This document shows positions 1 through 64,000 of a stretch of 64,000 nucleotides of DNA, in pieces. The notes under the pieces were generated by a model that was not told where the DNA came from, ran no database searches, and saw only the letters and a program-made list of their open reading frames with translations. Source of the DNA: Heliomicrobium modesticaldum Ice1 (lineage in GTDB: Bacteria > Bacillota > Desulfitobacteriia > Heliobacteriales > Heliobacteriaceae); contig NC_010337.2 in the NCBI RefSeq assembly GCF_000019165.1, positions 985,001-1,049,000 on the forward strand. The letters run 5' to 3'. A program made the position numbers and the translations under genes. Positions within the stretch are counted from its first letter, which is position 1. Each line of letters begins with the position of its first letter.

Positions 1-31
1 CATTGAAGGGAGTCCTCAGATATGCCGTCCC

Positions 32-2656
32 TCACCTATCAGGCCTGACGCGGCTTGTCGGTATCGCTTCCCTCGGATCCTCAGGCCAATAATGTTTCGG
101 ATACCTCCCCTTGAGATCTTTGCGCACCTCAAAATAGGCGTCCCGCCAAAAGCTGGCGAGATCCTGAGTGACCTGAACTGGGCGCTGAGCCGGGGAGAGC
201 AGGTGCAGCGTCAGAGGAACCCTGCCCCGGCAGATCCGCGGTGTATCTTTCAGGCCAAACATCTCCTGAAGCCGGACGGCCAGCACCGGTGCTTCCGGTG
301 TTCCATAATCGATGGGAACGCGCCGGCCGCTGGGAACGAGGATATGCGTGGGCGCGCATTCATCCAGTTCCCGTCGCCTATCCCAGGTAAGCGTCGCCTC
401 CAGAATCTCCCTCACATCGAGCCGCTGCAGATCGTTGCGGCTTTTCATTCCATACAGATGCGGACCTAGCCAGTCCTCCAGTTTCGCCAGGAGCGCCTCA
501 TCGGATGCATCCAGCCAATCATCGTCCCAGCGTGCCATGAACTGGAGCCGTTCTTGGAATTGCCGAGCCGCCTTAGTCCAAGAAAGGATCGCGAGCCCCT
601 CTTCTCGGACTCCGGCAAGTAGCGCCTTTTGGATCGCTTCCGGTTCGACATCGGCGAGGGACCTTTCACGCAACACCAGCGCACCCAGGCGCTCGCGCTG
701 ACGAGCCCGCACGGCTTGACTGGAGCGCTCCCAGACGACAAGCCTTTCCTTCTCGATCTGGCCCCCAAAATATCTCTCCAAATCTTCCGACTCGACCGGC
801 GCAGCTAAAATGATGCGGCTCTCCGGTCCCTGATCGTCCAGCTCCGCCGCGACCAGATAAGGTGAATTGCAGAGCGGCTGAACATCGGCGAAAGCGGCAC
901 CTCGGCCGTTGCGCAGCAGAAAACGGCCATCTGGCCGTCGCTGGCCGATCCGGTCGGGGAAAGCGAAGGCGAGCAGAAGTCCGCAGGCGTCGACGCAGCT
1001 CTCCCACCTGTCAGACCGACAAACATCTTCCTCCATAAAAACAGGCAACACCTTCTCCGGCTGACTGGCAACATAGGCCTCGCTCTTTTCGTCGCAGGGC
1101 TCATCTCGCAGACCAAAGGCCCGTTGCAAAGCGCTCGCCTCGGCGAGAATCCGCCGGCGCGCCGCCAAGTCGACGGCGACGCCAAAAGCGGCACCGACGT
1201 CTTCCGAGTCGCGAAAATTCCCGTCCAAGGCCTCCAAACGCAATCGCAAGTCCGCGTCCCGCCTGACACCACCGTCTCGAAAAAAGTCTCGTTCACTTAA
1301 AATCGCGGCAAGACGACAGGCCACTTTCCCAAGACCCATTGGGATCGCCTGGAGGACCATATGGGCCAACCTAGGATGCAGCCCCGCCTCAGCCATGCGC
1401 CGGCCCTGCGGCGTGATCAGGCCGCCTGTGCCGCGTTGTCCATCGGCTTCGAGCGCTCCGAGTTGGATCAGCAACTCCCGGGCATGCAGAAAGGCGGCTG
1501 CAGGCGGAGGGTCAAGCCACTGCAGTTCTCCCGGATCCTTGATTCCCCAGGCAGCCAGTTCAAGCGCAAGCGGCGCCAGATCAGCCTCCAAGATCTCCGG
1601 CGCGCTGCGCGGCGCAAGCCGCAGATCCTCCGGCTGTGTCCACAGGCGGTAACAGACCCCCGGACCCAAGCGCCCCGCTCGTCCCCGGCGCTGATCAGCC
1701 GACGCCCGCGAGACCGGAACGGTTTCCAACCGCGACATTCCCGTTCGCGGTGAGAAGCGGGGCACACGCATAAGCCCGCTATCAACGACGACCCGGATGC
1801 CTTCTACTGTCAGGCTGGTCTCCGCGATCGATGTGGCCAGGACGACCTTGCGAATTCCGGGGGGGCACGGCGCGATCGCCCGATCTTGAGCATCCAGGGG
1901 CAGGCCGCCGTGCAGCGGGCAGATTCGTACCTTTCCTGTTCCCACCCCCATCTCGACCAGTCGTGCCTCCACCCGCCTGATTTCTTTCATGCCCGGCAAG
2001 AAAACAAGGATGTCGCCCTCATCATTCAGCAAGGCCTCCCGGACTGTCCGGGCCACCTGTGCCTCCATCGTTCCCTCGGTACGCCTTTCCAGATACCGCG
2101 TATCGACGGAAAAAGGGCGCCCCTCACTGGCGATGATAGGCGCATCTCCCAGAAGAGCCGCCACGGGCTCAGCGTCCAGGGTGGCCGACATGACCAGGAT
2201 GCGCAGGTCCTCGCGCAAGAGCGCCTGTGACTGGAGGCAAAGCGCCAACCCCAAGTCAGCTGCGAGGCTTCGCTCATGAAACTCGTCAAAGATCACCAGC
2301 CCCACGTCTTCCAACGCCGGGTCGGCCTGCAGGCGCCGAGTGAGCACCCCTTCGGTGACTACCTCAATGGCTGTGCTCGGCCCTACCCGCGTCTCCAGCC
2401 GAACCCGAAAGCCCACCGTCTCCCCAACCGCCTCTCCAAGGCTCACTGCCATATGCCGAGCAGCCGAACGGGCGGCCAGGCGGCGCGGTTCCAGCATGAT
2501 GATGCGACGACCTGCTAACCAGGGCTCATTGAGCAACGCCAGCGGCACCCGCGTCGTCTTGCCAGCGCCGGGCGGTGCCACCAGCACCGTGCTCGTCCGG
2601 ACGCGCAGCGCTTCCTTCAAGGCGGGCAGAATTGCCTCAATCGGCAGCGAAGTCAT
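32..2656 (-). CDS. hrpB: HrpB-type ATP-dependent helicase
   Basis: This is an 874-residue DExH-box helicase of the HrpB family, a presumed RNA helicase of poorly defined role. Walker A (GAGKTT) lies at residues 30-35 and the DEFH box at 124-127, followed by SATLD (motif III) and the QRRGRAGR motif VI. A long HrpB-type C-terminal region follows, so the protein is full length for the family. The ATG is preceded by a GAGGAAGGG ribosome site. A 59-bp gap separates it from the MetE-like gene upstream on the same strand. HrpB is commoner in Gram-negative bacteria than in Clostridia, so acquisition by transfer is possible but untested. Confidence 0.9.
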   Translation of the reverse strand: MTSLPIEAILPALKEALRVRTSTVLVAPPGAGKTTRVPLALLNEPWLAGRRIIMLEPRRLAARSAARHMAVSLGEAVGETVGFRVRLETRVGPSTAIEVVTEGVLTRRLQADPALEDVGLVIFDEFHERSLAADLGLALCLQSQALLREDLRILVMSATLDAEPVAALLGDAPIIASEGRPFSVDTRYLERRTEGTMEAQVARTVREALLNDEGDILVFLPGMKEIRRVEARLVEMGVGTGKVRICPLHGGLPLDAQDRAIAPCPPGIRKVVLATSIAETSLTVEGIRVVVDSGLMRVPRFSPRTGMSRLETVPVSRASADQRRGRAGRLGPGVCYRLWTQPEDLRLAPRSAPEILEADLAPLALELAAWGIKDPGELQWLDPPPAAAFLHARELLIQLGALEADGQRGTGGLITPQGRRMAEAGLHPRLAHMVLQAIPMGLGKVACRLAAILSERDFFRDGGVRRDADLRLRLEALDGNFRDSEDVGAAFGVAVDLAARRRILAEASALQRAFGLRDEPCDEKSEAYVASQPEKVLPVFMEEDVCRSDRWESCVDACGLLLAFAFPDRIGQRRPDGRFLLRNGRGAAFADVQPLCNSPYLVAAELDDQGPESRIILAAPVESEDLERYFGGQIEKERLVVWERSSQAVRARQRERLGALVLRERSLADVEPEAIQKALLAGVREEGLAILSWTKAARQFQERLQFMARWDDDWLDASDEALLAKLEDWLGPHLYGMKSRNDLQRLDVREILEATLTWDRRRELDECAPTHILVPSGRRVPIDYGTPEAPVLAVRLQEMFGLKDTPRICRGRVPLTLHLLSPAQRPVQVTQDLASFWRDAYFEVRKDLKGRYPKHYWPEDPREAIPTSRVRPDR

Positions 2657-2715
2657 CGTCTATCCCTTCCTCACTACGACCTTTCCCGGCATCGGCCGGT
2701 TGCGTTCCCCCCCGT

Positions 2716-3903
2716 TCACAGACGAACGGCGTTCTTGAGACGAGAAGCCAGTTGTCCGAGAAGGTGATAAGCCCTCTCCGCTTCGGCAACCGTTCGCAGC
2801 CCATAGCCGCAGGCCGGCGTCAGGATCAACTGCCGCCGCATCGCATCGCCAGAGACTCCGCAGTCTTCCATCACAGCCATTTGACCGGCAAGCTTTTGCA
2901 ATAGTCCCTCCGTCGTCGCGACGGCTAGCTCGCTCGGCTCGGTCGGCACGAGCCCCCAGGCCAGCAGGCCGCCGCGAGACAAAAAGCGCGCCACCGCTTC
3001 GGCATGGCGGACGATCCCCTCGAAATGACGGCAGGCGTCAAAGCTGATGACATGGACGCCGCTGTCCAGAACCAGCGACCAGTCCGTATCGGCGCAGCAG
3101 TGCAGTCCTGCCAGCGCACCCGTCTGGCCGACTGCCTGCGCCATCGTCTGAACAAACCGGCGGGCCAGATCGACGTCAACCACATTTCCGTCACAGTCGG
3201 CATCCCCCCTGTTCTCAATAGGACCTAGACCCGCACCGGCAGCACCGTCTAATTCAGCGGCGCCCCTCGGAGCACAACCGGCAGGATCGTCTGACTTCCT
3301 CCCCACCCCACTCAGCCCCGGCTCGTCCACAAAGATCATCACCGGCCAGGGAAGCCGCCGCAGATCGCTCGCCATCCAGGATGCCTGCAGCGCCGCCGAC
3401 GCGAGAACCAGTTCCCGCAGTTGCAGGTCATCCAGCAGGGATTGCCCGCGCTCATCGGTCACGTACCGCGCCGTCGTCAGCGGCCCAGCCAACTGCGCCT
3501 TGACCCAGTTTACCTTCCCCGGCCAGGCCCGCTCCAACAGGTCCTGGCGGAAGCGACGATAGTTCGGGCTTTTCTGCGCAAAAAGTGACTCGTCATTGCT
3601 GTACCACTCGATGGGCTCATCGACGCCACATTCCCCGACGCCACAAATCCGGGAAAACCGCGCCAACGCATCGGCAAACCCGTCAGCAGCGCGATCAACG
3701 ACGGGTCTTCCGTCAGGAAGACGCCGGATCAGCCCCGCGCGCTCCCAGGGGGCAAGCCCCTGTTCCAGCAGCAGATCTTCCTGACATACAGCAGGAAGCT
3801 GCGGGCAGTGCGGCGCTTGGGGACACCCTGCCGCCACCAACGCCTTCGCCTCTGCATAACTATCGACAGGCAAACTGCCCATGGCCGTCACGATCGGAAA
3901 CAA
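2716..3903 (-). CDS. MetE-like (cobalamin-independent methionine synthase C-terminal type) protein
   Basis: The 395-residue protein belongs to the UROD/MetE-like barrel superfamily. The N-terminus carries the family signature TAMGSLP. Zinc-ligand-like residues occur in LHCC, mid-to-late in the chain, and TPACGYGL near the C-terminus, matching the His-Cys...Cys pattern of MetE. It lacks the N-terminal half of true MetE, so it may transfer methyl groups from another donor such as a corrinoid protein; that is inference. The apparent start is TTG with a weak AAGGATGG upstream, and the family signature begins within eight residues of it. The upstream region has been altered by an insertion sequence landing in a tandem repeat just beyond the start. 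Confidence 0.75.
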   Translation of the reverse strand: MFPIVTAMGSLPVDSYAEAKALVAAGCPQAPHCPQLPAVCQEDLLLEQGLAPWERAGLIRRLPDGRPVVDRAADGFADALARFSRICGVGECGVDEPIEWYSNDESLFAQKSPNYRRFRQDLLERAWPGKVNWVKAQLAGPLTTARYVTDERGQSLLDDLQLRELVLASAALQASWMASDLRRLPWPVMIFVDEPGLSGVGRKSDDPAGCAPRGAAELDGAAGAGLGPIENRGDADCDGNVVDVDLARRFVQTMAQAVGQTGALAGLHCCADTDWSLVLDSGVHVISFDACRHFEGIVRHAEAVARFLSRGGLLAWGLVPTEPSELAVATTEGLLQKLAGQMAVMEDCGVSGDAMRRQLILTPACGYGLRTVAEAERAYHLLGQLASRLKNAVRL

Positions 3904-3956
3904 CTGCGAACACCATCCTTATGCCCTTCATTCATTTACAAAACCTCTATCCATCA

Positions 3957-4016
3957 GTCAACCCTCGTTCCATTCAGCAGACCCTCGTTCCATTCAGCAA
4001 ACCCTCGTTCCATTCA
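3957..4016. repeat. 20-bp tandem repeat, left segment (3 units)
   Basis: Three consecutive 20-bp units run at 3957-3976, 3977-3996 and 3997-4016. They differ only in the first four bases, and the last unit ends exactly where the insertion sequence begins. More degenerate related sequence seems to continue leftwards to about 3925. The units share the core accctcgttccattca with the array on the far side of the IS element. Confidence 0.95.
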
Positions 4017-5715
4017 CCTGAATCCGTGAGTCGACTTGGCAGTACCCCAATGATTTTCCACAAAAAGTAATTCGTATTACAAGAATTTAATCCAATTTCC
4101 TTAGATAGCCATTTGAACACGTCGCCTTATCAAAGAAGGTGGTGCCGTCAAGAAACGAGATCCATAAAAGCGTATAGCAAAGCTAACCTTTGACACATTT
4201 TACATCCAAAGGTCTATCCCATCGAATGAATTTGATTTTTTAGGAAATTCTTGCCGTTTACGAAAAAGCAAGATAGAGATCCTTAAACGTTGCGTACCAG
4301 GGACTATGCGCCCCGAGCCGGAGCTTCACTTGTCTGGCATGTCTCACCAATCGAGACGCAATGGTGATCACATTTTGAAGTACCGTGCGTATCCGGCGGC
4401 GCTGCGTATGGGCCTTTCTCTTTAGGGGAGAATCCGGATGGTGTAAGCTCATTTGACCAACGATGCGAAGCAGGTTATAGGCAAGCGCACCGAAATGAAA
4501 GACCAGATCATTGACCTTAAATTTTCCACTAGGCAGTCGTTCCAAATCAAGGTCCGTTTTTAACTCGCTATGGAATTGCTCGCTGGTTCCGTGATCTCTT
4601 TGCAAATGGATCAATTCTTCCGGCGAGACGGGTAACGACGTCCAGTACGTGGCCACTTCTAACTCTGGAAGCAGCAATTGCTGCCCATTGGACAAGATGG
4701 TTCGTTCCACGACATGGAAAACCACCCGTTCACGTTGTTCCATATTGCCGACCTTCCACATTACACTGCCCATATACTCCACTTTTCCTTCCCGAACAAT
4801 TCGGGCCTGCCCATTTTTAAGGGCGATGTCCCTCCACATTTCGGGAGTTTCTTGGCGAAGGTTGCGTTTGATTATGTAGTCAACATTCTCTGCGCGGAGG
4901 ACACGTATGTTATCGACGCTGTCAAAGCCGGAATCCATGCGTACCAGAAGCTTCTCAGCTCCGCACTGGCGTGCGTAATTGATGCTCTTTGTTAAGAACT
5001 GGGGCGTTCCTTTCTGGCTATGATCTTTGCCCGGACGCAGCTCAACGTTTATGCAGTAGCCTTCCTGACCGAGGTAGGCCAGTATGGGCGCAAAGCCATC
5101 ATGACCTTTGTAGGTGCGCGTCACCCCCTCTTTTTTGGAACCGGAATTATCCAATGGCGTCACATCTACGTCTACCGTCAGATAGTCTGTAGCGCCGACC
5201 CGAACAGGTGTCAGGGGAGCTTTTGCTTTTTTGATGAGACGAGCAGATTCTTCCATAATGATGTCGTTCCATTTCAAATCCGTCTCAACAACCTTTTCAA
5301 ATCGTTGTCGTAACGTGGGACTGGAGGGTACGATGTCGACGCCCATGGCGTATCGAAAAAAGTCATCTCCACGAGCCAGCTCAATCGCATCGAAGTCATT
5401 CTTTCCCTGACAGAGAAGGCCCAGGTAGCTCAGAGCAACAGTTCCGTGGCTTATATCTGGTGTCAAACAAGTGGGCACAGTGAACTTATCCAATCGCAAT
5501 TTCAATGAAGTCTTTCTTAACAAGGCGCCCACGAGCGCCAATCCAGTTACCGGTGTAAGCTCCTCATTCGATTGCTCGATAATGAACTTCTTCATGGTCA
5601 TGCATTCACCCCGTCGGTGAGTTTAAATCACTCCGATTAAACTCGTTTATCTCTATTATACGGGGAAATGCGCTGAATTTCGACTATTTACTTTTTATCC
5701 TGTCACTGATTCAGG
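4017..5715 (-). mobile_element. IS1380-family insertion sequence, complete (1,699 bp)
   Basis: The left end reads cctgaatccgtgag (from 4017). The right end, read on the minus strand from 5715, is cctgaatcagtgac, giving 12 of 14 matching terminal inverted-repeat bases. The 5 bp attca occur directly outside both ends (4012-4016 and 5716-5720), as a target-site duplication. Removing the element and one attca restores the 20-bp repeat in perfect phase. Total length and the single long transposase ORF fit the IS1380 family. The roughly 240 bp between the left end and the transposase stop is AT-rich and has no gene. Confidence 0.93.
4258..5601 (-). CDS. IS1380-family transposase
   Basis: This 447-residue DDE transposase is typical in length for IS1380. 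Family blocks include the acidic stretch TVDVDVTPLDN, the VRMDSGFDS block carrying the second catalytic Asp, and SEQFHSELKTDLDLERLPS with the catalytic Glu in the C-terminal third. No frameshift or internal stop is seen, so the element may be active. The gene is less GC-rich than its neighbours, which fits recent arrival. Confidence 0.95.
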   Translation of the reverse strand: MTMKKFIIEQSNEELTPVTGLALVGALLRKTSLKLRLDKFTVPTCLTPDISHGTVALSYLGLLCQGKNDFDAIELARGDDFFRYAMGVDIVPSSPTLRQRFEKVVETDLKWNDIIMEESARLIKKAKAPLTPVRVGATDYLTVDVDVTPLDNSGSKKEGVTRTYKGHDGFAPILAYLGQEGYCINVELRPGKDHSQKGTPQFLTKSINYARQCGAEKLLVRMDSGFDSVDNIRVLRAENVDYIIKRNLRQETPEMWRDIALKNGQARIVREGKVEYMGSVMWKVGNMEQRERVVFHVVERTILSNGQQLLLPELEVATYWTSLPVSPEELIHLQRDHGTSEQFHSELKTDLDLERLPSGKFKVNDLVFHFGALAYNLLRIVGQMSLHHPDSPLKRKAHTQRRRIRTVLQNVITIASRLVRHARQVKLRLGAHSPWYATFKDLYLAFS

Positions 5716-5720
5716 ATTCA

Positions 5721-5840
5721 GTAAACCCTCGTTCCATTCAGTAAACCCTCGTTCCATTCAGTAAACCCTCGTTCCATTCAGTAAACCCTCGTTCCATTCA
5801 GTAAACCCTCGTTCCATTCAGAAAACCCTTCGTCCGTTCA
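5721..5840. repeat. 20-bp tandem repeat, right segment (5 perfect units plus 1 degenerate)
   Basis: Five identical units gtaaaccctcgttccattca run from 5721 to 5820, followed by one decayed copy at 5821-5840. They continue the array broken by the insertion sequence, so the ancestral array held at least nine units. There are no spacers between units. The 20-bp period is not a multiple of three, so it is not a coding repeat. Confidence 0.95.
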
Positions 5841-6148
5841 TAAATCCCGTCATTCCAGCCATAGTCGATCACAAACGGAGTCACCCTATACCCAGCATGC
5901 GTCATCGAAGGGTGAACCATTGGACAAATTCAAAGTATAGCGCAGCTTCGCCTCTCCACGCAAACCTTGCGCTAGTCAGATCACACTCTTAACATAGATA
6001 CATCCTTTCAAACATGCATATAATGAACAACCTTTGAGCAAACGATGAAAAATCCTCTAATGCGGAAGGATTCCTTCGAACCGATATGGAATGATCCTTA
6101 TTCCAGGTTGGCTGGCATCCTTGATTTTTTTCGAACAGGTGATTTCAT
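5841..6148 (+). promoter_or_regulatory. Intergenic region upstream of the glutamate-synthase-like gene; candidate -10 box
   Basis: About 300 bp without a gene. A TATAAT hexamer at 6019-6024 is a possible -10 element for the plus-strand gene starting at 6149, but no good -35 lies 16-18 bp upstream. The leader would be about 120 nt. Nothing else recognisable was seen. Confidence 0.3.
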
Positions 6149-7525
6149 ATGATCATCGATAAAAAAAGCGATTTCGACGTGGTCGATCTCTCCTTTGAGG
6201 AGATCGACAAGGGGTTCACGCCGCGCCAGGCCATCGCCGAGGCCAAGCGCTGCCTCGGCTGCGCCAAGCCCCATTGCCGTGCCGGCTGCCCCATTGAGAA
6301 CGAGATTCCCCAGTTCATCAAAGCCTTGGCCAACGGCAACATCGGCGAGGCCAGCGCCATCATCGCCCGCCGCAGCAACCTCCCCGCCGTCTGCGGCCGC
6401 GTCTGCCCCCATGAGCAGCAGTGCGAGAGCCACTGCATCCTCAACAAAAAAGGCGAAGGGATCAAGATCGGCAAACTGGAGCGCTTCATCGCCGACTTCG
6501 ACGCTGAAATGGAGATCACCCAGCCCGAAGCCTGCCCCGTCCAGAACAAAGGCAAGGTGGCCGTCATCGGGGCCGGCCCGGCCGGCCTTACCGTCGCCGG
6601 CGACCTGGCCAAGCAGTGTTTCGACGTGACCGTCTTCGACGCCCAAGAGGAACCGGGCGGCGTCCTCATCTACGGCATCCCCGACTTTCGCCTGAACAAA
6701 GAGGTGGTACGCCGGGAGATCCGCAAAATGGAACGGCTCGGCGTCACCTTCCGCAACAAGGTGCTCGTCGGCCAAGACATCACCATCGACCAACTGTTCC
6801 AAGAGGGCTATGACGCCATCTTCATCGGCACCGGCACCGCATTGCCCAAACGGCTCGACATCCCCGGCAACGACCTGGCCGGCGTCGTACAGGCCTCCTA
6901 CTTCCTGCGCATCGTCGCCCTGGCCAACAGCGGCAAGATCAGCCCCCGCGAGATCCCCGTCTCCATCGGCGACAAGGTCTTCATCATCGGTGCCGGCAAC
7001 GTGGCCATGGACGCCGCCCGGACCGCCCTGCGGCTCGGCGCCTCCGGCGTCACCGTCGTCCACCGCCGCGGGGAATCGGAGATCACGGCGCTGCGCAGCG
7101 AGTTCGAGCACGCCCGCGCCGAAGGTGTCACCTTCCGCTGGATGTCCTCGCCAGCCCGTTTCCTCGGCGACGAAAAAGTGACCGCCATCGAACTGGAGTC
7201 GATGGCCATCGACGAGTCGAACCAGCTTGTCGCCACAGGGGAGAAGCAGACGCTTCCTGCCGACAAGATCATCCTTGCCATCGGCCAGCGCCCTGCCGCG
7301 CGGATCATCTCCTCGGCCGGCGGCATCGAAGTCGACCCCAATGGCTACGTGATCACCCGGGAACGCCCTTACGGCATGACCACCCGGCGGGGTGTCTTCG
7401 CCGGCGGCGACGTAGTCCATGAACCGGCCACCGTCGTCCTGGCCATGAAGGAAGCGAAAAAAGTGGCCGCCGGCATCGCCATGTACGTCGAAGCCAAGAA
7501 GCTGATCGAAGAGTGCGGCGTCTGA
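6149..7525 (+). CDS. gltA: NADPH-dependent glutamate synthase-type FAD/FeS oxidoreductase (GltA/NfnB-like)
   Basis: The 458-residue flavoprotein has an N-terminal Cys-rich domain (CLGCAKPHCRAGCPIE, then CGRVCPHEQQCESHC) that should bind [4Fe-4S] clusters. An FAD-binding GAGPAGL motif and an NAD(P)-binding GAGNVAMDAA motif follow, with a C-terminal GGDVV FAD motif. This is the architecture of GltD/archaeal-type GltA and of NfnB. No large glutamate synthase subunit or NfnA partner lies nearby, so a stand-alone GltA is the simplest reading; a role as an electron-transfer subunit cannot be excluded. It is divergent from the MetE-like gene across the IS-split repeat. Confidence 0.85.
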   Translation: MIIDKKSDFDVVDLSFEEIDKGFTPRQAIAEAKRCLGCAKPHCRAGCPIENEIPQFIKALANGNIGEASAIIARRSNLPAVCGRVCPHEQQCESHCILNKKGEGIKIGKLERFIADFDAEMEITQPEACPVQNKGKVAVIGAGPAGLTVAGDLAKQCFDVTVFDAQEEPGGVLIYGIPDFRLNKEVVRREIRKMERLGVTFRNKVLVGQDITIDQLFQEGYDAIFIGTGTALPKRLDIPGNDLAGVVQASYFLRIVALANSGKISPREIPVSIGDKVFIIGAGNVAMDAARTALRLGASGVTVVHRRGESEITALRSEFEHARAEGVTFRWMSSPARFLGDEKVTAIELESMAIDESNQLVATGEKQTLPADKIILAIGQRPAARIISSAGGIEVDPNGYVITRERPYGMTTRRGVFAGGDVVHEPATVVLAMKEAKKVAAGIAMYVEAKKLIEECGV

Positions 7526-7636
7526 CCTAAAAGCGCGCCTGCCTCCGCTATCCGCTCCTGATGAATAAGACAAGCCCATAGAAGATCCGGCAAAAAAGCC
7601 CTCGCCCGACCTGTTGGCGCGCCGGGACGCAGGAAG

Positions 7637-7673
7637 GAAAAACAGACAGGGGAAGCCTCGGCCTCCCCTGTCT
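7637..7673 (-). terminator. Intrinsic terminator after the aldehyde:ferredoxin oxidoreductase gene
   Basis: A strong hairpin with arms AGACAGGGGA and TCCCCTGTCT lies just past the minus-strand stop at 7692. On that strand it is followed by GTTTTTCC. Confidence 0.8.
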
Positions 7674-7691
7674 ATCTATTCATCGTTATGC

Positions 7692-9488
7692 CTATTCCAG
7701 CCCCAGCGCTTGCAATTTCTCCTTCGTCGGCACACCGTCGGCGTCCCAACCGCGGGCCTCGTAATAGAGGGGCAGCAGCTCGTCGAGCTTATGCACCCAG
7801 CCCTTAGAGGGGCCTTCCGGCAGCGGCTCTTCCAGCAGGCGCTTCGGCAGCGTGTCATCGGCCTTCGTCAGCCCGGCCCGCATGTTGAAAAGGCGCTCCA
7901 GGTTGTAGATGCGATCGCCGGCTGCCAGCACCTCATCGGCCGTCCACTCAACGCCTGTGGCCGCGCTCAGCAGATCGGCGTAGTCGCTGGCGCCGAGGGC
8001 GAAGGAGGTGAAGAGGCACATACCGGCGGAGTCAATAGAAGCGGTCAGGTCCTGGAAGATCTTCGCCCAAAGCGGCTTGCCTTCCAGGGAGAAGCGGTCC
8101 AGTTTTTCCGGCAGGCCCAGGATCTCCGGCGAGATCATGTAACCGCGGACGTGGCAGCCGCCCCGGTTGGACGTGGCGTACTGGACGCCGTGCCCCTGGA
8201 TGCCGCGCGGGTCATAAGCCGGCAGCTCCTGCTTCTTGACGGTCATCGAATACTCGGGGACGCCGTAGGACTCGGCCAGGCGGTAAGAGCCCATGGCCAG
8301 CTTGGCGCCGAAACCTTCAGCAGCGCCCATCTTCTTTGTCCACTCGACGATGGCGTCGGCGTTACCCCAGGTCAGTTCCGGTCCGTCCACTTCCTCGGCC
8401 TTGATGTAGCCCTTTTCAAAGAGCTCCATGGCGCAGGCGATGGTGGCACCAGCCGAGATGGTATCCAGGCCGTACTCGTTGCAGAGGTGGTTGGCCTTGA
8501 TGATCGCCTTCATATCGTTGACGCCACAGTCGGAGCCGAAACACCAAATGGTTTCGTACTCCGGTCCGCCGCCTTCCATCTCATCGGCCTTGGTGTAGCG
8601 GCCGCAAGCGATGGGACAACGGTAGCAGGGATCCTTTTTCAGGAGGTATTTCTCGGCCAGCGTCTCGCCGGAGATGGCTTCGGCATCGTCAAAGACGCCC
8701 GTCTGGAAGTTGCGCGTAGGGAAGACGCCGCTCTCATTGATGATGTTGACGAGCACGGCCGTGCCGTAGGTGGGGAGGCCCTGTCCGGTGACGCCGTTTT
8801 CCCGGATTTTGGCCATGACGCCCTTCAAGATGCCCTTCATCCGCTCCGCGTCGGCCAATTGCACCTTGCCAGAGCCGCGCACGACGATGGCCTTGACGTT
8901 CTTCGAGCCGACAACAGCGCCAACGCCGGAACGGCCGGCGGCGCGGAAGCGGTCATTCATCACCGCCGCCATGGGCGAGAGGTTTTCCCCGGCCGGGCCG
9001 ATACAGAGGACGCGGGCCTTCGGATCGCCCGCCTCTTCCAGCAACCTGTCCGTCGCTTCGTTGACCTTCATCCCCCAGAGATGAGCAGCGTCGCGGATCT
9101 CCACCTTGTCGTCTTGGATGCTGATGTAGACGGGCTTTTCCGACTTGCCTTCCAAGACGACAATGTCATAGCCAGCGTTCTTCAACTCCGGTCCCCAGAA
9201 ACCACCCGAGTTGGAGCAGGCGATGGCGCCGGTCAAGGGCGACTTGGTGATCACCATGTAACGCCCGCCTGTGGGTGCATTCGTGCCGGTCAAGGGGCCG
9301 GTCATGATGAAGACTTTGTTCTCAGGGCTCAGGGCATCGATGGCAGGATCGATCTCTTGGGACAGCAGATAACTGCCGAGACCTCGGCCACCGATGAACT
9401 TTTTCGCCGCTTCCACATTGAGGGGTTCGCACTTGATCGTCTGTTCCGACAGATTGATGCGTAGCACCTTGCCTACATAAGCGTCCAT
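7692..9488 (-). CDS. aor: Tungsten-type aldehyde:ferredoxin oxidoreductase
   Basis: A 598-residue member of the AOR family, which oxidises aldehydes to acids with ferredoxin using a tungsten (or molybdenum) bis-pterin cofactor and one [4Fe-4S] cluster. Family blocks seen are GGRGLGSYLL, TGPLTGTNAPTGG and SNSGGFWGPELK at the N-terminus. The cluster motif CYRCPIACGR is near the middle, and a late Cys in SAGMCLF provides the fourth ligand. The ATG at 9488 has AGGG upstream and begins MDAYVGKVLRINL, as in relatives; a start ten codons earlier lacks a ribosome site. No pterin-carrier gene is adjacent. The substrate cannot be told. Confidence 0.92.
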   Translation of the reverse strand: MDAYVGKVLRINLSEQTIKCEPLNVEAAKKFIGGRGLGSYLLSQEIDPAIDALSPENKVFIMTGPLTGTNAPTGGRYMVITKSPLTGAIACSNSGGFWGPELKNAGYDIVVLEGKSEKPVYISIQDDKVEIRDAAHLWGMKVNEATDRLLEEAGDPKARVLCIGPAGENLSPMAAVMNDRFRAAGRSGVGAVVGSKNVKAIVVRGSGKVQLADAERMKGILKGVMAKIRENGVTGQGLPTYGTAVLVNIINESGVFPTRNFQTGVFDDAEAISGETLAEKYLLKKDPCYRCPIACGRYTKADEMEGGGPEYETIWCFGSDCGVNDMKAIIKANHLCNEYGLDTISAGATIACAMELFEKGYIKAEEVDGPELTWGNADAIVEWTKKMGAAEGFGAKLAMGSYRLAESYGVPEYSMTVKKQELPAYDPRGIQGHGVQYATSNRGGCHVRGYMISPEILGLPEKLDRFSLEGKPLWAKIFQDLTASIDSAGMCLFTSFALGASDYADLLSAATGVEWTADEVLAAGDRIYNLERLFNMRAGLTKADDTLPKRLLEEPLPEGPSKGWVHKLDELLPLYYEARGWDADGVPTKEKLQALGLE

Positions 9489-9540
9489 AGATTGCCCTGG
9501 TTTCCAAAACCATAACAAATCGACTCTGTTACGATTCTGG

Positions 9541-9564
9541 CACGCTGGCGACTACCTCAGCGTG
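9541..9564 (-). other. Right-end-like hairpin of a decayed IS200/IS605 (TnpB) element
   Basis: A perfect 7-bp stem (cacgctg/cagcgtg) with a 10-nt loop stands about 185 bp beyond the stop of the TnpB-like relic. Its position and shape resemble subterminal right-end hairpins of IS200/IS605 elements. The 9565-9748 stretch between has no gene and may be the remains of the noncoding RNA that these elements encode at their 3' end. Confidence 0.45.
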
Positions 9565-9748
9565 GGAAATCTCACAGGATTCGATTTCCTCGGATACAAG
9601 CCATCACTTGTACGCCATAGGGTGTTGCCACCGCCTCCCCTAGCAAAGATAGGGAAGTCCACCACAGCGAGGGGTGTTACCCCTTCCGTAAGGTTCACCG
9701 TCGTCTTCGCCTTTCACCGCGTGTACGAAGACCACTATGTACGTTACG

Positions 9749-10189
9749 CTACAAGTTCGAGGTTAGTCCGAGGATCTCTTTCCGGTGTGACCGCCAAAAC
9801 TCAGGTGTTACACTTCCTTTCGTGATGATTTTCGCTTCTTTTTCGATCCGCTGATGGACCATGGACCATCGTTTCCATTCGGTGGTTTTTTTGAATGTGG
9901 GAAGGAGTTTTTCCCGCAAGAGCCTCGGGACTTTTTCTCGCATTCCGTAAGCCCTTCGGGCAATGACCAGGGCCGCGCCGTGGTGAACGTCCAGACCATA
10001 CTGGTGGGTATACTTGTACAAGCCGATCTTCGACGTAAAGGCGGGCTTCACTTTCGTATACTCGATCCCGTTTCGGATACAGGCCCTTTCCAGCATAGCT
10101 CGCCGCAAGCGGTGATTTTCATTCCAGCACACCCTCTTTTTGCAATTAATCGAGGGTTTGTTTGATCCTCCGCCTGCCTCATGCGCCAT
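9749..10189 (-). pseudogene. TnpB-related transposase/nuclease, C-terminal remnant
   Basis: An open frame of 146 codons resembles only the C-terminal part of TnpB-related (IS605 OrfB-like) proteins. The block GIEYTKVKPAFTSKIG, then the spacer and HHGAALVIARRAYGM, matches the family's VNPAYTS...HxAAxxVIARRG pattern. The N-terminal three quarters, including the catalytic core, are absent and could not be found upstream, so this is a truncated relic. No zinc-finger CxxC pair is seen, as in the TnpB-related subgroup. Confidence 0.7.
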
Positions 10190-10568
10190 AGATCCGGGCG
10201 CTAAAGCTCGTAATGATGGAGACTACGTCCTGCACCATTTCTTCATTCGGTTCAGTGGGGGGTAACGCCGAGCATTAGACTGGCTTTGGAAATAGAAACC
10301 GATGGATTCATGGATAAAGACCTCTGTGCTATCCTCTTTACGAAGTAGACGAATAGTCTAAACAAAAAGTTCCGCTTTTTTCCTTTTTGTTACGATTTTA
10401 GGAGAGCTGTTCAACCTCCTTTTGCATCGTAAGTGAATTTCATGCGGCCCTGCCGGCCTTATCGCTCGCTCGCACAAAAGTAAACTTGATACTTCTATCA
10501 CTTGATTCAAATCATTTGACAAGTTCACGCAAATCCCTGCCTCTGTTGCGAAAAAAGTTAAAAAATTT

Positions 10569-10598
10569 TGCAAATATGCTTTCTAATGCATATTTGCA
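10569..10598. other. 11-bp perfect inverted repeat in a 600-bp gene-free stretch
   Basis: Arms tgcaaatatgc and gcatatttgca flank an 8-nt loop. It is not followed by a T-run on either strand, so it is not a standard terminator; it could be an operator. The remaining 10190-10723 holds no credible gene and is probably transposon debris. Confidence 0.5.
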
Positions 10599-10723
10599 TC
10601 CCTCGATTTGGCTTCATTTCGTAATAGACAACCAGGCCCCGTAGCTGGGCTCTTCCCCCCATCCATGGTGAGCGTCCAAGCCATGTTAAATGGAGTCCCG
10701 CTAGCGCCCTAGTCGCTTTCTGG

Positions 10724-10764
10724 CAAAAAAAGAACCGTCCCAGCTTTTTCGCAGAGAACGGTTC
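10724..10764 (-). terminator. Intrinsic terminator after the 2-hydroxyacid dehydrogenase gene
   Basis: Arms GAACCGT and ACGGTTC with a run of seven T on the minus strand, 25 bp past the stop codon. Confidence 0.8.
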
Positions 10765-10788
10765 ATCGCAACGATATTGCACCGATGT

Positions 10789-11745
10789 CTAGCTCACCAC
10801 ATTGATGGGCGAACCCTTCAAGAAGGCCTCGATATTGCCGGCCATCAGCTTAAAGAGCCGCTGCCGCGACTCCAGGCGCTGCCAGCCGATATGGGGGGTG
10901 AGGACCACATTGTCCAGCGTGAACAGGGGACTGTCGGGGGACAGCGGTTCCACCTCGTGCACATCCAGGGCCGCGCCGGCGATCTTGCCCTGCTGCAGCG
11001 CCTCGATCAGATCGGCCTCCTTGACGAGGGGACCCCGGGAGGTGTTGACAAGATAGGCCGTAGGCTTCATCAGACTCAGCCGCTCTTTGTTGATCAGGTG
11101 CCGTGTTTCAGGCAACAGGGGGCAGTGGAGGGTGACGAAATCGCTCTGCCGGAGCAGATCCTCCAGGCTGGCCGATTGAATCCGAGGGTTGCCCCAATCG
11201 CGCGGGATGGGATCGTAGACGAGGATATCCATCCCAAGCGCGACGGCCACCTTCATCACTTCCCGGCCGATGGCACCGCCGCCGATGACGCCGAGGGTCT
11301 TGCCGTTGACCTCGAAGTGCGGCACAGTCAGGTGTTCGGTGAAGTTGACGAAATTCTTCCGGCTGAGCATGATCTGCTGGCGCGACAGAGAGGAACTGTG
11401 GTTCAAGATGAAGGTGATGGCCAAGTGGGCGACGCCTTCTGTGCTGTAGCCGGGAACGTTGCATACGGTGATGCCCTTTTCCCGGGCGGCATCCAGGTCA
11501 ATGTTGTTAAAACCGGTGCCGGCTTCACAGATCAGTCGGATCGATGGTGGGAATTGGGCAATGAGGTCTTTTCCCATGGGCAATTCCTTGGTGATGGCGA
11601 TGTCCTGGCCTTGCAGCCGTTCGATGATCTCCTCGGGGCTGCTGCTGTCATAGGCCGTGACGGTGGTCAGCGCCGAGATCGGGGACAGGTCAATCTGGTG
11701 ATCGTAGTTCAACTTCGCCAAGTTGAGGATGACTGTCTTCTTCAT
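10789..11745 (-). CDS. D-isomer-specific 2-hydroxyacid dehydrogenase
   Basis: A 318-residue NAD-dependent dehydrogenase of the D-2-hydroxyacid family (glycerate, lactate or phosphoglycerate type). The Rossmann motif GVIGGGAIGREV is central. The catalytic Arg lies in NTSRGPLV, Glu in the HEVEPL region and His in LTPHIGW. The ATG at 11745 is preceded by AGGGGGG, and an in-frame extension 59 codons longer has no homology or ribosome site. It ends at a strong terminator and stands alone. The substrate is not predictable. Confidence 0.88.
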   Translation of the reverse strand: MKKTVILNLAKLNYDHQIDLSPISALTTVTAYDSSSPEEIIERLQGQDIAITKELPMGKDLIAQFPPSIRLICEAGTGFNNIDLDAAREKGITVCNVPGYSTEGVAHLAITFILNHSSSLSRQQIMLSRKNFVNFTEHLTVPHFEVNGKTLGVIGGGAIGREVMKVAVALGMDILVYDPIPRDWGNPRIQSASLEDLLRQSDFVTLHCPLLPETRHLINKERLSLMKPTAYLVNTSRGPLVKEADLIEALQQGKIAGAALDVHEVEPLSPDSPLFTLDNVVLTPHIGWQRLESRQRLFKLMAGNIEAFLKGSPINVVS

Positions 11746-12000
11746 CGTACCCCCCCTGATCGGTTTTGTGAATGCTATTTTAAGTATAAAACTGCCTGGA
11801 AGGGCTGTCAATTGATCCGGCAACCCGACCAGCGATGGCGCAACCGAGCCCACTCTCAAGGGCTCCCGTCTGATGCGTTCACGCCCACTTCGCCGAACAA
11901 GGCCTTTACATTTGTATATCACAGCGGTATGGTAATAGGCAGCAAGGTGCTATTGGGACCTAATGAAAGGGATCGGCGCTAAGGAGAGGGAGTGGCGGTT

Positions 12001-12175
12001 GATGGAAATTAATAGAAGTTAACAGGAGCTAATGGGCGCTGATGAGGGCTGGCGTGAGCTAACGGGAGCTGGCGGCGCTGATGGGCGCTGGCGTGGGCTA
12101 AAGGGAGCTGGCGGGGTTGATGAGAACCAGCGGGGGTTAATAGAGGTTTATGGGTACTAATGAGGCCTGATGGGA
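12001..12175. repeat. Degenerate 10-bp tandem repeat
   Basis: About 17 imperfect copies of a 10-bp unit resembling gctgatgggc fill the region before the next gene. The unit begins with gct or gtt, then a purine-rich stretch ending in ggg or gga. The period equals roughly one helical turn. No ORF is supported here, and 11746-12000 contains only the promoter side of the dehydrogenase gene. Confidence 0.75.
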
Positions 12176-12200
12176 TCAAATAGGTAAACGAGGGCGCATC

Positions 12201-13721
12201 ATGAAACGAACCATTCCTTACGACGTCATCATTGTCGGCGCCGGATTCGGCGGTCTTACTGCCGCCGCTTGTCTGGCCCATAAGGGGCAACGGGTCCTCC
12301 TCTGTGAGCGATCGGGAGCGCTGGGCGGCTGCGCCGGAAGGTTTGAGCGGGGCGGCTACCGTTTTGCCGCCGGGGCAACCGTCGGAATGGGCTTAGAAGC
12401 AGGCGGCGTTCTTCATGATCTTTACGGCCGGTTGCGCATCCCCTTACCAAAATGGGAAGCACCGCCGGTGATCATGGACATCCATCTCCCCGACGGTGCT
12501 TTTCCCTACTGGCGCTCGAAAACGCGCTGGTATGAAGAGGCGAGCCGCCAGTTCCCTCGGGAAAGCGACCGCGTAATCGCTTTTTTTGAAGAGGCCCTTC
12601 AGGTCGCCCAGTGGCTCGACCCGGTCATCAGGAGGCGTCCCCTCTTCCCGCCGACGGACGTCGCAACAGCCGTCCGGTTGCTTTCGCTGGCCGACAGTCA
12701 AACCGTCCGCTTGTTGCCCTTTCTCACCAGCACGATCGCCGACAGGCTGCAGCGTTTCGACCTGGAGAAAGCCCGGCGCTTTCTCTGTTTTTTAAACGGC
12801 CAACTCATCGACAGCGTCCAGACGACAGCCGAACAGTGCCCCGCCTTTTTGGGCTATGCCGCCCTTTCTACCTTCCACCGAGGCGCTTTCGCCATCCGCG
12901 GCGGTCTTGCCACAGTGGCCGAAGACCTGGCCCACGCCATCATCCGAGATGGCGGCGAGATTCGAAGACACTGTGACATTCGGACCGTCGAACGAAGCGC
13001 CGCCGGCTGGCTGGTGACGAACCAATACGGCGAAGGGTTTATGGGAAAGAGGCTGGTCCTGAACAACTCGCTGCACAGCCTCCACCACCTCCTCCCGGAA
13101 GGGCTCAGAAAAGCCGTCGCCGTCGATGTTGCGCGTGAACAGCGCCGGCCGGCCTGGGGCGCTTTCGTCCTCTATGTGGGCTGTAAAGATACGAGCGACT
13201 TGCCTGGCCGCGGTGGGTGCCGTCAAGCTAGCGCCCCTGGCGACCGTCTCTTTCATCAATTCATCGGATCTTACGACCTGCCGCCGACAGAAGGAAACCA
13301 GTTCCTGCTCTCCCTCTCTTCGCCGGAGGATCGGCTTTTCGCTCCGGCAGGGAAACGATCGATCACTATTTCCACCCACACCGCCGTGGCCCAGTGGTGG
13401 GAACCTGGTCGCTATGACAGCTTGAAGGCAGCGTATCAGCAGCGGATCCTCGATACGGTGTCCAGGAGCTTTCCCGGTTTTCAGACGACTATCGAACAGG
13501 TCTTGCCGGGAACACCGGTCACCTGGGCGCGCTTCACCGGCCGCCATCAGGGCAAGGTCGGCGGCTACATCCCCACCGGTCCCCTCAGTTGGCTGCGCAG
13601 CTATCCTGTCCGCTCCGGTCAGTCCGATCTCTGGTTCTGCGGCGATACGGTCTTTCCCGGCGCCGGGACCTTGGGAACAGCCCTGTCAGGGATGACCGTG
13701 GCCGATCAGATGACCAGGTAG
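12201..13721 (+). CDS. Phytoene desaturase-family FAD-dependent oxidoreductase
   Basis: The 506-residue protein has an N-terminal FAD dinucleotide-binding motif (GAGFGGLTAAACLA, about residues 12-25) followed by the second family block GGCAGRF. A C-terminal block, FCGDTVFPGAGTLGTALSG, is typical of carotenoid desaturases, ketolases and isomerases (COG1233, CrtN/CrtI/CrtO group). A role in carotenoid tailoring is likely, but the exact reaction cannot be assigned. GAGGG precedes the ATG at a slightly long distance. It is flanked by the 10-bp repeat upstream and a strong terminator downstream. Confidence 0.8.
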   Translation: MKRTIPYDVIIVGAGFGGLTAAACLAHKGQRVLLCERSGALGGCAGRFERGGYRFAAGATVGMGLEAGGVLHDLYGRLRIPLPKWEAPPVIMDIHLPDGAFPYWRSKTRWYEEASRQFPRESDRVIAFFEEALQVAQWLDPVIRRRPLFPPTDVATAVRLLSLADSQTVRLLPFLTSTIADRLQRFDLEKARRFLCFLNGQLIDSVQTTAEQCPAFLGYAALSTFHRGAFAIRGGLATVAEDLAHAIIRDGGEIRRHCDIRTVERSAAGWLVTNQYGEGFMGKRLVLNNSLHSLHHLLPEGLRKAVAVDVAREQRRPAWGAFVLYVGCKDTSDLPGRGGCRQASAPGDRLFHQFIGSYDLPPTEGNQFLLSLSSPEDRLFAPAGKRSITISTHTAVAQWWEPGRYDSLKAAYQQRILDTVSRSFPGFQTTIEQVLPGTPVTWARFTGRHQGKVGGYIPTGPLSWLRSYPVRSGQSDLWFCGDTVFPGAGTLGTALSGMTVADQMTR

Positions 13722-13747
13722 GCGGTTCTCCGGTCTCACACCACTGT

Positions 13748-13810
13748 AAAGAAGCGACAAGGGGGCCTCATCACTCCCTTGTCGCTTCTTTCTCGTTCTA
13801 TCTTTTTCCA
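13748..13810 (+). terminator. Strong terminator between the convergent desaturase-like and dapL genes
   Basis: A perfect 16-bp stem (13748-13763 with 13776-13791) is followed on the plus strand by a T/C-rich tail. It may also stop the minus-strand dapL transcript, whose tail is weaker. Confidence 0.85.
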
Positions 13811-13869
13811 GCTTTCTGTGGCTCTGGCCCTGTTGCGGTGATATCCACAGTCGGACCAAGCAAAAGGGC

Positions 13870-15099
13870 TTACATCCGTGTCCGGATCCGCTCCAGCGCC
13901 TTCACCGTGTTTTCCCGGGTGCCAAAGGCGGTCAGGCGGAAGTAGCCTTCGCCGCTGGCGCCGAAGCCGGCGCCGGGCGTGCCGACCACGTTGGCCACGC
14001 TGATCAGCTTATCGAAGAAGTCCCAAGAGCTCATGTTGTCGGGGGTCTTCAGCCAGATATAGGGGGCGTTGACGCCGCCAAAGACCTTATAGCCGGCTTC
14101 GACGAGGCCTTCGCGGATGATCCGGGCATTTTCCATGTAGTACTCGATGGTCTCCTTGACCTGCTTTTTGCCGGCTTCGGTATAAATGGCCGCCGCAGCC
14201 GCCTGAACCGGGTAGGAAACGCCGTTGAACTTGGTCGTCTGCCGACGCAGCCAGAGCCCGTTCAAGCTGTAGGCTCTGCCTTCGCGGTCGTAGGCCATGA
14301 CCTCTTTCGGCACGACGGTAAAGGCGCAACGGGTGCCGGTGAAGCCGGCCGTTTTGGAGAAGCTGCGGAATTCGACAGCCACCTCGCGGGCGCCTTCGAT
14401 CTCATAGATGCTGCGAGGGATGTGTGCTTCTTGAATGAAGGCCTCATAAGCGGCGTCATAGAGAATGATCGACTTGTTTTCCCGGGCGTAGTCGACCCAC
14501 TGCTTCAGTTCTTCTTTCGTCAGGGTCATGCCGGTGGGGTTGTTCGGGAAGCAGAGGTAGATCATGTCGACCCGTGTCTTCGGCAGCTCCGGCTTCATGC
14601 CGTTGGCCTCGGTGCAGGGCAGGTAGACGATGTCGTCGAACTGGCCCTTTTCGTTGAAGGCGCCGGAGCGTCCGGCCATGACGTTGCTGTCCACATAAAC
14701 AGGGTAAACGGGGTCGGTGACGGCGACGATGTTGCCGATGCCCAGGATCTCCTGGAAGTTGGCCGTATCGCACTTGGACCCGTCGCTGACAAAAACCTCG
14801 TCCATGCCGAGGTCGATGCCGCGGGGCTTGTAGTCGTTTTCAATGATCTGCCCGATGAGGAAGTCATAGCCCTGCTCAGGGCCATAGCCGCGAAAGGTCT
14901 CGGCGCGGCCCATCTCATCGACAGCTTTTTTCATGGCCTCGACGACGGCCGGCACGAGGGGACGCGTCACATCGCCGATTCCAAGTCGGATGATGTCAGC
15001 CTCGGGGTTTGCTTTCTTAAATTGATTCACCCGCCGGGCGATCTCGGAAAAAAGATAGCTTCCGGGAAGCTTCAGGTAATTCTCGTTCACCAACGCCAT
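13870..15099 (-). CDS. dapL: LL-diaminopimelate aminotransferase
   Basis: A 409-residue class I/II PLP-dependent aminotransferase that converts tetrahydrodipicolinate directly to LL-diaminopimelate for lysine and peptidoglycan. The start [17 protein letters not shown] and the block [11 protein letters not shown] are characteristic of DapL. The PLP lysine lies in [12 protein letters not shown]. The ATG at 15099 has AAAGGA 13-18 nt upstream; a TTG four codons earlier sits directly on that site and is less likely. It is monocistronic. Confidence 0.95.
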
Positions 15100-15298
15100 G
15101 GTTATGGTCAATCCTTTCTTTACGCATACATTTCCAGCTTATTATATCGTCGGCGGATCTTATTTTTCAACCGTTCCTTTCTTCCTATCACCACTCCGTC
15201 ATTCCTCTTTCATCGAACCACGGTTAGAGGGACCTTAGTCCGTCCCCGCCAAAGGTCTCTCCCGGCGCTTCGACCTTCGTGCCGTCAGAGGCCATGCG

Positions 15299-15784
15299 CT
15301 ATCGATGATAGGTCTCCCCCCGATTCACCTTACAGCCACGATAGACCTGCTCCAACAAAATCAACCGCACCAGCTGATGGGGAAAGGTCAACCGCGACAA
15401 GGACCACTTGGCCTTACACACAGCATGCACTTCCTTAGAAAGCCCCAACGTCCCCCCAATGAAGAACACGACCAAGTTCGGCCCATAGAGTTCCCATCGC
15501 CGCATCTTATCCGCCAGGTCCTCCGTCGACCACATCTCCCCCCGAGGATCGAGCGCCACGCCGATATAATCCTTATCTCCAGCGGCCGCCAGCAGGCGGT
15601 CACCTTCTTTTCTCTTGATCAACGCCGCTTCCGTGTCAGATGGCTTGTCCGGCACCTTCTCGTCAGGCACCTCGATGATCTCCAAACGGGAATAGGCCCC
15701 CAGGCGTTTTATATACTCCCGGAGGCCTTCTTTCAGATACTTCTCTTTCAGTTTCCCGACGGCGACAATGCGGATATGCAGCAT
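15299..15784 (-). CDS. rlmH: 23S rRNA (pseudouridine1915-N3)-methyltransferase RlmH
   Basis: 161 residues, the usual length for the SPOUT-class RlmH. The N-terminus MLHIRIVAVGKLKE and the C-terminal knot residues FFIGGTLGLS and LLEQVYRG are diagnostic; the chain ends in YHR. It methylates a pseudouridine in helix 69 of 23S rRNA in assembled ribosomes. GAGGG precedes the ATG. In many Firmicutes it lies beside yycJ-htrA; here a His-rich membrane protein gene intervenes. Confidence 0.95.
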   Translation of the reverse strand: MLHIRIVAVGKLKEKYLKEGLREYIKRLGAYSRLEIIEVPDEKVPDKPSDTEAALIKRKEGDRLLAAAGDKDYIGVALDPRGEMWSTEDLADKMRRWELYGPNLVVFFIGGTLGLSKEVHAVCKAKWSLSRLTFPHQLVRLILLEQVYRGCKVNRGETYHR

Positions 15785-15910
15785 CGTCTAACCCTCTTCC
15801 ATTTGCCTCAGCATGTATCGCTTCGACTATTCAATACAGGTATTATCTTTTCCAGGCGACGGCATCAGCTTGCTTCTGCTTGTTTACTGGCTTACCCTAC
15901 CTTGCTTGAG

Positions 15911-17044
15911 TTACTGGGCAAAGTATTCCTTCTCCGACACCAGTCCATACACAGCCCACTTCTCGGCAGCCAGGACGCCTTTACCTTGGGGGACCTTGGC
16001 CATGATCAGGACGTACTTCTGCTGTGTCTCGTTGTTCTGGACCATGACGCGCGCCCAATTGGCGTCTTCTGAGAAGGCGACCGACTGCATGGTCATCAGG
16101 TCGCCGAGGGTGACGTTGGTGACTTCCCAACTGCCGCCTTTGCCGGCCAGGGCTTTGATGTTCTTGGCGGTGACGGCGTTCAGCGGGTCATTGCCCGTAT
16201 CCCAAGGACCGCGTAACGCTTCGGTGTGGTTGAACTTCAGGGCCGTGAGGAAGGCTTTGGCCTCTTTGACAACCTTGCCGGTAGCCGGGCTGTCGACGAA
16301 GGCGCTGTTGCCGACGACTTTCCAGCCGTCTTTCGTTTTCGCCAAGTCCCAGATGCGGGCGGACATGATCGGCTGCTCATTGCCGATGGTCACCATATAG
16401 CGGAAGAGGACGTGGGCTTTGTTGCCGTCCACATCGATCTTGTAGGGAACCACTTCGACCTTCACGTCGCCTTTGCGTTTGGCGTCTTTAAACTGCTTGA
16501 CCGCTTCGTTGAAGACCATCTTTTCGTCCTGGAGGGCGTCGGCGACACCTTGTTTGCCGAAGGATTTTTCCAGGAGCTTGGCGTCGCCGGTCATGAAGGC
16601 CTTAAATCGGTTGGTCAGGGCGTCCTTGACGGCGGTCATGACCTCCTGCTCGGCCACCGTCTGGGCTTGGACCGGCTGCAGCTGCTGCTGGGCCGATACG
16701 GGGATGCCCTGGTAAGCCACCACCGGCGTCAGGACGAAGGTGAGCAGGCCGGAGAGGAGCAGGGCAAAGGGTACCCAGCCCCAGGAGGACGGTTTCGGCT
16801 TTTCCGCCGCAGCGGCATGTCCGTGAGTGTCATGATCATGGGCATTGTGTCCTGGGGCGTCATGACCATGGCTGTCAATCTGCCCGTGACCGTCATGACT
16901 GTGCGCATCATGCCCATGGGCGAGGCATGGGGCACCGTGACCATGACAGTCGTGGTGGCCCTGTCCATGGTCGTGATCGTGACCTTGTCCATGGCAGTGC
17001 CCGTTCTGGGCGCAGCCGTGCATATCCTGTGTCATCGTTTGCAT
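15911..17044 (-). CDS. His-rich single-pass membrane protein of unknown function
   Basis: 377 residues. The first 76 contain 22 His and 4 Cys among many Gly and Asp, in repeated GHD/GHG-like steps. One hydrophobic segment follows (about residues 88-110), after which a roughly 260-residue soluble domain is expected outside the cell. That domain shows conserved-looking NTF2-like features (ARIWDLAKTKDGWKVVGN). The N-terminus looks like a cytoplasmic metal-binding tail; nickel, zinc or copper buffering is inference. Two ATGs three codons apart are possible; the second has better spacing from AAGGCGG. It stands between htrA and rlmH with 129 bp and 126 bp gaps. Confidence 0.75.
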   Translation of the reverse strand: MQTMTQDMHGCAQNGHCHGQGHDHDHGQGHHDCHGHGAPCLAHGHDAHSHDGHGQIDSHGHDAPGHNAHDHDTHGHAAAAEKPKPSSWGWVPFALLLSGLLTFVLTPVVAYQGIPVSAQQQLQPVQAQTVAEQEVMTAVKDALTNRFKAFMTGDAKLLEKSFGKQGVADALQDEKMVFNEAVKQFKDAKRKGDVKVEVVPYKIDVDGNKAHVLFRYMVTIGNEQPIMSARIWDLAKTKDGWKVVGNSAFVDSPATGKVVKEAKAFLTALKFNHTEALRGPWDTGNDPLNAVTAKNIKALAGKGGSWEVTNVTLGDLMTMQSVAFSEDANWARVMVQNNETQQKYVLIMAKVPQGKGVLAAEKWAVYGLVSEKEYFAQ

Positions 17045-17073
17045 CCGCCTTTCTTCATCTCTGTAGTTGCCAA

Positions 17074-17123
17074 GAAGAACTCCGGACCGAAATCCCGCAT
17101 GGGTGGGGTTCCAGCCGGAGTTC
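17074..17123 (-). terminator. Possible terminator between htrA and the His-rich protein gene
   Basis: A 9-bp stem (GAACTCCGG/CCGGAGTTC) with a 29-nt loop follows the htrA stop. The T-tract on the minus strand is weak (TTCTTCTT), so some read-through is plausible. Confidence 0.45.
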
Positions 17124-17173
17124 CTTTTTCGCTTATCCTTTACTGCCCGTTCCTGTTGACGCGACGTGATGAC

Positions 17174-18424
17174 TTACTGCGGCGGCAATTCGCCGAGGGT
17201 GACCGATAAGGTCTGTTTCTGGTCTTCCCGGACGACGGTGACGTTAACCGTGTCGCCCACCTTATAGGCGAAGAGTTCTTTTTGCAGTTCCATCCGGTTG
17301 CGAACCGGCTTGTCGTTGATGGCGATGAGGATGTCGTTGTTCTGCATGCCCGCCTTCTGGGCAGGCCCGCCCGGCGACGGCTTGACGACGACGCCGTAAT
17401 CCACAATCAGATTGTACTTCTGGGCCAGTTCTTTGTCGACATCCATGATCAGGGTCACGCCGAGGGCGGCCCGGGAGACCTTGCCCTTGGCGCGCAATTC
17501 GTTGACGATCTGCATGACCTGGTTCGAGGGGATGGCAAAACCCATGCCCTCAAAGCCCTGGACGGCGATCTTGATCGAGTTGATGCCGATCACCTCGCCG
17601 TTGGCGTTCAAGAGGGCGCCGCCCGAGTTACCAGGGTTGATGGCGGCGTCTGTTTGGATCAGGTTGAAGGCGTAGCCTTCCGGCGTGTTCAGTTGGCGGT
17701 TGAGTCCTGAGACGATGCCCTGGGTCACCGAACCGGCGAACTCCTTGCCGCCGGGGTTGCCGATGGCGATGGCCAGCTCGCCCACGCTGAGCTTTGATGA
17801 GTCGCCGAACTTGGCGACAGGCAGGTTATCCAGGTTGATTTTGATCACGGCCAGATCGGTCTTCGGATCGGAGCCGACGAGGGTGGCCGGAGCAGTCCGG
17901 CCATCGGTGAGGGTGACGACCAGTTCAGCCGCGCCGGCGACAACGTGGTGGTTGGTGACGATGAAGCCAGCCCCGTCGAAGATGACGCCGGAGCCGGTGC
18001 CCTGTTCCTCGATGCGGTTGCCCCGGAAGAATTGGCTCACCCGCACCCGGTTAGAAATGCCCACGACGGCAGGACCGACGGCGCGGGCCACCTGGACGAC
18101 GCGGTTCCCGTCCAGGCTTACCTGGGCCGGGTCGGCTACCTGCGGCGGCAGCGCGTAGCCGGAAGGCGGCGGCGTGCTCGGCCCAGGGGCTGGCGCATGA
18201 GGGGCGAAGTACTGGGAGATGTAGCCGCCGAGGACGGCGGCGGCGAGGGCGACCACAAAGTACGAGAGCAGTCCGGGTCGGCCTTTCGGCGGTTTCCCAA
18301 AAGGCCCGGAGGGGTAACCGCCGCCATAGGGACCTTGGCTGTAGTGATTGGATGAATTGCCCCTATGGTTGTAAGGACTCGCGGAGCTCTCCCGATAAGG
18401 ACCCTTTTCTTCGAAGTAACTCAT
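17174..18424 (-). CDS. htrA: HtrA/DegP-like serine protease
   Basis: 416 residues: a Gly/Pro-rich cytoplasmic head, one membrane anchor (about residues 51-73), a trypsin-like protease domain and one C-terminal PDZ domain. The catalytic triad is visible as His160 (TNHHVV), Asp190 (PKTDLAV) and Ser267 (GNSGGA). It should degrade or refold damaged proteins at the outer face of the membrane. GGAGG precedes the ATG. It follows walJ by 92 bp, the same order as yycJ-htrA in Bacillus, but no walRK or yycHI genes are upstream. Confidence 0.93.
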   Translation of the reverse strand: MSYFEEKGPYRESSASPYNHRGNSSNHYSQGPYGGGYPSGPFGKPPKGRPGLLSYFVVALAAAVLGGYISQYFAPHAPAPGPSTPPPSGYALPPQVADPAQVSLDGNRVVQVARAVGPAVVGISNRVRVSQFFRGNRIEEQGTGSGVIFDGAGFIVTNHHVVAGAAELVVTLTDGRTAPATLVGSDPKTDLAVIKINLDNLPVAKFGDSSKLSVGELAIAIGNPGGKEFAGSVTQGIVSGLNRQLNTPEGYAFNLIQTDAAINPGNSGGALLNANGEVIGINSIKIAVQGFEGMGFAIPSNQVMQIVNELRAKGKVSRAALGVTLIMDVDKELAQKYNLIVDYGVVVKPSPGGPAQKAGMQNNDILIAINDKPVRNRMELQKELFAYKVGDTVNVTVVREDQKQTLSVTLGELPPQ

Positions 18425-18516
18425 CCGGCGTTCCTCCGTTTCGAAACTGTCCGTTCCTGTTCGAATCGGTTATACAACAAAACAACTGTACACCGAGCGA
18501 CAATGCCGCCTTCTCG

Positions 18517-19413
18517 CTAGATTTCCTCCAGGGGGTGGGGCTCATACCGGGGCGCTACAGATAGTCGCACCTGTTCAGTTCGGGCGCCGCTGCGGCCTTC
18601 CGCTCCCGGTTCCGGCCAAGGCAAGGCACGCCCTTCAGCGACAGCCAGGACGCCTTCCAAAGCGACTGCGCCGTCGCCAACGAGCTGGACCGCATGTTCA
18701 TTTTCCGTCAGGATGGATGCGACCGTATGGACGGCCAGATCGGGGCGGTTGTTTTCCTGGCTCAAATGAGACAGCAGCACCTGCCGGACGGCGCCGTCGC
18801 AGAGCTTGACCAATGCCTCACCGGCGTCGGGGTTGGAGAGGTGGCCCTTGTCCGAGGCGATGCGGCGCTTTAAGTGGGCCGGGTAGGGGCCGGTTTGCAG
18901 CAGCTTCGGGTCATAATTGGCTTCAAAGATCAGCCCCTGGCAGTCGATGAGGCGGCGGCCCATGCCTCGGGTGACGTAGCCTATGTCGGTTGCAATGCCG
19001 AGGCGGCTGTCGCCATCGTCGATGGTCATGCCGATGGGCGCACGAGCGTCGTGAGGGGTGGGGAAAGCTTCGATCTCCAGGTTTTTCAGGGTCACTTTTT
19101 TATTGGGATCGATCAGGCGGACCTGCGCCTCCGGCACGTCGCCGATGGCGTGCTTCATGCCCTCCCAGCAACCTTCGCTGGCGTAGACGGGCAACTTGTA
19201 GCGCCGCGCCAGGACGCCGACGCCGCGGATGTGATCGATGTGCTCGTGGGTGACCACAATCGCGTCGATCGTCCGGGGATCGACGCCAACAGCGGCCAAT
19301 CCCTTTTCCACCGCCTTGCCCGCCAGACCGGCATCCACCAAGAGCCGCGTCTGCTTGCCTTCCACAAAAGCGCAGTTGCCGCTGGAGCCGCTAGCAATCG
19401 TCGTATACCGCAT
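18517..19413 (-). CDS. walJ: WalJ/YycJ-type metallo-beta-lactamase-fold hydrolase
   Basis: 298 residues of the MBL-fold exonuclease-like family. The metal site THEHIDH lies at residues 55-61, with further ligands in the TPHDA and LSHLSQENN blocks. The family is linked to coordination of cell division with replication through the WalRK operon in Bacillus. The ATG at 19413 has GGAGG upstream, and its first 23 bases overlap the end of the methyltransferase gene, so translation is probably coupled. The C-terminal 30 residues are variable. Confidence 0.9.
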   Translation of the reverse strand: MRYTTIASGSSGNCAFVEGKQTRLLVDAGLAGKAVEKGLAAVGVDPRTIDAIVVTHEHIDHIRGVGVLARRYKLPVYASEGCWEGMKHAIGDVPEAQVRLIDPNKKVTLKNLEIEAFPTPHDARAPIGMTIDDGDSRLGIATDIGYVTRGMGRRLIDCQGLIFEANYDPKLLQTGPYPAHLKRRIASDKGHLSNPDAGEALVKLCDGAVRQVLLSHLSQENNRPDLAVHTVASILTENEHAVQLVGDGAVALEGVLAVAEGRALPWPEPGAEGRSGARTEQVRLSVAPRYEPHPLEEI

Positions 19414-20035
19414 GCTGCCTCCGTTGCCACCGGTGAATCCGAATGGCGTATTCTTTCCGATCCAGATGGACCGGGATGATCGACAGATCCCGCTGCCACG
19501 CCGCGGCGTCCAGCCGGTCAAAAAACAAAGCCGCCCATTCTCGACCAGGATCGGCGATGATAAACTCGCCCCCTGGCGCCAAGTGGGTCGTCAGGATCGT
19601 CTCCAGGTTACCGTGCAGCGTCCGCTCATAGAGGATGTCGGAGCCGATGATCAGCGAAAAGTTGCCCATAGCGGGAAAGCGCCGCCAGTCGGCCCAGACC
19701 CGCTCGGTCTTTACACCATTTCGGGCGGCGTTTTCCCCGGCCAGTTCCAGGGCCGCCGGGATGAAGTCGGTCTGCGTCACCTCGGCGCCTTTCAGGGCGG
19801 CCACGATGCCCGACAGGCCGAGGCCGCAGCCCAGTTCCAGGACCTGGCGCTCTTGCATGTCCACCTGACGCCAGAGGTAGGCGGCCAAGCCGAGCGACGC
19901 CGGCCAAAGCTCTGCCCAGAAGGGCAGGTCATCTTCCTCCTGGGCGGCAGAGATCAGATCATCTACATTGCCGATCCGGGTAAAGGTCAGCACAGGGCCG
20001 CCCGGTACGGCGATCAGTTCAGTGACCCGCTGCAA
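19391..20035 (-). CDS. SAM-dependent methyltransferase (METTL23/ETFB lysine methyltransferase-like)
   Basis: About 214 residues. The SAM-binding motif I LELGCGLGLSG is central, and PFWAELWPAS before it is typical of the methyltransferase-16 group that modifies lysines in proteins. A DILYE block follows motif III. I chose the TTG at 20035 because AAGAAGGA lies 8 nt upstream; a frame 27 codons longer has no ribosome site. It overlaps walJ by 23 bp. The target is unknown. Confidence 0.75.
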   Translation of the reverse strand: MQRVTELIAVPGGPVLTFTRIGNVDDLISAAQEEDDLPFWAELWPASLGLAAYLWRQVDMQERQVLELGCGLGLSGIVAALKGAEVTQTDFIPAALELAGENAARNGVKTERVWADWRRFPAMGNFSLIIGSDILYERTLHGNLETILTTHLAPGGEFIIADPGREWAALFFDRLDAAAWQRDLSIIPVHLDRKEYAIRIHRWQRRQHAVYDDC

Positions 20036-20189
20036 CGGCTGTTTCCTTCTTTCTGCGATAGGTGCTGTGCATCGAAAGCAAATGGTGGCTTCGTCGAACA
20101 TACGCAGGCGGCGCAAGCGCGCCGTCAGTACAGCGATGATGGGTTCAACAAGGCCTCATCGCTGGTTCATCAAGAGGTCGGAGCGCAGC

Positions 20190-20259
20190 GTCGCGACAAG
20201 GGGCCAATCGGGCAGCAGAAGCGCAAAGTCGCGACAAGGGGGCAATCGGGCAGCAAAAG
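20190..20259. repeat. 32-bp direct repeat, two copies
   Basis: Copies at 20190-20221 and 20228-20259 match at 30 of 32 positions and are 6 bp apart. They lie in the noncoding stretch between murA and the methyltransferase gene. No function is apparent. Confidence 0.85.
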
Positions 20260-20319
20260 AAGACAGCCGCGACGAAAACAGCCCTAGGATGCGCCGAGAA
20301 AGGGCCGCGCAAAAATCCT

Positions 20320-21582
20320 TTAGGAGATCCGCCGCACCCGCGCGCCGAGGCCGGTCAGTTTTTCTTCCAGGTGCGCATAGCCGCGCAGGACGTGGTGGAG
20401 GCAGGAGACCTCCGTTTCGCCGTCGGCCATCAGCCCGGCGATGATCAGCGCCGCGCCAGCCCGCAGGTCCGAGGCCTTCACCTGGGCGCTCGACAGCCGC
20501 GCCACGCCGTCGATGACGGCAGTCCGGCCCTCGATCTTGATCTGGGCGCCCATGCGCTGCAGTTCGTCGACAACGCGCAGGCGGTTTTCATACACGTTTT
20601 CGACGATCATGCTGATGCCCTTGACCGTCGACAGCAGCGCCATCAACGGGGATTGCATGTCCGTCGGAAAACCGGGATAGGGGAGGGTCTTCACATCGAC
20701 AGGCCGAAACAGGCCGGCGCCGTCGACAAAGATCTGATCGTCGCCCTCTTCGACGCGGACGCCGATCTCGCGCAGTTTCGACGTGATGGCGTGCAGGTGG
20801 GTGGGGATCACGTTTTCCACGATCACCCGACCGTGTGTCGCCGCCGCAGCGATCATGTAGGTACCCGCCTCAATACGGTCAGGGATGACGGTGTAACGAG
20901 TGCCTCTGAGTTCGCTGACGCCGTCGACGCGGATCACATCCGTACCGGCGCCGCGGATGCGGGCGCCCATGGCGTTGAGGAAGTTGGCCAGGTCGACGAT
21001 CTCCGGCTCCTTGGCGCAGTTCTCAATGATCGTCTGTCCCTGGGCCATGGCGGCGGCCATCATGATGTTCTCCGTCGCGCCCACGGAGGGGAAGTCGAGG
21101 TAGATCTTGCCGCCTTTCAGTCGCTTGCCGCCGGCCACGCCGCCGCGGATGTACCCGTGTTCGATCTTCAGTTCAGCGCCGAGGACAGAGAGACCTTTGA
21201 TATGTAAATCCATGGGCCGGGTGCCGATGTTGTCGCCGCCCGGCAGGGCCACCTCGGCCCAGCCGAAGCGTCCCAACAAGGCACCCAGCAAGAGGTTTGA
21301 TGCTCGCAACTTCTTGGCCAGTGTATAAGACGTCTTGCAGGAGATGGTATCAGGCACATGGAGACGGATGACGCCGCGCTCCAGCCATTCCCCTTCGCCG
21401 CCCATTTCGCGGCAGATCTCCATCACGACGTCCACATCGGTGATTTCCGGGATATTTTCTAAAATCGTCTCGCCCTGGGCCAGGAAACAGGCGGCCATGA
21501 CGGGCAGCGTCGAGTTCTTGGCGCCGCTGATGGGTACGCGCCCTTCCAGGGGGATCCCCCCCTGAATCAACAGTTTGCCCAA
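20320..21582 (-). CDS. murA: UDP-N-acetylglucosamine 1-carboxyvinyltransferase, Asp-type
   Basis: 420 residues, full length for MurA, which commits UDP-GlcNAc to peptidoglycan by adding enolpyruvate from PEP. Lys22-Asn23 of the active site are present (SGAKN). The loop that normally holds the reactive Cys reads LPGGDNIG, so residue 117 (equivalent to Cys115 of Escherichia coli) is Asp (codon GAC at 21232-21234). Known Asp-type MurAs remain active but resist fosfomycin. The start is TTG with AAAGGGG 11 nt upstream; the nearby ATG is out of frame. Confidence 0.95.
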   Translation of the reverse strand: MGKLLIQGGIPLEGRVPISGAKNSTLPVMAACFLAQGETILENIPEITDVDVVMEICREMGGEGEWLERGVIRLHVPDTISCKTSYTLAKKLRASNLLLGALLGRFGWAEVALPGGDNIGTRPMDLHIKGLSVLGAELKIEHGYIRGGVAGGKRLKGGKIYLDFPSVGATENIMMAAAMAQGQTIIENCAKEPEIVDLANFLNAMGARIRGAGTDVIRVDGVSELRGTRYTVIPDRIEAGTYMIAAAATHGRVIVENVIPTHLHAITSKLREIGVRVEEGDDQIFVDGAGLFRPVDVKTLPYPGFPTDMQSPLMALLSTVKGISMIVENVYENRLRVVDELQRMGAQIKIEGRTAVIDGVARLSSAQVKASDLRAGAALIIAGLMADGETEVSCLHHVLRGYAHLEEKLTGLGARVRRIS

Positions 21583-21721
21583 CGAGCATCGTTCCCCTTT
21601 CTACTGTGGCAAAGGCGTCGGCGGCTTGGGGTCGATTAGCCAATGCTTCTTCTCTTTATTCTCTCAGCCAGGCCGGATTCCTGCTTGCCCGGGCAGGCGT
21701 TTTCTTTCTTCGCAGCGCCTC

Positions 21722-22591
21722 TCATTCGCGTAAATCAATTTTCCCCGATCTGCGCCCATCGCTTTCTCTCTGGGCGGTTGCATACACCTTCTGCACAAAA
21801 GTGCCCCAATCCCAGCCGGTCGCCTCGGCGATGGCATCGCTGATGGACGCTCCCGCAGCCAGCTTGTCGATGGTCTTGTTCAGCGTCTTTGGACCGGCGT
21901 CGCGGAGCACGTCGACAGCCAACAGCGATTGCCGATATGCCAGCCGCTGATCCTCCAGGTTGTCAAAGCCGTCGTCCATCGCTTCAAAAGGGTAGAGCCG
22001 CTCTGCCCAGTCGCCTTTTGGTCGGGAGAGGGTGAAGCCGCTCAGGCGGCGTTCCGCCTCCTGGGCTACGCCTTCGGTAAGCCAGCGCGGGATGTTCCCC
22101 CCTGTCTGATAGTCAAGGACCATGTGCGCCAGTTCATGGGCCATGGGACCGGTCATGTCAACGTCATCATGGCTCCAGAGGCGGGGCGTCAGCACTCGCA
22201 CGACGCCGGCGTAGTAGACGCCCATGGCCGATTGGTCTTTCCAGCCGAAGACGCCGTTGAAGCTTTCTCGATCGGGATAGAGCAAGACGAGCGGTTTCAC
22301 AGTCGGTTGATAACCCACCATGTGCGTCACCTGCGGGTAGATCCGCTCAGTATCCCGAAGCACTTTCGGGGCCAGTTTGGCATCTTCATCACAGTAGCGG
22401 AGGGTGACCTGCTTTCCCTCGAGAAGGCGCCAGTGCCGCGTGTCTCTTTCGGCTTTGCGCCGGTTGAATTCGCGATACCAGCCGAAGCCCTCCGCTCTCA
22501 TCACCGGCCAAGTAGCGGCGAAGGCGAGCAAAAAGAGCATAACAAAACCGGCGACCCACCACTGGGGCGGGTCGATTCTCCATTCCCCCAT
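21722..22591 (-). CDS. Membrane-anchored gluzincin metallopeptidase (peptidase MA-like)
   Basis: 289 residues from the ATG at 22591, which has GGGGGGAG upstream. One membrane segment lies near the N-terminus (about 10-30). The zinc site is HELAH, with a downstream Glu in the LTEGVAQEAE block as probable third ligand. The rest is an extracytoplasmic peptidase domain. The substrate is unknown. It is the next gene upstream of murA on the same strand, with a 139-bp gap, so co-transcription is uncertain. Confidence 0.8.
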   Translation of the reverse strand: MGEWRIDPPQWWVAGFVMLFLLAFAATWPVMRAEGFGWYREFNRRKAERDTRHWRLLEGKQVTLRYCDEDAKLAPKVLRDTERIYPQVTHMVGYQPTVKPLVLLYPDRESFNGVFGWKDQSAMGVYYAGVVRVLTPRLWSHDDVDMTGPMAHELAHMVLDYQTGGNIPRWLTEGVAQEAERRLSGFTLSRPKGDWAERLYPFEAMDDGFDNLEDQRLAYRQSLLAVDVLRDAGPKTLNKTIDKLAAGASISDAIAEATGWDWGTFVQKVYATAQRESDGRRSGKIDLRE

Positions 22592-22771
22592 GTTTCTCCC
22601 CCCGCTCCCTTCCATCTTATATATGCAATAATTCTTGCAAGATCGGAAAGCCCGTCCATTATACCAACCGTTAGGGGTTTTGTGGCGGAGATGTTGCTGG
22701 GTGTAGGGGGGGTTATTGGGGAGCCGACCGTTTTTTAGAGGAACAGGCGATCCTTTTCAGACTGCCAGGGT

Positions 22772-22798
22772 AAAAAAAGCCGCCCAGCGAAGGGCGGC
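22772..22798 (-). terminator. Intrinsic terminator after the TPR protein gene
   Basis: Stem GCCGCCC/GGGCGGC with a 6-nt loop, followed by seven T on the minus strand. Confidence 0.88.
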
Positions 22799-22825
22799 GC
22801 AATCAGGGCTATGCTTTGTCCCTAT

Positions 22826-23572
22826 CTAAGGCTGCTTCTGGCCGATCCCGCTCAGATCGGGTGCTTCCAGTCCTCCCGGCTGGGCCGTGGGCGCAGCAGA
22901 GGTCGCAGGGTTTTGTCCCTTCGGCGCCGGTTGCATCATCGAGTCGGCCAGCCGGATCAATTCTTGCAGGCTTTCCGCCTCTTTCTCCGGCGGGTTGGCG
23001 TCCTCCAGCGCCTTCTGCCATTGGGCCTTGGCGGCTGCCGGATCTTTTCTGGCTTGGATGAGGAAGATGCCATAGTTGTAGCGGGCGTTGAGGTGGCGCG
23101 GGTCTTTTTCGATGGCGACCTTGAAGTTCTTTTCGGCATCATCGATCAGGTCGCCGTAGAAAGCAGATGTGGCTGCGTCGACGCGGGCGTTGACATCGTC
23201 CGGTTGCAAAGCCAGGGTCTTTTGATAATCCTCATAAGCGCGGCGGAAGGTGTTTTGCGCAGCTTCCTTGTCCCCTGTCGAGCGATAGAGAGAGGCCAGG
23301 TTGTAGCGGGTGTTGGCCAGTTCGAGCCAAAGGGAGGCATCTTTCGGATCGGCTATCGTCTTTTCTTCCAATCCCTTGATGTCAGCCTGCCAGGTTTGTT
23401 TGAGGCTCTCCCTATCAGCGCTGATGTCCTGCCCCGGCCCCGGTGTCGGCGCATCCCGCAGGGCGGTGAGGGAGTAGACGATGGTGCTACCCATCAGGCC
23501 GGCGATGACGAGCAGGGCCACCATCGCGTAAACCCGGCGCTGCTTGTTGTGGAGGGAAGAGGCAGAGGCCAA
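22826..23572 (-). CDS. Membrane-anchored tetratricopeptide-repeat protein
   Basis: About 248 residues. A short cytoplasmic head and one membrane segment (AMVALLVIAGLMGSTIVYSL) are followed by three or four TPR-like helical pairs (for example LWLELANTRYNLASLY and LNARYNYGIFLIQARKD). A Pro/Ala/Gln-rich tail ends the chain. It is likely a scaffold at the outer face of the membrane. I chose the TTG at 23572, which has AAAGGA 10 nt upstream; the longer frame to 23629 has no ribosome site. It follows the thioredoxin reductase gene and ends at a strong terminator. Confidence 0.75.
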   Translation of the reverse strand: MASASSLHNKQRRVYAMVALLVIAGLMGSTIVYSLTALRDAPTPGPGQDISADRESLKQTWQADIKGLEEKTIADPKDASLWLELANTRYNLASLYRSTGDKEAAQNTFRRAYEDYQKTLALQPDDVNARVDAATSAFYGDLIDDAEKNFKVAIEKDPRHLNARYNYGIFLIQARKDPAAAKAQWQKALEDANPPEKEAESLQELIRLADSMMQPAPKGQNPATSAAPTAQPGGLEAPDLSGIGQKQP

Positions 23573-23667
23573 TGCGGTCTCATCCTTTCTCTTGGGTAAA
23601 GGCCATGGTTTTTGTGCAGGCGCGTTCAACTCGTCGCAGCGGCATCGTCCGAAGCCTTGCCTTTTGC

Positions 23668-24984
23668 TTAACGATGGCCCGACAGATACCGCTCCGCCGA
23701 GATGGCCGCCACGGCGCCGTCGCCAACGGCGGTGGCCACCTGGCGCAGGACCGTGTTGCGCACGTCGCCGCAGGCGAAGACGCCGGGGATGCTGGCGGCC
23801 AGGTTGGCGTCGACGGCGATATAGCCTTCTTCCGTCCGGTCCAGAGGGTCGACCAGGTAATCGGCTGCCGGAGAATGACCGACGAAGACGAAGACGCCGT
23901 CACAGGCGATCTCACCGGCCTCACCCGTTTTGCTGTTGCGGGTGCGCACCTTCTCCACTGCGGCACCGCCGACGATCTCCTCGATCACCGTGTCCCAGAC
24001 AAAACGGATCTTAGGGTTCTGGAAGGCCCGCTCCTGGAGGACCTTTGTCGCCCGCAACTGGTCGCGGCGGTGGACGATGGTCACCTCAGTGGCGAACTTG
24101 GTCAGGAACAGGGCCTCCTCGACGGCCGAGTTGCCGCCGCCGACGACGACCACCTTGCGCCCCCGGAAAAAAGCGCCGTCACAGGTGGCGCAGTAGGAGA
24201 CGCCCCGCCCGTGAAAGTCGGCTTCGCCTTTGACGCCGAGGCGGCGCGGCTGGGCGCCGGTGGCGATGATGACAGAGCGGGCGTAGCGGACGCCGCCGGG
24301 CGTCTCGACGCGCTTGAGATGGCCCCGCAGACTGGTTTTGATCACCTGCTCGGAGATCAGTTCGGCGCCGAAGCGCTGCGCCTGGGCCATGAAGCGCATC
24401 ATCAGTTCCGGGCCAGAGATGGGCTTGTCGAAGCCCGGGTAGTTTTCGATGATTTCCGTCGTCGCCGCCTGACCGCCCGGCATGACAGCTTCAAAGATGG
24501 CGGTGCGCAGTCCCGCCCGGGACGCATAGAGGCCGGCCGTCAGCCCAGCCGGACCGGCGCCGATGATCAGCACATCATAGATGTCCTTCGGGTTCTTTCT
24601 CCGCCAAGCCTGGTCTTCCTTAAGCATGCAACGGTCCATGACGACGGTGAGGCCGGCCCTTTCCGCCAGCCTGGCCGCCTCCTCGTTGATGACGCCTTCC
24701 TGCAGCCAGAGGATCTTCGCCCCCCGGGCGATGGCCTCCTGGGCGATGGGCAGAACCTCTTCGGCGCGGCGAAAGACGTCCACTACGTCGATCTCGATAT
24801 CGCCCGGGATGGAGGCGAGGTCGGGATAGCTCTTTTCCCCGAGGCTCTCCGTCGCCGTCGGGTTGACGGGGATGATCCGGTATCCCTGTTCTCTCAGGTA
24901 CTCCGCCACATGGCGGCTGGGGCGGCCCGGTTTGTCCGATAAGCCTACGATGGCGATGGTCTGCACCGACGGAAAGTCGATCAC
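23668..24984 (-). CDS. trxB: Thioredoxin reductase with N-terminal CoA-binding domain (fusion)
   Basis: About 438 residues. Residues 1-125 form a CoA-binding (YccU-like) Rossmann domain (IAIVGLSDKPGRPSRHVAEYL). The rest is a complete low-molecular-weight thioredoxin reductase: FAD motif GAGPAGL, redox pair CATC, NADPH motif GGGNSAVEEA and C-terminal GDVRN. It should pass electrons from NADPH to thioredoxin. The CoA-binding part suggests response to acyl-CoA or CoA-disulphide state, which is inference. The start is GTG at 24984, 8 nt after CGGGAG; another GTG three codons earlier overlaps that site. Confidence 0.88.
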   Translation of the reverse strand: MIDFPSVQTIAIVGLSDKPGRPSRHVAEYLREQGYRIIPVNPTATESLGEKSYPDLASIPGDIEIDVVDVFRRAEEVLPIAQEAIARGAKILWLQEGVINEEAARLAERAGLTVVMDRCMLKEDQAWRRKNPKDIYDVLIIGAGPAGLTAGLYASRAGLRTAIFEAVMPGGQAATTEIIENYPGFDKPISGPELMMRFMAQAQRFGAELISEQVIKTSLRGHLKRVETPGGVRYARSVIIATGAQPRRLGVKGEADFHGRGVSYCATCDGAFFRGRKVVVVGGGNSAVEEALFLTKFATEVTIVHRRDQLRATKVLQERAFQNPKIRFVWDTVIEEIVGGAAVEKVRTRNSKTGEAGEIACDGVFVFVGHSPAADYLVDPLDRTEEGYIAVDANLAASIPGVFACGDVRNTVLRQVATAVGDGAVAAISAERYLSGHR

Positions 24985-25140
24985 GGCGCTCACTCCCGAA
25001 CGTTTTATACCCGTCAGGGGTATGTTTTGGCTTTTATTATAGGCCGATCGTGAAGGATGTGTCAAGCGATGGGGCAAGGCGCCCGAAGCGCTTGGCGACG
25101 GAACTTTTTGACTGATTTCTGCGTCTAAAGATCGAGTGAT

Positions 25141-25168
25141 AAAAAGAAGACCCCTCGGCGGGGCCTTC
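25141..25168 (-). terminator. Intrinsic terminator after the M23 peptidase gene
   Basis: Stem AGGCCCC/GGGGTCT with a 5-nt loop and a TCTTTTTA tail on the minus strand, about 85 bp past the stop. Confidence 0.7.
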
Positions 25169-25252
25169 CTGCAAAAAACCATTCGTGACTTTCAAGGTTA
25201 CCTGTCGAGTTCAGATTGATGTCCAGCACTGTCGATTCCCAATCGGCTTGAC

Positions 25253-26653
25253 TCACCTCAGGTAAGCCATGGGGTTGCGCACCCCGCCGTCGATGACCTC
25301 GAAGTGCAGGTGGCTGCCGTAGGAGCGGCCTGTCGATCCGGCTGCACCGATGTTGGCGCCTCGGCTGACGGTCTGACCTTCACCGACGTACAGTTGGGAG
25401 AGGTGAGCGTAGCGGGTGGTGATGCCGCCGTGGTCGACGAGGATGCACTTGCCGTAGCCGCCGGCCCAACCGGCGAAGGTGACTACACCGTCATCAGCAG
25501 CATAGACAGGGTCGCCCGTGTTGGCGTCAATGTCTACTCCGGTGTGAAACTCGCGGCCACGGTAGCCGAAGGGAGAGGTGATCCGCCGCCCGCCGATGGG
25601 CCAGGAGAGGGTTCCGTTGCCGCCACCGCTGTAACTGCCGCCGGCGCTTCTGCTGCTGCCGCCGCGGGAGGCTACCATCACGCGGTCGCCGCGAACTTCA
25701 ACCCGCTGGACGGGGCTTTTTAAGATTTTCTCTTCCTTCAATTCCTCATCGAACTGGTAGTTGTTCTCTTTGCTGACGACGTAAGTGGCGATCTTTTTGC
25801 CGTTGGCGCCTTCCTGTTTGACCTTCACAGCGCCAGGGCGCATGTTGGCGTCCCGCTCGACTTTCGTCGGATAGGGCACCTCTTCTTCCTTGACGACCTT
25901 GTATGTACTGACCACGTTGAGGTAATGGACCGGTCGGGTGAGGTTGATCTCCTGGCCGATTTTTAATTTGTTTTCGTTGACCAATTGGGCGTTCGCTTTG
26001 CGCAGTTCGTTCCAGCTCATGCCGTTTTTGACGGCCACGCTCCAGAGGGTGTCCCCCTTCTGGACGACATAGCGGATCTTCTCGCCTTTGCCTTCGACGA
26101 GCATCTTTTTCGCTTGTTCGCTGGAAATGACCTGATCAGGCGACACTTCCACGTTCTCGTAGGTGACTTGCTGCTTCACCTTCACATCGATCAGCTCGAC
26201 GCCTTCGCCGATTTGCCCGTAGGAGAAGAAGTTGATCGTATCTTTGATCACCTGTTCCGCCTGTTCGCGGTTAGCGAGGATCAACTCGGGACGTCCGTCG
26301 ATCACGATCCGGCAGGCGTCGACCATGCCGTTGGCCTTGACTACGATACCGGACGGGTCGGCCGGTTGGGTAAGCGCCGTTGTTCCGTTGAAGGCCGCCG
26401 CCGAGATGGCGCCGACCAGCAGGAGCACCCCGGCTCCTTGGGCTACGTAGACTAGCCCTTTGCTTTCCCGCCAGTTTTGGAGATCGATCGATCGGATCTC
26501 CTGTTTGATCTCGTCTAACTTCACACGAAGTGCCTTCAACCTGTTGCCATCATTGCCTTGCGTCGCTTTTTCGCCGAATGACTTGGTGCGGAGTTCGGTC
26601 CATTTCCCCTGGATCCAGGCGATTTTGTCCGCAAAGAAATCCTTCTTGGACAT
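25253..26653 (-). CDS. Membrane-anchored LysM-G5-M23 peptidoglycan endopeptidase
   Basis: 466 residues from an ATG preceded by AAAGGGGG. Order: coiled cytoplasmic head, membrane segment (about 68-88), LysM domain (YVVQKGDTLWSVAV, about 195-240), G5 domain (about 250-330), Ser/Gly linker and C-terminal M23 (LytM) domain. The zinc-binding residues are visible in HTGVDIDA and the HLHFE motif, so it should be active. It probably cleaves peptidoglycan cross-links during growth or sporulation. It is a single-gene unit with its own terminator. Confidence 0.92.
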   Translation of the reverse strand: MSKKDFFADKIAWIQGKWTELRTKSFGEKATQGNDGNRLKALRVKLDEIKQEIRSIDLQNWRESKGLVYVAQGAGVLLLVGAISAAAFNGTTALTQPADPSGIVVKANGMVDACRIVIDGRPELILANREQAEQVIKDTINFFSYGQIGEGVELIDVKVKQQVTYENVEVSPDQVISSEQAKKMLVEGKGEKIRYVVQKGDTLWSVAVKNGMSWNELRKANAQLVNENKLKIGQEINLTRPVHYLNVVSTYKVVKEEEVPYPTKVERDANMRPGAVKVKQEGANGKKIATYVVSKENNYQFDEELKEEKILKSPVQRVEVRGDRVMVASRGGSSRSAGGSYSGGGNGTLSWPIGGRRITSPFGYRGREFHTGVDIDANTGDPVYAADDGVVTFAGWAGGYGKCILVDHGGITTRYAHLSQLYVGEGQTVSRGANIGAAGSTGRSYGSHLHFEVIDGGVRNPMAYLR

Positions 26654-26804
26654 TTGCGCCCCCTTTCCCACCCCTGACAAGCTGTCGAGGCTATGCTGTT
26701 AGTGAGTCCGCCGCCGAGGGCGAACCGATGGCGCCCTTATTGCTGATGGGCTTGTGATAATTGGATGTTTATGCCAACATCTTCGGCCTCACGAACCCGC
26801 CAAT

Positions 26805-26810
26805 ATTATA
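26805..26810 (-). promoter_or_regulatory. Candidate -10 box upstream of the M23 peptidase gene
   Basis: A perfect TATAAT on the minus strand lies about 150 bp before the ATG. The -35 side is poor at normal spacing, so the call is tentative. Confidence 0.35.
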
Positions 26811-26896
26811 TCATGGGAAAGGTTGTCGAGGAAACCCTAAAATTTCCCGCTTGCCGCTTTGATCAGGAATTTCTCCGGCACGACGGCGTCTATCGG

Positions 26897-28396
26897 TCAC
26901 GCTTCCGGCACAGCCGCCATCGCCTGGGCGTAGAGCGCCCATTTCAGGCGCATTTTGGCCAGATGACAACTCATCGCCGCCGGGATGCCCAGGTCGCCCG
27001 TCGCCGCCTCGTTGTTGGCGTGGCAGCCGCCGGAACAGAGGAAGCGGGCCCAGCAGGTGGGACAGCCTGCTTTGTGGTAGATATGGGCGTCGGCGAAGGC
27101 GCGGGCAATGGATTGGCCGGTCAAGCCGGTCGCCACATTGCCGAGGCGGTAGTCTTCCCGGCCCACAAACTGGTGGCAGGGATAGAGGTCGCCGTTGGGG
27201 GCGACGGCCATGTATTCAAAGCCGGCGCCGCAACCGGAGAGACGCTTAGCCAAGCAAGGCCCGTGGGCCAGGTCTAGGTTGAAGTGGAAGAAGTTGAGGG
27301 GCCGCCCCGCTCGTCCGCGGCGGATGCACTCCTCGGCCAGCATGCGGTACTGCTCGTCCAAGCCTTCGATCTGTTCTTGCCGAAGGGCGTAGTCCACATC
27401 CGGCGGGGCCACGACAGGCTCCACCGAGATGTGGCGGAATCCAAGGTCGTGGATATGCAGGACGTCAGCGGCGAAGTCAGGGTTGTGTCCCGTGAAGGTC
27501 CCCCGGACGTAATAATCCTCGCCGCCTCTCGATTGGACAAAAGCGAGCAGGTTGGCGGCCACGTCGTCATAAGAGCCGGAGCCGTCCGCATAGGGCCGCA
27601 TGCGGTCATGGACCTCGCGGCGGCCGTCGAGGGAGAGGACAACCGACAGCCCCTCTTCGTTGAGATAACGGCCTGTTTCCTCATCGAGCAACAGTCCGTT
27701 TGTCGTCAAGGTGAGCTTGAGCACTTTCCCCTCTTCGGCAGCCCGTCGCTTGGCGTAGGCCACCAGTTCTTTGACAACGTCAACGTTGAGCAAGGGTTCG
27801 CCGCCGAAGAAGTCGATCTCCACATGCCGGCGTCCCTGCGAATGGGCAAGCAGGAAGTCGACAGCCTGCTTGCCTGTTTCGACCGGCATGAGGCTGCGGT
27901 CGCCGCCGAAGGGGCCTGTCCCGGCGAAACAGTAGCCGCAGCGCAGGTTGCAGTCGTGGGCCACATGCAGGCAGAGGGCTTTGACGACAGGGTCAGCTGG
28001 GGGGGCAACGGCAGTGGCGGCCCTTGCTTCTGAAGAGGAACTACCGGGCAGTGCCTCCCCCGTTTCTTTTCGGCGCGCAAAGCCTTCCGCCAGCCGATCG
28101 TCGGTAAAGAGCAGACCTGCCGCCTTCAATTCACCCAGTTCGGCCAGCACCTCGTCCACAATGTCTTCGTCCATCTTGGCGTGACGCACAAGGGTCTCCC
28201 GCGCAACGGACCCGTCGCCCTGGGCGGCTGCGAGCGCCTCGATCACCTGCCGCGCTGTCTCATCGAGCCGGTGCAACGAGTTGGAGTTCACATCATAGCA
28301 AAAGGCCACATCGCCGTGGGCAAAGGTGAACAGGTGCGCCGAAAAATCGTAGCCGACCAGGTCGGACCACCAGGGGGAAGCGGGTTGGTTTGTCAT
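26897..28396 (-). CDS. scfB: Radical SAM SCIFF peptide maturase (thioether-forming)
   Basis: About 499 residues. An N-terminal peptide-recognition region (RRE/PqqD-like) precedes the radical SAM core with CNLRCGYC binding the [4Fe-4S]-SAM cluster. A C-terminal SPASM domain has Cys-rich blocks (GCGAGF, YPCHQF, CPTCWARFLCSGGC) for auxiliary clusters. The enzyme should link Cys sulphurs of the SCIFF peptide encoded just upstream to neighbouring residues. A longer frame to 28441 is open; I chose the ATG at 28396, but no start has a strong ribosome site, so this is uncertain. Confidence 0.93.
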   Translation of the reverse strand: MTNQPASPWWSDLVGYDFSAHLFTFAHGDVAFCYDVNSNSLHRLDETARQVIEALAAAQGDGSVARETLVRHAKMDEDIVDEVLAELGELKAAGLLFTDDRLAEGFARRKETGEALPGSSSSEARAATAVAPPADPVVKALCLHVAHDCNLRCGYCFAGTGPFGGDRSLMPVETGKQAVDFLLAHSQGRRHVEIDFFGGEPLLNVDVVKELVAYAKRRAAEEGKVLKLTLTTNGLLLDEETGRYLNEEGLSVVLSLDGRREVHDRMRPYADGSGSYDDVAANLLAFVQSRGGEDYYVRGTFTGHNPDFAADVLHIHDLGFRHISVEPVVAPPDVDYALRQEQIEGLDEQYRMLAEECIRRGRAGRPLNFFHFNLDLAHGPCLAKRLSGCGAGFEYMAVAPNGDLYPCHQFVGREDYRLGNVATGLTGQSIARAFADAHIYHKAGCPTCWARFLCSGGCHANNEAATGDLGIPAAMSCHLAKMRLKWALYAQAMAAVPEA

Positions 28397-28490
28397 GATT
28401 GCATCATCAACCTTCACTGTTATCGTCATTTTTCTTTGCATCTAACGTCGAAAAAGCAGTCTGCTGGGGAGGGACGCAGGGATTTGCGCA

Positions 28491-28535
28491 AGAAGAAAAA
28501 ACCCTCTATCCGGTTCAGGTCGCGAATAGAGGGTT
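28491..28535 (-). terminator. Intrinsic terminator between scfA and scfB
   Basis: A 10-bp perfect stem AACCCTCTAT/ATAGAGGGTT with a 16-nt loop is followed by TTTTT on the minus strand. It stands 25 bp after the scfA stop and about 95 bp before the scfB start, so most transcripts should end after the peptide gene. Confidence 0.88.
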
Positions 28536-28559
28536 CTTCGGTCTTATGGCGATTCGACC

Positions 28560-28703
28560 TTAGCCTTTCTGGCAAACCTGGTTCCCTACGGTACAGGAGG
28601 TCTTGCAGGCCGATTGGCAGGAGGTCTGGCATTCGCCGCAGCCGCCGGTTTGCGCCGTCGCCTGCAGCGCGCCTTTCTGCACAGTGACGATGTGCTTGCT
28701 CAC
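28560..28703 (-). CDS. scfA: SCIFF peptide precursor (six cysteines in forty-five)
   Basis: A 47-codon gene read directly from the sequence. It starts with GTG, 7 nt after AAGGGGGG, and begins MSKHIVTVQKGAL. The six Cys at 22, 25, 29, 33, 37 and 44 form the GGCGECQTSCQSACKTSC block that defines SCIFF, a near-universal clostridial ribosomal peptide. The adjacent maturase is expected to install thioether links. The function of the mature peptide is not established. Confidence 0.96.
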   Translation of the reverse strand: MSKHIVTVQKGALQATAQTGGCGECQTSCQSACKTSCTVGNQVCQKG

Positions 28704-28914
28704 AGATTATCCCCCCCTTGTCCTTCCCTTGCCAAAAATCCGTTGGTATTATAGCACTTTCCCCTGCCAGGGTAAAGTCTTCCGGCGCCGCCTCCAGGGG
28801 CGGCTTCTACCGCTCCCATCGCTTTCGGCGCCAAAGGCCGGCTTTTTTCGGGACGGTCAGGCTGGCGGTGAAGCGTTAGGGCAGACGGTCAGGCGTGACC
28901 GAGGCTATCCTTTT

Positions 28915-29760
28915 TCAGCCCTTATGGGCGTCCAAAGTCGCCCGCTCCGGCGTGGCCGGCTCGTCTGCGTATCCCTTTTTCCGCCGATAGTAATAGAGGG
29001 CGACAGCAGAGAACATCCAAACCAGGCTGAGCATCTGGGGCAGCCGGAAGTCGCCGACCATCTCCGAATCCATGCGCAGTCCCTCGATCCAAAAGCGCCC
29101 AAAAGCGTAATAGGCGAGGTAGAAGAGGAACACCTCGCCCCGGCGCATCCATGGGCGGCGGCGCAGGACGAGCAGCAGGAAGAAGCCGATCAGGTCCCAG
29201 ATCGACTCGTAGAGAAAAGTCGGGTGGCGCATCTCGCCGGCGATCATCATCGCCCAGGGAAGATCGGTCGGATAGCCGTAAGCCTCTTGGTTAAAAAAAT
29301 TGCCCCAGCGGCCGATGGCCTGGCCGAGAATGATTGACGGCGCTGCAATGTCGGCCATCTGCCAAAAAGATAGGCCCTGTCTGCGCGTGTAATACCAGCC
29401 GAAGGCAAAGGCGACGAGCAGGGCGCCGAAGATCCCGAGGCCGCCGTGCCAAATGGCCACCACCTCGCTCGGGTCGTTGGCGTAGTACTTCCAGTTGAAG
29501 ATGACGTAATAGGCGCGCGCGCCGATCAGCGCCAAGGGTGTGGCGTACAGGATCAGGTTGTAGAGAAAGTCAGGGTCGATCCCGTGGCGCACCGCCTCCC
29601 GCTGCGCCACGAGCGTACCGATGAGCAAAGCGCTGCTGATCAGAATCCCGTACCAGTAGATCGGGTGGGTGCCGATATAAAAGGCGATCGGATCGGGCAA
29701 GTCGACAGCCTCCTTAAGGAGTGATTGAATCGCCGATTGAGGGGATGGGGCTTTTTCCAT
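28915..29760 (-). CDS. lgt: Prolipoprotein diacylglyceryl transferase
   Basis: 281 residues with about seven membrane segments. It transfers diacylglycerol from phosphatidylglycerol to the lipobox Cys of prolipoproteins. The Lgt signature GQAIGRWGNFFNQEAYG is present, as are YWYGILI near the N-terminus and RHPTFLYES later. Only a weak AGTAGAAG precedes the ATG. Its stop is about 210 bp from the scfA start. Confidence 0.96.
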   Translation of the reverse strand: MEKAPSPQSAIQSLLKEAVDLPDPIAFYIGTHPIYWYGILISSALLIGTLVAQREAVRHGIDPDFLYNLILYATPLALIGARAYYVIFNWKYYANDPSEVVAIWHGGLGIFGALLVAFAFGWYYTRRQGLSFWQMADIAAPSIILGQAIGRWGNFFNQEAYGYPTDLPWAMMIAGEMRHPTFLYESIWDLIGFFLLLVLRRRPWMRRGEVFLFYLAYYAFGRFWIEGLRMDSEMVGDFRLPQMLSLVWMFSAVALYYYRRKKGYADEPATPERATLDAHKG

Positions 29761-29865
29761 CTTCTACTAGGATAATCCCTTCTCCGCAAAAGTCAAGGAA
29801 AGGAACAAAAAGAAAAGAACCCGCCCCCAGTTTAAAACCGAAAACGAGCCCTTTGATAGCGTATA

Positions 29866-29942
29866 TGGCGGAGCAGACGGGATTCGAACCCGCGTTCTCC
29901 AGCGTGACAGGCTGGCATGTTAGGCCTCTACACCACTGCTCC
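29866..29942 (-). tRNA. tRNA-Asp (GTC)
   Basis: 77 nt including an encoded CCA. The seven-pair acceptor stem begins GGAGCAG, the anticodon loop ctGTCac sits on a CCAGC/GCTGG stem, and the T-arm contains GTTCGAATC. Confidence 0.96.
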
Positions 29943-30017
29943 TCGTGCTACTCAAAAGCGCCTCATGCCAACCATGAAGAACTCGACAACCTTGTAGCAT
30001 TCTAACGGAAGGAAAGA

Positions 30018-30093
30018 TGGTGACCCGTAGGGGATTCGAACCCCTGTTACCGCCGTGAAAGGGCGGTGTCTTAGACCGCTTGACCAACGGGCC
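30018..30093 (-). tRNA. tRNA-Glu (TTC)
   Basis: 76 nt including an encoded CCA. The acceptor stem begins GGCCCGT with one G-U pair, the anticodon loop ctTTCac sits on a CCGCC/GGCGG stem, and the T-arm contains GTTCGAATC. It lies 75 bp upstream of tRNA-Asp on the same strand and may be co-transcribed with it. Confidence 0.96.
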
Positions 30094-30275
30094 TCTTGCC
30101 GGCGCCTTGACCTTCAGACGCTCCTTGTCCGAAGAGCCATCCTGTTAAGGACACTCACCAAGTATGAAGTATACTGATGCCATTTTCTCCTGTCAATACT
30201 TTGCGCCCAAGTTACGAATAGTTCTTTTATATGAATGTTCGATTAAAATGCGGCGGCGACAGACAAAAAGCAGGC

Positions 30276-30308
30276 CAAAAAACAGGGCCGCCCAGGGGCG
30301 GCCCTGTT
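30276..30308 (-). terminator. Intrinsic terminator after purA
   Basis: A 12-bp stem (AACAGGGCCGCC/GGCGGCCCTGTT) with a 4-nt loop and a T-run on the minus strand. It separates purA from the tRNA pair. Confidence 0.9.
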
Positions 30309-30358
30309 CCCCATCGCGCGGTCGCTGGCGACATCGAAAAGCGGCCGCGCGAAACCGG

Positions 30359-31744
<1,386 letters not shown>

Positions 31745-31875
31745 TTAGAGCGGGAACGCATGCCGCAGAACCGCTTATGGCGTCGCTCTCCGGGACTTCA
31801 CTACTACACCATACTATAACGCATGGAGTGGGTAAACCCTCGACTGGCGCCACCTGCTTTTAGTATTCCCGGGCA

Positions 31876-31931
31876 ATAAAAAACTGTGGCAAGGCCACAG
31901 TTACCATCAAAACCCCCTTGCGCACGCAAGG
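31876..31931 (-). terminator. Tandem hairpins with intrinsic terminator upstream of purA
   Basis: On the minus strand a 7-bp hairpin (31916-31931) is followed by a 9-bp hairpin (AACTGTGGC/GCCACAGTT, 31882-31902) and then TTTTTT. It acts only on the minus strand. The next gene beyond it (carbonic anhydrase) is divergent, so the RNA it ends must start between about 31932 and 32179. It is either a purA leader attenuator or an independent small RNA. Confidence 0.75.
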
Positions 31932-31993
31932 AGTTAGCCCTGTCTAGGTTACCAAATATCGCCGTCGCAAGTCAAGCAGCAGCAGCCGTACAG

Positions 31994-32078
31994 CGATGAT
32001 TCGAACTCTCACCCCCCGGTGACCCGGCCCCATCGGCAGTCCCGTTCCCTGTAGGATTAGCCCGAGCGAATATCATCG
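31994..32078. ncRNA. Candidate structured RNA element between purA and the carbonic anhydrase gene
   Basis: Arms cgatgat (31994-32000) and atcatcg (32072-32078) pair perfectly and are extended by tcg/cga across a 2-nt bulge. They enclose about 60 nt of GC-rich, hairpin-capable sequence. It lies 100-185 bp before the plus-strand carbonic anhydrase and just upstream of the minus-strand terminator. I could not match it to a riboswitch consensus known to me. The strand is unresolved. Confidence 0.4.
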
Positions 32079-32179
32079 TTTCAAAACGGTGACAGCAGGA
32101 TTATCTTCTACGAAAGGCGAAGTACACTATGATCATTCATACCGGGTGACAAATCGGTATAAGGCAAAGGAGTTTAACA

Positions 32180-32785
32180 ATGAGCCGATTGGATCAAATC
32201 CTCGCCGCGAACCGTGAATTCATGCGCCGCTTACCTGACGAGTTCGTCCGTACCGACTGCGCTCCCGTGGCAAAACGTCCCAGCCGTGGCCTGGCCGTCT
32301 TCACCTGCATGGACACGCGGCTCGTCGATTTTCTGGAGCCCGCCATGGGCATCCGTCGCGGCGACGCCAAAATCATCAAAAACGCCGGCAATTCCGTGAC
32401 CGGTCCTTTTGAGGCCACGATCCGCAGTCTCATCGTGGCCATCTTCGAGCTGGGCGTGGAAGAGGTCATGGTCATCGGTCATAAGGACTGCGGGCTCGCT
32501 CACACGACGGCCGACGATCTCAAGAAGAAAATGCTCGCCCGCGGCATCTCGCCTGATGCGCTGCACATGGTGGAACATGAGCTGGAGTCCTGGGTCGATC
32601 GGTTCCACCACCCCTGCGAAAACGTGCAAGAGGTGGTCCTCCGCATCCGGACCAATCCCCTGATCCCGAAGGACGTGCCGATCCATGGTCTCATGTTCGA
32701 TCCCCATACGGGGGAGATCGAGATCCTGGTGAACGGCTATGACGCTGTGGCGCGATACAAGGAGACTTCGGTCACATCTGGATAG
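32180..32785 (+). CDS. Beta-class carbonic anhydrase
   Basis: 201 residues; interconverts CO2 and bicarbonate. Zinc ligands are visible as Cys in FTCMDTR and His/Cys in GHKDCG; the Asp-Arg dyad follows the first Cys. The size and MSRLDQIL... opening resemble the YtiB-like clade. AAAGGAG lies upstream of the ATG. It is the only plus-strand gene in this neighbourhood and is divergent from purA. Confidence 0.92.
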   Translation: MSRLDQILAANREFMRRLPDEFVRTDCAPVAKRPSRGLAVFTCMDTRLVDFLEPAMGIRRGDAKIIKNAGNSVTGPFEATIRSLIVAIFELGVEEVMVIGHKDCGLAHTTADDLKKKMLARGISPDALHMVEHELESWVDRFHHPCENVQEVVLRIRTNPLIPKDVPIHGLMFDPHTGEIEILVNGYDAVARYKETSVTSG

Positions 32786-32816
32786 CCGGCAGGCTAAAAG
32801 CCGGCACAGGTTTTTT
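32785..32816 (+). terminator. Probable terminator after the carbonic anhydrase gene
   Basis: A 6-bp GCCGGC stem begins at the stop codon and is followed 5 nt later by six T. The gap before the T-run lowers confidence. Confidence 0.55.
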
Positions 32817-32860
32817 CTTCGACGAAAAATTTTTCCAAAAGATGCTTTCCTTGACGAGAG

Positions 32861-32898
32861 AAAAAAGGGGCCGCCCGCAGCAGGTTGGCCCCTTTTTT
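32861..32898 (-). terminator. Bidirectional terminator after dnaB
   Basis: Stem AAAAAAGGGGCC/GGCCCCTTTTTT. It has a T-run on both strands and lies 6 bp from the dnaB stop, between the convergent dnaB and carbonic anhydrase genes. Confidence 0.9.
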
Positions 32899-32903
32899 GC
32901 ATT

Positions 32904-34238
32904 CTACCGGTAGTCGCGGTTGACGAACTTGGTAAATTCCTTCAAAAAGCCCAGCTCCACCGAGCCGACGGGGCCGTTCCGGTGCTTGGCGATGATGATC
33001 TCGGCGATGCCTTTCTTCTCCGTATCCGGTATGTAATACTCCTCGCGGTAGATGAACATGACCATGTCCGCGTCTTGTTCAAGGGCGCCCGATTCGCGCA
33101 GGTGGCTCAGGTTCGGCTTCTTGTCCGTCGTCTGTTCCACCGATCGGGAGAGCTGGGAGAGGGCTACGACCGGCACGTTCAGTTCGCGAGCCAAGGCTTT
33201 TAAAGAGCGAGAGATCTCGGAGATCTCCTGCTGCCGGTTTTCCGAGCGCCGGCTGCCGCCGCCCTGCATCAACTGCAGGTAGTCGATGACGACGAGCCCC
33301 AGGTTTTTTTCCGTCTTCAACCGCCGGCACTTGGCCCGCATCTCCATGACGGTGATGCCCGGTGTGTCGTCGATGTAGATGGGCGCATCGGACAGAGGGG
33401 TGATGGCATTGGTCAGCGTGTCCCAGTCCTGTTCGGTCAAGGCACCGGTGCGCAAGCGCTGCTGGTCGATGAGCGCCTCCGAGGCGAGCATCCGCTGGAC
33501 CAGTTGTTCCCGCGACATTTCCAGGCTGAAGACGGCGACGGCCACCTTGTCCCGGACGGCGGCGTTCTGGGCGATATTCAGGCAGAAGGCCGTCTTCCCC
33601 ATGGCGGGGCGGGCGGCGACGATGATCAGGTCCGAGGGCTGCAAGCCCGAGGTCATCCGGTCCAGATCGCGGAAATGGGTGGCCACGCCGGTCACATCGC
33701 CTTTGCGGTTGTAAAGGTGCTCGATGTGGTCCAAGGTGGCCACGAGCACGTCCCGCAAAGGGACCATGCCATCACGGGCCTGGCGCTGGGCGATGTCCAA
33801 AAAGGCCTGCTCCGCCTCGTCGAGCAGTCGGTCCACTTCTTCGGTGGCTTCATAGCCCTTCTGGGCGATCTTCGTGGAGGCGCGGATGATCTGGCGGAGC
33901 AGGGATTTTTCCGCAACAATCTTGGCGTAGTGCTCTACGTTGGCGGCCGTCGGTACCACGTTCCCCAGTTCGATGAGATAGGGGATGCTGCCGACGCGCT
34001 CCAGGTTCCCCGTCTGCCGGAGTTCTTCCGTCAATGTGACCAGGTCGACGGCCTCCCCCCGCTGGGAGAGGGTCACCAGCGTCCGAAAGATGGTCTGGTG
34101 GGCTTCCTTGTAGAAGTCCTCCGGCTTTAAGAGCTCTGTCGCCTTGTACACAGCGTCGGCGTCGAGGAGCATGGCGCCCAGCACCGACTGTTCAGCTTCG
34201 ATGTTTTGAGGAGGTAGGCGGTCAAAAAGACTGCTCAT
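32904..34238 (-). CDS. dnaB: Replicative DNA helicase
   Basis: 444 residues, the usual length for the hexameric replicative helicase (called DnaC in Bacillus). The N-terminal domain begins PPQNIEAEQSVLGAML. The RecA-like domain has Walker A ARPAMGKTAF, VVIDYLQLM and SRSLKALAREL, and it ends with the REYYIPDTEKKGIAEIIIAK block. No intein or frameshift is seen. The ATG at 34238 lacks a closely spaced ribosome site (AGGGAG is about 15 nt away). It is downstream of lonC and rplI, the conserved order near Bacillus oriC. Confidence 0.97.
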   Translation of the reverse strand: MSSLFDRLPPQNIEAEQSVLGAMLLDADAVYKATELLKPEDFYKEAHQTIFRTLVTLSQRGEAVDLVTLTEELRQTGNLERVGSIPYLIELGNVVPTAANVEHYAKIVAEKSLLRQIIRASTKIAQKGYEATEEVDRLLDEAEQAFLDIAQRQARDGMVPLRDVLVATLDHIEHLYNRKGDVTGVATHFRDLDRMTSGLQPSDLIIVAARPAMGKTAFCLNIAQNAAVRDKVAVAVFSLEMSREQLVQRMLASEALIDQQRLRTGALTEQDWDTLTNAITPLSDAPIYIDDTPGITVMEMRAKCRRLKTEKNLGLVVIDYLQLMQGGGSRRSENRQQEISEISRSLKALARELNVPVVALSQLSRSVEQTTDKKPNLSHLRESGALEQDADMVMFIYREEYYIPDTEKKGIAEIIIAKHRNGPVGSVELGFLKEFTKFVNRDYR

Positions 34239-34353
34239 GGCGTTTGTATGTACTCCCTCCGCGCGCAAACGGTAGAACGAAGCCTAGCTTGCGTCGGCAA
34301 GCCATGGGAAAATAAGCGGACAAACCCGGGCCTTTTCCACCCGGGTCTTTCAT

Positions 34354-36330
34354 TTAGGACGCCTGTTCTGCCGAGGCGATCGCCGGAACTGCCTCGATCA
34401 GCGCCAAAGCCTCGTCCACTGTCTCCACCGGGATCACCTCGATGCCGGTCAAATCGGAAGGGACGTCCTTCTCGTTTTCCTTCGGGATGAGCACGCGGCG
34501 GATACCGGCCTGGCGGGCGCCGTAGATCTTTTCAAAAATCCCGCCGACGGCTTTGACGCCGCCGCGCAAGGAGATCTCGCCGGTGACGGCCACGTCCTGC
34601 CAGAGGGGGATCTCCTGGATGGCCGAGTAGACGGAAAGGAAGATCGCCAGACCGGCAGAGGGACCGTCGATGTTCCCGCCGCCGACGACGTTGACGTGGA
34701 GGTCAAAGTCGGCCAGTTCCTTGCCGGCCAGGCGGCGGAAGACGGAAGCGGCATTGAAGAGGGAATCTTTGGCCATGCTGCCGGCCGTGTCGTTGAAGCG
34801 GATGTGACCCTTGCCCTCGCCGCTGGCGGGGAAGGCGACCGCTTCGATCTCCAAGACGGAACCGACGAAACCGGCGACGCCGAGGCCGAAGATGCGGCCC
34901 GTTTCCGCCTTATGCTCCCCCTTCCGAGTCACGTAGGGGCTGAGGCGGGCAGTGCGCAGCACCTCGAGGACGTCGTCGCAGGTGACCGCGATGGGCGCCG
35001 CTTTGGCGCTTGTCGCTTTTTGGGCCGCCTCCGCCTCTTCGCGGCGGAAGAGGGCCAAGCCGTAGGCGTCAGCCAGGAGGTTGACGGCCTTGCGGCCTTC
35101 GATGGTGTATTCGGCGATTAGATCGGCCACGCCTGCTTCGAGGCTGACCTCGAGGCGCTGGCCGGCGTTTTCGATGATGTCCTTGATATCGGCCGGGGTG
35201 AGAGGTTCGAAGAAGATCTCGGCGCAACGGGAGCGCAGGGCCGGGTTGATCTCGCCGGGGCTGCGCGTGGTGGCACCGATGAGGATGAAGTCGGCCGGGG
35301 CGCCCTCGTCGAAGATCTTTTTGATCCACTGCGGCACGTTGGGGTCGAGGGGGTCGTAGTAGGCCGAGTCAAAGCTGACGCGCTTGTCTTCAAGCACCTT
35401 GAGCAGCTTGTTCAGCAGCATGGGGTCCATCTCGCCGATCTCGTCGATGAAGAGGACGCCGCCGTGGGCCTCGCTGACCAGGCCCAGTTTCGGCTCGGGG
35501 ATGCCCGTGTCGGCCAGATCGCGGCGAGCGCCCTGGTAGATCGGGTCATGGACGGAGCCCAGGAGCGGGTTGGTCACCTCGCGGGGGTCCCAGCGCAGGG
35601 TAGTGCCATCGACCTCGACGAAGGGGGCCTCGTCCGGGAAGGGGGTGACGGTGCGGCCTTTGGCGGCCTGAAAGGCCAAGCGTGCCGCCGTCGTTTTGCC
35701 GACGCCGGGCGGTCCGTAACAGAGGATGTGCTGGGGATAGGGCGAGGCCAGCTTGGAGAGGATGGCCTGAACGGCCCGCTCCTGGCCCACCACCTCGTTC
35801 AACTGCCGAGGCCTGAGCATCTCCATGGCCGAACGGGCCAGGGAGACGCTGTTCATCTTCTCCAACTGGGCCAGGCGCTTGAGCGTCTGGGCGTTCTCCG
35901 GTCCGCCGCTCTCCTTCAGCACCTGCAGCTTGATCTCGCGCATATACTCCTCGTGGCGCTCTTGCATCTTGTCGGCGACGAGCTTTTCCAGCTTGTCCTC
36001 GACGGAGCGCCGGGCGATGATGCCGGCGATCTCCTCTTCGATCTCGTTGAGGATTTCGGGGATCTCCTTGGCCGTCGGCGGCTTCTGTGGCGCCGGTCCC
36101 TGCAGGACGAGGCGCTGCAAGGCCCAGACGCGCTCCGCCAATTGGTTGGAGCGCATCAGCGGCAGGATCTCCAGCTTGCTCGCCCGCAGCACCAGCTTGT
36201 CGGCGCCGTAGATGTCGGAAAGGGCGCCGAAGAGCGCATCCACCTGGCGGGCCAGCAAATCCTCATCGGATCGACGGCTGAGCAACTGGCTCAGCCGCGT
36301 CCGGTTCAAAGTCTCCATGATTTTTTTCAT
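34354..36330 (-). CDS. lonC: Lon-family ATP-dependent protease, spore-former LonC type
   Basis: 658 residues. The N-terminal helical region is unlike the usual Lon substrate domain. The AAA+ module has Walker A GPPGVGKTT (206-214) and Walker B VLFIDEIGE. The C-terminal protease domain carries the catalytic Ser in GPSAGLAI and Lys in GGVKAVGG. Length and placement beside dnaB and rplI match the group restricted to endospore formers (TIGR02903-like). AAGGAG lies about 15 nt before the ATG. Substrates are unknown. Confidence 0.9.
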   Translation of the reverse strand: MKKIMETLNRTRLSQLLSRRSDEDLLARQVDALFGALSDIYGADKLVLRASKLEILPLMRSNQLAERVWALQRLVLQGPAPQKPPTAKEIPEILNEIEEEIAGIIARRSVEDKLEKLVADKMQERHEEYMREIKLQVLKESGGPENAQTLKRLAQLEKMNSVSLARSAMEMLRPRQLNEVVGQERAVQAILSKLASPYPQHILCYGPPGVGKTTAARLAFQAAKGRTVTPFPDEAPFVEVDGTTLRWDPREVTNPLLGSVHDPIYQGARRDLADTGIPEPKLGLVSEAHGGVLFIDEIGEMDPMLLNKLLKVLEDKRVSFDSAYYDPLDPNVPQWIKKIFDEGAPADFILIGATTRSPGEINPALRSRCAEIFFEPLTPADIKDIIENAGQRLEVSLEAGVADLIAEYTIEGRKAVNLLADAYGLALFRREEAEAAQKATSAKAAPIAVTCDDVLEVLRTARLSPYVTRKGEHKAETGRIFGLGVAGFVGSVLEIEAVAFPASGEGKGHIRFNDTAGSMAKDSLFNAASVFRRLAGKELADFDLHVNVVGGGNIDGPSAGLAIFLSVYSAIQEIPLWQDVAVTGEISLRGGVKAVGGIFEKIYGARQAGIRRVLIPKENEKDVPSDLTGIEVIPVETVDEALALIEAVPAIASAEQAS

Positions 36331-36434
36331 GAATCGTGTTGTTGCTCCTTCCTGCGGAAAAAACCTCCCGGGCCGACCCGTAAGGCCGTCGGGGAACGGC
36401 GGCGCAGGGAAAATGGGATGAGGCCACAGGATAG

Positions 36435-36881
36435 TTATTCGCTGACGACCTCGACTTTTAGTTCCGCAGAAACGGCAGGGTGAATTTTAACGGTGATGGG
36501 GTAATGGCCCAGCGTTTTGATCGGTTGCTTCAATTCGTATTTGCGCTTGTCCACCTTGAGGCCGAATTGTTTTTCTACCGTCTCGGCGATCTCCTTATTC
36601 GTCACAGCGCCAAAGAGGCGGCCACCTTCACCGGCTTTAGAGCGGACCTTGACGGTGATGCCGGAGAGCTTGGCGCCCAGTTCCTTGGCGTCCATCAGTT
36701 CCTGCTCTTTTTTCTTCGCCTCGTTGGCTTTCAACCGTTCCAGGTTTTTCAAGTTCGCCGGCGTCGCCTCAATGGCGAGGCCCCGCGGCAACACATAGTT
36801 GCGGCCATATCCTTCGGCGATATCGACGATGTCGCCTTTTTTGCCCAGGTTTTTCACATCTTGCTGCAAGATGACCTTCAT
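36435..36881 (-). CDS. rplI: 50S ribosomal protein L9
   Basis: 148 residues. The L9 signature [24 protein letters not shown] lies near the N-terminus, followed by the long connecting helix and C-terminal rRNA-binding domain. AGGAGG precedes the ATG. It lies about 100 bp upstream of lonC and follows gdpP, as in many Firmicutes. Confidence 0.98.
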
Positions 36882-37068
36882 GTTGTACCTCCTCAAAAAT
36901 CTTACTGGAAAACCTTTGCGCATCCCAGCGTTCGCGGCAATAGATCAGTCCCATTTTAACTGTATCGCATCTGTGTGCCCATCGCTAGAGGGCATCCCTT
37001 TCGGTATCTGTCATCGGCCGCATCACAGGGCTTCTCGGTTCGGCTGCCTGCACATTCATTGCTCGCTC

Positions 37069-39138
37069 CTAGCGCCTGCCCCCGGCGGGGTCTGGATGCT
37101 CCGCCTTTTGTTCGCGCTCAGCGAGGGCTTTTTGCTCTTTTTGCTGTTCCAGGTACTCGCCGATGGCGGTCAGGAGTTTTTCCTTCGCCTCAGACAGGCT
37201 GAGCCCTGCCAGCTGAGCGCCGGCGATGGTCAGATGGCCGCCGCCGCCGAGCCGCTCCAGGATGGCATGGACGTTGATGTCTCCCTGGGAACGGGCCGAA
37301 ACGGCCGTCCCCTTCGGATAGGGCCGCAGGACAAAAGAAGCTTGGATCCCTTCGACCTCCAGCAGCTCATCAGCCGCCTGGGCCGAGATGACCGTTGCCC
37401 TTGGCACCGCTTCCTCCTGAACGCCGATGGCGATATGGCCGAAGTGAACCTCGGCGCCGCCGATGATGGCCGCCCGGCGGACAACCGTCTCCATGGAGTC
37501 GCGCAGGAGCGACTGCACCAGCTGCGGGTCGGCGCCGGAGCGCCGCAGGTAAGAGGCGGCCTCATAAGTCCTCGCCCCGGTCATGAAAACAAAGTGCTTT
37601 GTATCGACGGTGATGCCGGCCAGCAGCGCCGAAGCGGCGATCTTGCCCAGTTCCAGGTCTTCTTTGAGATACTGGAGGATCTCGGCCACCAGCTCACAGG
37701 TGGACGATGCGTAGGCCTCCAGGTAGACGAGGCTGTTTTTGTCGATAAACTCCTCGCCCCGCCGGTGATGGTCGATGATGACGATCTCCCCGGCTCGATC
37801 GAGGAGGGTGCGGTCCGGCAGCAGGGATGGTTTGTGGGTGTCTACGACAACCAGCAGCGTCCGCGCGGTCACATGATCCGGCGCCGCCTCCACACTGACG
37901 AGGGTTTTGGCCAGGTCTGCGTTGGCCTGCACATAAGGCATCAGCCGATCGAGGGCCCCACCGCGGGTGTCGAGGATGACCGAGACCGGTTTGCCGAGGG
38001 CGGCGACGGCGCGGGAGAGGCCGAGGGCGGCGCCGGCAGCGTCCAGATCGGCATATTCATGGCCGAGGATGACCACGTTGTCGGCGGCCAGGATCAGGTT
38101 GCGCAGCGATTTGGCCACCACGCGGGCGCGCACACGGGTGCGCTTTTCGACGGCTTCCGTATTGCCGCCGTAGAAGTAGACCCGATCGGCCGACTTGACG
38201 ACCACCTGATCGCCGCCCCGCTCCATGGCCAGGTCGACGCCGGTGCGGGCCAGCCGGCCCAGGTCGGCCATCGACTCCTCGCCGACACCGAGTCCGACGC
38301 TGAGGGTGACGGCGATGCGGTTTTCTAAGCGGATCGAACGGATGCGGTCGAGGATATCGAAGTTATGGGCTTGGCAGAGCCGCAAACCTGAACCGGTCAT
38401 GAGCAGCACATAGCGGTCCTCCGCCACCTTGCGGATAAAGGCCTCAACACCCAAGGCCCACTCATTGAGCAGTTTGTCGATCTCGGCGGTCAGGGCGAAT
38501 TTGTTCTCGTCTTCCAGCGGCGCCACAGCCTCATCGAAATTATCGATGATGCAAAGGCCGATAACAGGTCCGTCCTCCCGGGCCGCCCGCTGTTCATAGT
38601 CGGTCACATCGTCGAAGGCGAGCAACCGCCGGCCCTCTTCCGGGCCGATGCGCAGGGTAACCTTGATCTGCCGGTCCCGAATGACGAGACGGCTGGCAGC
38701 CAGTTCCGAAAAAGCGGAGTTTTTCTTAAAGTGCAGTTCCGGCAGGTGGCTGCGAAGCTTCCCCTTGAAGCGATACCCTTCGCGACCGAGCATGCGGGCG
38801 AACTCGGGGTTGTGCCACAGGAGGGCGCCGTTGCTGTCGATGTAGACGAGCCCCAAGGGCAGATGGGCCAGCAGGTTGGCCCCCGACGCTTCGAACTGTT
38901 CCTGGAGGCGGCTGAATTGTTCTTCCGCCTGCTGCCGCCAGCGATAGGCCGACTCAATGACGAAAAAGAGCACGGCCACCAGAAGCGCCGCCACCGCCCC
39001 TGCGGCACCGCGATGGACCGGCGCGAGAACGGCGACAAGCAACCCGGCGCCGATCACAGCCGGAAGGGCCAGCAACCAAAAGGAGAAGCGCCTTTTCATA
39101 CCGAGAAGCACAGCCTCTTCCCCCATTCGGCGCGTCAT
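37069..39138 (-). CDS. gdpP: Cyclic-di-AMP phosphodiesterase GdpP
   Basis: 689 residues. Two N-terminal membrane segments are followed by a PAS-like region, a degenerate GGDEF domain (without GGDEF itself) and a DHH-DHHA1 phosphodiesterase. Catalytic metal-site motifs are HEYADLDA, VDTH and DHHRRGEEF; DHHA1 has GGGGHLTIAGA. It should hydrolyse the second messenger c-di-AMP. Its ATG overlaps the stop of the upstream YybS-like gene (ATGA), so translation is coupled; a second ATG 13 codons in is possible. The order yybS-gdpP-rplI is conserved. Confidence 0.95.
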   Translation of the reverse strand: MTRRMGEEAVLLGMKRRFSFWLLALPAVIGAGLLVAVLAPVHRGAAGAVAALLVAVLFFVIESAYRWRQQAEEQFSRLQEQFEASGANLLAHLPLGLVYIDSNGALLWHNPEFARMLGREGYRFKGKLRSHLPELHFKKNSAFSELAASRLVIRDRQIKVTLRIGPEEGRRLLAFDDVTDYEQRAAREDGPVIGLCIIDNFDEAVAPLEDENKFALTAEIDKLLNEWALGVEAFIRKVAEDRYVLLMTGSGLRLCQAHNFDILDRIRSIRLENRIAVTLSVGLGVGEESMADLGRLARTGVDLAMERGGDQVVVKSADRVYFYGGNTEAVEKRTRVRARVVAKSLRNLILAADNVVILGHEYADLDAAGAALGLSRAVAALGKPVSVILDTRGGALDRLMPYVQANADLAKTLVSVEAAPDHVTARTLLVVVDTHKPSLLPDRTLLDRAGEIVIIDHHRRGEEFIDKNSLVYLEAYASSTCELVAEILQYLKEDLELGKIAASALLAGITVDTKHFVFMTGARTYEAASYLRRSGADPQLVQSLLRDSMETVVRRAAIIGGAEVHFGHIAIGVQEEAVPRATVISAQAADELLEVEGIQASFVLRPYPKGTAVSARSQGDINVHAILERLGGGGHLTIAGAQLAGLSLSEAKEKLLTAIGEYLEQQKEQKALAEREQKAEHPDPAGGRR

Positions 39139-40106
39139 GCGCCCTGGAATTTGTCCATCTTAGCGCGGTAATCGAAGACCAGATCGAAAAGGCCTACAGT
39201 GGCGATAAAGGTGAGCGCTAACGTGGGGAACAGAAAAATCAACACAGCCACGATAGAGAGGACGAAGGGCGACAGGACATATTTGTTGAGCAGATAGGCA
39301 ACGACGGAGAAGCCGAGGACGAGCAGAATGGGGTAGCAGATATAGAGGAGGTTGAGCCCCACCGTCCCCAACAGCGGGATCTGCCAGTAGTCGCCGGCCA
39401 AGGCGGCGGCAAGGCCGGCGATGACCACCCAGACCGCCTCCCAAGGGAGCCTCCACTCCCGAAAGGGGCGCTGCGCGGTGATCGGCTGACCGATGCGCCG
39501 GAGCATCCAGCGGGAGAGGAGCAGGTTCGTCGCCGCCGTCATCATGGCGTAACTGACAAAGAGGCTCGGGAACATCAGCTTCAGGAACTGGATGATCGCA
39601 GCAAACTGGGCGCGCATGCTCTCTTCGGTGATGCCCTGCTCGCCATACTTCGCCAAGAGCCCGGCGCTGCGGTACATCTCGATGACGGCGTTGACCGTCG
39701 CGTCCGCTTGCCGGAGCAGCGTCTCCACCGTCAGACCGGTCAGGACAAAGAAAAGGGCCAGAAAAGCCGCGAAGGACAGGGCGACCGTGAGCACGCCGGC
39801 CAGGAAAGCCCGGATTGTCGACCAGCCGTAACGAAAGGCGATCCCGTAGACGATCCCCAGGCCGCCGAACTGGATCAACAGGATCAGCGCCGTCGAAAAA
39901 CCGGCGGTCAAGGCGATGACCACGGTAGCCGCCGCCAGGGTCAACACCCCGACCGTCCAGCCGTTCCGTACGATGGCGACGACAATGGGGATAGTCCAGA
40001 TCAGATTGGTCACCAGGGACAGAGGGACAATGAACACGCCCAAAAGGGCCAACACGGCCGTCAAGGCAGCCAGCATTGCCCCCTCCATCATTCCTCGAAT
40101 TGGCAT
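39135..40106 (-). CDS. yybS: DUF2232 (YybS-like) integral membrane protein
   Basis: 323 residues with about eight hydrophobic segments spread over the whole chain. Context and topology match YybS, whose role is unknown; the fold resembles small-molecule transporter membrane subunits. It overlaps gdpP by 4 bp, suggesting a linked function in envelope or c-di-AMP physiology. Confidence 0.85.
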   Translation of the reverse strand: MPIRGMMEGAMLAALTAVLALLGVFIVPLSLVTNLIWTIPIVVAIVRNGWTVGVLTLAAATVVIALTAGFSTALILLIQFGGLGIVYGIAFRYGWSTIRAFLAGVLTVALSFAAFLALFFVLTGLTVETLLRQADATVNAVIEMYRSAGLLAKYGEQGITEESMRAQFAAIIQFLKLMFPSLFVSYAMMTAATNLLLSRWMLRRIGQPITAQRPFREWRLPWEAVWVVIAGLAAALAGDYWQIPLLGTVGLNLLYICYPILLVLGFSVVAYLLNKYVLSPFVLSIVAVLIFLFPTLALTFIATVGLFDLVFDYRAKMDKFQGA

Positions 40107-40167
40107 TCTCTCACCTCAATCAAAACAATTCGGGGATGGAACAGCAATTTCCTGCCCCATTGTGAAA

Positions 40168-40193
40168 CAAAAAGGGGAGCCGATGCGCTCCCC
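40168..40193 (-). terminator. Intrinsic terminator downstream of ssb
   Basis: Stem GGGGAGC/GCTCCCC with a 6-nt loop and a T-run on the minus strand, about 140 bp past the ssb stop. A further 7-bp hairpin (aaccgcg/cgcggtt) lies between at about 40232-40251. Confidence 0.8.
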
Positions 40194-40333
40194 CACCATT
40201 TCACCTGTGTATAGCAGTATTTTGCCACAGAAAACCGCGCCCTACGCGGTTCCATGTCCTCTGACGGAACAAATATTACAGGATAACCCCGCCCAATCCG
40301 AATAGACGCGGTCCTTTCCATCTATGTCGGTTT

Positions 40334-40870
40334 TTAGAAAGGCAGATCGTCTTCCCCGGGCGGGTCGGGGAAAGAAATTTCGCTGCCGCCGTAGCCGCCG
40401 GAGGGCGCACCAAAACCGGAAGCGCCGCTGCCATAGCCACCGCCACCGACCGGACCGCCATAACCGGCGCTGGACCCGGCGCCCATGCCCGACCCGGCAC
40501 CCATGCCGGCACCGGCAGCAGCGCCGCCCTGGCCTTCGCCCCGTTCCAGGAAGCGCACCGTATCAGCGACGACTTCCACGACGGATCGCTTCTGACCGGA
40601 CTGCTGGTCCGTCCAAGAGCGGGTCTGCAGGCGGCCGTCGACGGCGACGAGCCGGCCCTTATGTAGGTACTGGGAGCAGGTGATCGCCTGCTGGTTCCAG
40701 ACGTTGATGGTAAACCAATCGGTGATTTTTTCCGCGCCGGCCTGGCGCTGGCTCGAAGACTGGGGCCGGTCGACGGCGATGCTGAAGGAACAGACAGGGA
40801 TGCCGCTGTTGGTATGGCGCAGTTCCGGATCTCTGCCGAGGCGGCCAATGAGGATCACCCGGTTTAACAT
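40334..40870 (-). CDS. ssb: Single-stranded DNA-binding protein
   Basis: 178 residues. The OB-fold (about 1-110) begins MLNRVILIGRLGRDPELR. A Gly/Ala/Ser-rich linker follows, and the chain ends with the acidic tip DDLPF that recruits partner proteins. AAAAGGAG precedes the ATG. In most Firmicutes ssb lies between rpsF and rpsR; neither ribosomal gene is present here, and the flanking gaps are too short or empty. Confidence 0.97.
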   Translation of the reverse strand: MLNRVILIGRLGRDPELRHTNSGIPVCSFSIAVDRPQSSSQRQAGAEKITDWFTINVWNQQAITCSQYLHKGRLVAVDGRLQTRSWTDQQSGQKRSVVEVVADTVRFLERGEGQGGAAAGAGMGAGSGMGAGSSAGYGGPVGGGGYGSGASGFGAPSGGYGGSEISFPDPPGEDDLPF

Positions 40871-40963
40871 GACAATTTCTCCTTTTCATGCCATTTATTT
40901 GAAGTTTATCATGGAATTCGCGTCCGATCAACGGGCTTCCGCAAATTCCACCGCGATCATTGG

Positions 40964-42064
40964 CTATACGTTAAAACGGAAGTGTACCACATCGCCGTCT
41001 TTCATCACATACTCCTTGCCTTCGAGCCGTTGCAACCCTTTTTCGCGGGCCGCCGTCTGGCTGCCGCAGGCCACCAAATCGTCATAAGCCGTCACCTCGG
41101 CCCGGATGAAGCCCCGCTCAAAATCGGTGTGGATGACGCCGGCCGCCTGGGGCGCTTTCGTCCCCCGGGGGATCGTCCAGGCACGGACCTCCTGGACGCC
41201 GGCGGTGAAGTAGGTGATCAGACCGAGCAGGGCGTAGGTTTCCCGGATCAGCCGATCAAGGCCGGACTCTTTCAGTCCCAGATCCTTCAGAAAAAGGGCA
41301 CGCTCCTCCGGATCGGTCAGTTCGGCGATCTCGGCTTCGATCTTGGCGCAGATGACGACGACGCCGGCGCCTTCCCGGTCGGCCCTGGCGCGCACATCTT
41401 GGACGAGGGGATTGTCGGCTTTGCCGAGATCGTCCTCAGAAACGTTGGCCACATAGAGGACCGGCTTGCTCGTCAGCAAAAACTGGTTGCGGACGATCTC
41501 CGCCTCTTCCGGCGTCCAGTCGATGGAACGGGCCGGCTTTCCATCCTCGAAGGCGTCACGCAGCCGCTGCAGCACAGCCAACTCTTGCTGGGCCTTTTTA
41601 TCGCCTGACTTGAGCATCTTCTGCACCCGATCCAGGCGGCGCTCCACCGCCTCCAGGTCGGAGAGGATCAATTCCAATTCGATCGTGTCGATGTCGCGCA
41701 GTGGCGACACCTTGCCATCGACATGGGTCACATCGGGATCGGCAAAACAGCGGACCACATGAATCACGGCATCCACTTCGCGGATGTGGGACAGGAACTT
41801 GTTGCCAAGCCCTTCTCCCTTCGATGCCCCCCGGACGAGGCCGGCAATATCCACAAACCGCACGACGGCGGGAACCACCCGGTTCGGTTTGACCATCTCC
41901 GTCAGCTTGTCCAACCGGGGATCGGGGACCTCCACCACGCCCACGTTCGGTTCGATGGTGCAAAAGGGATAATTGGCGGCTTCCGCGCCCGCCTTGGTGA
42001 TAGCATTGAACAGGGTGGATTTGCCCACGTTGGGCAACCCGACGATACCCGCCTGGACCGGCAC
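40964..42064 (-). CDS. ychF: Ribosome-associated ATPase YchF (OLA1-like)
   Basis: 366 residues. The G1 loop GLPNVGKST lies at residues 9-17 and [14 protein letters not shown] is the G3 block. NVSE replaces the usual NKxD, which explains the family's preference for ATP. The C-terminal TGS domain ends [15 protein letters not shown]. The start is GTG with AGGAG 8-9 nt upstream. It is linked to translation and stress responses in other bacteria. Confidence 0.97.
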
Positions 42065-42252
42065 AACGAATCAACTCCTGATGGTATTTTACACTTTGCC
42101 ATCGTTTAGTTTAGACCAAGGCTCCGGGGAATGCAAGGACCCGGGTCTGGCCTGAGCGGCAAAAGTGTGCGGCAGCGGCAAGCGCCGCTGTCGCCGGTTG
42201 ATCGCCTGCGGCATAGGTTGTGCAAAGAGCCCTTTTCAAGGAGGTGCGACCA

Positions 42253-42396
42253 TTGGCCGGGCGTGGCAGTTTTAACTGGTTTGACAAACTGGAACGATGG
42301 AAGGACGTCTTAGAGGATGACAAGGGACAGATCATCCTCCTCGTCGGGCTCGTCATCCTGTCTGCCCTTTTCAGTTCCATCTTCAAGGACGACTGA
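42253..42396 (+). CDS. Small single-pass membrane protein (47 residues)
   Basis: Starts with TTG 6 nt after a perfect AAGGAGGT. The chain has a charged head (FNWFDKLERWKDVLEDDKG), a hydrophobic segment (IILLVGLVILSALFSSI) and ends KDD. It lies between ychF (divergent) and the membrane protein gene at 42519. The strong ribosome site and clear topology support it. No family is recognised. Confidence 0.65.
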   Translation: MAGRGSFNWFDKLERWKDVLEDDKGQIILLVGLVILSALFSSIFKDD

Positions 42397-42518
42397 GGCC
42401 CTTTGCAAGCAACCGTGATTTATTTAAAATAATTTCACGAGATTTTAGGCTTCTCGTTCCGAGGGTTATAGTAAAATAAAAATAACCCCAACTGCTACTC
42501 AACAAGGGAGTTGTAACC

Positions 42519-43604
42519 ATGGCTGATGAAGAGATCTCTCCCTTTGACGAAGCTGTGAATATCGACAGCCTTTCTCTTGCGGATCTGGAAGCCGACCTGC
42601 TGCGCCTCCAAGCGCAACCGACTGAGGCGGAAGGGCCCGCCGAGGTTGCTCTCGACGGCGCCGCCTTGAGCGAAGGGGGCGCTATTTCCGCCCTTCCGGG
42701 CGGCGACGTCGGCAGTTCTCCTGAAGCCGTTGCCGCCAACGCAAAGGCTGCCACGAAAGGCGTCAGCCCCTTTGCAGGTCTCGCCGCCACGATGGGTCAA
42801 GCGACGGCGAACCGCTGGGTCGTCTACGGTCTCGCCTTTTTGCTTCTGCTCCCCCTCTCGGTCGGCCTTATCTGGGGGCTCAACCGCGCCTGGGACCGGT
42901 ACATGACGCCGCCAGAAACCTACCCGCCAAAACGGCTGGTTGATTACGCCCAAGCCGCCAAGGTGGTGCGCCTGCATATGCAGGGCGGCTTTGCGCGGCT
43001 GGGACAAGCCATCACACTGAACGACGAGCACCTCGTCGAAGAAGCCCTGACTGATTCATCGCCCCGCCGCCATGACGTAGAACAGGCGATCCGCAAATGG
43101 CAGGGTTTCTTTTCCCAATACCGCCAGTTTGAAAAACCGACCTTCGACATCCGCGTCTTTCTCGTGCGCGATGTAAAAATCGAGCCTGCCCAGGACATCG
43201 TCGAGGCTGTCGCCGACGTGAGCACCTTCAGTTCTTACGAGGTCAACAACCGGCGCCTGGAGCGGAGCGTCGATTACGAGTTATGGGTGCGCCTGGTCTA
43301 CCGGGACGGTCACTGGCGTCTCGATGACTACCGGAACGTCGGGGAAGGGACGGCGGGACATGCCGGGGCCCGACAATCCGCCGGCAACCATGCTGCCGCC
43401 GCCACCCTCCCGATCGGGGGTCCTTCGCTTTCGAACACCCCCATGGCCGGTTTCAAGGTCGGCAGCGACATGGACCGTTTCGCTCAGACCCTCTTCCCAG
43501 GCGCTTCCCGCAGCGACACCGTCAACGGCGTCGCCGTAGCGCCGACGCGACCGGCGAGCCGCCTCCTCGGCCTGCTCCCAGCGGATCTCAGCGGCAGTCT
43601 CTAG
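42519..43604 (+). CDS. Single-pass membrane protein of unknown function
   Basis: 361 residues with AAGGGAG before the ATG. An acidic, Ala-rich cytoplasmic head of about 100 residues is followed by one membrane segment (WVVYGLAFLLLLPLSVGLIW). A soluble extracytoplasmic domain (about 140-280) ends in a low-complexity Ala/Gly/Ser tail. The part around LWVRLVYRDGHWRLDDYRNV looks NTF2-like, but no family is assigned. An AT-rich stretch upstream (42410-42490) probably carries its promoter. Confidence 0.75.
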   Translation: MADEEISPFDEAVNIDSLSLADLEADLLRLQAQPTEAEGPAEVALDGAALSEGGAISALPGGDVGSSPEAVAANAKAATKGVSPFAGLAATMGQATANRWVVYGLAFLLLLPLSVGLIWGLNRAWDRYMTPPETYPPKRLVDYAQAAKVVRLHMQGGFARLGQAITLNDEHLVEEALTDSSPRRHDVEQAIRKWQGFFSQYRQFEKPTFDIRVFLVRDVKIEPAQDIVEAVADVSTFSSYEVNNRRLERSVDYELWVRLVYRDGHWRLDDYRNVGEGTAGHAGARQSAGNHAAAATLPIGGPSLSNTPMAGFKVGSDMDRFAQTLFPGASRSDTVNGVAVAPTRPASRLLGLLPADLSGSL

Positions 43605-43681
43605 GAACAACAAAGCCAGATCCCTCCGTTCAATCCCCATGGATGGAACACCTCCACCCTGTAGTATTGCCTCGATAATGG

Positions 43682-43728
43682 AAAAAAGCGCATCCCGCGC
43701 CCAGCCGGGCGAGGATCGCGCTTTTTTT
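43682..43728. terminator. Bidirectional terminator between convergent genes
   Basis: A long interrupted stem with AAAAAAGCGC/GCGCTTTTTTT ends, GC-rich inner arms and T-runs on both strands. It separates the membrane protein gene from DUF951. Confidence 0.85.
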
Positions 43729-43737
43729 GGTTTCGAC

Positions 43738-43947
43738 CTATTTTGGGGGCGGCTCCGGTTCACCGACGCGGGCGATGACCGCCTTGACCGCCTTTTCAAA
43801 CTTCACCCGCGGGATCAGCACCTGATGGCCGCATCCGAGGCAGCGGATGCGAAAGTCCATGCCTGTCCGTGTGATCTCCCAGTCCGTCGACCCGCAGGGG
43901 TGGGTCTTGCGCAGGCGAACCTTGTCGCCGATGGAATAGTGGGCCAT
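43738..43947 (-). CDS. DUF951 zinc-ribbon-like protein
   Basis: 69 residues: MAHYSIGDKVRLRKTHPCGS, then a WEI...GMDFRIRCLGCG block carrying the conserved Cys residues (one near 18, then CLGC at 36-39). This matches DUF951, a small Firmicute protein usually near ychF and mscS. GAGGTGAG precedes the ATG, 5 bp after the mscS stop, so the two form an operon. Confidence 0.9.
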   Translation of the reverse strand: MAHYSIGDKVRLRKTHPCGSTDWEITRTGMDFRIRCLGCGHQVLIPRVKFEKAVKAVIARVGEPEPPPK

Positions 43948-43952
43948 GCCGC

Positions 43953-44879
43953 TCACCTCATTTGCAAGGGACCGTCGTCGGTCGTCGCCGTCTCCACTTT
44001 GGCGCCCCGCCCATAAGGGACCAGCACCTGCCGCGGGTAGGGGATCTCGATGCCGGCGCGGTCCAAGGCGGCTTTGAAGCGCCGGCGCATCTCTCGTTCG
44101 ACCCGCCATTGCTCCATTGGAACCGTCTTGGCGATAACCCGGATCACCACCTCGGAGGGCCCAAGGTGGGTGACGCCGAGCACGGTCGGACCTTCTTGGA
44201 TCTGGTCCGCCCATTCCACAGCCAGTTCCTTCGCCGCTGCCTCCAACACCACCAAGGCCCGGTCGATGTCCTCCTCATAGGCGACACCGATATCGACGAG
44301 CGCCTGGATGGGACCGCGGCTCCGGTTGCTCACCTCTTTGACCTGGCCGTTGGGGATGATGTGCAGTTCCCCCGTCAGATCGCGGAGCTTGGTCACCCGC
44401 AGGCCGATCTCCTCGACGATGCCCGAGTATTTGCCGATGGTGACGAACTCGCCGACGGCGTACTGATTCTCAAAGATGATAAAAAAACCGGTGAACACAT
44501 CCCGCACCAAGCTCTGGGCACCAAAACCGACAGCCAGGCCGACGACACCGGCCCCGGCCAGCAGCGCCTGGGTCTGTACGCCGAAGACGGTGTTCAGGAT
44601 CTCGATGGCCACGATAAAGAAGACGCTGTAAAAGAGCAGGCTCTTCAACAAGGTCGCCAAGGTGGCGCCCCGTTTTTCGTCGATGATGCTGACACCGAGG
44701 CGCCGGCGAAAGAGCTGATCGATCGCCTTATTCCCAAAGCGGAAGGCCAGCCACGCCAAGGACACTGCCAAGAGGAGATGGGTCGACCCGACCACAAAAG
44801 CGGCGATCGGCTGCGCCCATTCCCCCAATCCCATCGCGATGGCTCGTTCCCGGACAAACTCCGACAGCCAAGTCAGCAT
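43953..44879 (-). CDS. MscS-family small-conductance mechanosensitive channel
   Basis: 308 residues. Three N-terminal membrane segments include the Gly/Ala-rich pore helix (ALLAGAGVVGLAVGFGAQSLV). The MscS beta domain (QYAVGEFVTIGKYSGIVEEIGLR) and a C-terminal alpha/beta domain follow. It should open under membrane tension to release solutes. The ATG at 44879 has GAGGTGGG just upstream and overlaps the end of the HEAT gene, pointing to coupling. Confidence 0.93.
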   Translation of the reverse strand: MLTWLSEFVRERAIAMGLGEWAQPIAAFVVGSTHLLLAVSLAWLAFRFGNKAIDQLFRRRLGVSIIDEKRGATLATLLKSLLFYSVFFIVAIEILNTVFGVQTQALLAGAGVVGLAVGFGAQSLVRDVFTGFFIIFENQYAVGEFVTIGKYSGIVEEIGLRVTKLRDLTGELHIIPNGQVKEVSNRSRGPIQALVDIGVAYEEDIDRALVVLEAAAKELAVEWADQIQEGPTVLGVTHLGPSEVVIRVIAKTVPMEQWRVEREMRRRFKAALDRAGIEIPYPRQVLVPYGRGAKVETATTDDGPLQMR

Positions 44880-44887
44880 ATCCCACC

Positions 44888-45892
44888 TCACGCCTCTGCT
44901 ATGTAATGGAGCGCTTGGCGCGCGCAGCCGCTGACCCGGTAGTCCTCGTCGGCCAGGCAGTCGGTGAGCGCCTGCCGGACTGCCTCACAGAGCGCCGCCG
45001 AGGTTTTCCTTTGCTCCAGATTGTGACCTCGGTCGAGCAGGTTGAGGGCCGCCAGGCGCCCCAAGGCGCGGGCTGCTTCGGCGCGCACCCGGGCATCGGC
45101 GTCACGAACTGCTTCCACCAGTTCGGGCGCCAGTTCCCCCCGGGCCAGCAGTCCCGCTGTCTCGGCGGCCCGGGCCCGCACCGCCGCCTCGGGATCACCC
45201 AATCCCGCGCGCAGACAGGCTTCCAGGTTGTCCACCGCCTCCCCGTCGGCCGGCGGACCGAAGGAGGCCAAAACCTCCCAGGCACGTATGCGCAACAGTT
45301 CCTGTGCATCGCCGGTCATCGCCAGGAGGCGGCGCCAGATGACCGGACCGTCGACGGAACGGCGCGCCGCCAGTCCCCGCGCGGCCCGGTCGATCCAGGG
45401 GCCGCCGTCGGGACGGGCGAGCAGGCCGAGAAAAAAATCGGTCACTTGGCTATCTGCCACCTGGGCCAGGTAAGTCGTCGCCGCCAGACCGACCGCAGGC
45501 GACCGGTCGAGGACAGCCGCCTGCAAGAGCGGTATCGCCTCCGGCAGCAAGAGCGGTCCCACGGCCTCGATCACCTGCTCCTTCGGTCCTGACTGGGGCG
45601 CCGCCATGACCGCCCACCAGTGCTCCTCCAACCGAAGGATGCGGGCCAACCGCCAGACAGGACTGGAAGGCGCCGCCCGGGCCGCTTCCGCCTGCACCAC
45701 TTCCTGCCACCAGCGGCTGCGCTCCTCCGGCGGCGCCGCCAGCAAGCGGGTAAGCCGTCCCTGTTGGGGGACGATGCCTTCCCGGAGTTGGTATAGCATG
45801 TGGCGCACCTGTTCCGACGGTTCGTCAGCCTGGCTCTTCCCGGAAAGCCAGGTTAGCCAGCGCCGCCAAAAAGGTTCCTTGTCCTTGCCCAT
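44888..45892 (-). CDS. HEAT-repeat protein
   Basis: 334 residues with several HEAT-like helical repeats. Blocks such as LGDPEAAVRARAAETAGLLARGEL and DADARVRAEAARALGRLAAL, and a final YRVSGCARQALHYIAEA, show the PBS-lyase-like HEAT pattern. It is probably a scaffold or partner-binding protein. The ATG is 6 bp past the YedF-like stop. No catalytic residues are evident. Confidence 0.8.
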   Translation of the reverse strand: MGKDKEPFWRRWLTWLSGKSQADEPSEQVRHMLYQLREGIVPQQGRLTRLLAAPPEERSRWWQEVVQAEAARAAPSSPVWRLARILRLEEHWWAVMAAPQSGPKEQVIEAVGPLLLPEAIPLLQAAVLDRSPAVGLAATTYLAQVADSQVTDFFLGLLARPDGGPWIDRAARGLAARRSVDGPVIWRRLLAMTGDAQELLRIRAWEVLASFGPPADGEAVDNLEACLRAGLGDPEAAVRARAAETAGLLARGELAPELVEAVRDADARVRAEAARALGRLAALNLLDRGHNLEQRKTSAALCEAVRQALTDCLADEDYRVSGCARQALHYIAEA

Positions 45893-45898
45893 CACCGT

Positions 45899-46324
45899 TT
45901 ACAAAGTGACCACATGGCTCGACCGGTTCAACATGTCCACAATGGCGTACATATTGCTCACCTTGCCGGCCACGAGCTTGTCTTTCAATCTGAAAAAGTC
46001 CAGGCAGGTGCCGCAACTGAGGATCTCGGCGCCCCGCTCCTGCAGCGCCAACAGGCTCTGTAACGTTTCCGAGCCCTCACAGGCCAGTTTGACGCCGCTG
46101 TTAAGGAAGATCACTGTCTTCGGTATCATGTCAGCCTGGGATAAGGTGTACAGGAATGACTTGACGAGCACCCTTCCCAGATCGTCATCGCCCCGGCCCA
46201 GGCGATCGGCCGTCATCAACAAAAGGGCATTCTCCTGCACCGCGAAGGTGGTCGACAGACCGACCAAGCCTTCTTCCATGACTGGCGACTCCGTCCCGGC
46301 CGCCGCGCCTGTTTCTTTGCTCAT
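45899..46324 (-). CDS. DsrE-like protein resembling the C-terminal half of YedF
   Basis: 141 residues. The sequence LLLMTADRLGRGDDDLGRVL, VIFLNSGVKLACEGSE and ILSCGTCLDFFRLKDKL matches the DsrE-like domain of YedF, a selenium-metabolism-associated sulphurtransferase-like protein. The N-terminal TusA-like domain with its CPxP motif is missing; only about 30 unrelated residues precede. Cys in SCGTC could carry sulphur or selenium. GGGGGGG lies about 7 nt before the ATG. Confidence 0.8.
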   Translation of the reverse strand: MSKETGAAAGTESPVMEEGLVGLSTTFAVQENALLLMTADRLGRGDDDLGRVLVKSFLYTLSQADMIPKTVIFLNSGVKLACEGSETLQSLLALQERGAEILSCGTCLDFFRLKDKLVAGKVSNMYAIVDMLNRSSHVVTL

Positions 46325-46353
46325 CACGATTCCCCCCCCGGAACAATTTCTGG

Positions 46354-47859
46354 TCAGCCGTCCCCCTCCAAAAAGGCCTTGTAGGCCCGGTACGCCATAT
46401 AGATATCCGCCTTGTGGGCGACTTCAAAAGGCGCATGCATGCTCAGCAGAGGAACGCCGCAATCGAGGACATCCATCCCGTATACAGCAAGAAACTGGGC
46501 GATCGTACCGCCACCGCCCTGATCCACCTTGCCCAATTCGCCACTCTGCCACAGGATCCCTGCCTTCTGGAAAATCCGGCGCACCTCCGCCATAAATTCA
46601 GCGTTCGCCTCCGACGTGCCATACTTGCCCTTGGTGCCCGTATACCTGGCCACGGCGACGCCGAAACCCATCCGCACGGCGTTGCGCTCGTCAAGGACGC
46701 CGCCGTAGTTGGGATCCACCGCCGCCAGCACATCAGCCGAGAGCGCCTGCGTGTTGAAGAGGCATCGCCGCACGATCAACTCCGGCGGTGTCCGATCGCC
46801 TCCCGGCAGGGAAGCGTAGATCAACTCAGACAAGGCGTTTTCAAAAAAGCGCGACCGCATCCCCGTGTTGCTGTCCGAACCGGTCTCCTCTTTATCCACC
46901 AAGAGGACCGCCGCTGTGCGATCGCCGCCGGCCCGGTCGAAGAGTGCCTCCGCCGCCGTGTAGCAGCAGACGCGATCATCCTGGCCGTAGCCGCCGATAA
47001 AGGCGCGGTCAAAACCGATGTCTCGGGCGGCGCCGGCCGGCACGGCCTGCCATTCTGAAGAGAGGAAGTCCTCCTCCGTCATCGCCATGTGCTGGTGCAG
47101 GATCTCCAGCACCGCCTGCTTGTAACGGTTGGCGTCCTTTTCCGCCGCCCCATCCCCACCGCCGGCAGGCAAGCCGCCGACGAGGAGGTTCAAACCCTCG
47201 CCTTCGATGGCCTCAGAGAGCTTTTTCTCCATCTGATCCTTGGCCAGGTGAGGCAACAGATCGGTGATGGTGAAGACCGGGTCCTCAGGCGCCTCACCCA
47301 GGCTGATCCGGCGGACGCTGCCATCAGGAAAGACGGTGACGCCGTGCAGCGCCAGAGGGATAGCCAGCCATTGGTACTTCTTGATCCCCCCGTAGTAGTG
47401 GGTCTTAAAGAGGGCCATCTTCTCATCCTGATAGAGCGGGTTCGGCTTCAGGTCGATGCGCGGCGCGTCCAGGTGGGCGCCCACCAGCGACAAGCCCTCT
47501 GCCAGAGGGCGAGAACCGACGTGAACGAGCAGGATAGCCTTGTTGCGGTTGAGAAAGTAGACCTTGTCACCGACCTGGAGCCCTTGGGCCGCTTTTTCCG
47601 CAAAAGACACATAGCCTTTCGCGCGGGCTCGCTGCACCACAAATTCGACAGACTCGCGCTCCGTCTTGGCCGTCGACAGGTAACGCCGGTAGCCCTCGGC
47701 GAAGGCCATCATGTTCCGGCGTTCATCGGGGCTCAGCCGGTCCCACACCGGCTCCGTCTGCCGCGTCAAGGGCCCCTTCCCCTTTTCACCTACAAAGTTA
47801 TCCAAGTCAAAGCACTCCTCTCTTTTTCCGATGAGGCCGATAAAGAAGTGGTCATTCAC
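46354..47859 (-). CDS. M18-family aminopeptidase
   Basis: 501 residues, the clostridial M18 (aspartyl aminopeptidase) type. Metal-binding blocks are SLVGAHLDAPR, VDKEETGSDSN and the late SMHAPFEVAHKADIY. It should remove N-terminal residues in the cytoplasm with two metal ions. The start is GTG, overlapping the cvpA stop (GTGA), so translation is coupled. No signal peptide. Confidence 0.92.
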   Translation of the reverse strand: MNDHFFIGLIGKREECFDLDNFVGEKGKGPLTRQTEPVWDRLSPDERRNMMAFAEGYRRYLSTAKTERESVEFVVQRARAKGYVSFAEKAAQGLQVGDKVYFLNRNKAILLVHVGSRPLAEGLSLVGAHLDAPRIDLKPNPLYQDEKMALFKTHYYGGIKKYQWLAIPLALHGVTVFPDGSVRRISLGEAPEDPVFTITDLLPHLAKDQMEKKLSEAIEGEGLNLLVGGLPAGGGDGAAEKDANRYKQAVLEILHQHMAMTEEDFLSSEWQAVPAGAARDIGFDRAFIGGYGQDDRVCCYTAAEALFDRAGGDRTAAVLLVDKEETGSDSNTGMRSRFFENALSELIYASLPGGDRTPPELIVRRCLFNTQALSADVLAAVDPNYGGVLDERNAVRMGFGVAVARYTGTKGKYGTSEANAEFMAEVRRIFQKAGILWQSGELGKVDQGGGGTIAQFLAVYGMDVLDCGVPLLSMHAPFEVAHKADIYMAYRAYKAFLEGDG

Positions 47860-48581
47860 CGGAAAGTGTAGCCGCTAAAGCGCTCGCCAATCCACCGATT
47901 CGAATCAAAGACATAAGGCATCAGCCGCGACGATTCCAACAACGGCTGTGTCTCCACCCGCAGGGGCGAAGCCCCGGTCAGGGGACCGCCAAAAAACCAG
48001 GACAGCACCACCGCCATCACCACCCAGGCGGCCAGAGAGACGAGCACAGCGCCGAGCAGCTTGTCGGCCCTGCCGATCCAGCCGTCGCCGCGCAGGCCGA
48101 TCCAGCCGGCGGCGGCGACTTTAACGGTCAGGGCGAAGACGAGAATGAGGAGCAGGAAGACGAAGCTGTTCCAGACGGAGTGGGCCACATAATTGGCCAC
48201 CAACTCGGCCAGGTTCCGCACCCCTTCGGGCACGACCATGTTCAGGTCGGACAGCCGGCGCGCCATCTCCTCCTTGTAAAAGTCGGGCAGCGGCAGGTCC
48301 TTGACGACCCGCTCCAGATTCAAACTCGGCGCCACGTCCGGCTTCACCTGGGCCGCCGGGATAGACTGGGTGAAGCGCTGCAGGAAAAACCGCTGCAAAG
48401 CCGCGACAACCCTGAACTGTTGGTCGAGGAGATCGGCGATGGGCTGAAAGAGGGACGATGCCAGCGGGAAGGCGAAAAAAAAGGCACCCACCCCCATGAG
48501 GGAGGCCAGTAAACCACGGCGCCACCCTCGGTAAAAGGTGAAGGCTATCAGACTCACGATGAGGATGTCGAGGGCGTTCAA
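47856..48581 (-). CDS. cvpA: CvpA-family membrane protein
   Basis: 241 residues with four predicted membrane segments: ILIVSLIAFTFYRGWRRG, a second at about 25-45, then two after a long loop. CvpA proteins are tied to envelope integrity and, in enterobacteria, colicin V. The start is TTG with AAAGGGGG about 10 nt upstream. It overlaps the aminopeptidase by 4 bp. Confidence 0.88.
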   Translation of the reverse strand: MNALDILIVSLIAFTFYRGWRRGLLASLMGVGAFFFAFPLASSLFQPIADLLDQQFRVVAALQRFFLQRFTQSIPAAQVKPDVAPSLNLERVVKDLPLPDFYKEEMARRLSDLNMVVPEGVRNLAELVANYVAHSVWNSFVFLLLILVFALTVKVAAAGWIGLRGDGWIGRADKLLGAVLVSLAAWVVMAVVLSWFFGGPLTGASPLRVETQPLLESSRLMPYVFDSNRWIGERFSGYTFR

Positions 48582-48654
48582 GGCGGGGGTCCCCCTTTTT
48601 TTCGCCTTCTCAAAAAATCATATCCACAGTTTCGCTGCCAGAGAATCGCAAGGG

Positions 48655-49629
48655 CTAAAAACCGCCTGAAAGTCCGGTAGCCTTCATCAGCTGACGGACG
48701 CTTTTGCCCTCGAAGCGGATGCAGTAGGACTGCATGATCAGGCGGTCGGCGAGGCGGTGGTTGTAAAAATTCGCCATTTCTCCGAGTTCAATGTTCATGG
48801 AAATCACCATGGGTTTGCCCATGCGCTGCCGGTCATTGACCAGTTCGAACAACTCGGTGACGACAAAATCAGTCCGCTTCTCCGTGCCAAGGTCGTCGAT
48901 GATGACCAAATCAGCCGAACGAAGCGCGGCAAGCACCTCCGGCTGCCTGCCGTTGTTTTGAAAATCGAATTTCGCTTCCATGATGCTGTTCATGATCTGG
49001 CTGATGGTCCGGTAGATCACCGTCTTCCCGGCCTCCAGCAGCCGGTTGGCGATGGCGCTCGACAGGTGGGTTTTTCCCGTCCCGACGGTGCCGTAGAAGA
49101 GCAGATTGCCCTTGCCATTGCCGGCGATAATCGCAGCAGTGAAGTCTCGGCAGCGTTCAAGGGCGGTCCGCATTCTGCCTGCCAGCCCCGGATGAAGGTG
49201 TTCCTGCTGCTCATACCAGGCCAAAGAGAAGGTTTCAAAGGTCTGGTTTTTCATATCCCCGGTAAGCCCTGATTGGGCAAACGCCTCATCGATCTCTTCC
49301 TGGATCAGGCAGGGACACTTGACGCCAAAATCGATCCAACCGCGATCCTCACAGCGGGGGCAATCCCACTGAACCTCAAAGAGACTCGGGTCGACAGGCA
49401 GCCTTTTCAACAAGTCCTTGCGGGCAGCCGTCAGCTCCTGCCGCTCACGGTTGAGGCTCTCCAATTCCTCCGCCGTCAGTCGGCCAATGGCCCCTTGGAC
49501 GAGGCGGATGCCTGTCAACCGCAACCGTCGATCGATAGCGGCCAGTTCCGGGTGGGCCTGATGGATCTTTTCCACGCGCCGGTCACGTTCAGCCTGTTTT
49601 TGCAGCCTTTTGTTGTCGCGGTTGATCAT
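48655..49629 (-). CDS. dnaI: Helicase loader DnaI/DnaC-type AAA+ ATPase
   Basis: 324 residues. The N-terminal part has a zinc-binding cluster (CPRCEDRGWI...KCPC) that contacts the helicase. The AAA+ domain has Walker A YGTVGTGKTHL, Walker B VIIDDLG and an arginine finger region near the C-terminus. It should load the hexameric DnaB onto DNA. AGGAGGGG precedes the ATG. It is 12 bp downstream of the DnaD-domain co-loader, as in the Bacillus dnaB-dnaI pair. Confidence 0.92.
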   Translation of the reverse strand: MINRDNKRLQKQAERDRRVEKIHQAHPELAAIDRRLRLTGIRLVQGAIGRLTAEELESLNRERQELTAARKDLLKRLPVDPSLFEVQWDCPRCEDRGWIDFGVKCPCLIQEEIDEAFAQSGLTGDMKNQTFETFSLAWYEQQEHLHPGLAGRMRTALERCRDFTAAIIAGNGKGNLLFYGTVGTGKTHLSSAIANRLLEAGKTVIYRTISQIMNSIMEAKFDFQNNGRQPEVLAALRSADLVIIDDLGTEKRTDFVVTELFELVNDRQRMGKPMVISMNIELGEMANFYNHRLADRLIMQSYCIRFEGKSVRQLMKATGLSGGF

Positions 49630-49640
49630 CGACGCCCCTC

Positions 49641-51023
49641 CTAGAGATCGCGGAACTGTTCATAGGCCTTCGCTTCTTCCTCATTCTTCGGCAATACGTT
49701 AACGCCAGCCATGGGACTCCGATTGGAAGGCGTCTGCGGCACCGCCGGGCGGCCGCCAAAGCCGCGCGAACGCTGCTGCCGGAAGCGTTCGATCTCTCGA
49801 TCGCCATCTTCTACCGTCCGCACACCGGCCTCACGCCAACGGGAGAGGACCTTGTCCACATAATTGATGCTGGGGTTGGCCGCCCCCTTATAGGCCTCCT
49901 GGCAGGCGCGCAGAATCACCTCATGGGAAAAACCCCAGTTTTGGGACCACTTCACATAGGTGTCCCGGAAGATATCGTTGATCTTGTTGGGGCTGCCCAG
50001 CGTCAGCCACACCTCGTAGACCTTTTCCTCGAGATAGGTCTTTTTCCCAAAAAATTCGGCCAACTGGTCCCGTCCCGAAATCCCCCAAGCGGCGACCATC
50101 TCCGCCTGCCGGCGGAACTCCTGGATGGCCCGGATGCCCCCCCGAGCCGCCGCTTGCAAGAAATCGAGCAAAAAGGGCTCAGACCAGCGGTGGCGCATCT
50201 GGATCTTGCGAAGGTCGCGCGCCTCTTCCGCATTCGCCGCCCCGCCCCGCAGTTGTTGCAAAAAATGGATGAGCGGTCCGTTGTCTTCCACAGCCGATGG
50301 GGGGAGCTGGCCGCCGGCAGCCGGCCCTGTGACCGATCCCGCAGCCGACGCCGAAATGCCGGTCAGCTGCCGCTCCGTGTAGAGCTTGATGGCATCGTCC
50401 AGTTCCCGGCGCAGACTGTCCAGATCGGACCGCTCCTGATCCAGGCGCCGCCTCTCCTCCTGGAGCCGCCGTTCCTCCTCGGCCAGCCGCATCTGCAACA
50501 GGTGAAGGGACTGGTCTTTTTCCATGAGTGACAACTGCATGCGGCGGAGATCGTCGTCACGGGAGGCCAGGCGTTCCTCCCGCTCGATGAGAACCTTGCG
50601 TTCCTCATCGAGCTGCCGCCGCTCCAGCACCTGGCGGTTGCGCAGTTCTTCGAGGCGGCGGATCTCCTCCTGAACCTCTTCCATGATCAACATATACTGT
50701 CGGCTGATTTCGGCGCCGCCCATCCGGCTCTTCAAGAGTTGATCAAAAAGGGGTTCAAAGGAAAGGAAGACCCGATCTTCCTTGCATTGAACCTCCAGCA
50801 GCCCCATCTTCTTCAGCCGGGCGATCGAGTCGGCCACATGGCGCGGCAGGCTGGACGGGAGTATCCCCTCTGCTCCGGCCGAAGCCGCCCGCTCCTCGAT
50901 GACGAGCAGTTCCTGGACCAGGTCATTGCTCAGTTGCAGATCCTCACGGGAATAATAGATCAAGTTATGTAAATGCAGCGCATGGTTCTCCCAGAGCAAT
51001 TGCATCCATCTGGCCAAGGTCAC
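49641..51023 (-). CDS. DnaD-domain helicase co-loader (Bacillus DnaB-like) with long coiled coil
   Basis: About 460 residues. The N-terminal winged-helix-like region (LARWMQLLWENHALHLHNLIYYSRED) precedes a long heptad-rich coiled coil (about 115-215, many Glu/Arg/Leu). A C-terminal DnaD-like domain ends in NPSINYVDKVLSRWREAGV. In Bacillus the DnaB/DnaD proteins remodel origin DNA and recruit the loader; the downstream dnaI supports that role. The start is GTG at 51023, 9 nt after AGGAGG; GTG two codons earlier is too close to it. Confidence 0.85.
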   Translation of the reverse strand: MTLARWMQLLWENHALHLHNLIYYSREDLQLSNDLVQELLVIEERAASAGAEGILPSSLPRHVADSIARLKKMGLLEVQCKEDRVFLSFEPLFDQLLKSRMGGAEISRQYMLIMEEVQEEIRRLEELRNRQVLERRQLDEERKVLIEREERLASRDDDLRRMQLSLMEKDQSLHLLQMRLAEEERRLQEERRRLDQERSDLDSLRRELDDAIKLYTERQLTGISASAAGSVTGPAAGGQLPPSAVEDNGPLIHFLQQLRGGAANAEEARDLRKIQMRHRWSEPFLLDFLQAAARGGIRAIQEFRRQAEMVAAWGISGRDQLAEFFGKKTYLEEKVYEVWLTLGSPNKINDIFRDTYVKWSQNWGFSHEVILRACQEAYKGAANPSINYVDKVLSRWREAGVRTVEDGDREIERFRQQRSRGFGGRPAVPQTPSNRSPMAGVNVLPKNEEEAKAYEQFRDL

Positions 51024-51123
51024 CGGCACATCCCTCCTTTGGCATCCGGCGATACCATTGTAAACCGCCTGCCTCCGGGTGGCAAAGAGTTTTCTCGTCC
51101 GGGCGGGATCTCCCTTTTCATTA

Positions 51124-51567
51124 TTATCCAGCCCCGTCGCCTGCCTTTTTCTCACCGATGGCCCGTTTCGCTGTCACCAGATCGGCGATCGTCGTCTTCG
51201 CGAGGACATCCAGCATGGCGCTCTGGGCACGCGCCCAGACATGGTGCAGGGGACATCCCGCTTGGTTCGGACAGGAACCGCCCCCCACCAGGCAGCGGTT
51301 GATGGCGATCGGCCCTTCGATCACCTCGATGACGGCCTGCAAGGTGATCGTCTCGGCCTCGACGGCGAGGCGGACGCCGCCGCCGGCGCCGCGCGTCGAG
51401 TCGACCCAGCCGTGACGGCTGAGGGCGGCCATGATCTGCGGCAGGAAATTGGACGGGATCGCCTGCCGTTTGGCGATATCCTTCGACAGGGTGGACTCAC
51501 CGGGCGGCAACAGAGCCAGGTCCAGCAAGGCGGCGATGGCGTATTCGGCTTTGCGCGTGATCTCCAC
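51124..51567 (-). CDS. Rrf2-family iron-sulphur transcriptional regulator
   Basis: 147 residues. A winged helix (SNFLPQIMAALSRHGWVDSTRGAGGG) is followed by three Cys at 92, 99 and 105 and His108. This is close to the IscR pattern of three Cys plus a His three residues later, so a [2Fe-2S] or [4Fe-4S] cluster is likely. No isc/suf or nitrosative-stress gene is next to it, so its regulon is unknown. A palindrome just upstream may be its own operator. Confidence 0.9.
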   Translation of the reverse strand: MEITRKAEYAIAALLDLALLPPGESTLSKDIAKRQAIPSNFLPQIMAALSRHGWVDSTRGAGGGVRLAVEAETITLQAVIEVIEGPIAINRCLVGGGSCPNQAGCPLHHVWARAQSAMLDVLAKTTIADLVTAKRAIGEKKAGDGAG

Positions 51568-51584
51568 GGGAGCCCCCCTTTTTT

Positions 51585-51628
51585 AATATTAGCAATTCGA
51601 TATTGTTATGGTGCAACGCCCTTGTCAA
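51585..51628 (-). promoter_or_regulatory. Promoter and candidate operator of the Rrf2 gene
   Basis: On the minus strand a perfect TTGACA lies at 51623-51628, with a weak CAATAT about 17 bp downstream. An imperfect inverted repeat aatatt...gatatt (51585-51604) overlaps the -10/start region, where an Rrf2 protein could repress itself. Confidence 0.45.
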
Positions 51629-51664
51629 CTGCCGAGACCATCGCGCCGCTTGCATCGCCTGCCG

Positions 51665-54232
51665 TCACAACCCGGCGACGACCTCTGGACGGGCCACCAG
51701 ATCCTGAGCCCGCCCCACTTTTTTGCGCAACGCCTCATCCTCCTCGACGGCGCGGGCCAACTGGCGCAGCACATCCATGGTGCGGCGGGCCAGGGCGATG
51801 GCGTCGCCTTCAGCCATGTTGACCAAGGTCAGGTACTCCGTCCAGTTGACAGTCTCGATGAGGGTTTTGATCAGGTAGCAGCCCTCGGAGCGGAAATGGG
51901 GCTGAGGCAAGCCGGCCGGCACGAGATCGCGGACGCGGAAAAAGGTGTCCCGCGCTTTTTCCAGCCAGCCGCCCATATTCCGGGAGGCGCCCGTCACATG
52001 AGGCTCAAAGCGGCTTTCCTCTTGGACGACGCCGCCGATCAGCGCCGCCAGCTGCGTCTCTGTGACGTCATGGAAAAGACCCTCAAAGAGCCACTCCGTC
52101 ACCAGCAGTTCCTCCACATGGAGCTTGCCCAGCACAGCGCCGCGAGGCAGCAGCGTCCCCTCCTCGGTCAGGTACTGCTTATCCTTCAGGAAGCGGACCA
52201 TGCGCTCATACTCGCGGCGGATCTTGTCGATCTGGTCTTGGGCGCGGGCCAACTGCGCCTCGGCGTTATCCCAGGACTGATAAAAGCCGGACGTTTCGGT
52301 GTTCCGCTTCCGGCAGTTCGCCTGATCCTGGCGGTGGCAGCGCATGTAAGGAAGCCCGGTGAGTCGCTCGCGGATCTCGGCCTGGCGCTGAATCGCCTGG
52401 TCCAGGCGCGCCTTCAGGCGGTCGCTTTTCACCTTCTGCTGCTTCCAGGTCTTTACCTTCCGGTCAAGCATGCGCATCTCCTTGTCCAAGGTGTACCGGA
52501 CGGCCGGACAGGCATCCTTGCCGACGAGATAGCAGCGGGCCGATCCCGGGCTTGTCCGCAGCTGCTCCAGCCTTTTCTGGGCCTGGCGGATCTCAGCCGA
52601 CTCCTGGTAGGCCTTGAAGTTGTTCGTCAGGATCTTGTCCACCTGTTCCTTCGAATGGTGAGCGGCCAGGTTGACGACAGAGTTAAAGGAGAGGGTAAAG
52701 CGCGAACGGATCGGTTCCGGCTGCCGATCCGGCCAGTGGGGAAACCGCTCCGGCGAGTAGTTGCTGTAGTCGACGCGGACGATGACGAGGCCCTGCTCAT
52801 CCATGCCCCGGCGACCGGCCCGCCCGGCCATCTGGTGGTACTCAGTGCCCGTCATGACGCGAAAGCTCTTGCCGTCGAACTTGGTCGTCGAGTCGATGCA
52901 GACGGTCCGCACCGGGTAATTGATGCCGACGGCGAAGGTCTCCGTCGCGTAGAGCAATCGGATGTGACCGCGACCGAACATCTCCTCGACGGCCTGTTTC
53001 ACCACCGGCGGCAACCCGGCATGGTGGAAGGCGATGCCGCGGCTGACCATGTCCCGCATGGCCGCCCAGATCGTTGTCGCCGTCAGCCCAGGCGATCGTT
53101 CCTCCACCTCGACCAGGGACGCCTCGGCGGCCGCCCGGCCGGCCTCATCGAGAAAGGTATGGCCCTGCCAGTCCCGGGCGGCCTGTTCACAGCCGTTGCG
53201 GCTGAACAGGAAATAGAGCGCCGGCAGCAGTTCCATTGACGTCAGGCAGCCTACGAGGCTGCGGTGACTCGTCGCCGGCAGGCCGCGATAAAAGTTTTTA
53301 AAAGGCGATCGCCGCTCCCGCGCCCTCTGTTCCGCCAAGTCGGCCGCCGGCTCGGAAAACTCCTCCCAAAGCCGGATCACATCGCTGGCCTCCAAAAGAC
53401 CCCTGTCCCGCTGGTAATAATAGTGCGCCAGCGGCACATGGCGGTGCAGGTAGCGCACGATAGGGATCGACCGGTCGTGGACGTGGCTCAGCCAATCGGC
53501 GATCTCCTGGATGTTAGGCACCGTCGCCGACAGCCCCAGTAAGCGGACATGGGGCGGCAGCAGGATCAGGCACTCCTCCCAGACGGCCCCCCGCTCGGGA
53601 TCGTTCAGGTAGTGGATCTCGTCAAAGACCACATGGGACAGTTCGCCGGGGATGTCCTTCTCGATGAGCATGTTGCGGAAGATCTCCGTCGTCATGACCA
53701 TGATCGGCCCATAGCGGTTGATCTGATGATCGCCCGTCAAGAGGCCCACATTCCCCTCGCCGTAGTAGCGGCAGTAGTCGCGATACTTCTGGTTAGACAA
53801 GGCCTTGATCGGCGCTGTGTAAAAGACGCGCCGTCCCTCCCGGATCGCCTTGTCGACGAGGTAGTCGGCGATCAGCGTCTTGCCGTTGCCCGTATGGGCC
53901 GCCACCAGGCAGTCAAACCCGTCATCGAGGGCGCTGATGGCCTCGACCTGAAAATCGTCCAACTTAAAGCCACGCCAGACCGGATTCTCCCGATGAGCTG
54001 CCGGCGGTCTGGACCTTTTCTTAGGGCGCAAGGTGCGTTGAAAGACGCGCAGATCCACCGGCAAAGCATCGACAGGCAACAACTCGCCAGGGTGGGCCTT
54101 CACCCCCGGCGCCTCGTCAATTCTCTCGCTGACTCGCTCCGTCGACACCGGCGGGCGGCTGTGTCGCTGCCTTTGCTGTGATCGATCGGAAGGATGGAAC
54201 CTTCGCAAATCTATGTCTCCTTTCGCTGCCAT
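51665..54232 (-). CDS. Ski2-like DEAD/DEAH-box RNA helicase (HelY-type)
   Basis: 855 residues. RecA domain 1 has AAHTGNGKTLIA and VVFDEIHYLND; SATVPN is motif III; domain 2 ends in QMAGRAGRRGMDEQG (motif VI). The C-terminal part has the Ski2/Mtr4-like helical region with Cys residues near CRKR. It probably unwinds structured RNA for turnover or ribosome maturation. The ATG at 54232 has only AAAAAGG close by. The first 85 residues are basic and low in conservation. Confidence 0.88.
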   Translation of the reverse strand: MAAKGDIDLRRFHPSDRSQQRQRHSRPPVSTERVSERIDEAPGVKAHPGELLPVDALPVDLRVFQRTLRPKKRSRPPAAHRENPVWRGFKLDDFQVEAISALDDGFDCLVAAHTGNGKTLIADYLVDKAIREGRRVFYTAPIKALSNQKYRDYCRYYGEGNVGLLTGDHQINRYGPIMVMTTEIFRNMLIEKDIPGELSHVVFDEIHYLNDPERGAVWEECLILLPPHVRLLGLSATVPNIQEIADWLSHVHDRSIPIVRYLHRHVPLAHYYYQRDRGLLEASDVIRLWEEFSEPAADLAEQRARERRSPFKNFYRGLPATSHRSLVGCLTSMELLPALYFLFSRNGCEQAARDWQGHTFLDEAGRAAAEASLVEVEERSPGLTATTIWAAMRDMVSRGIAFHHAGLPPVVKQAVEEMFGRGHIRLLYATETFAVGINYPVRTVCIDSTTKFDGKSFRVMTGTEYHQMAGRAGRRGMDEQGLVIVRVDYSNYSPERFPHWPDRQPEPIRSRFTLSFNSVVNLAAHHSKEQVDKILTNNFKAYQESAEIRQAQKRLEQLRTSPGSARCYLVGKDACPAVRYTLDKEMRMLDRKVKTWKQQKVKSDRLKARLDQAIQRQAEIRERLTGLPYMRCHRQDQANCRKRNTETSGFYQSWDNAEAQLARAQDQIDKIRREYERMVRFLKDKQYLTEEGTLLPRGAVLGKLHVEELLVTEWLFEGLFHDVTETQLAALIGGVVQEESRFEPHVTGASRNMGGWLEKARDTFFRVRDLVPAGLPQPHFRSEGCYLIKTLIETVNWTEYLTLVNMAEGDAIALARRTMDVLRQLARAVEEDEALRKKVGRAQDLVARPEVVAGL

Positions 54233-54297
54233 GCCTTTTTGCCAACATCTTTCGCCCCGGCAGTCTGTCACTCCTCTTTTCTTCCTCTATCTTACCT

Positions 54298-55194
54298 TTA
54301 TTCCGCGTAAATATAGGGGTTGCGCGGCGGCGTCTCGGCGACCATCCCTTTCAACGAGACGATCAACCCACCCGGTGTGCCGGGTCTGCGCGCCCTCTGA
54401 AAAACGCCCGTCCCCTTCACCCAATCGCCCACTTTTATCTTGTCCTCTCCTTTCATCCATCTTTCGGTATTCTCCACGGCCACGCCCATGATCACCCTGT
54501 CGGCCACACAACAGTTGATTACATAACGCCCGATATACAGCCCTTCGCCGCCAGCGGGCGCATCGACGAGAAAACCGCTGATCTCGACAGGACGGCCAAC
54601 AAACCTGTCGGGATCGCGGTTGATCTCCAACAGAATCGACAAAAAGTTTTTTTCGTCAAAAAGGACCGGCTCTATCTTGGCGGGGGCGCCCTCGCGGACA
54701 GCCGGCGCATCGCCTTGCGCCGCCGGCACTCCCTCCCGGTCCGTCTGCGGCTGCCTTGCGCCGCCAAACCAAGGCAGCTCCGAATGACGGAAAGGGGCCT
54801 GCAGACCGGAGAAAAATCCGCCACCTGCCGGCGCTTCCTTCGCTTGGGCGTGGTGCAGGCTTCCGTGGACCGCATCATCGCCGCCGAGCACCTGCGCTCC
54901 CGGCAACAAGGCGAAGAGGATGGGCAGCGTCAGCAGCCCGTAGCGCGCCCCCGCTGCCAGCGGCTGAAGGAGCTGGCGGCCGGAAGAGGATGGCCAGACA
55001 TCCCGCCGTTCCCGGACGATGCGGGCTGCCTGAAAGCAGGCGAGCGCCGCCAGCGTCCAGGCGGCGGCGGCAAGGGCTGGAAAGAAACGCGGATGGATGT
55101 ACAGTTCGGCCCGTCCCGAATCGGCTATCCAGCCCGTCAACAAGGCCAGTGCAACAAGATACACCAGTTTTACGGCATTGACGCCCACGTCCAT
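54298..55194 (-). CDS. TIGR03943-family (YcgQ-like) permease partner
   Basis: 298 residues with about three N-terminal membrane segments, an acidic/His-rich middle and a C-terminal OB-like domain. The block YVINCCVADRVIMGV contains the conserved Cys pair of the family, and FLSILLEINRDPDRFVGRPVEISGFL precedes it. Genes of this family always accompany a DUF318 permease; here they are 7 bp apart. Function is unknown; metal or metalloid handling is inferred from context. Confidence 0.85.
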   Translation of the reverse strand: MDVGVNAVKLVYLVALALLTGWIADSGRAELYIHPRFFPALAAAAWTLAALACFQAARIVRERRDVWPSSSGRQLLQPLAAGARYGLLTLPILFALLPGAQVLGGDDAVHGSLHHAQAKEAPAGGGFFSGLQAPFRHSELPWFGGARQPQTDREGVPAAQGDAPAVREGAPAKIEPVLFDEKNFLSILLEINRDPDRFVGRPVEISGFLVDAPAGGEGLYIGRYVINCCVADRVIMGVAVENTERWMKGEDKIKVGDWVKGTGVFQRARRPGTPGGLIVSLKGMVAETPPRNPYIYAE

Positions 55195-55201
55195 CCCCCC
55201 T

Positions 55202-56272
55202 TTACATTGCCATGATTCGGCCGTTCACCACCCAGGCGAAGAGAAACACCAGCAGCGGCAACCAGCCGAGCAGGAAGCAGACGACAGCAGGCCGGAAGGT
55301 GCGAAAGAGTACCCAGGTGTTTTTCATGTCCAGCATAGGTCCCAGGATCATGAAGGCAAGCACCGACCCCCCTGAAAAGCCGGGCGCCATGGCGCTGGCC
55401 AGGAAGGCGTCGGCGTTGGAGCAGACGGAAAGGCCGTAAGCCAGCAGCATCATGATCAGCGTCGACTGGCCGCTGTCTCTGGCCACCTCGGTCAGCCAGT
55501 CGGGCTGCAGCATCCCCTGCATGACGGCGGCGATGAGCGCTCCCGTCAAAAAGTAAGGACCAAGATCGAAAAACTCGTCGACCGCATGGTCTGCCGCCTG
55601 CCGCCACTTTGCGAGCCACCCAAACCTGCCGTGACCGTAAACGCCGCTGCGAAGATGGGCGTGGTGATCCAGCCTGCCCTGGCTGTGACCGCAGCAAGAG
55701 GTGCCTGCTCCGTGACTGCCGCTATCTTCCTCGCCGCGGATCCCGTCGCCCCGCCAAAAGAGGAAGACCAGCGCAGTCAGCCAGGCGACCAGCATAGCGC
55801 CGATCAACCGACCCAGGACCATCTCCTCATGACCGCGAAAGGCCGTGGCCGTCGAGGCGATGACGATGGGGTTGACGATCGGGGCGGCGAGCAGGAAAGC
55901 CATGCCGGCATAAAGGGGCATGCCCTTGCGCACCAGGCGCCGCACGACGGGAATGATGCCGCACTCGCAAAAAGGGAAGATGATCCCCAGCGATGAGGCC
56001 GTCAGGATGGCCGCCCAGGGCTTGGTCGGCAGCAGGCGGCGCAATCCATCGGGCGAGATAAAGACCTCCACCAGAGAGGAGACGATCACCCCCAACAACA
56101 GAAAAGGCAAAGCCTCCAGCAGGATCCCCATAAACAAAAGGGGGACCGCGCCGCCTTCAGAACGCAAGGCCAACCATGCCGCCGCAGCTACCAGCGATAG
56201 CGCCGCCAGCACCGAGACCAGCCAGGCCTGTTGGATGACCAGATGCCTCACCCGCATGACGAGAACCGTCAT
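55202..56272 (-). CDS. DUF318/UPF0718 (ArsP/YcgR-like) permease
   Basis: 356 residues with about eight to ten membrane segments. The family motif FPFCECGIIPVVRRL lies at about 99-113, and YGLSVCSNADAFLA occurs in the second half. A cytosolic loop (about 175-216) contains a Cys-Cys pair and six His, a likely metal-binding site. Relatives include the organoarsenical exporter ArsP. It forms an operon with the TIGR03943 partner and lies downstream of a CadC-like ArsR regulator, separated by a terminator. Confidence 0.88.
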   Translation of the reverse strand: MTVLVMRVRHLVIQQAWLVSVLAALSLVAAAAWLALRSEGGAVPLLFMGILLEALPFLLLGVIVSSLVEVFISPDGLRRLLPTKPWAAILTASSLGIIFPFCECGIIPVVRRLVRKGMPLYAGMAFLLAAPIVNPIVIASTATAFRGHEEMVLGRLIGAMLVAWLTALVFLFWRGDGIRGEEDSGSHGAGTSCCGHSQGRLDHHAHLRSGVYGHGRFGWLAKWRQAADHAVDEFFDLGPYFLTGALIAAVMQGMLQPDWLTEVARDSGQSTLIMMLLAYGLSVCSNADAFLASAMAPGFSGGSVLAFMILGPMLDMKNTWVLFRTFRPAVVCFLLGWLPLLVFLFAWVVNGRIMAM

Positions 56273-56317
56273 GCCTCATCCCCCGCTTTCCTGTAGTTTG
56301 TCCTTACATGGATACAC

Positions 56318-56357
56318 AAAAAGCCCGGCGGCTAGACCAAAGGGTCCGCCGCCGGGC
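56318..56357 (-). terminator. Intrinsic terminator between arsR and the permease gene
   Basis: A 9-bp GC-rich stem (GCCCGGCGG/CCGCCGGGC) with a 17-nt loop and TTTTT on the minus strand. Confidence 0.85.
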
Positions 56358-56391
56358 GAAAAGCTTTTATTCGTCATCCTGCAGGGTCCTC

Positions 56392-56778
56392 TTACCGGTG
56401 ACCTACATGCTCCAAACCCTGGGCCAACAGCCCCTTCACATGCTCGTCATCGAGGGCGTAATAGACCATCTTGCCCTCTTTGCGGTATCTGACAAGGCGA
56501 AGGCCCCGCAACAGCCGCAATTGATGGGATACAGCCGACTGGCTCATGTCGAGCAGGCTGGCCAGATCGCAGACACAGAGTTCACCGAAAGAGAGGGCGT
56601 GGAGCAGCCGGCTGCGGCTGGGATCGCCCAGGGCCTTGAACAGTTGGGCCAATTCCTGGTAGGTGTCCATCGGCAACAGCCGCTCTCGCCGCTTATCGAC
56701 CTGATCGGCATGGACGCAGTACTCATCACAGCGATCCATCGCAGTAGAAAGCGCCGAACCCCGCTCATCCGTTGGCAT
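56392..56778 (-). CDS. ArsR/SmtB-family metal-sensing repressor, CadC-like
   Basis: 128 residues with an ArsR winged helix (LDMSQSAVSHQLRLLRGLRLV). The Cys pattern 17, 21, 68 and 70 (ELCVC) matches the four-Cys alpha3N site of CadC with the same spacing. Asp111, His113, His124 and His127 reproduce the second, alpha5 site, with His where CadC has Glu. Soft-metal ions such as Cd, Pb or Zn are expected inducers. The ATG at 56778 has GGGGTG upstream. The likely target is the permease operon that follows. Confidence 0.9.
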   Translation of the reverse strand: MPTDERGSALSTAMDRCDEYCVHADQVDKRRERLLPMDTYQELAQLFKALGDPSRSRLLHALSFGELCVCDLASLLDMSQSAVSHQLRLLRGLRLVRYRKEGKMVYYALDDEHVKGLLAQGLEHVGHR

Positions 56779-57030
56779 ACAAAACACCCCATTCCAAGCC
56801 GCGCCTTTCGATCCGAACCGCCGCTGCCTTACACCCGAATCGCTGCACCTTTGCATCGGACTTACCGCTCCCTCACATCCGGCGACGGCCTGTCTAACTT
56901 AACTTCTCGATCGAGTCGGCCAATTCCTGCCGGCGCAAAGTTCTGGCAGGATTTTCCCGCTGCGAATCGAATACACTAGCAGAATCAGCAATCGTCATCA
57001 CCAAAAGAACCTTTCGAGGAGGGATTTGCC

Positions 57031-57528
57031 ATGACCACACCGGAAGAACGGCTGCTCGAAAACCACGAGCAAATCGTTGCAGAGATTGATGCCCTTGACC
57101 AGAAGCTATCCAAAATCCAGTGGGAGGAATCGACCCTCGAAACCCAGGAGACCTCCCTTTTGCAGCGGGTGATTGAGAACATCCTGCCGGCGCTCGATAA
57201 AATCTACCGGAGCGGGATCAAGTTCCCCATCGCCGATACAGGTCACCACTACCCGGAGATCGTCCTCATCTACGATGCGAAGAAGAAGGTCTTCTACACC
57301 CTGACCAAGAACGGCGAGATCATGGAGCGAGACTTTGTCACCCCGTCTGATGTCAACCTGTTGCCCACCTGGGTCTTCGTCTCCAAATATCCCCTCGAGC
57401 AGGTCATCGGCAACATCGCCGACGCCATCGATCGGTACCGCACCTTTATCATCGATGCAGAGCAGCGCCACGACCAGCGCAAACAGTTCCTCTCCAAGAT
57501 CCCGCAACTGAAAATCCCCAACCTGTAA
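57031..57528 (+). CDS. Conserved-looking protein of unknown function
   Basis: 165 residues with GAGGAGGG before the ATG. An N-terminal coiled coil (about 5-50) precedes a mixed alpha/beta region (FPIADTGHHYPEIVLIYDAKKKVFYTL) and a C-terminal helix. It is soluble, has no signal peptide and resembles no family I recognise. It is the plus-strand gene immediately before the DnaA-box cluster. Confidence 0.7.
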   Translation: MTTPEERLLENHEQIVAEIDALDQKLSKIQWEESTLETQETSLLQRVIENILPALDKIYRSGIKFPIADTGHHYPEIVLIYDAKKKVFYTLTKNGEIMERDFVTPSDVNLLPTWVFVSKYPLEQVIGNIADAIDRYRTFIIDAEQRHDQRKQFLSKIPQLKIPNL

Positions 57529-57556
57529 AGGTCTATTCCACAGCCAACGAGGGGGG

Positions 57557-57607
57557 TTATCCACAATTATTGTGGATTTTGGCTCTTTATCCACAGAGTT
57601 ATCCACT
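57557..57607. promoter_or_regulatory. Cluster of DnaA boxes
   Basis: Two perfect DnaA boxes ttatccaca lie at 57557-57565 and 57587-57595, and ttatccact (8 of 9) at 57599-57607. On the opposite strand 57571-57579 matches 7 of 9, and 57619-57627 is another 7 of 9. An AT-rich stretch follows at about 57660-57765. This is a DnaA-binding site of origin-like density. Confidence 0.8.
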
Positions 57608-57785
57608 AACTCCCCAATCTATCCCCAGTATCGACAGGATCGCGGCGATGGACAAGCGTCCGAGAAAAAATCGGTGGCACCGCAAAAAAAAAGCTGTACG
57701 CCACCCTTTTCTTTTGCTAAAATAAATCTCATGAAAACTATAAATTCAGAAAATTTGTAATTCGTAGTCACTGGGAGGGTATAGC

Positions 57786-59507
57786 ATGCACACGGAGCGT
57801 ATCCCTGTCTTCCCCGGCAATCCAAACCTGAAATCCTATGAAGAGGCCCGCGCGACCTTTCGATGGGAAGATGTGGAGCGCGAGTTCTCCTGGCACACAA
57901 CGGGAAAAGTGAACATCGCTTATGAGGCGATCGACCGGAACGTGCTGGAAAAAGGCCTTGGCGACAAAGTCGCGCTGTACTACTCCGATCCTGCCCGCCA
58001 GGAGGCGATCACCTACCGGCAGATGATGGAGCAATCCAACCGCTTCGCCAACGTGCTGCGCAAGCACGGCATCGGCAAAGGGGAACGGGTCTTCATCTTC
58101 ATGCCCCGCAGCCCTGAACTGTACTGGTCCTTCCTGGGCATCATCAAGGTGGGCGCCATCGCCGGTCCCCTCTTCGAAGCCTTCATGGAAGGCGCCGTCC
58201 GGGACCGCCTGGCTGACGCCGAGGCGGTCGCCATCGTCACCACGCCGGCACTGCGCAAACGCATCCCCAAGGAAGACCTGCCCCACCTGAAGCACATCTT
58301 CATGGTCGGCATTCCCGAAGGCGGTCTCGGCGAAGGCGAACTGGATTGGCACGCCGAGATGGCTGAAGCGTCGCCGGAAACGGACATCGAATGGGGCGAT
58401 CGCGAAGACCCCATGCTGCTCCTTTACACCTCCGGTTCGACGGGCAAGCCCAAAGGGGTGCTCCATGTCCACAACGGCATGATCCAGCACTACCAGACGG
58501 GCAAGTGGATCCTCGACCTCCGTCCCGATGACATCTACTGGTGCACCGCCGACCCCGGTTGGGTCACCGGCATCTCCTACGGCGTCTGGGCGCCCTATCT
58601 GAACGGCGTCACTTCCGTCGTCCGCGGCGGCCGCTTCCGCCCCGACGATTGGTATAAAACCATCCAAGACTACCAGGTCAACGTCTGGTACAGCGCCCCC
58701 ACCGCCTTCCGGATGCTCATGAGCGCCGGCGACGACATCGTCAAGCAGTTCGACCTCTCCTGCCTCCGCCACATCCTCTCCGTCGGCGAACCGCTCAATC
58801 CGGAGGTCATCCGCTGGGGTCTCAAGGTCTTCAACCGCCGCATCCACGACAACTGGTGGATGACCGAAACGGGCGGCCAGATCATCTCCAACTACCCTTG
58901 CATGGACATCAAACCCGGCTCCATGGGCAAGCCCTTCCCCGGCATCCACGCAGCCATCATCGATGACAAGGGCAACGAACTGCCGCCCTTGCAGATGGGC
59001 AACCTGGCCGTCAAAGCGCCTTGGCCCTCCATGATGCGCAAGATCTGGAAAAATGAGGCCAAGTACAACGAATACTTCAAGATCGAAGGCTGGTACATCT
59101 CCGGCGACTCGGCCTACATGGACGAAGAGGGATACTTCTGGTTCCAAGGCCGCATCGACGACGTGATCAACACCTCCGGCGAACGGGTCGGCCCCTTTGA
59201 GGTCGAGTCGAAGCTGGTTGAACACCCGGCTGTCGCCGAAGCCGGCGTCATCGGTAAGCCCGACCCGCTGCGCGGCGAGATCATCAAGGCCTTCATCGCC
59301 CTGCGAGAGGGCTACCTCTGGACAGAAGAGCTGAAAAAGGAGATCATCGACTTCGTCAAAAAAGGCTTGGCCGCTCATGCGGCGCCCCGCGAGATCGAGG
59401 TCCGCGACAAACTCCCCAAAACCCGTTCCGGCAAGATCATGCGCCGCGTCCTCAAGGCCTGGGAACTGGGCCTGCCGACAGGCGACCTCTCGACGATGGA
59501 AGACTGA
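57786..59507 (+). CDS. acsA: Acetyl-CoA synthetase (AMP-forming)
   Basis: 573 residues of the ANL superfamily; activates acetate (or a short acid) to acyl-CoA through acyl-AMP. The P-loop block YTSGSTGKPKG and the core YISGDSAYMDEEGYFWF with GRIDDVIN are present. The catalytic Lys is in KTRSGKIMRR near the C-terminus. GGGAGGG precedes the ATG. An AT-rich promoter region with TTGCTA and TATAAA about 19 bp apart lies upstream, next to the DnaA boxes. It is monocistronic with its own terminator. Confidence 0.92.
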   Translation: MHTERIPVFPGNPNLKSYEEARATFRWEDVEREFSWHTTGKVNIAYEAIDRNVLEKGLGDKVALYYSDPARQEAITYRQMMEQSNRFANVLRKHGIGKGERVFIFMPRSPELYWSFLGIIKVGAIAGPLFEAFMEGAVRDRLADAEAVAIVTTPALRKRIPKEDLPHLKHIFMVGIPEGGLGEGELDWHAEMAEASPETDIEWGDREDPMLLLYTSGSTGKPKGVLHVHNGMIQHYQTGKWILDLRPDDIYWCTADPGWVTGISYGVWAPYLNGVTSVVRGGRFRPDDWYKTIQDYQVNVWYSAPTAFRMLMSAGDDIVKQFDLSCLRHILSVGEPLNPEVIRWGLKVFNRRIHDNWWMTETGGQIISNYPCMDIKPGSMGKPFPGIHAAIIDDKGNELPPLQMGNLAVKAPWPSMMRKIWKNEAKYNEYFKIEGWYISGDSAYMDEEGYFWFQGRIDDVINTSGERVGPFEVESKLVEHPAVAEAGVIGKPDPLRGEIIKAFIALREGYLWTEELKKEIIDFVKKGLAAHAAPREIEVRDKLPKTRSGKIMRRVLKAWELGLPTGDLSTMED

Positions 59508-59552
59508 CGCTGATCACCGCCATTCTGCCATTCCCCCATTCACGCCCCACTT

Positions 59553-59595
59553 TGCGCCCCCGGCCACAGCGCCGGTGTGGGCGCATTTTTTTTTT
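59553..59595 (+). terminator. Intrinsic terminator after acsA
   Basis: Stem TGCGCCC/GGGCGCA with an inner CCGGC/GCCGG hairpin, followed by ten T. Confidence 0.93.
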
Positions 59596-59683
59596 GCCAG
59601 CAATCCCCGTTCTACGGCCCCCCTCGGACGGGAAACAATGAGACAAGAACGGAAAGGCCCGCGACAGGAGGACCACTCAACAG

Positions 59684-61114
59684 ATGGATAAGGACCGTCA
59701 AAGGCCCCACTTCAAAGCGATGGCGACGAAAAGAGCCGACAAGACTGGCGAATGGGCCGGCGTCATCGATCAGCCGGCGCCGTCGGAGACGAACATGGCC
59801 GAATTCGCCGGGACGGAGTTCGCCAGCGAGTGGGCCGGCGCAGTCAACCCCGCCATCCCGGTGTTGCGGCGGAAGGAGCAAGCCAAGACCGCCGGCGCGG
59901 CCAAAGCGAACAACTGGGTGCTCGCCGCTCTGGCCGGCGTGCCGCTGATCATGGTGCTCGGCAACTCCATGCTGATCCCCGCCTTCCCTCAGATCCGCGA
60001 CGCCATGGGCATCAGCCCGCTTCAGGTCGGCCTCTTGATCACCTTCTTCTCCATCCCCGCCGGCATCGCCATCCCCTTTCTGGGCTTTCTGTCCGACCGG
60101 ATCGGGCGGAAAAAGATCATGGTTCCCGCGTTGCTCCTCTACGGGCTTGGCGGACTCATCTCGGGCCTGTCCCCCGTCCTGTTTCAAAAATCCTACGCCG
60201 TCATGCTGACGGGGCGGATCATCCAAGGGCTGGCTGCCGCCGGTACAGCCCCCATCGCCATGGCCTTGATCGGCGATCTCTACCAGAGCCAGTCGCGCAA
60301 CAAAGCCCTGGGGGTGCTCGAGGCCACCAACGGCCTCGGCAAGGTGATCAGCCCCATCCTCGGCTCTCTGCTGGTCCTGCTCATCTGGTGGTCCCTCTTC
60401 TTCGTCTACGCCGCCCTGGCCGTTCCCGTCGCCCTAGCCATCGCCTTTCTGGTCAACGAAACGCCCTTATCGGCCCAACAGACCGGCAAAAGCTTTTCCG
60501 CCTACTTCTCCGGCGTCTCCGAACTGTTTCAGAAAAAGGCCGCCACCTTGTTGATCGCCTTTTTCGGCGGCATGCTCGCCCTCTTCACCCTTTTCGGCGT
60601 CCTCTCCTACCTCTCTGACGCCCTGGAAGCGACCTATGGGCTGCAAGGGGTCCGCAAAGGGCTTGTCCTGGCCATCCCCGTGTTGGCCTCGGCGAGCACG
60701 GCCCTGGGCACCGGCTTCTTCCTACAGAGACGGCCTCAGTACTTGAAGGCGTCCCTCCTCACCGGCCTCGGCCTCTTCTCGGTGTCGCTCATCCTATCGG
60801 CCTTGTTTCAGACCATCCCCGCCGTCCTTGCCCTGCTGGCTGTCCTCGGCCTCGGCGTAGGGCTGACGCTCCCCAGCCTGAACACCATCGTCACATCGTC
60901 CGCCTCGGAGGAGAAGCGGGGCGCTGTCACCGCCTTTTACGGCGGCGTTCGCTTCATCGGCGTCGCCCTCGGTCCACCCGTCTTCAGCCTGCTGGAAAAA
61001 AGCGGCCCCTGGGCGCTATACGGCCCCTGGGCAGCCGCCGGAGCGGCTACGCTGCTCCTCGCCTGGTTCTTCCTGAAAACACCGAAAAGCCAGGCAACCG
61101 GCGCGGCAAGTTAA
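59684..61114 (+). CDS. Major facilitator superfamily transporter
   Basis: 476 residues with about 12 membrane segments. Loop 2-3 has the MFS motif GFLSDRIGRKK, and GRIIQGLAAAG lies in segment 4. A hydrophilic N-terminal extension of about 75 residues is unusual for the family. It resembles drug-efflux (DHA1-like) members, but the substrate is unknown. AGGAGG lies about 13 nt before the ATG. Confidence 0.85.
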   Translation: MDKDRQRPHFKAMATKRADKTGEWAGVIDQPAPSETNMAEFAGTEFASEWAGAVNPAIPVLRRKEQAKTAGAAKANNWVLAALAGVPLIMVLGNSMLIPAFPQIRDAMGISPLQVGLLITFFSIPAGIAIPFLGFLSDRIGRKKIMVPALLLYGLGGLISGLSPVLFQKSYAVMLTGRIIQGLAAAGTAPIAMALIGDLYQSQSRNKALGVLEATNGLGKVISPILGSLLVLLIWWSLFFVYAALAVPVALAIAFLVNETPLSAQQTGKSFSAYFSGVSELFQKKAATLLIAFFGGMLALFTLFGVLSYLSDALEATYGLQGVRKGLVLAIPVLASASTALGTGFFLQRRPQYLKASLLTGLGLFSVSLILSALFQTIPAVLALLAVLGLGVGLTLPSLNTIVTSSASEEKRGAVTAFYGGVRFIGVALGPPVFSLLEKSGPWALYGPWAAAGAATLLLAWFFLKTPKSQATGAAS

Positions 61115-61177
61115 CCTGGCCTCAACATGCGGCCTAATCTTACACCAAAAACCAGGACTAACGGAGGAGGCAATCGG

Positions 61178-61348
61178 ATGCACTACCGCTATCGCCGTTC
61201 TCCCGCCGGCCATCGCCGGTGGATGAAGATGATGCCCTACATGCTCGTCGGTTGGCTGGGCCTGATCATCTGGTACATCAGTCAGGTCAACCGGATGACA
61301 GAAGCCGTCACCAACATCCGCGATACCTTGCGGCTCCGACGTCGCTAG
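61178..61348 (+). CDS. Small single-pass membrane protein (56 residues)
   Basis: The ATG at 61178 is preceded by GGAGGAGG. A basic head (MHYRYRRSPAGHRRWMK) is followed by one membrane segment (MLVGWLGLIIWYISQV) and a basic tail ending RLRRR. It is 63 bp past the MFS gene and may be co-transcribed. No family recognised. Confidence 0.7.
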   Translation: MHYRYRRSPAGHRRWMKMMPYMLVGWLGLIIWYISQVNRMTEAVTNIRDTLRLRRR

Positions 61349-61367
61349 AAACCTTCACCAGCGCTCG

Positions 61368-61826
61368 TCACTTGCTCAACCACCCGTAGATCTGCAAAAT
61401 CAGCGCCGTCAAGCCGCCGGCCATCAGCGGCCCTACGGGAATACCGCCGAAGAGGACGATGCCAAGGAGCGATCCCACGATCATCCCTACGATGATCTGT
61501 GGCTCCCCGGACAAGAGATCGATGCCTCGCTTGTTCAGGTTGGTGGCCAGGACGCCGCCAATCACGGCGATGATCCCCGGCAGGGAGGCGAAAGAGAGCA
61601 AGACCTCCCGCAGGCCGACCTTGCCGGTGGCAAAAGGCGCCAGCATGGCTAGGGTGAGCATGATCAGGCCTGTGTCGACGCCGTTTTGTTCGATCCACTC
61701 CAGCAGACCGCCCCAACCGAGATAACTCAGCGCAAGGATCGACGCGGCGGCCAAAGCAGTCATGGGAGAACGGGCGATGACACCCAGCAACAGTATGAGG
61801 ATCAGCAGCACGGTCCCACCACGCAA
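61368..61826 (-). CDS. DUF441 (UPF0756) membrane protein
   Basis: 152 residues with four hydrophobic segments. ILALSYLGWGGLLEWIEQNGVDTGLIMLTLAMLAPFATGK is the family block. The start is TTG after a perfect AGGAGGAG. It is 34 bp downstream of the ComB gene. Function unknown. Confidence 0.88.
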   Translation of the reverse strand: MRGGTVLLILILLLGVIARSPMTALAAASILALSYLGWGGLLEWIEQNGVDTGLIMLTLAMLAPFATGKVGLREVLLSFASLPGIIAVIGGVLATNLNKRGIDLLSGEPQIIVGMIVGSLLGIVLFGGIPVGPLMAGGLTALILQIYGWLSK

Positions 61827-61860
61827 GGCAACTCCTCCTGCGGGTCATCTGCTACTGATC

Positions 61861-62679
61861 TTATGCGCCCCCTTGGGTTCCATGCCATGAACTGCCACGA
61901 CTGCCCTTCTCCTCCTGAGCGAAGGACAGCTCCGGCGGCAACAGGCAGACACGGGCCACCGCCTGGTAGGCCAAGACGGGGAAGCGGTCTTCCTGCAGAC
62001 AGAAGGCCAGATCTGCTCCATCGCCCATCTCGACGAGCCTCCGGCCATGGACAGTCTGCGCCATCAGCGGCGCCAGTTGATGCTGATTGAATTGGAACAA
62101 CTGAAAGGCTGCAATAGCCAGCTCGTTGACGACAGCCGGGCGATTTTCCCAGATGTGGCCGAGGATTTTTCCGGCCGTAATGATGTCTTCCAGAGAAAAC
62201 TGCCCTTGTGTTCCTGCGCATAAAATGACCAGGTCATCGGGATCGTCCCGGATGATCCGGTTTGCCACCGTCTCGCCGTTCAACAAGCTGCCCACCAACA
62301 CCTGGGCGGCTTTTCGCGCTTTATGCAGGGCCACCGTGCCGTTGGTGGTGACGAGAAAAAGCGTCTTTCCGGCGACCACATCGGTTGTGTAGGCGCGAGG
62401 GGAGTTGCCCAGAAAGACCCCGGGGAGCGGGCGTCCTTGCCCTTCTCCCCCCAGCAACACCTTGTCAGGATCCCAACTGGACGATAACACCTGTGCCTCA
62501 TTCACGCTGGTCACCGGGAAGACCTGCTTGCAGCCGTTGGCCAGGGCGGTGACGATGGTGGAGGTGGCCCGCAGGGTATCGATGACCACCACGTACCTGC
62601 CTTCCAACTCATCCGGTGTAACATGTTGATGGGTGGCGATCACCTCGACGTACAAGCGACTCCCCTCCGGTTCTACCAT
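61861..62679 (-). CDS. comB: 2-phosphosulfolactate phosphatase
   Basis: 272 residues of the ComB family, which removes phosphate from (2R)-phosphosulfolactate to give sulfolactate. The blocks VVVIDTLRATSTIVTALANG, VLLGGEGQGRPLPGVFLGNSP and VTTNGTVAL are characteristic. AGGAGCGC precedes the ATG. It follows comA by 12 bp, so the two enzymes are made together. Confidence 0.93.
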   Translation of the reverse strand: MVEPEGSRLYVEVIATHQHVTPDELEGRYVVVIDTLRATSTIVTALANGCKQVFPVTSVNEAQVLSSSWDPDKVLLGGEGQGRPLPGVFLGNSPRAYTTDVVAGKTLFLVTTNGTVALHKARKAAQVLVGSLLNGETVANRIIRDDPDDLVILCAGTQGQFSLEDIITAGKILGHIWENRPAVVNELAIAAFQLFQFNQHQLAPLMAQTVHGRRLVEMGDGADLAFCLQEDRFPVLAYQAVARVCLLPPELSFAQEEKGSRGSSWHGTQGGA

Positions 62680-62691
62680 CGCGCTCCTGCT

Positions 62692-63534
62692 TTACAACCC
62701 TGCCTCTTCCAGACCGGCCTCATCTTTTCCCCTAGCTTTTTCCGCCACAGCGGGCGCGAGCGTATCGGAACGAAGACCACGGCGCAAAGACTCCAAGGCG
62801 ATCACCTCGGTGACCGGGATGTTGCCCAGGTTGACATTGACGCCGAAGCGCGCGATCAACGCCTGCTGTTGCTCTTTCAGCGGTGCCTCCCAGAGCAGCG
62901 CCTGTACATTCCCTACCGCATCGACCATTCTCTCCAGGTCATCGTCCCGAATTTGCCCCTTGGCGTCGTAAAAATTGACCCCTTTTCCTGACTCCCGCCC
63001 CTCTACGATCACATAGGAGGCACCTTCGGACAGGTCCTCCCCGATCTGTTGAATGATCGCCGGAAGGGAGAGGAGCTGACGAGGATCTTTTTTGCCGACT
63101 TCTGTCAGCACCTGGAAGCCCAGGCCGATCGCTTTTCGGATCAAGGTACGCCGTTCCCGAGGGGTTATGTGGATGGTCCCGTCGGAAATCTCGACCCAGC
63201 GGATGTCGACACCCTTCAGGCTGGCCAGCAACTCGTCATAGCCCCCCTGCCAGTAGGCGATCTCACCGAGCGTTCCCCCTACATAGACCTCCACACCGTA
63301 GCGCCGGGCGATGTTCACCTTCTGCTCCAGGATCTCGGGGCGGTAGAGGGCCGCTGAACCAAAACCGAGCTTGATAAAATCGATATGCTCGGCGGCCATT
63401 TCGAGCAGCTCATGAAACGACACCAACCCGACTCCTTTGTCAAAGACCATGGTCACTCCCTGGAAACGGGGCTTTTCCTGGCGAAACCCCGTCGGCCACG
63501 ATACCGGCGGAAACCAGAGCGGCTTGCAGGTCAT
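62692..63534 (-). CDS. comA: Phosphosulfolactate synthase
   Basis: 280 residues of the ComA TIM-barrel family, which adds sulphite to phosphoenolpyruvate. TMVFDKGVGL, FIKLGFGSAALY, VYVGGTLGEIAYWQGG and VEISDGTI are conserved. GGGGAAGG lies upstream of the ATG at 63534; the frame is open further but has no family sequence. In archaea this starts coenzyme M synthesis; in Bacillus it supplies sulfolactate to spores. Confidence 0.93.
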   Translation of the reverse strand: MTCKPLWFPPVSWPTGFRQEKPRFQGVTMVFDKGVGLVSFHELLEMAAEHIDFIKLGFGSAALYRPEILEQKVNIARRYGVEVYVGGTLGEIAYWQGGYDELLASLKGVDIRWVEISDGTIHITPRERRTLIRKAIGLGFQVLTEVGKKDPRQLLSLPAIIQQIGEDLSEGASYVIVEGRESGKGVNFYDAKGQIRDDDLERMVDAVGNVQALLWEAPLKEQQQALIARFGVNVNLGNIPVTEVIALESLRRGLRSDTLAPAVAEKARGKDEAGLEEAGL

Positions 63535-63622
63535 TCTCTCACCTTCCCCAAGTTCTATCTCACCATAGCCTATGAGAATCCCACGAGAAGGTTTGTGAGA
63601 ATCTTCGGCATTGACAAAAATA

Positions 63623-64000
63623 TCACAAGAACTTGACTGCGTAGGCGCTTTTGCCCAGCACGTCGAAGCTGTATCCCTCATGCTGCAATCGCTCGATGAT
63701 CTCCGGCAGTGCCTCCACTGTCGTCTTTTTCGCCGGGCTGTCGTGAAAAAGCACGATGACGGCTTTTTGACCTGCCGACTGCCGCGCAACGGCATTGACG
63801 ATGAGGTCCTTGTCCGGGGTCGCCTTCGACGCATCCAAAGAATCCACATTCCAATCAAAGTACTGATACCCCGCCTCGACGACCCGTCGGGACAAGGCGA
63901 CCATGAAGCCCCTTCCCGGAGATACACGGTTGTTGGATCCGCCGGGAAATCGTAGGATGTCGGGACGGATGCCCGTCTCTTCCGCGATCAGTTCATCGAG
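63623..64000 (-). CDS. Polysaccharide deacetylase (NodB-like), partial
   Basis: The C-terminal 125 residues are in the window; the start lies beyond 64000. The family block RFPGGSNN is read at the right edge, and IVLFHDS comes later. It probably removes acetyl groups from peptidoglycan or another cell-wall sugar polymer. It is about 90 bp upstream of comA on the same strand. Confidence 0.85.
   Translation of the reverse strand, partial: LDELIAEETGIRPDILRFPGGSNNRVSPGRGFMVALSRRVVEAGYQYFDWNVDSLDASKATPDKDLIVNAVARQSAGQKAVIVLFHDSPAKKTTVEALPEIIERLQHEGYSFDVLGKSAYAVKFL

Follow-up and report, generated by a model that had tools for sequence, protein, structure and literature searches.

Why a dense cluster of DnaA boxes should lie directly in front of acsA in Heliomicrobium modesticaldum Ice1, away from dnaA, is the question raised by this locus. 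The original prediction offered three answers: the cluster might be part of oriC, a DnaA-titration site of the kind known from Bacillus, or a DnaA-controlled promoter region of acsA. DnaA-box clusters outside oriC have so far been studied mainly in Escherichia coli and Bacillus subtilis, and a cluster kept across a family of phototrophic Bacillota would show that such clusters can be long-lived, lineage-specific elements of replication control. We analyzed a stretch of 64,000 bp (hereafter the window), which corresponds to positions 985001-1049000 of the single-contig 3,075,407-bp chromosome; coordinates given below are window positions unless they are marked as genome positions. Questions concerning the whole genome were addressed by pattern searches and by 20-kb samples.

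Architecture of the array and of the acsA promoter region

The array occupies a 257-bp gap between the gene for a 165-aa protein (57031..57528, + strand) and acsA (57786..59507, + strand), which encodes an acetate--CoA ligase of 573 aa. Its core spans 51 bp of the + strand and comprises two perfect boxes, B (57557..57565) and C (57587..57595), both with the sequence TTATCCACA, followed 12 bp after box C by box D (TTATCCACT, 57599..57607), which has one mismatch. Four boxes with two mismatches surround these three: box A (TATTCCACA, 57534..57542, + strand), a reverse box (AAATCCACA, 57571..57579, - strand), and two adjoining boxes on the + strand beyond box D (CTATCCCCA, 57619..57627, and GTATCGACA, 57628..57636). 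The reverse box forms a perfect inverted repeat with box B, ATCCACAA-TTA-TTGTGGAT. Thus, the dense cluster is real and contains two perfect boxes (57557 and 57587), as claimed, but the description of several further boxes as near perfect was too generous, the box at 57599 being the single one with one mismatch while the rest carry two. Likewise, the statement that the boxes face both ways comes down to one reverse box (57571) with two mismatches.

Such a concentration of boxes is far beyond what chance would produce outside oriC. Only 17 exact TTATCCACA boxes are present in the 3.08-Mb genome, two of them in the array and four around dnaA; four times in the genome the TATCCAC core is repeated directly after a gap of 4-34 bp, and two of these pairs fall within the array; and a pattern search of the same genome returned no box cores paired closely in inverted orientation. 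Among 21 sampled stretches (~464 kb), the two dnaA-flanking regions alone equal or exceed the array in boxes with at most one mismatch. The idea that AT-rich nonamers had merely accumulated in a noncoding gap draws on the lower AT content of genes relative to intergenic DNA. However, neither 6 Mb of Markov sequence modeled on the window nor 3 Mb of simulated sequence of intergenic composition contained a stretch with at least three boxes (at most one mismatch each) in 51 bp, so that 9 Mb of simulated sequence gave no equal cluster. Moreover, the array is kept with fixed spacing in all nine heliobacterial genomes, a conservation that already refutes a chance origin and leaves it a negligible probability.

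The AT-rich stretch that had been noted beside the boxes does exist (57665-57765, 68% AT), and it is mostly the promoter and leader of acsA. Here we recognized a putative extended -10 element (TTGCTAAAAT, 57714..57723, + strand), which aligns in 9/9 genomes and was not picked up by a consensus promoter scan, and further downstream, in the leader, a CodY-box-like element (TAAATTCAGAAAATT, 57741..57755, + strand), whose TCTGAA/TCAGAA core is likewise aligned in all nine. The latter was so called by its likeness to the CodY consensus and suggests nutritional repression of acsA; each of seven genomes checked for CodY, five heliobacterial ones among them, encodes this regulator. In the alignment, the -10 element, the CodY-like element, and the acsA start codon keep near-constant spacing. 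In contrast, the distance from the end of the array to the conserved TTTGCTA..AT element varies between genera from 59 to 135 bp, with the promoter lying 106 bp downstream of the array in the window genome; because of this drift, the array behaves like an independent unit and not like a phased operator. Between the boxes and the promoter lies an imperfect inverted repeat, GGTGGC..GCCACC (57673..57705, + strand), which the alignment shows for just two genera. It could be the terminator of the 165-aa protein gene or an operator, and a terminator scan found nothing for that gene.

Conservation of the array among heliobacteria

The array is found upstream of acsA in each of the nine heliobacterial genomes examined, always between acsA and whatever lies on its other side; named relatives sharing the locus, among the matches listed, include a Heliobacteriaceae MAG and Heliobacterium mobile. 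Thus, the boxes are retained in close relatives (9/9), where a lack of conservation would have counted against a function. Conservation extends to the geometry: the sequence of box C is invariant and the 12-bp C-D spacing is kept in 9/9 genomes, and the B-C spacing is 30-31 bp in 8/9, the exception being G006, in which the box preceding C sits 20 bp away. Most genomes additionally have a box with one or two mismatches ~22-23 bp before box B. At the level of the alignment, boxes C and D and the greater part of B form conserved blocks, as do the extended -10 element, the CodY-like element, and the ribosome-binding region, and the DNA between them is diverged and variable in length. Among the weaker boxes, box A has one mismatch in G003, G004, and G008; the reverse box is kept in two genera (G000-G002, G004, and G008); a two-mismatch box occupies the place of the box at 57619 in G001, G002, G004, and G008; and the box at 57628 is limited to the genus.

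The upstream gene, whose stop codon precedes box B by 28 bp, encodes a protein of unassigned family for which Pfam and NCBIfam searches gave no match; it is present in 7/9 heliobacteria and missing from G005 and G006, both of which retain the array. We therefore dropped the notion that the array belongs to this gene. Two acsA genes of a neighboring family (73-75% identical) lack the array. In the seven genomes that have both features on one contig, the array lies 34-50 kb from dnaA. The genes between the two are largely syntenic across the compared genomes, and for this reason the distance lends no independent support to titration or to a distance requirement; we abandoned it as evidence of that kind.

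Position relative to the replication origin

The gene dnaA lies at 1088.2-1089.5 kb of the genome, with the array 45-46 kb to its left, so that the cluster is indeed away from dnaA, as had been stated, and near oriC yet distinct from it. Box clusters resembling an oriC flank dnaA on both sides (genome positions 1087870-1089592), and of the boxes that have no more than one mismatch, seven lie upstream of the gene and three in the dnaA-dnaN gap. Across the surrounding 124 kb, the cumulative GC skew reaches its minimum near 1094 kb, close to dnaA and away from the array, and in coarse 20-kb samples the skew is mostly negative before dnaA and more often positive after it. The array is thus neither at the switch in GC skew nor next to dnaA. 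A simple pattern scan, itself a weak test, found a run resembling a DnaA-trio in the dnaA-dnaN gap and none at the array.

What speaks for a role of the array as part of oriC or as a second functional origin, in which the AT-rich stretch would serve as the unwinding element, is a density of boxes on a par with oriC, the AT-rich DNA that adjoins them, and the presence in the window of genes for a DnaD-domain protein and a DnaA-like AAA+ protein similar to helicase loaders. The boxes are also the same as those of the bipartite oriC of B. subtilis and of the dnaA-flanking clusters of this genome; indeed, the dnaA-dnaN gap holds a 12-bp box pair with a GAG spacer like that of the array. Furthermore, the arrangement of a box followed after 20-24 bp by a pair with a 3-bp gap is seen, among the matches listed, at oriC in many phyla and in other places. 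However, dnaA does not adjoin the array, simple pattern scans detected neither a trio-like run nor an IHF consensus there, and the AT-rich DNA is for the most part that of the acsA promoter and leader. Because dnaA with its flanking box clusters lies 45-46 kb away and the local skew minimum is near it, the array is not oriC; we rejected this role on position and skew, and consider it highly improbable.

Proposed titration of DnaA and possible regulation of acsA

Box clusters away from oriC are bound cooperatively by DnaA in B. subtilis, where the protein also regulates some of the adjoining genes (PMC4447404, PMC5295017, PMC13220808), and deletion of six such clusters results in early initiation (PMC5295017, PMC13220808). 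These clusters lie in the gcp/ydiF, ywlC, ywcI, yydA, trmE, and sda regions and, like the array, combine several near-consensus boxes of the same consensus in a short intergenic stretch, in a member of the same phylum; some of them are also close to the origin. The array differs from them in its location upstream of acsA, which is not a B. subtilis site, and in having fewer strong boxes (three with at most one mismatch), and it is predicted from sequence. We favor, with a probability of roughly 0.6, the reading that it belongs with the DnaA-box clusters known from B. subtilis outside oriC; it would bind DnaA cooperatively, limit free DnaA, and perhaps influence acsA. Titration is the best supported of the three originally proposed roles, and the simplest account is that the array works as the B. 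subtilis clusters do; that DnaA binds it, and does so cooperatively, that it titrates DnaA, and that it acts on acsA are all inferred.

Under the titration reading, DnaA would be expected to occupy boxes B, C, and D cooperatively and on one face of the helix, since the spacings of ~30 and 12 bp are near whole turns, while box A and the weaker flanking boxes would be bound at higher DnaA concentration. Because the array is close to oriC, it would be doubled soon after initiation, and each new copy would tie up DnaA and thereby leave less of it free to re-initiate. Once bound to the array, DnaA might also affect the acsA promoter 106 bp downstream.

We found a 12-bp DnaA-box pair just after argH in 11 of the 13 related genomes scanned (one ArgH was profiled and the others were recognized by shared sequence); these sites are 0.28-1.3 Mb from dnaA and are followed by genes for nicotinate phosphoribosyltransferase or NAD synthase. 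One related genome has instead a cluster after tsaD, the counterpart of the gcp site of B. subtilis. The placement of clusters at argH and tsaD in related families suggests that selection is not for the neighboring gene, and clusters at genes so unrelated favor a role for the array itself. A family-wide array at acsA and an argH cluster in relatives would together testify to the persistence and lineage specificity of such control elements.

The most serious competitor, which we regard as possible though clearly behind titration, holds that the boxes are mainly an operator through which upstream-bound DnaA stimulates or represses acsA and so couples acetate activation to the replication cycle. 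The models for such control are sda and ywlC of B. subtilis, which are DnaA-controlled genes; as at the sda promoter, the boxes lie upstream of a gene. In each of the nine genomes the array immediately precedes acsA, including those in which the other neighbor is a different one, the two acsA genes of the neighboring family are without it, and the conserved -10 and CodY-like elements mark a regulated promoter region; such constant pairing of array and gene is what control of acsA by DnaA would lead one to expect. Unlike in promoters of the sda type, however, the boxes precede the -10 element by a variable 59-135 bp, and the want of a fixed distance or phase is weak evidence against direct contact. 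Furthermore, no strong box overlaps the promoter, the clusters of related families sit at genes unrelated to acetate (argH and tsaD), and none of the papers searched links acsA with a DnaA box. Titration and transcription may even be inseparable, in that most strong DnaA sites of B. subtilis are at promoters reportedly regulated by DnaA (PMC4447404). We also considered a composite, in which an array fixed at acsA would link acetate activation to the initiation of replication by both holding DnaA and making acsA transcription follow the replication cycle, related families having fixed their clusters elsewhere, at argH or tsaD; this seems doubtful. Still less credible, and in our estimate very unlikely, is a site that alters the nucleotide state of DnaA, recharging or inactivating it like DARS or datA of E. 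coli. These sites also consist of multiple boxes with fixed spacing outside oriC (PMC4585315), and datA resembles the role proposed for the array in lowering active DnaA after initiation. However, datA measures ~1 kb, has five boxes, and depends on IHF, whose site lies between essential boxes, whereas an exact consensus search found no IHF site near the array, and B. subtilis reportedly lacks both datA and DARS sites (PMC13220808). The array offers a compact site at which titration might be tested against gene regulation.

Several further clusters came to light in the course of the searches. The argH sites are those of loci L222-L224, L226-L228, L231-L234, and L237, around position 1500, and the dense cluster after tsaD (gcp), in the place of the gcp/ydiF cluster of B. 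subtilis, occupies positions 1474-1640 of L240. The window genome itself has a second, weaker cluster after argG (L088, 1500-1598; genome position 1451811), and a similar pair is present in G001. In G008 and G004, of the Heliobacterium mobile genus, three DnaA boxes spaced at 12 bp fall within the first codons of an ArsR-family gene (L026/L027, 2248-2280). In G002, a cluster with several perfect boxes adjoins an amino-acid permease gene (L061/L070, 1376-1601). Finally, in G003, two 12-bp DnaA-box pairs face each other ~5.5 kb from dnaA, after a P-II-like gene (L066, 1500-1588).
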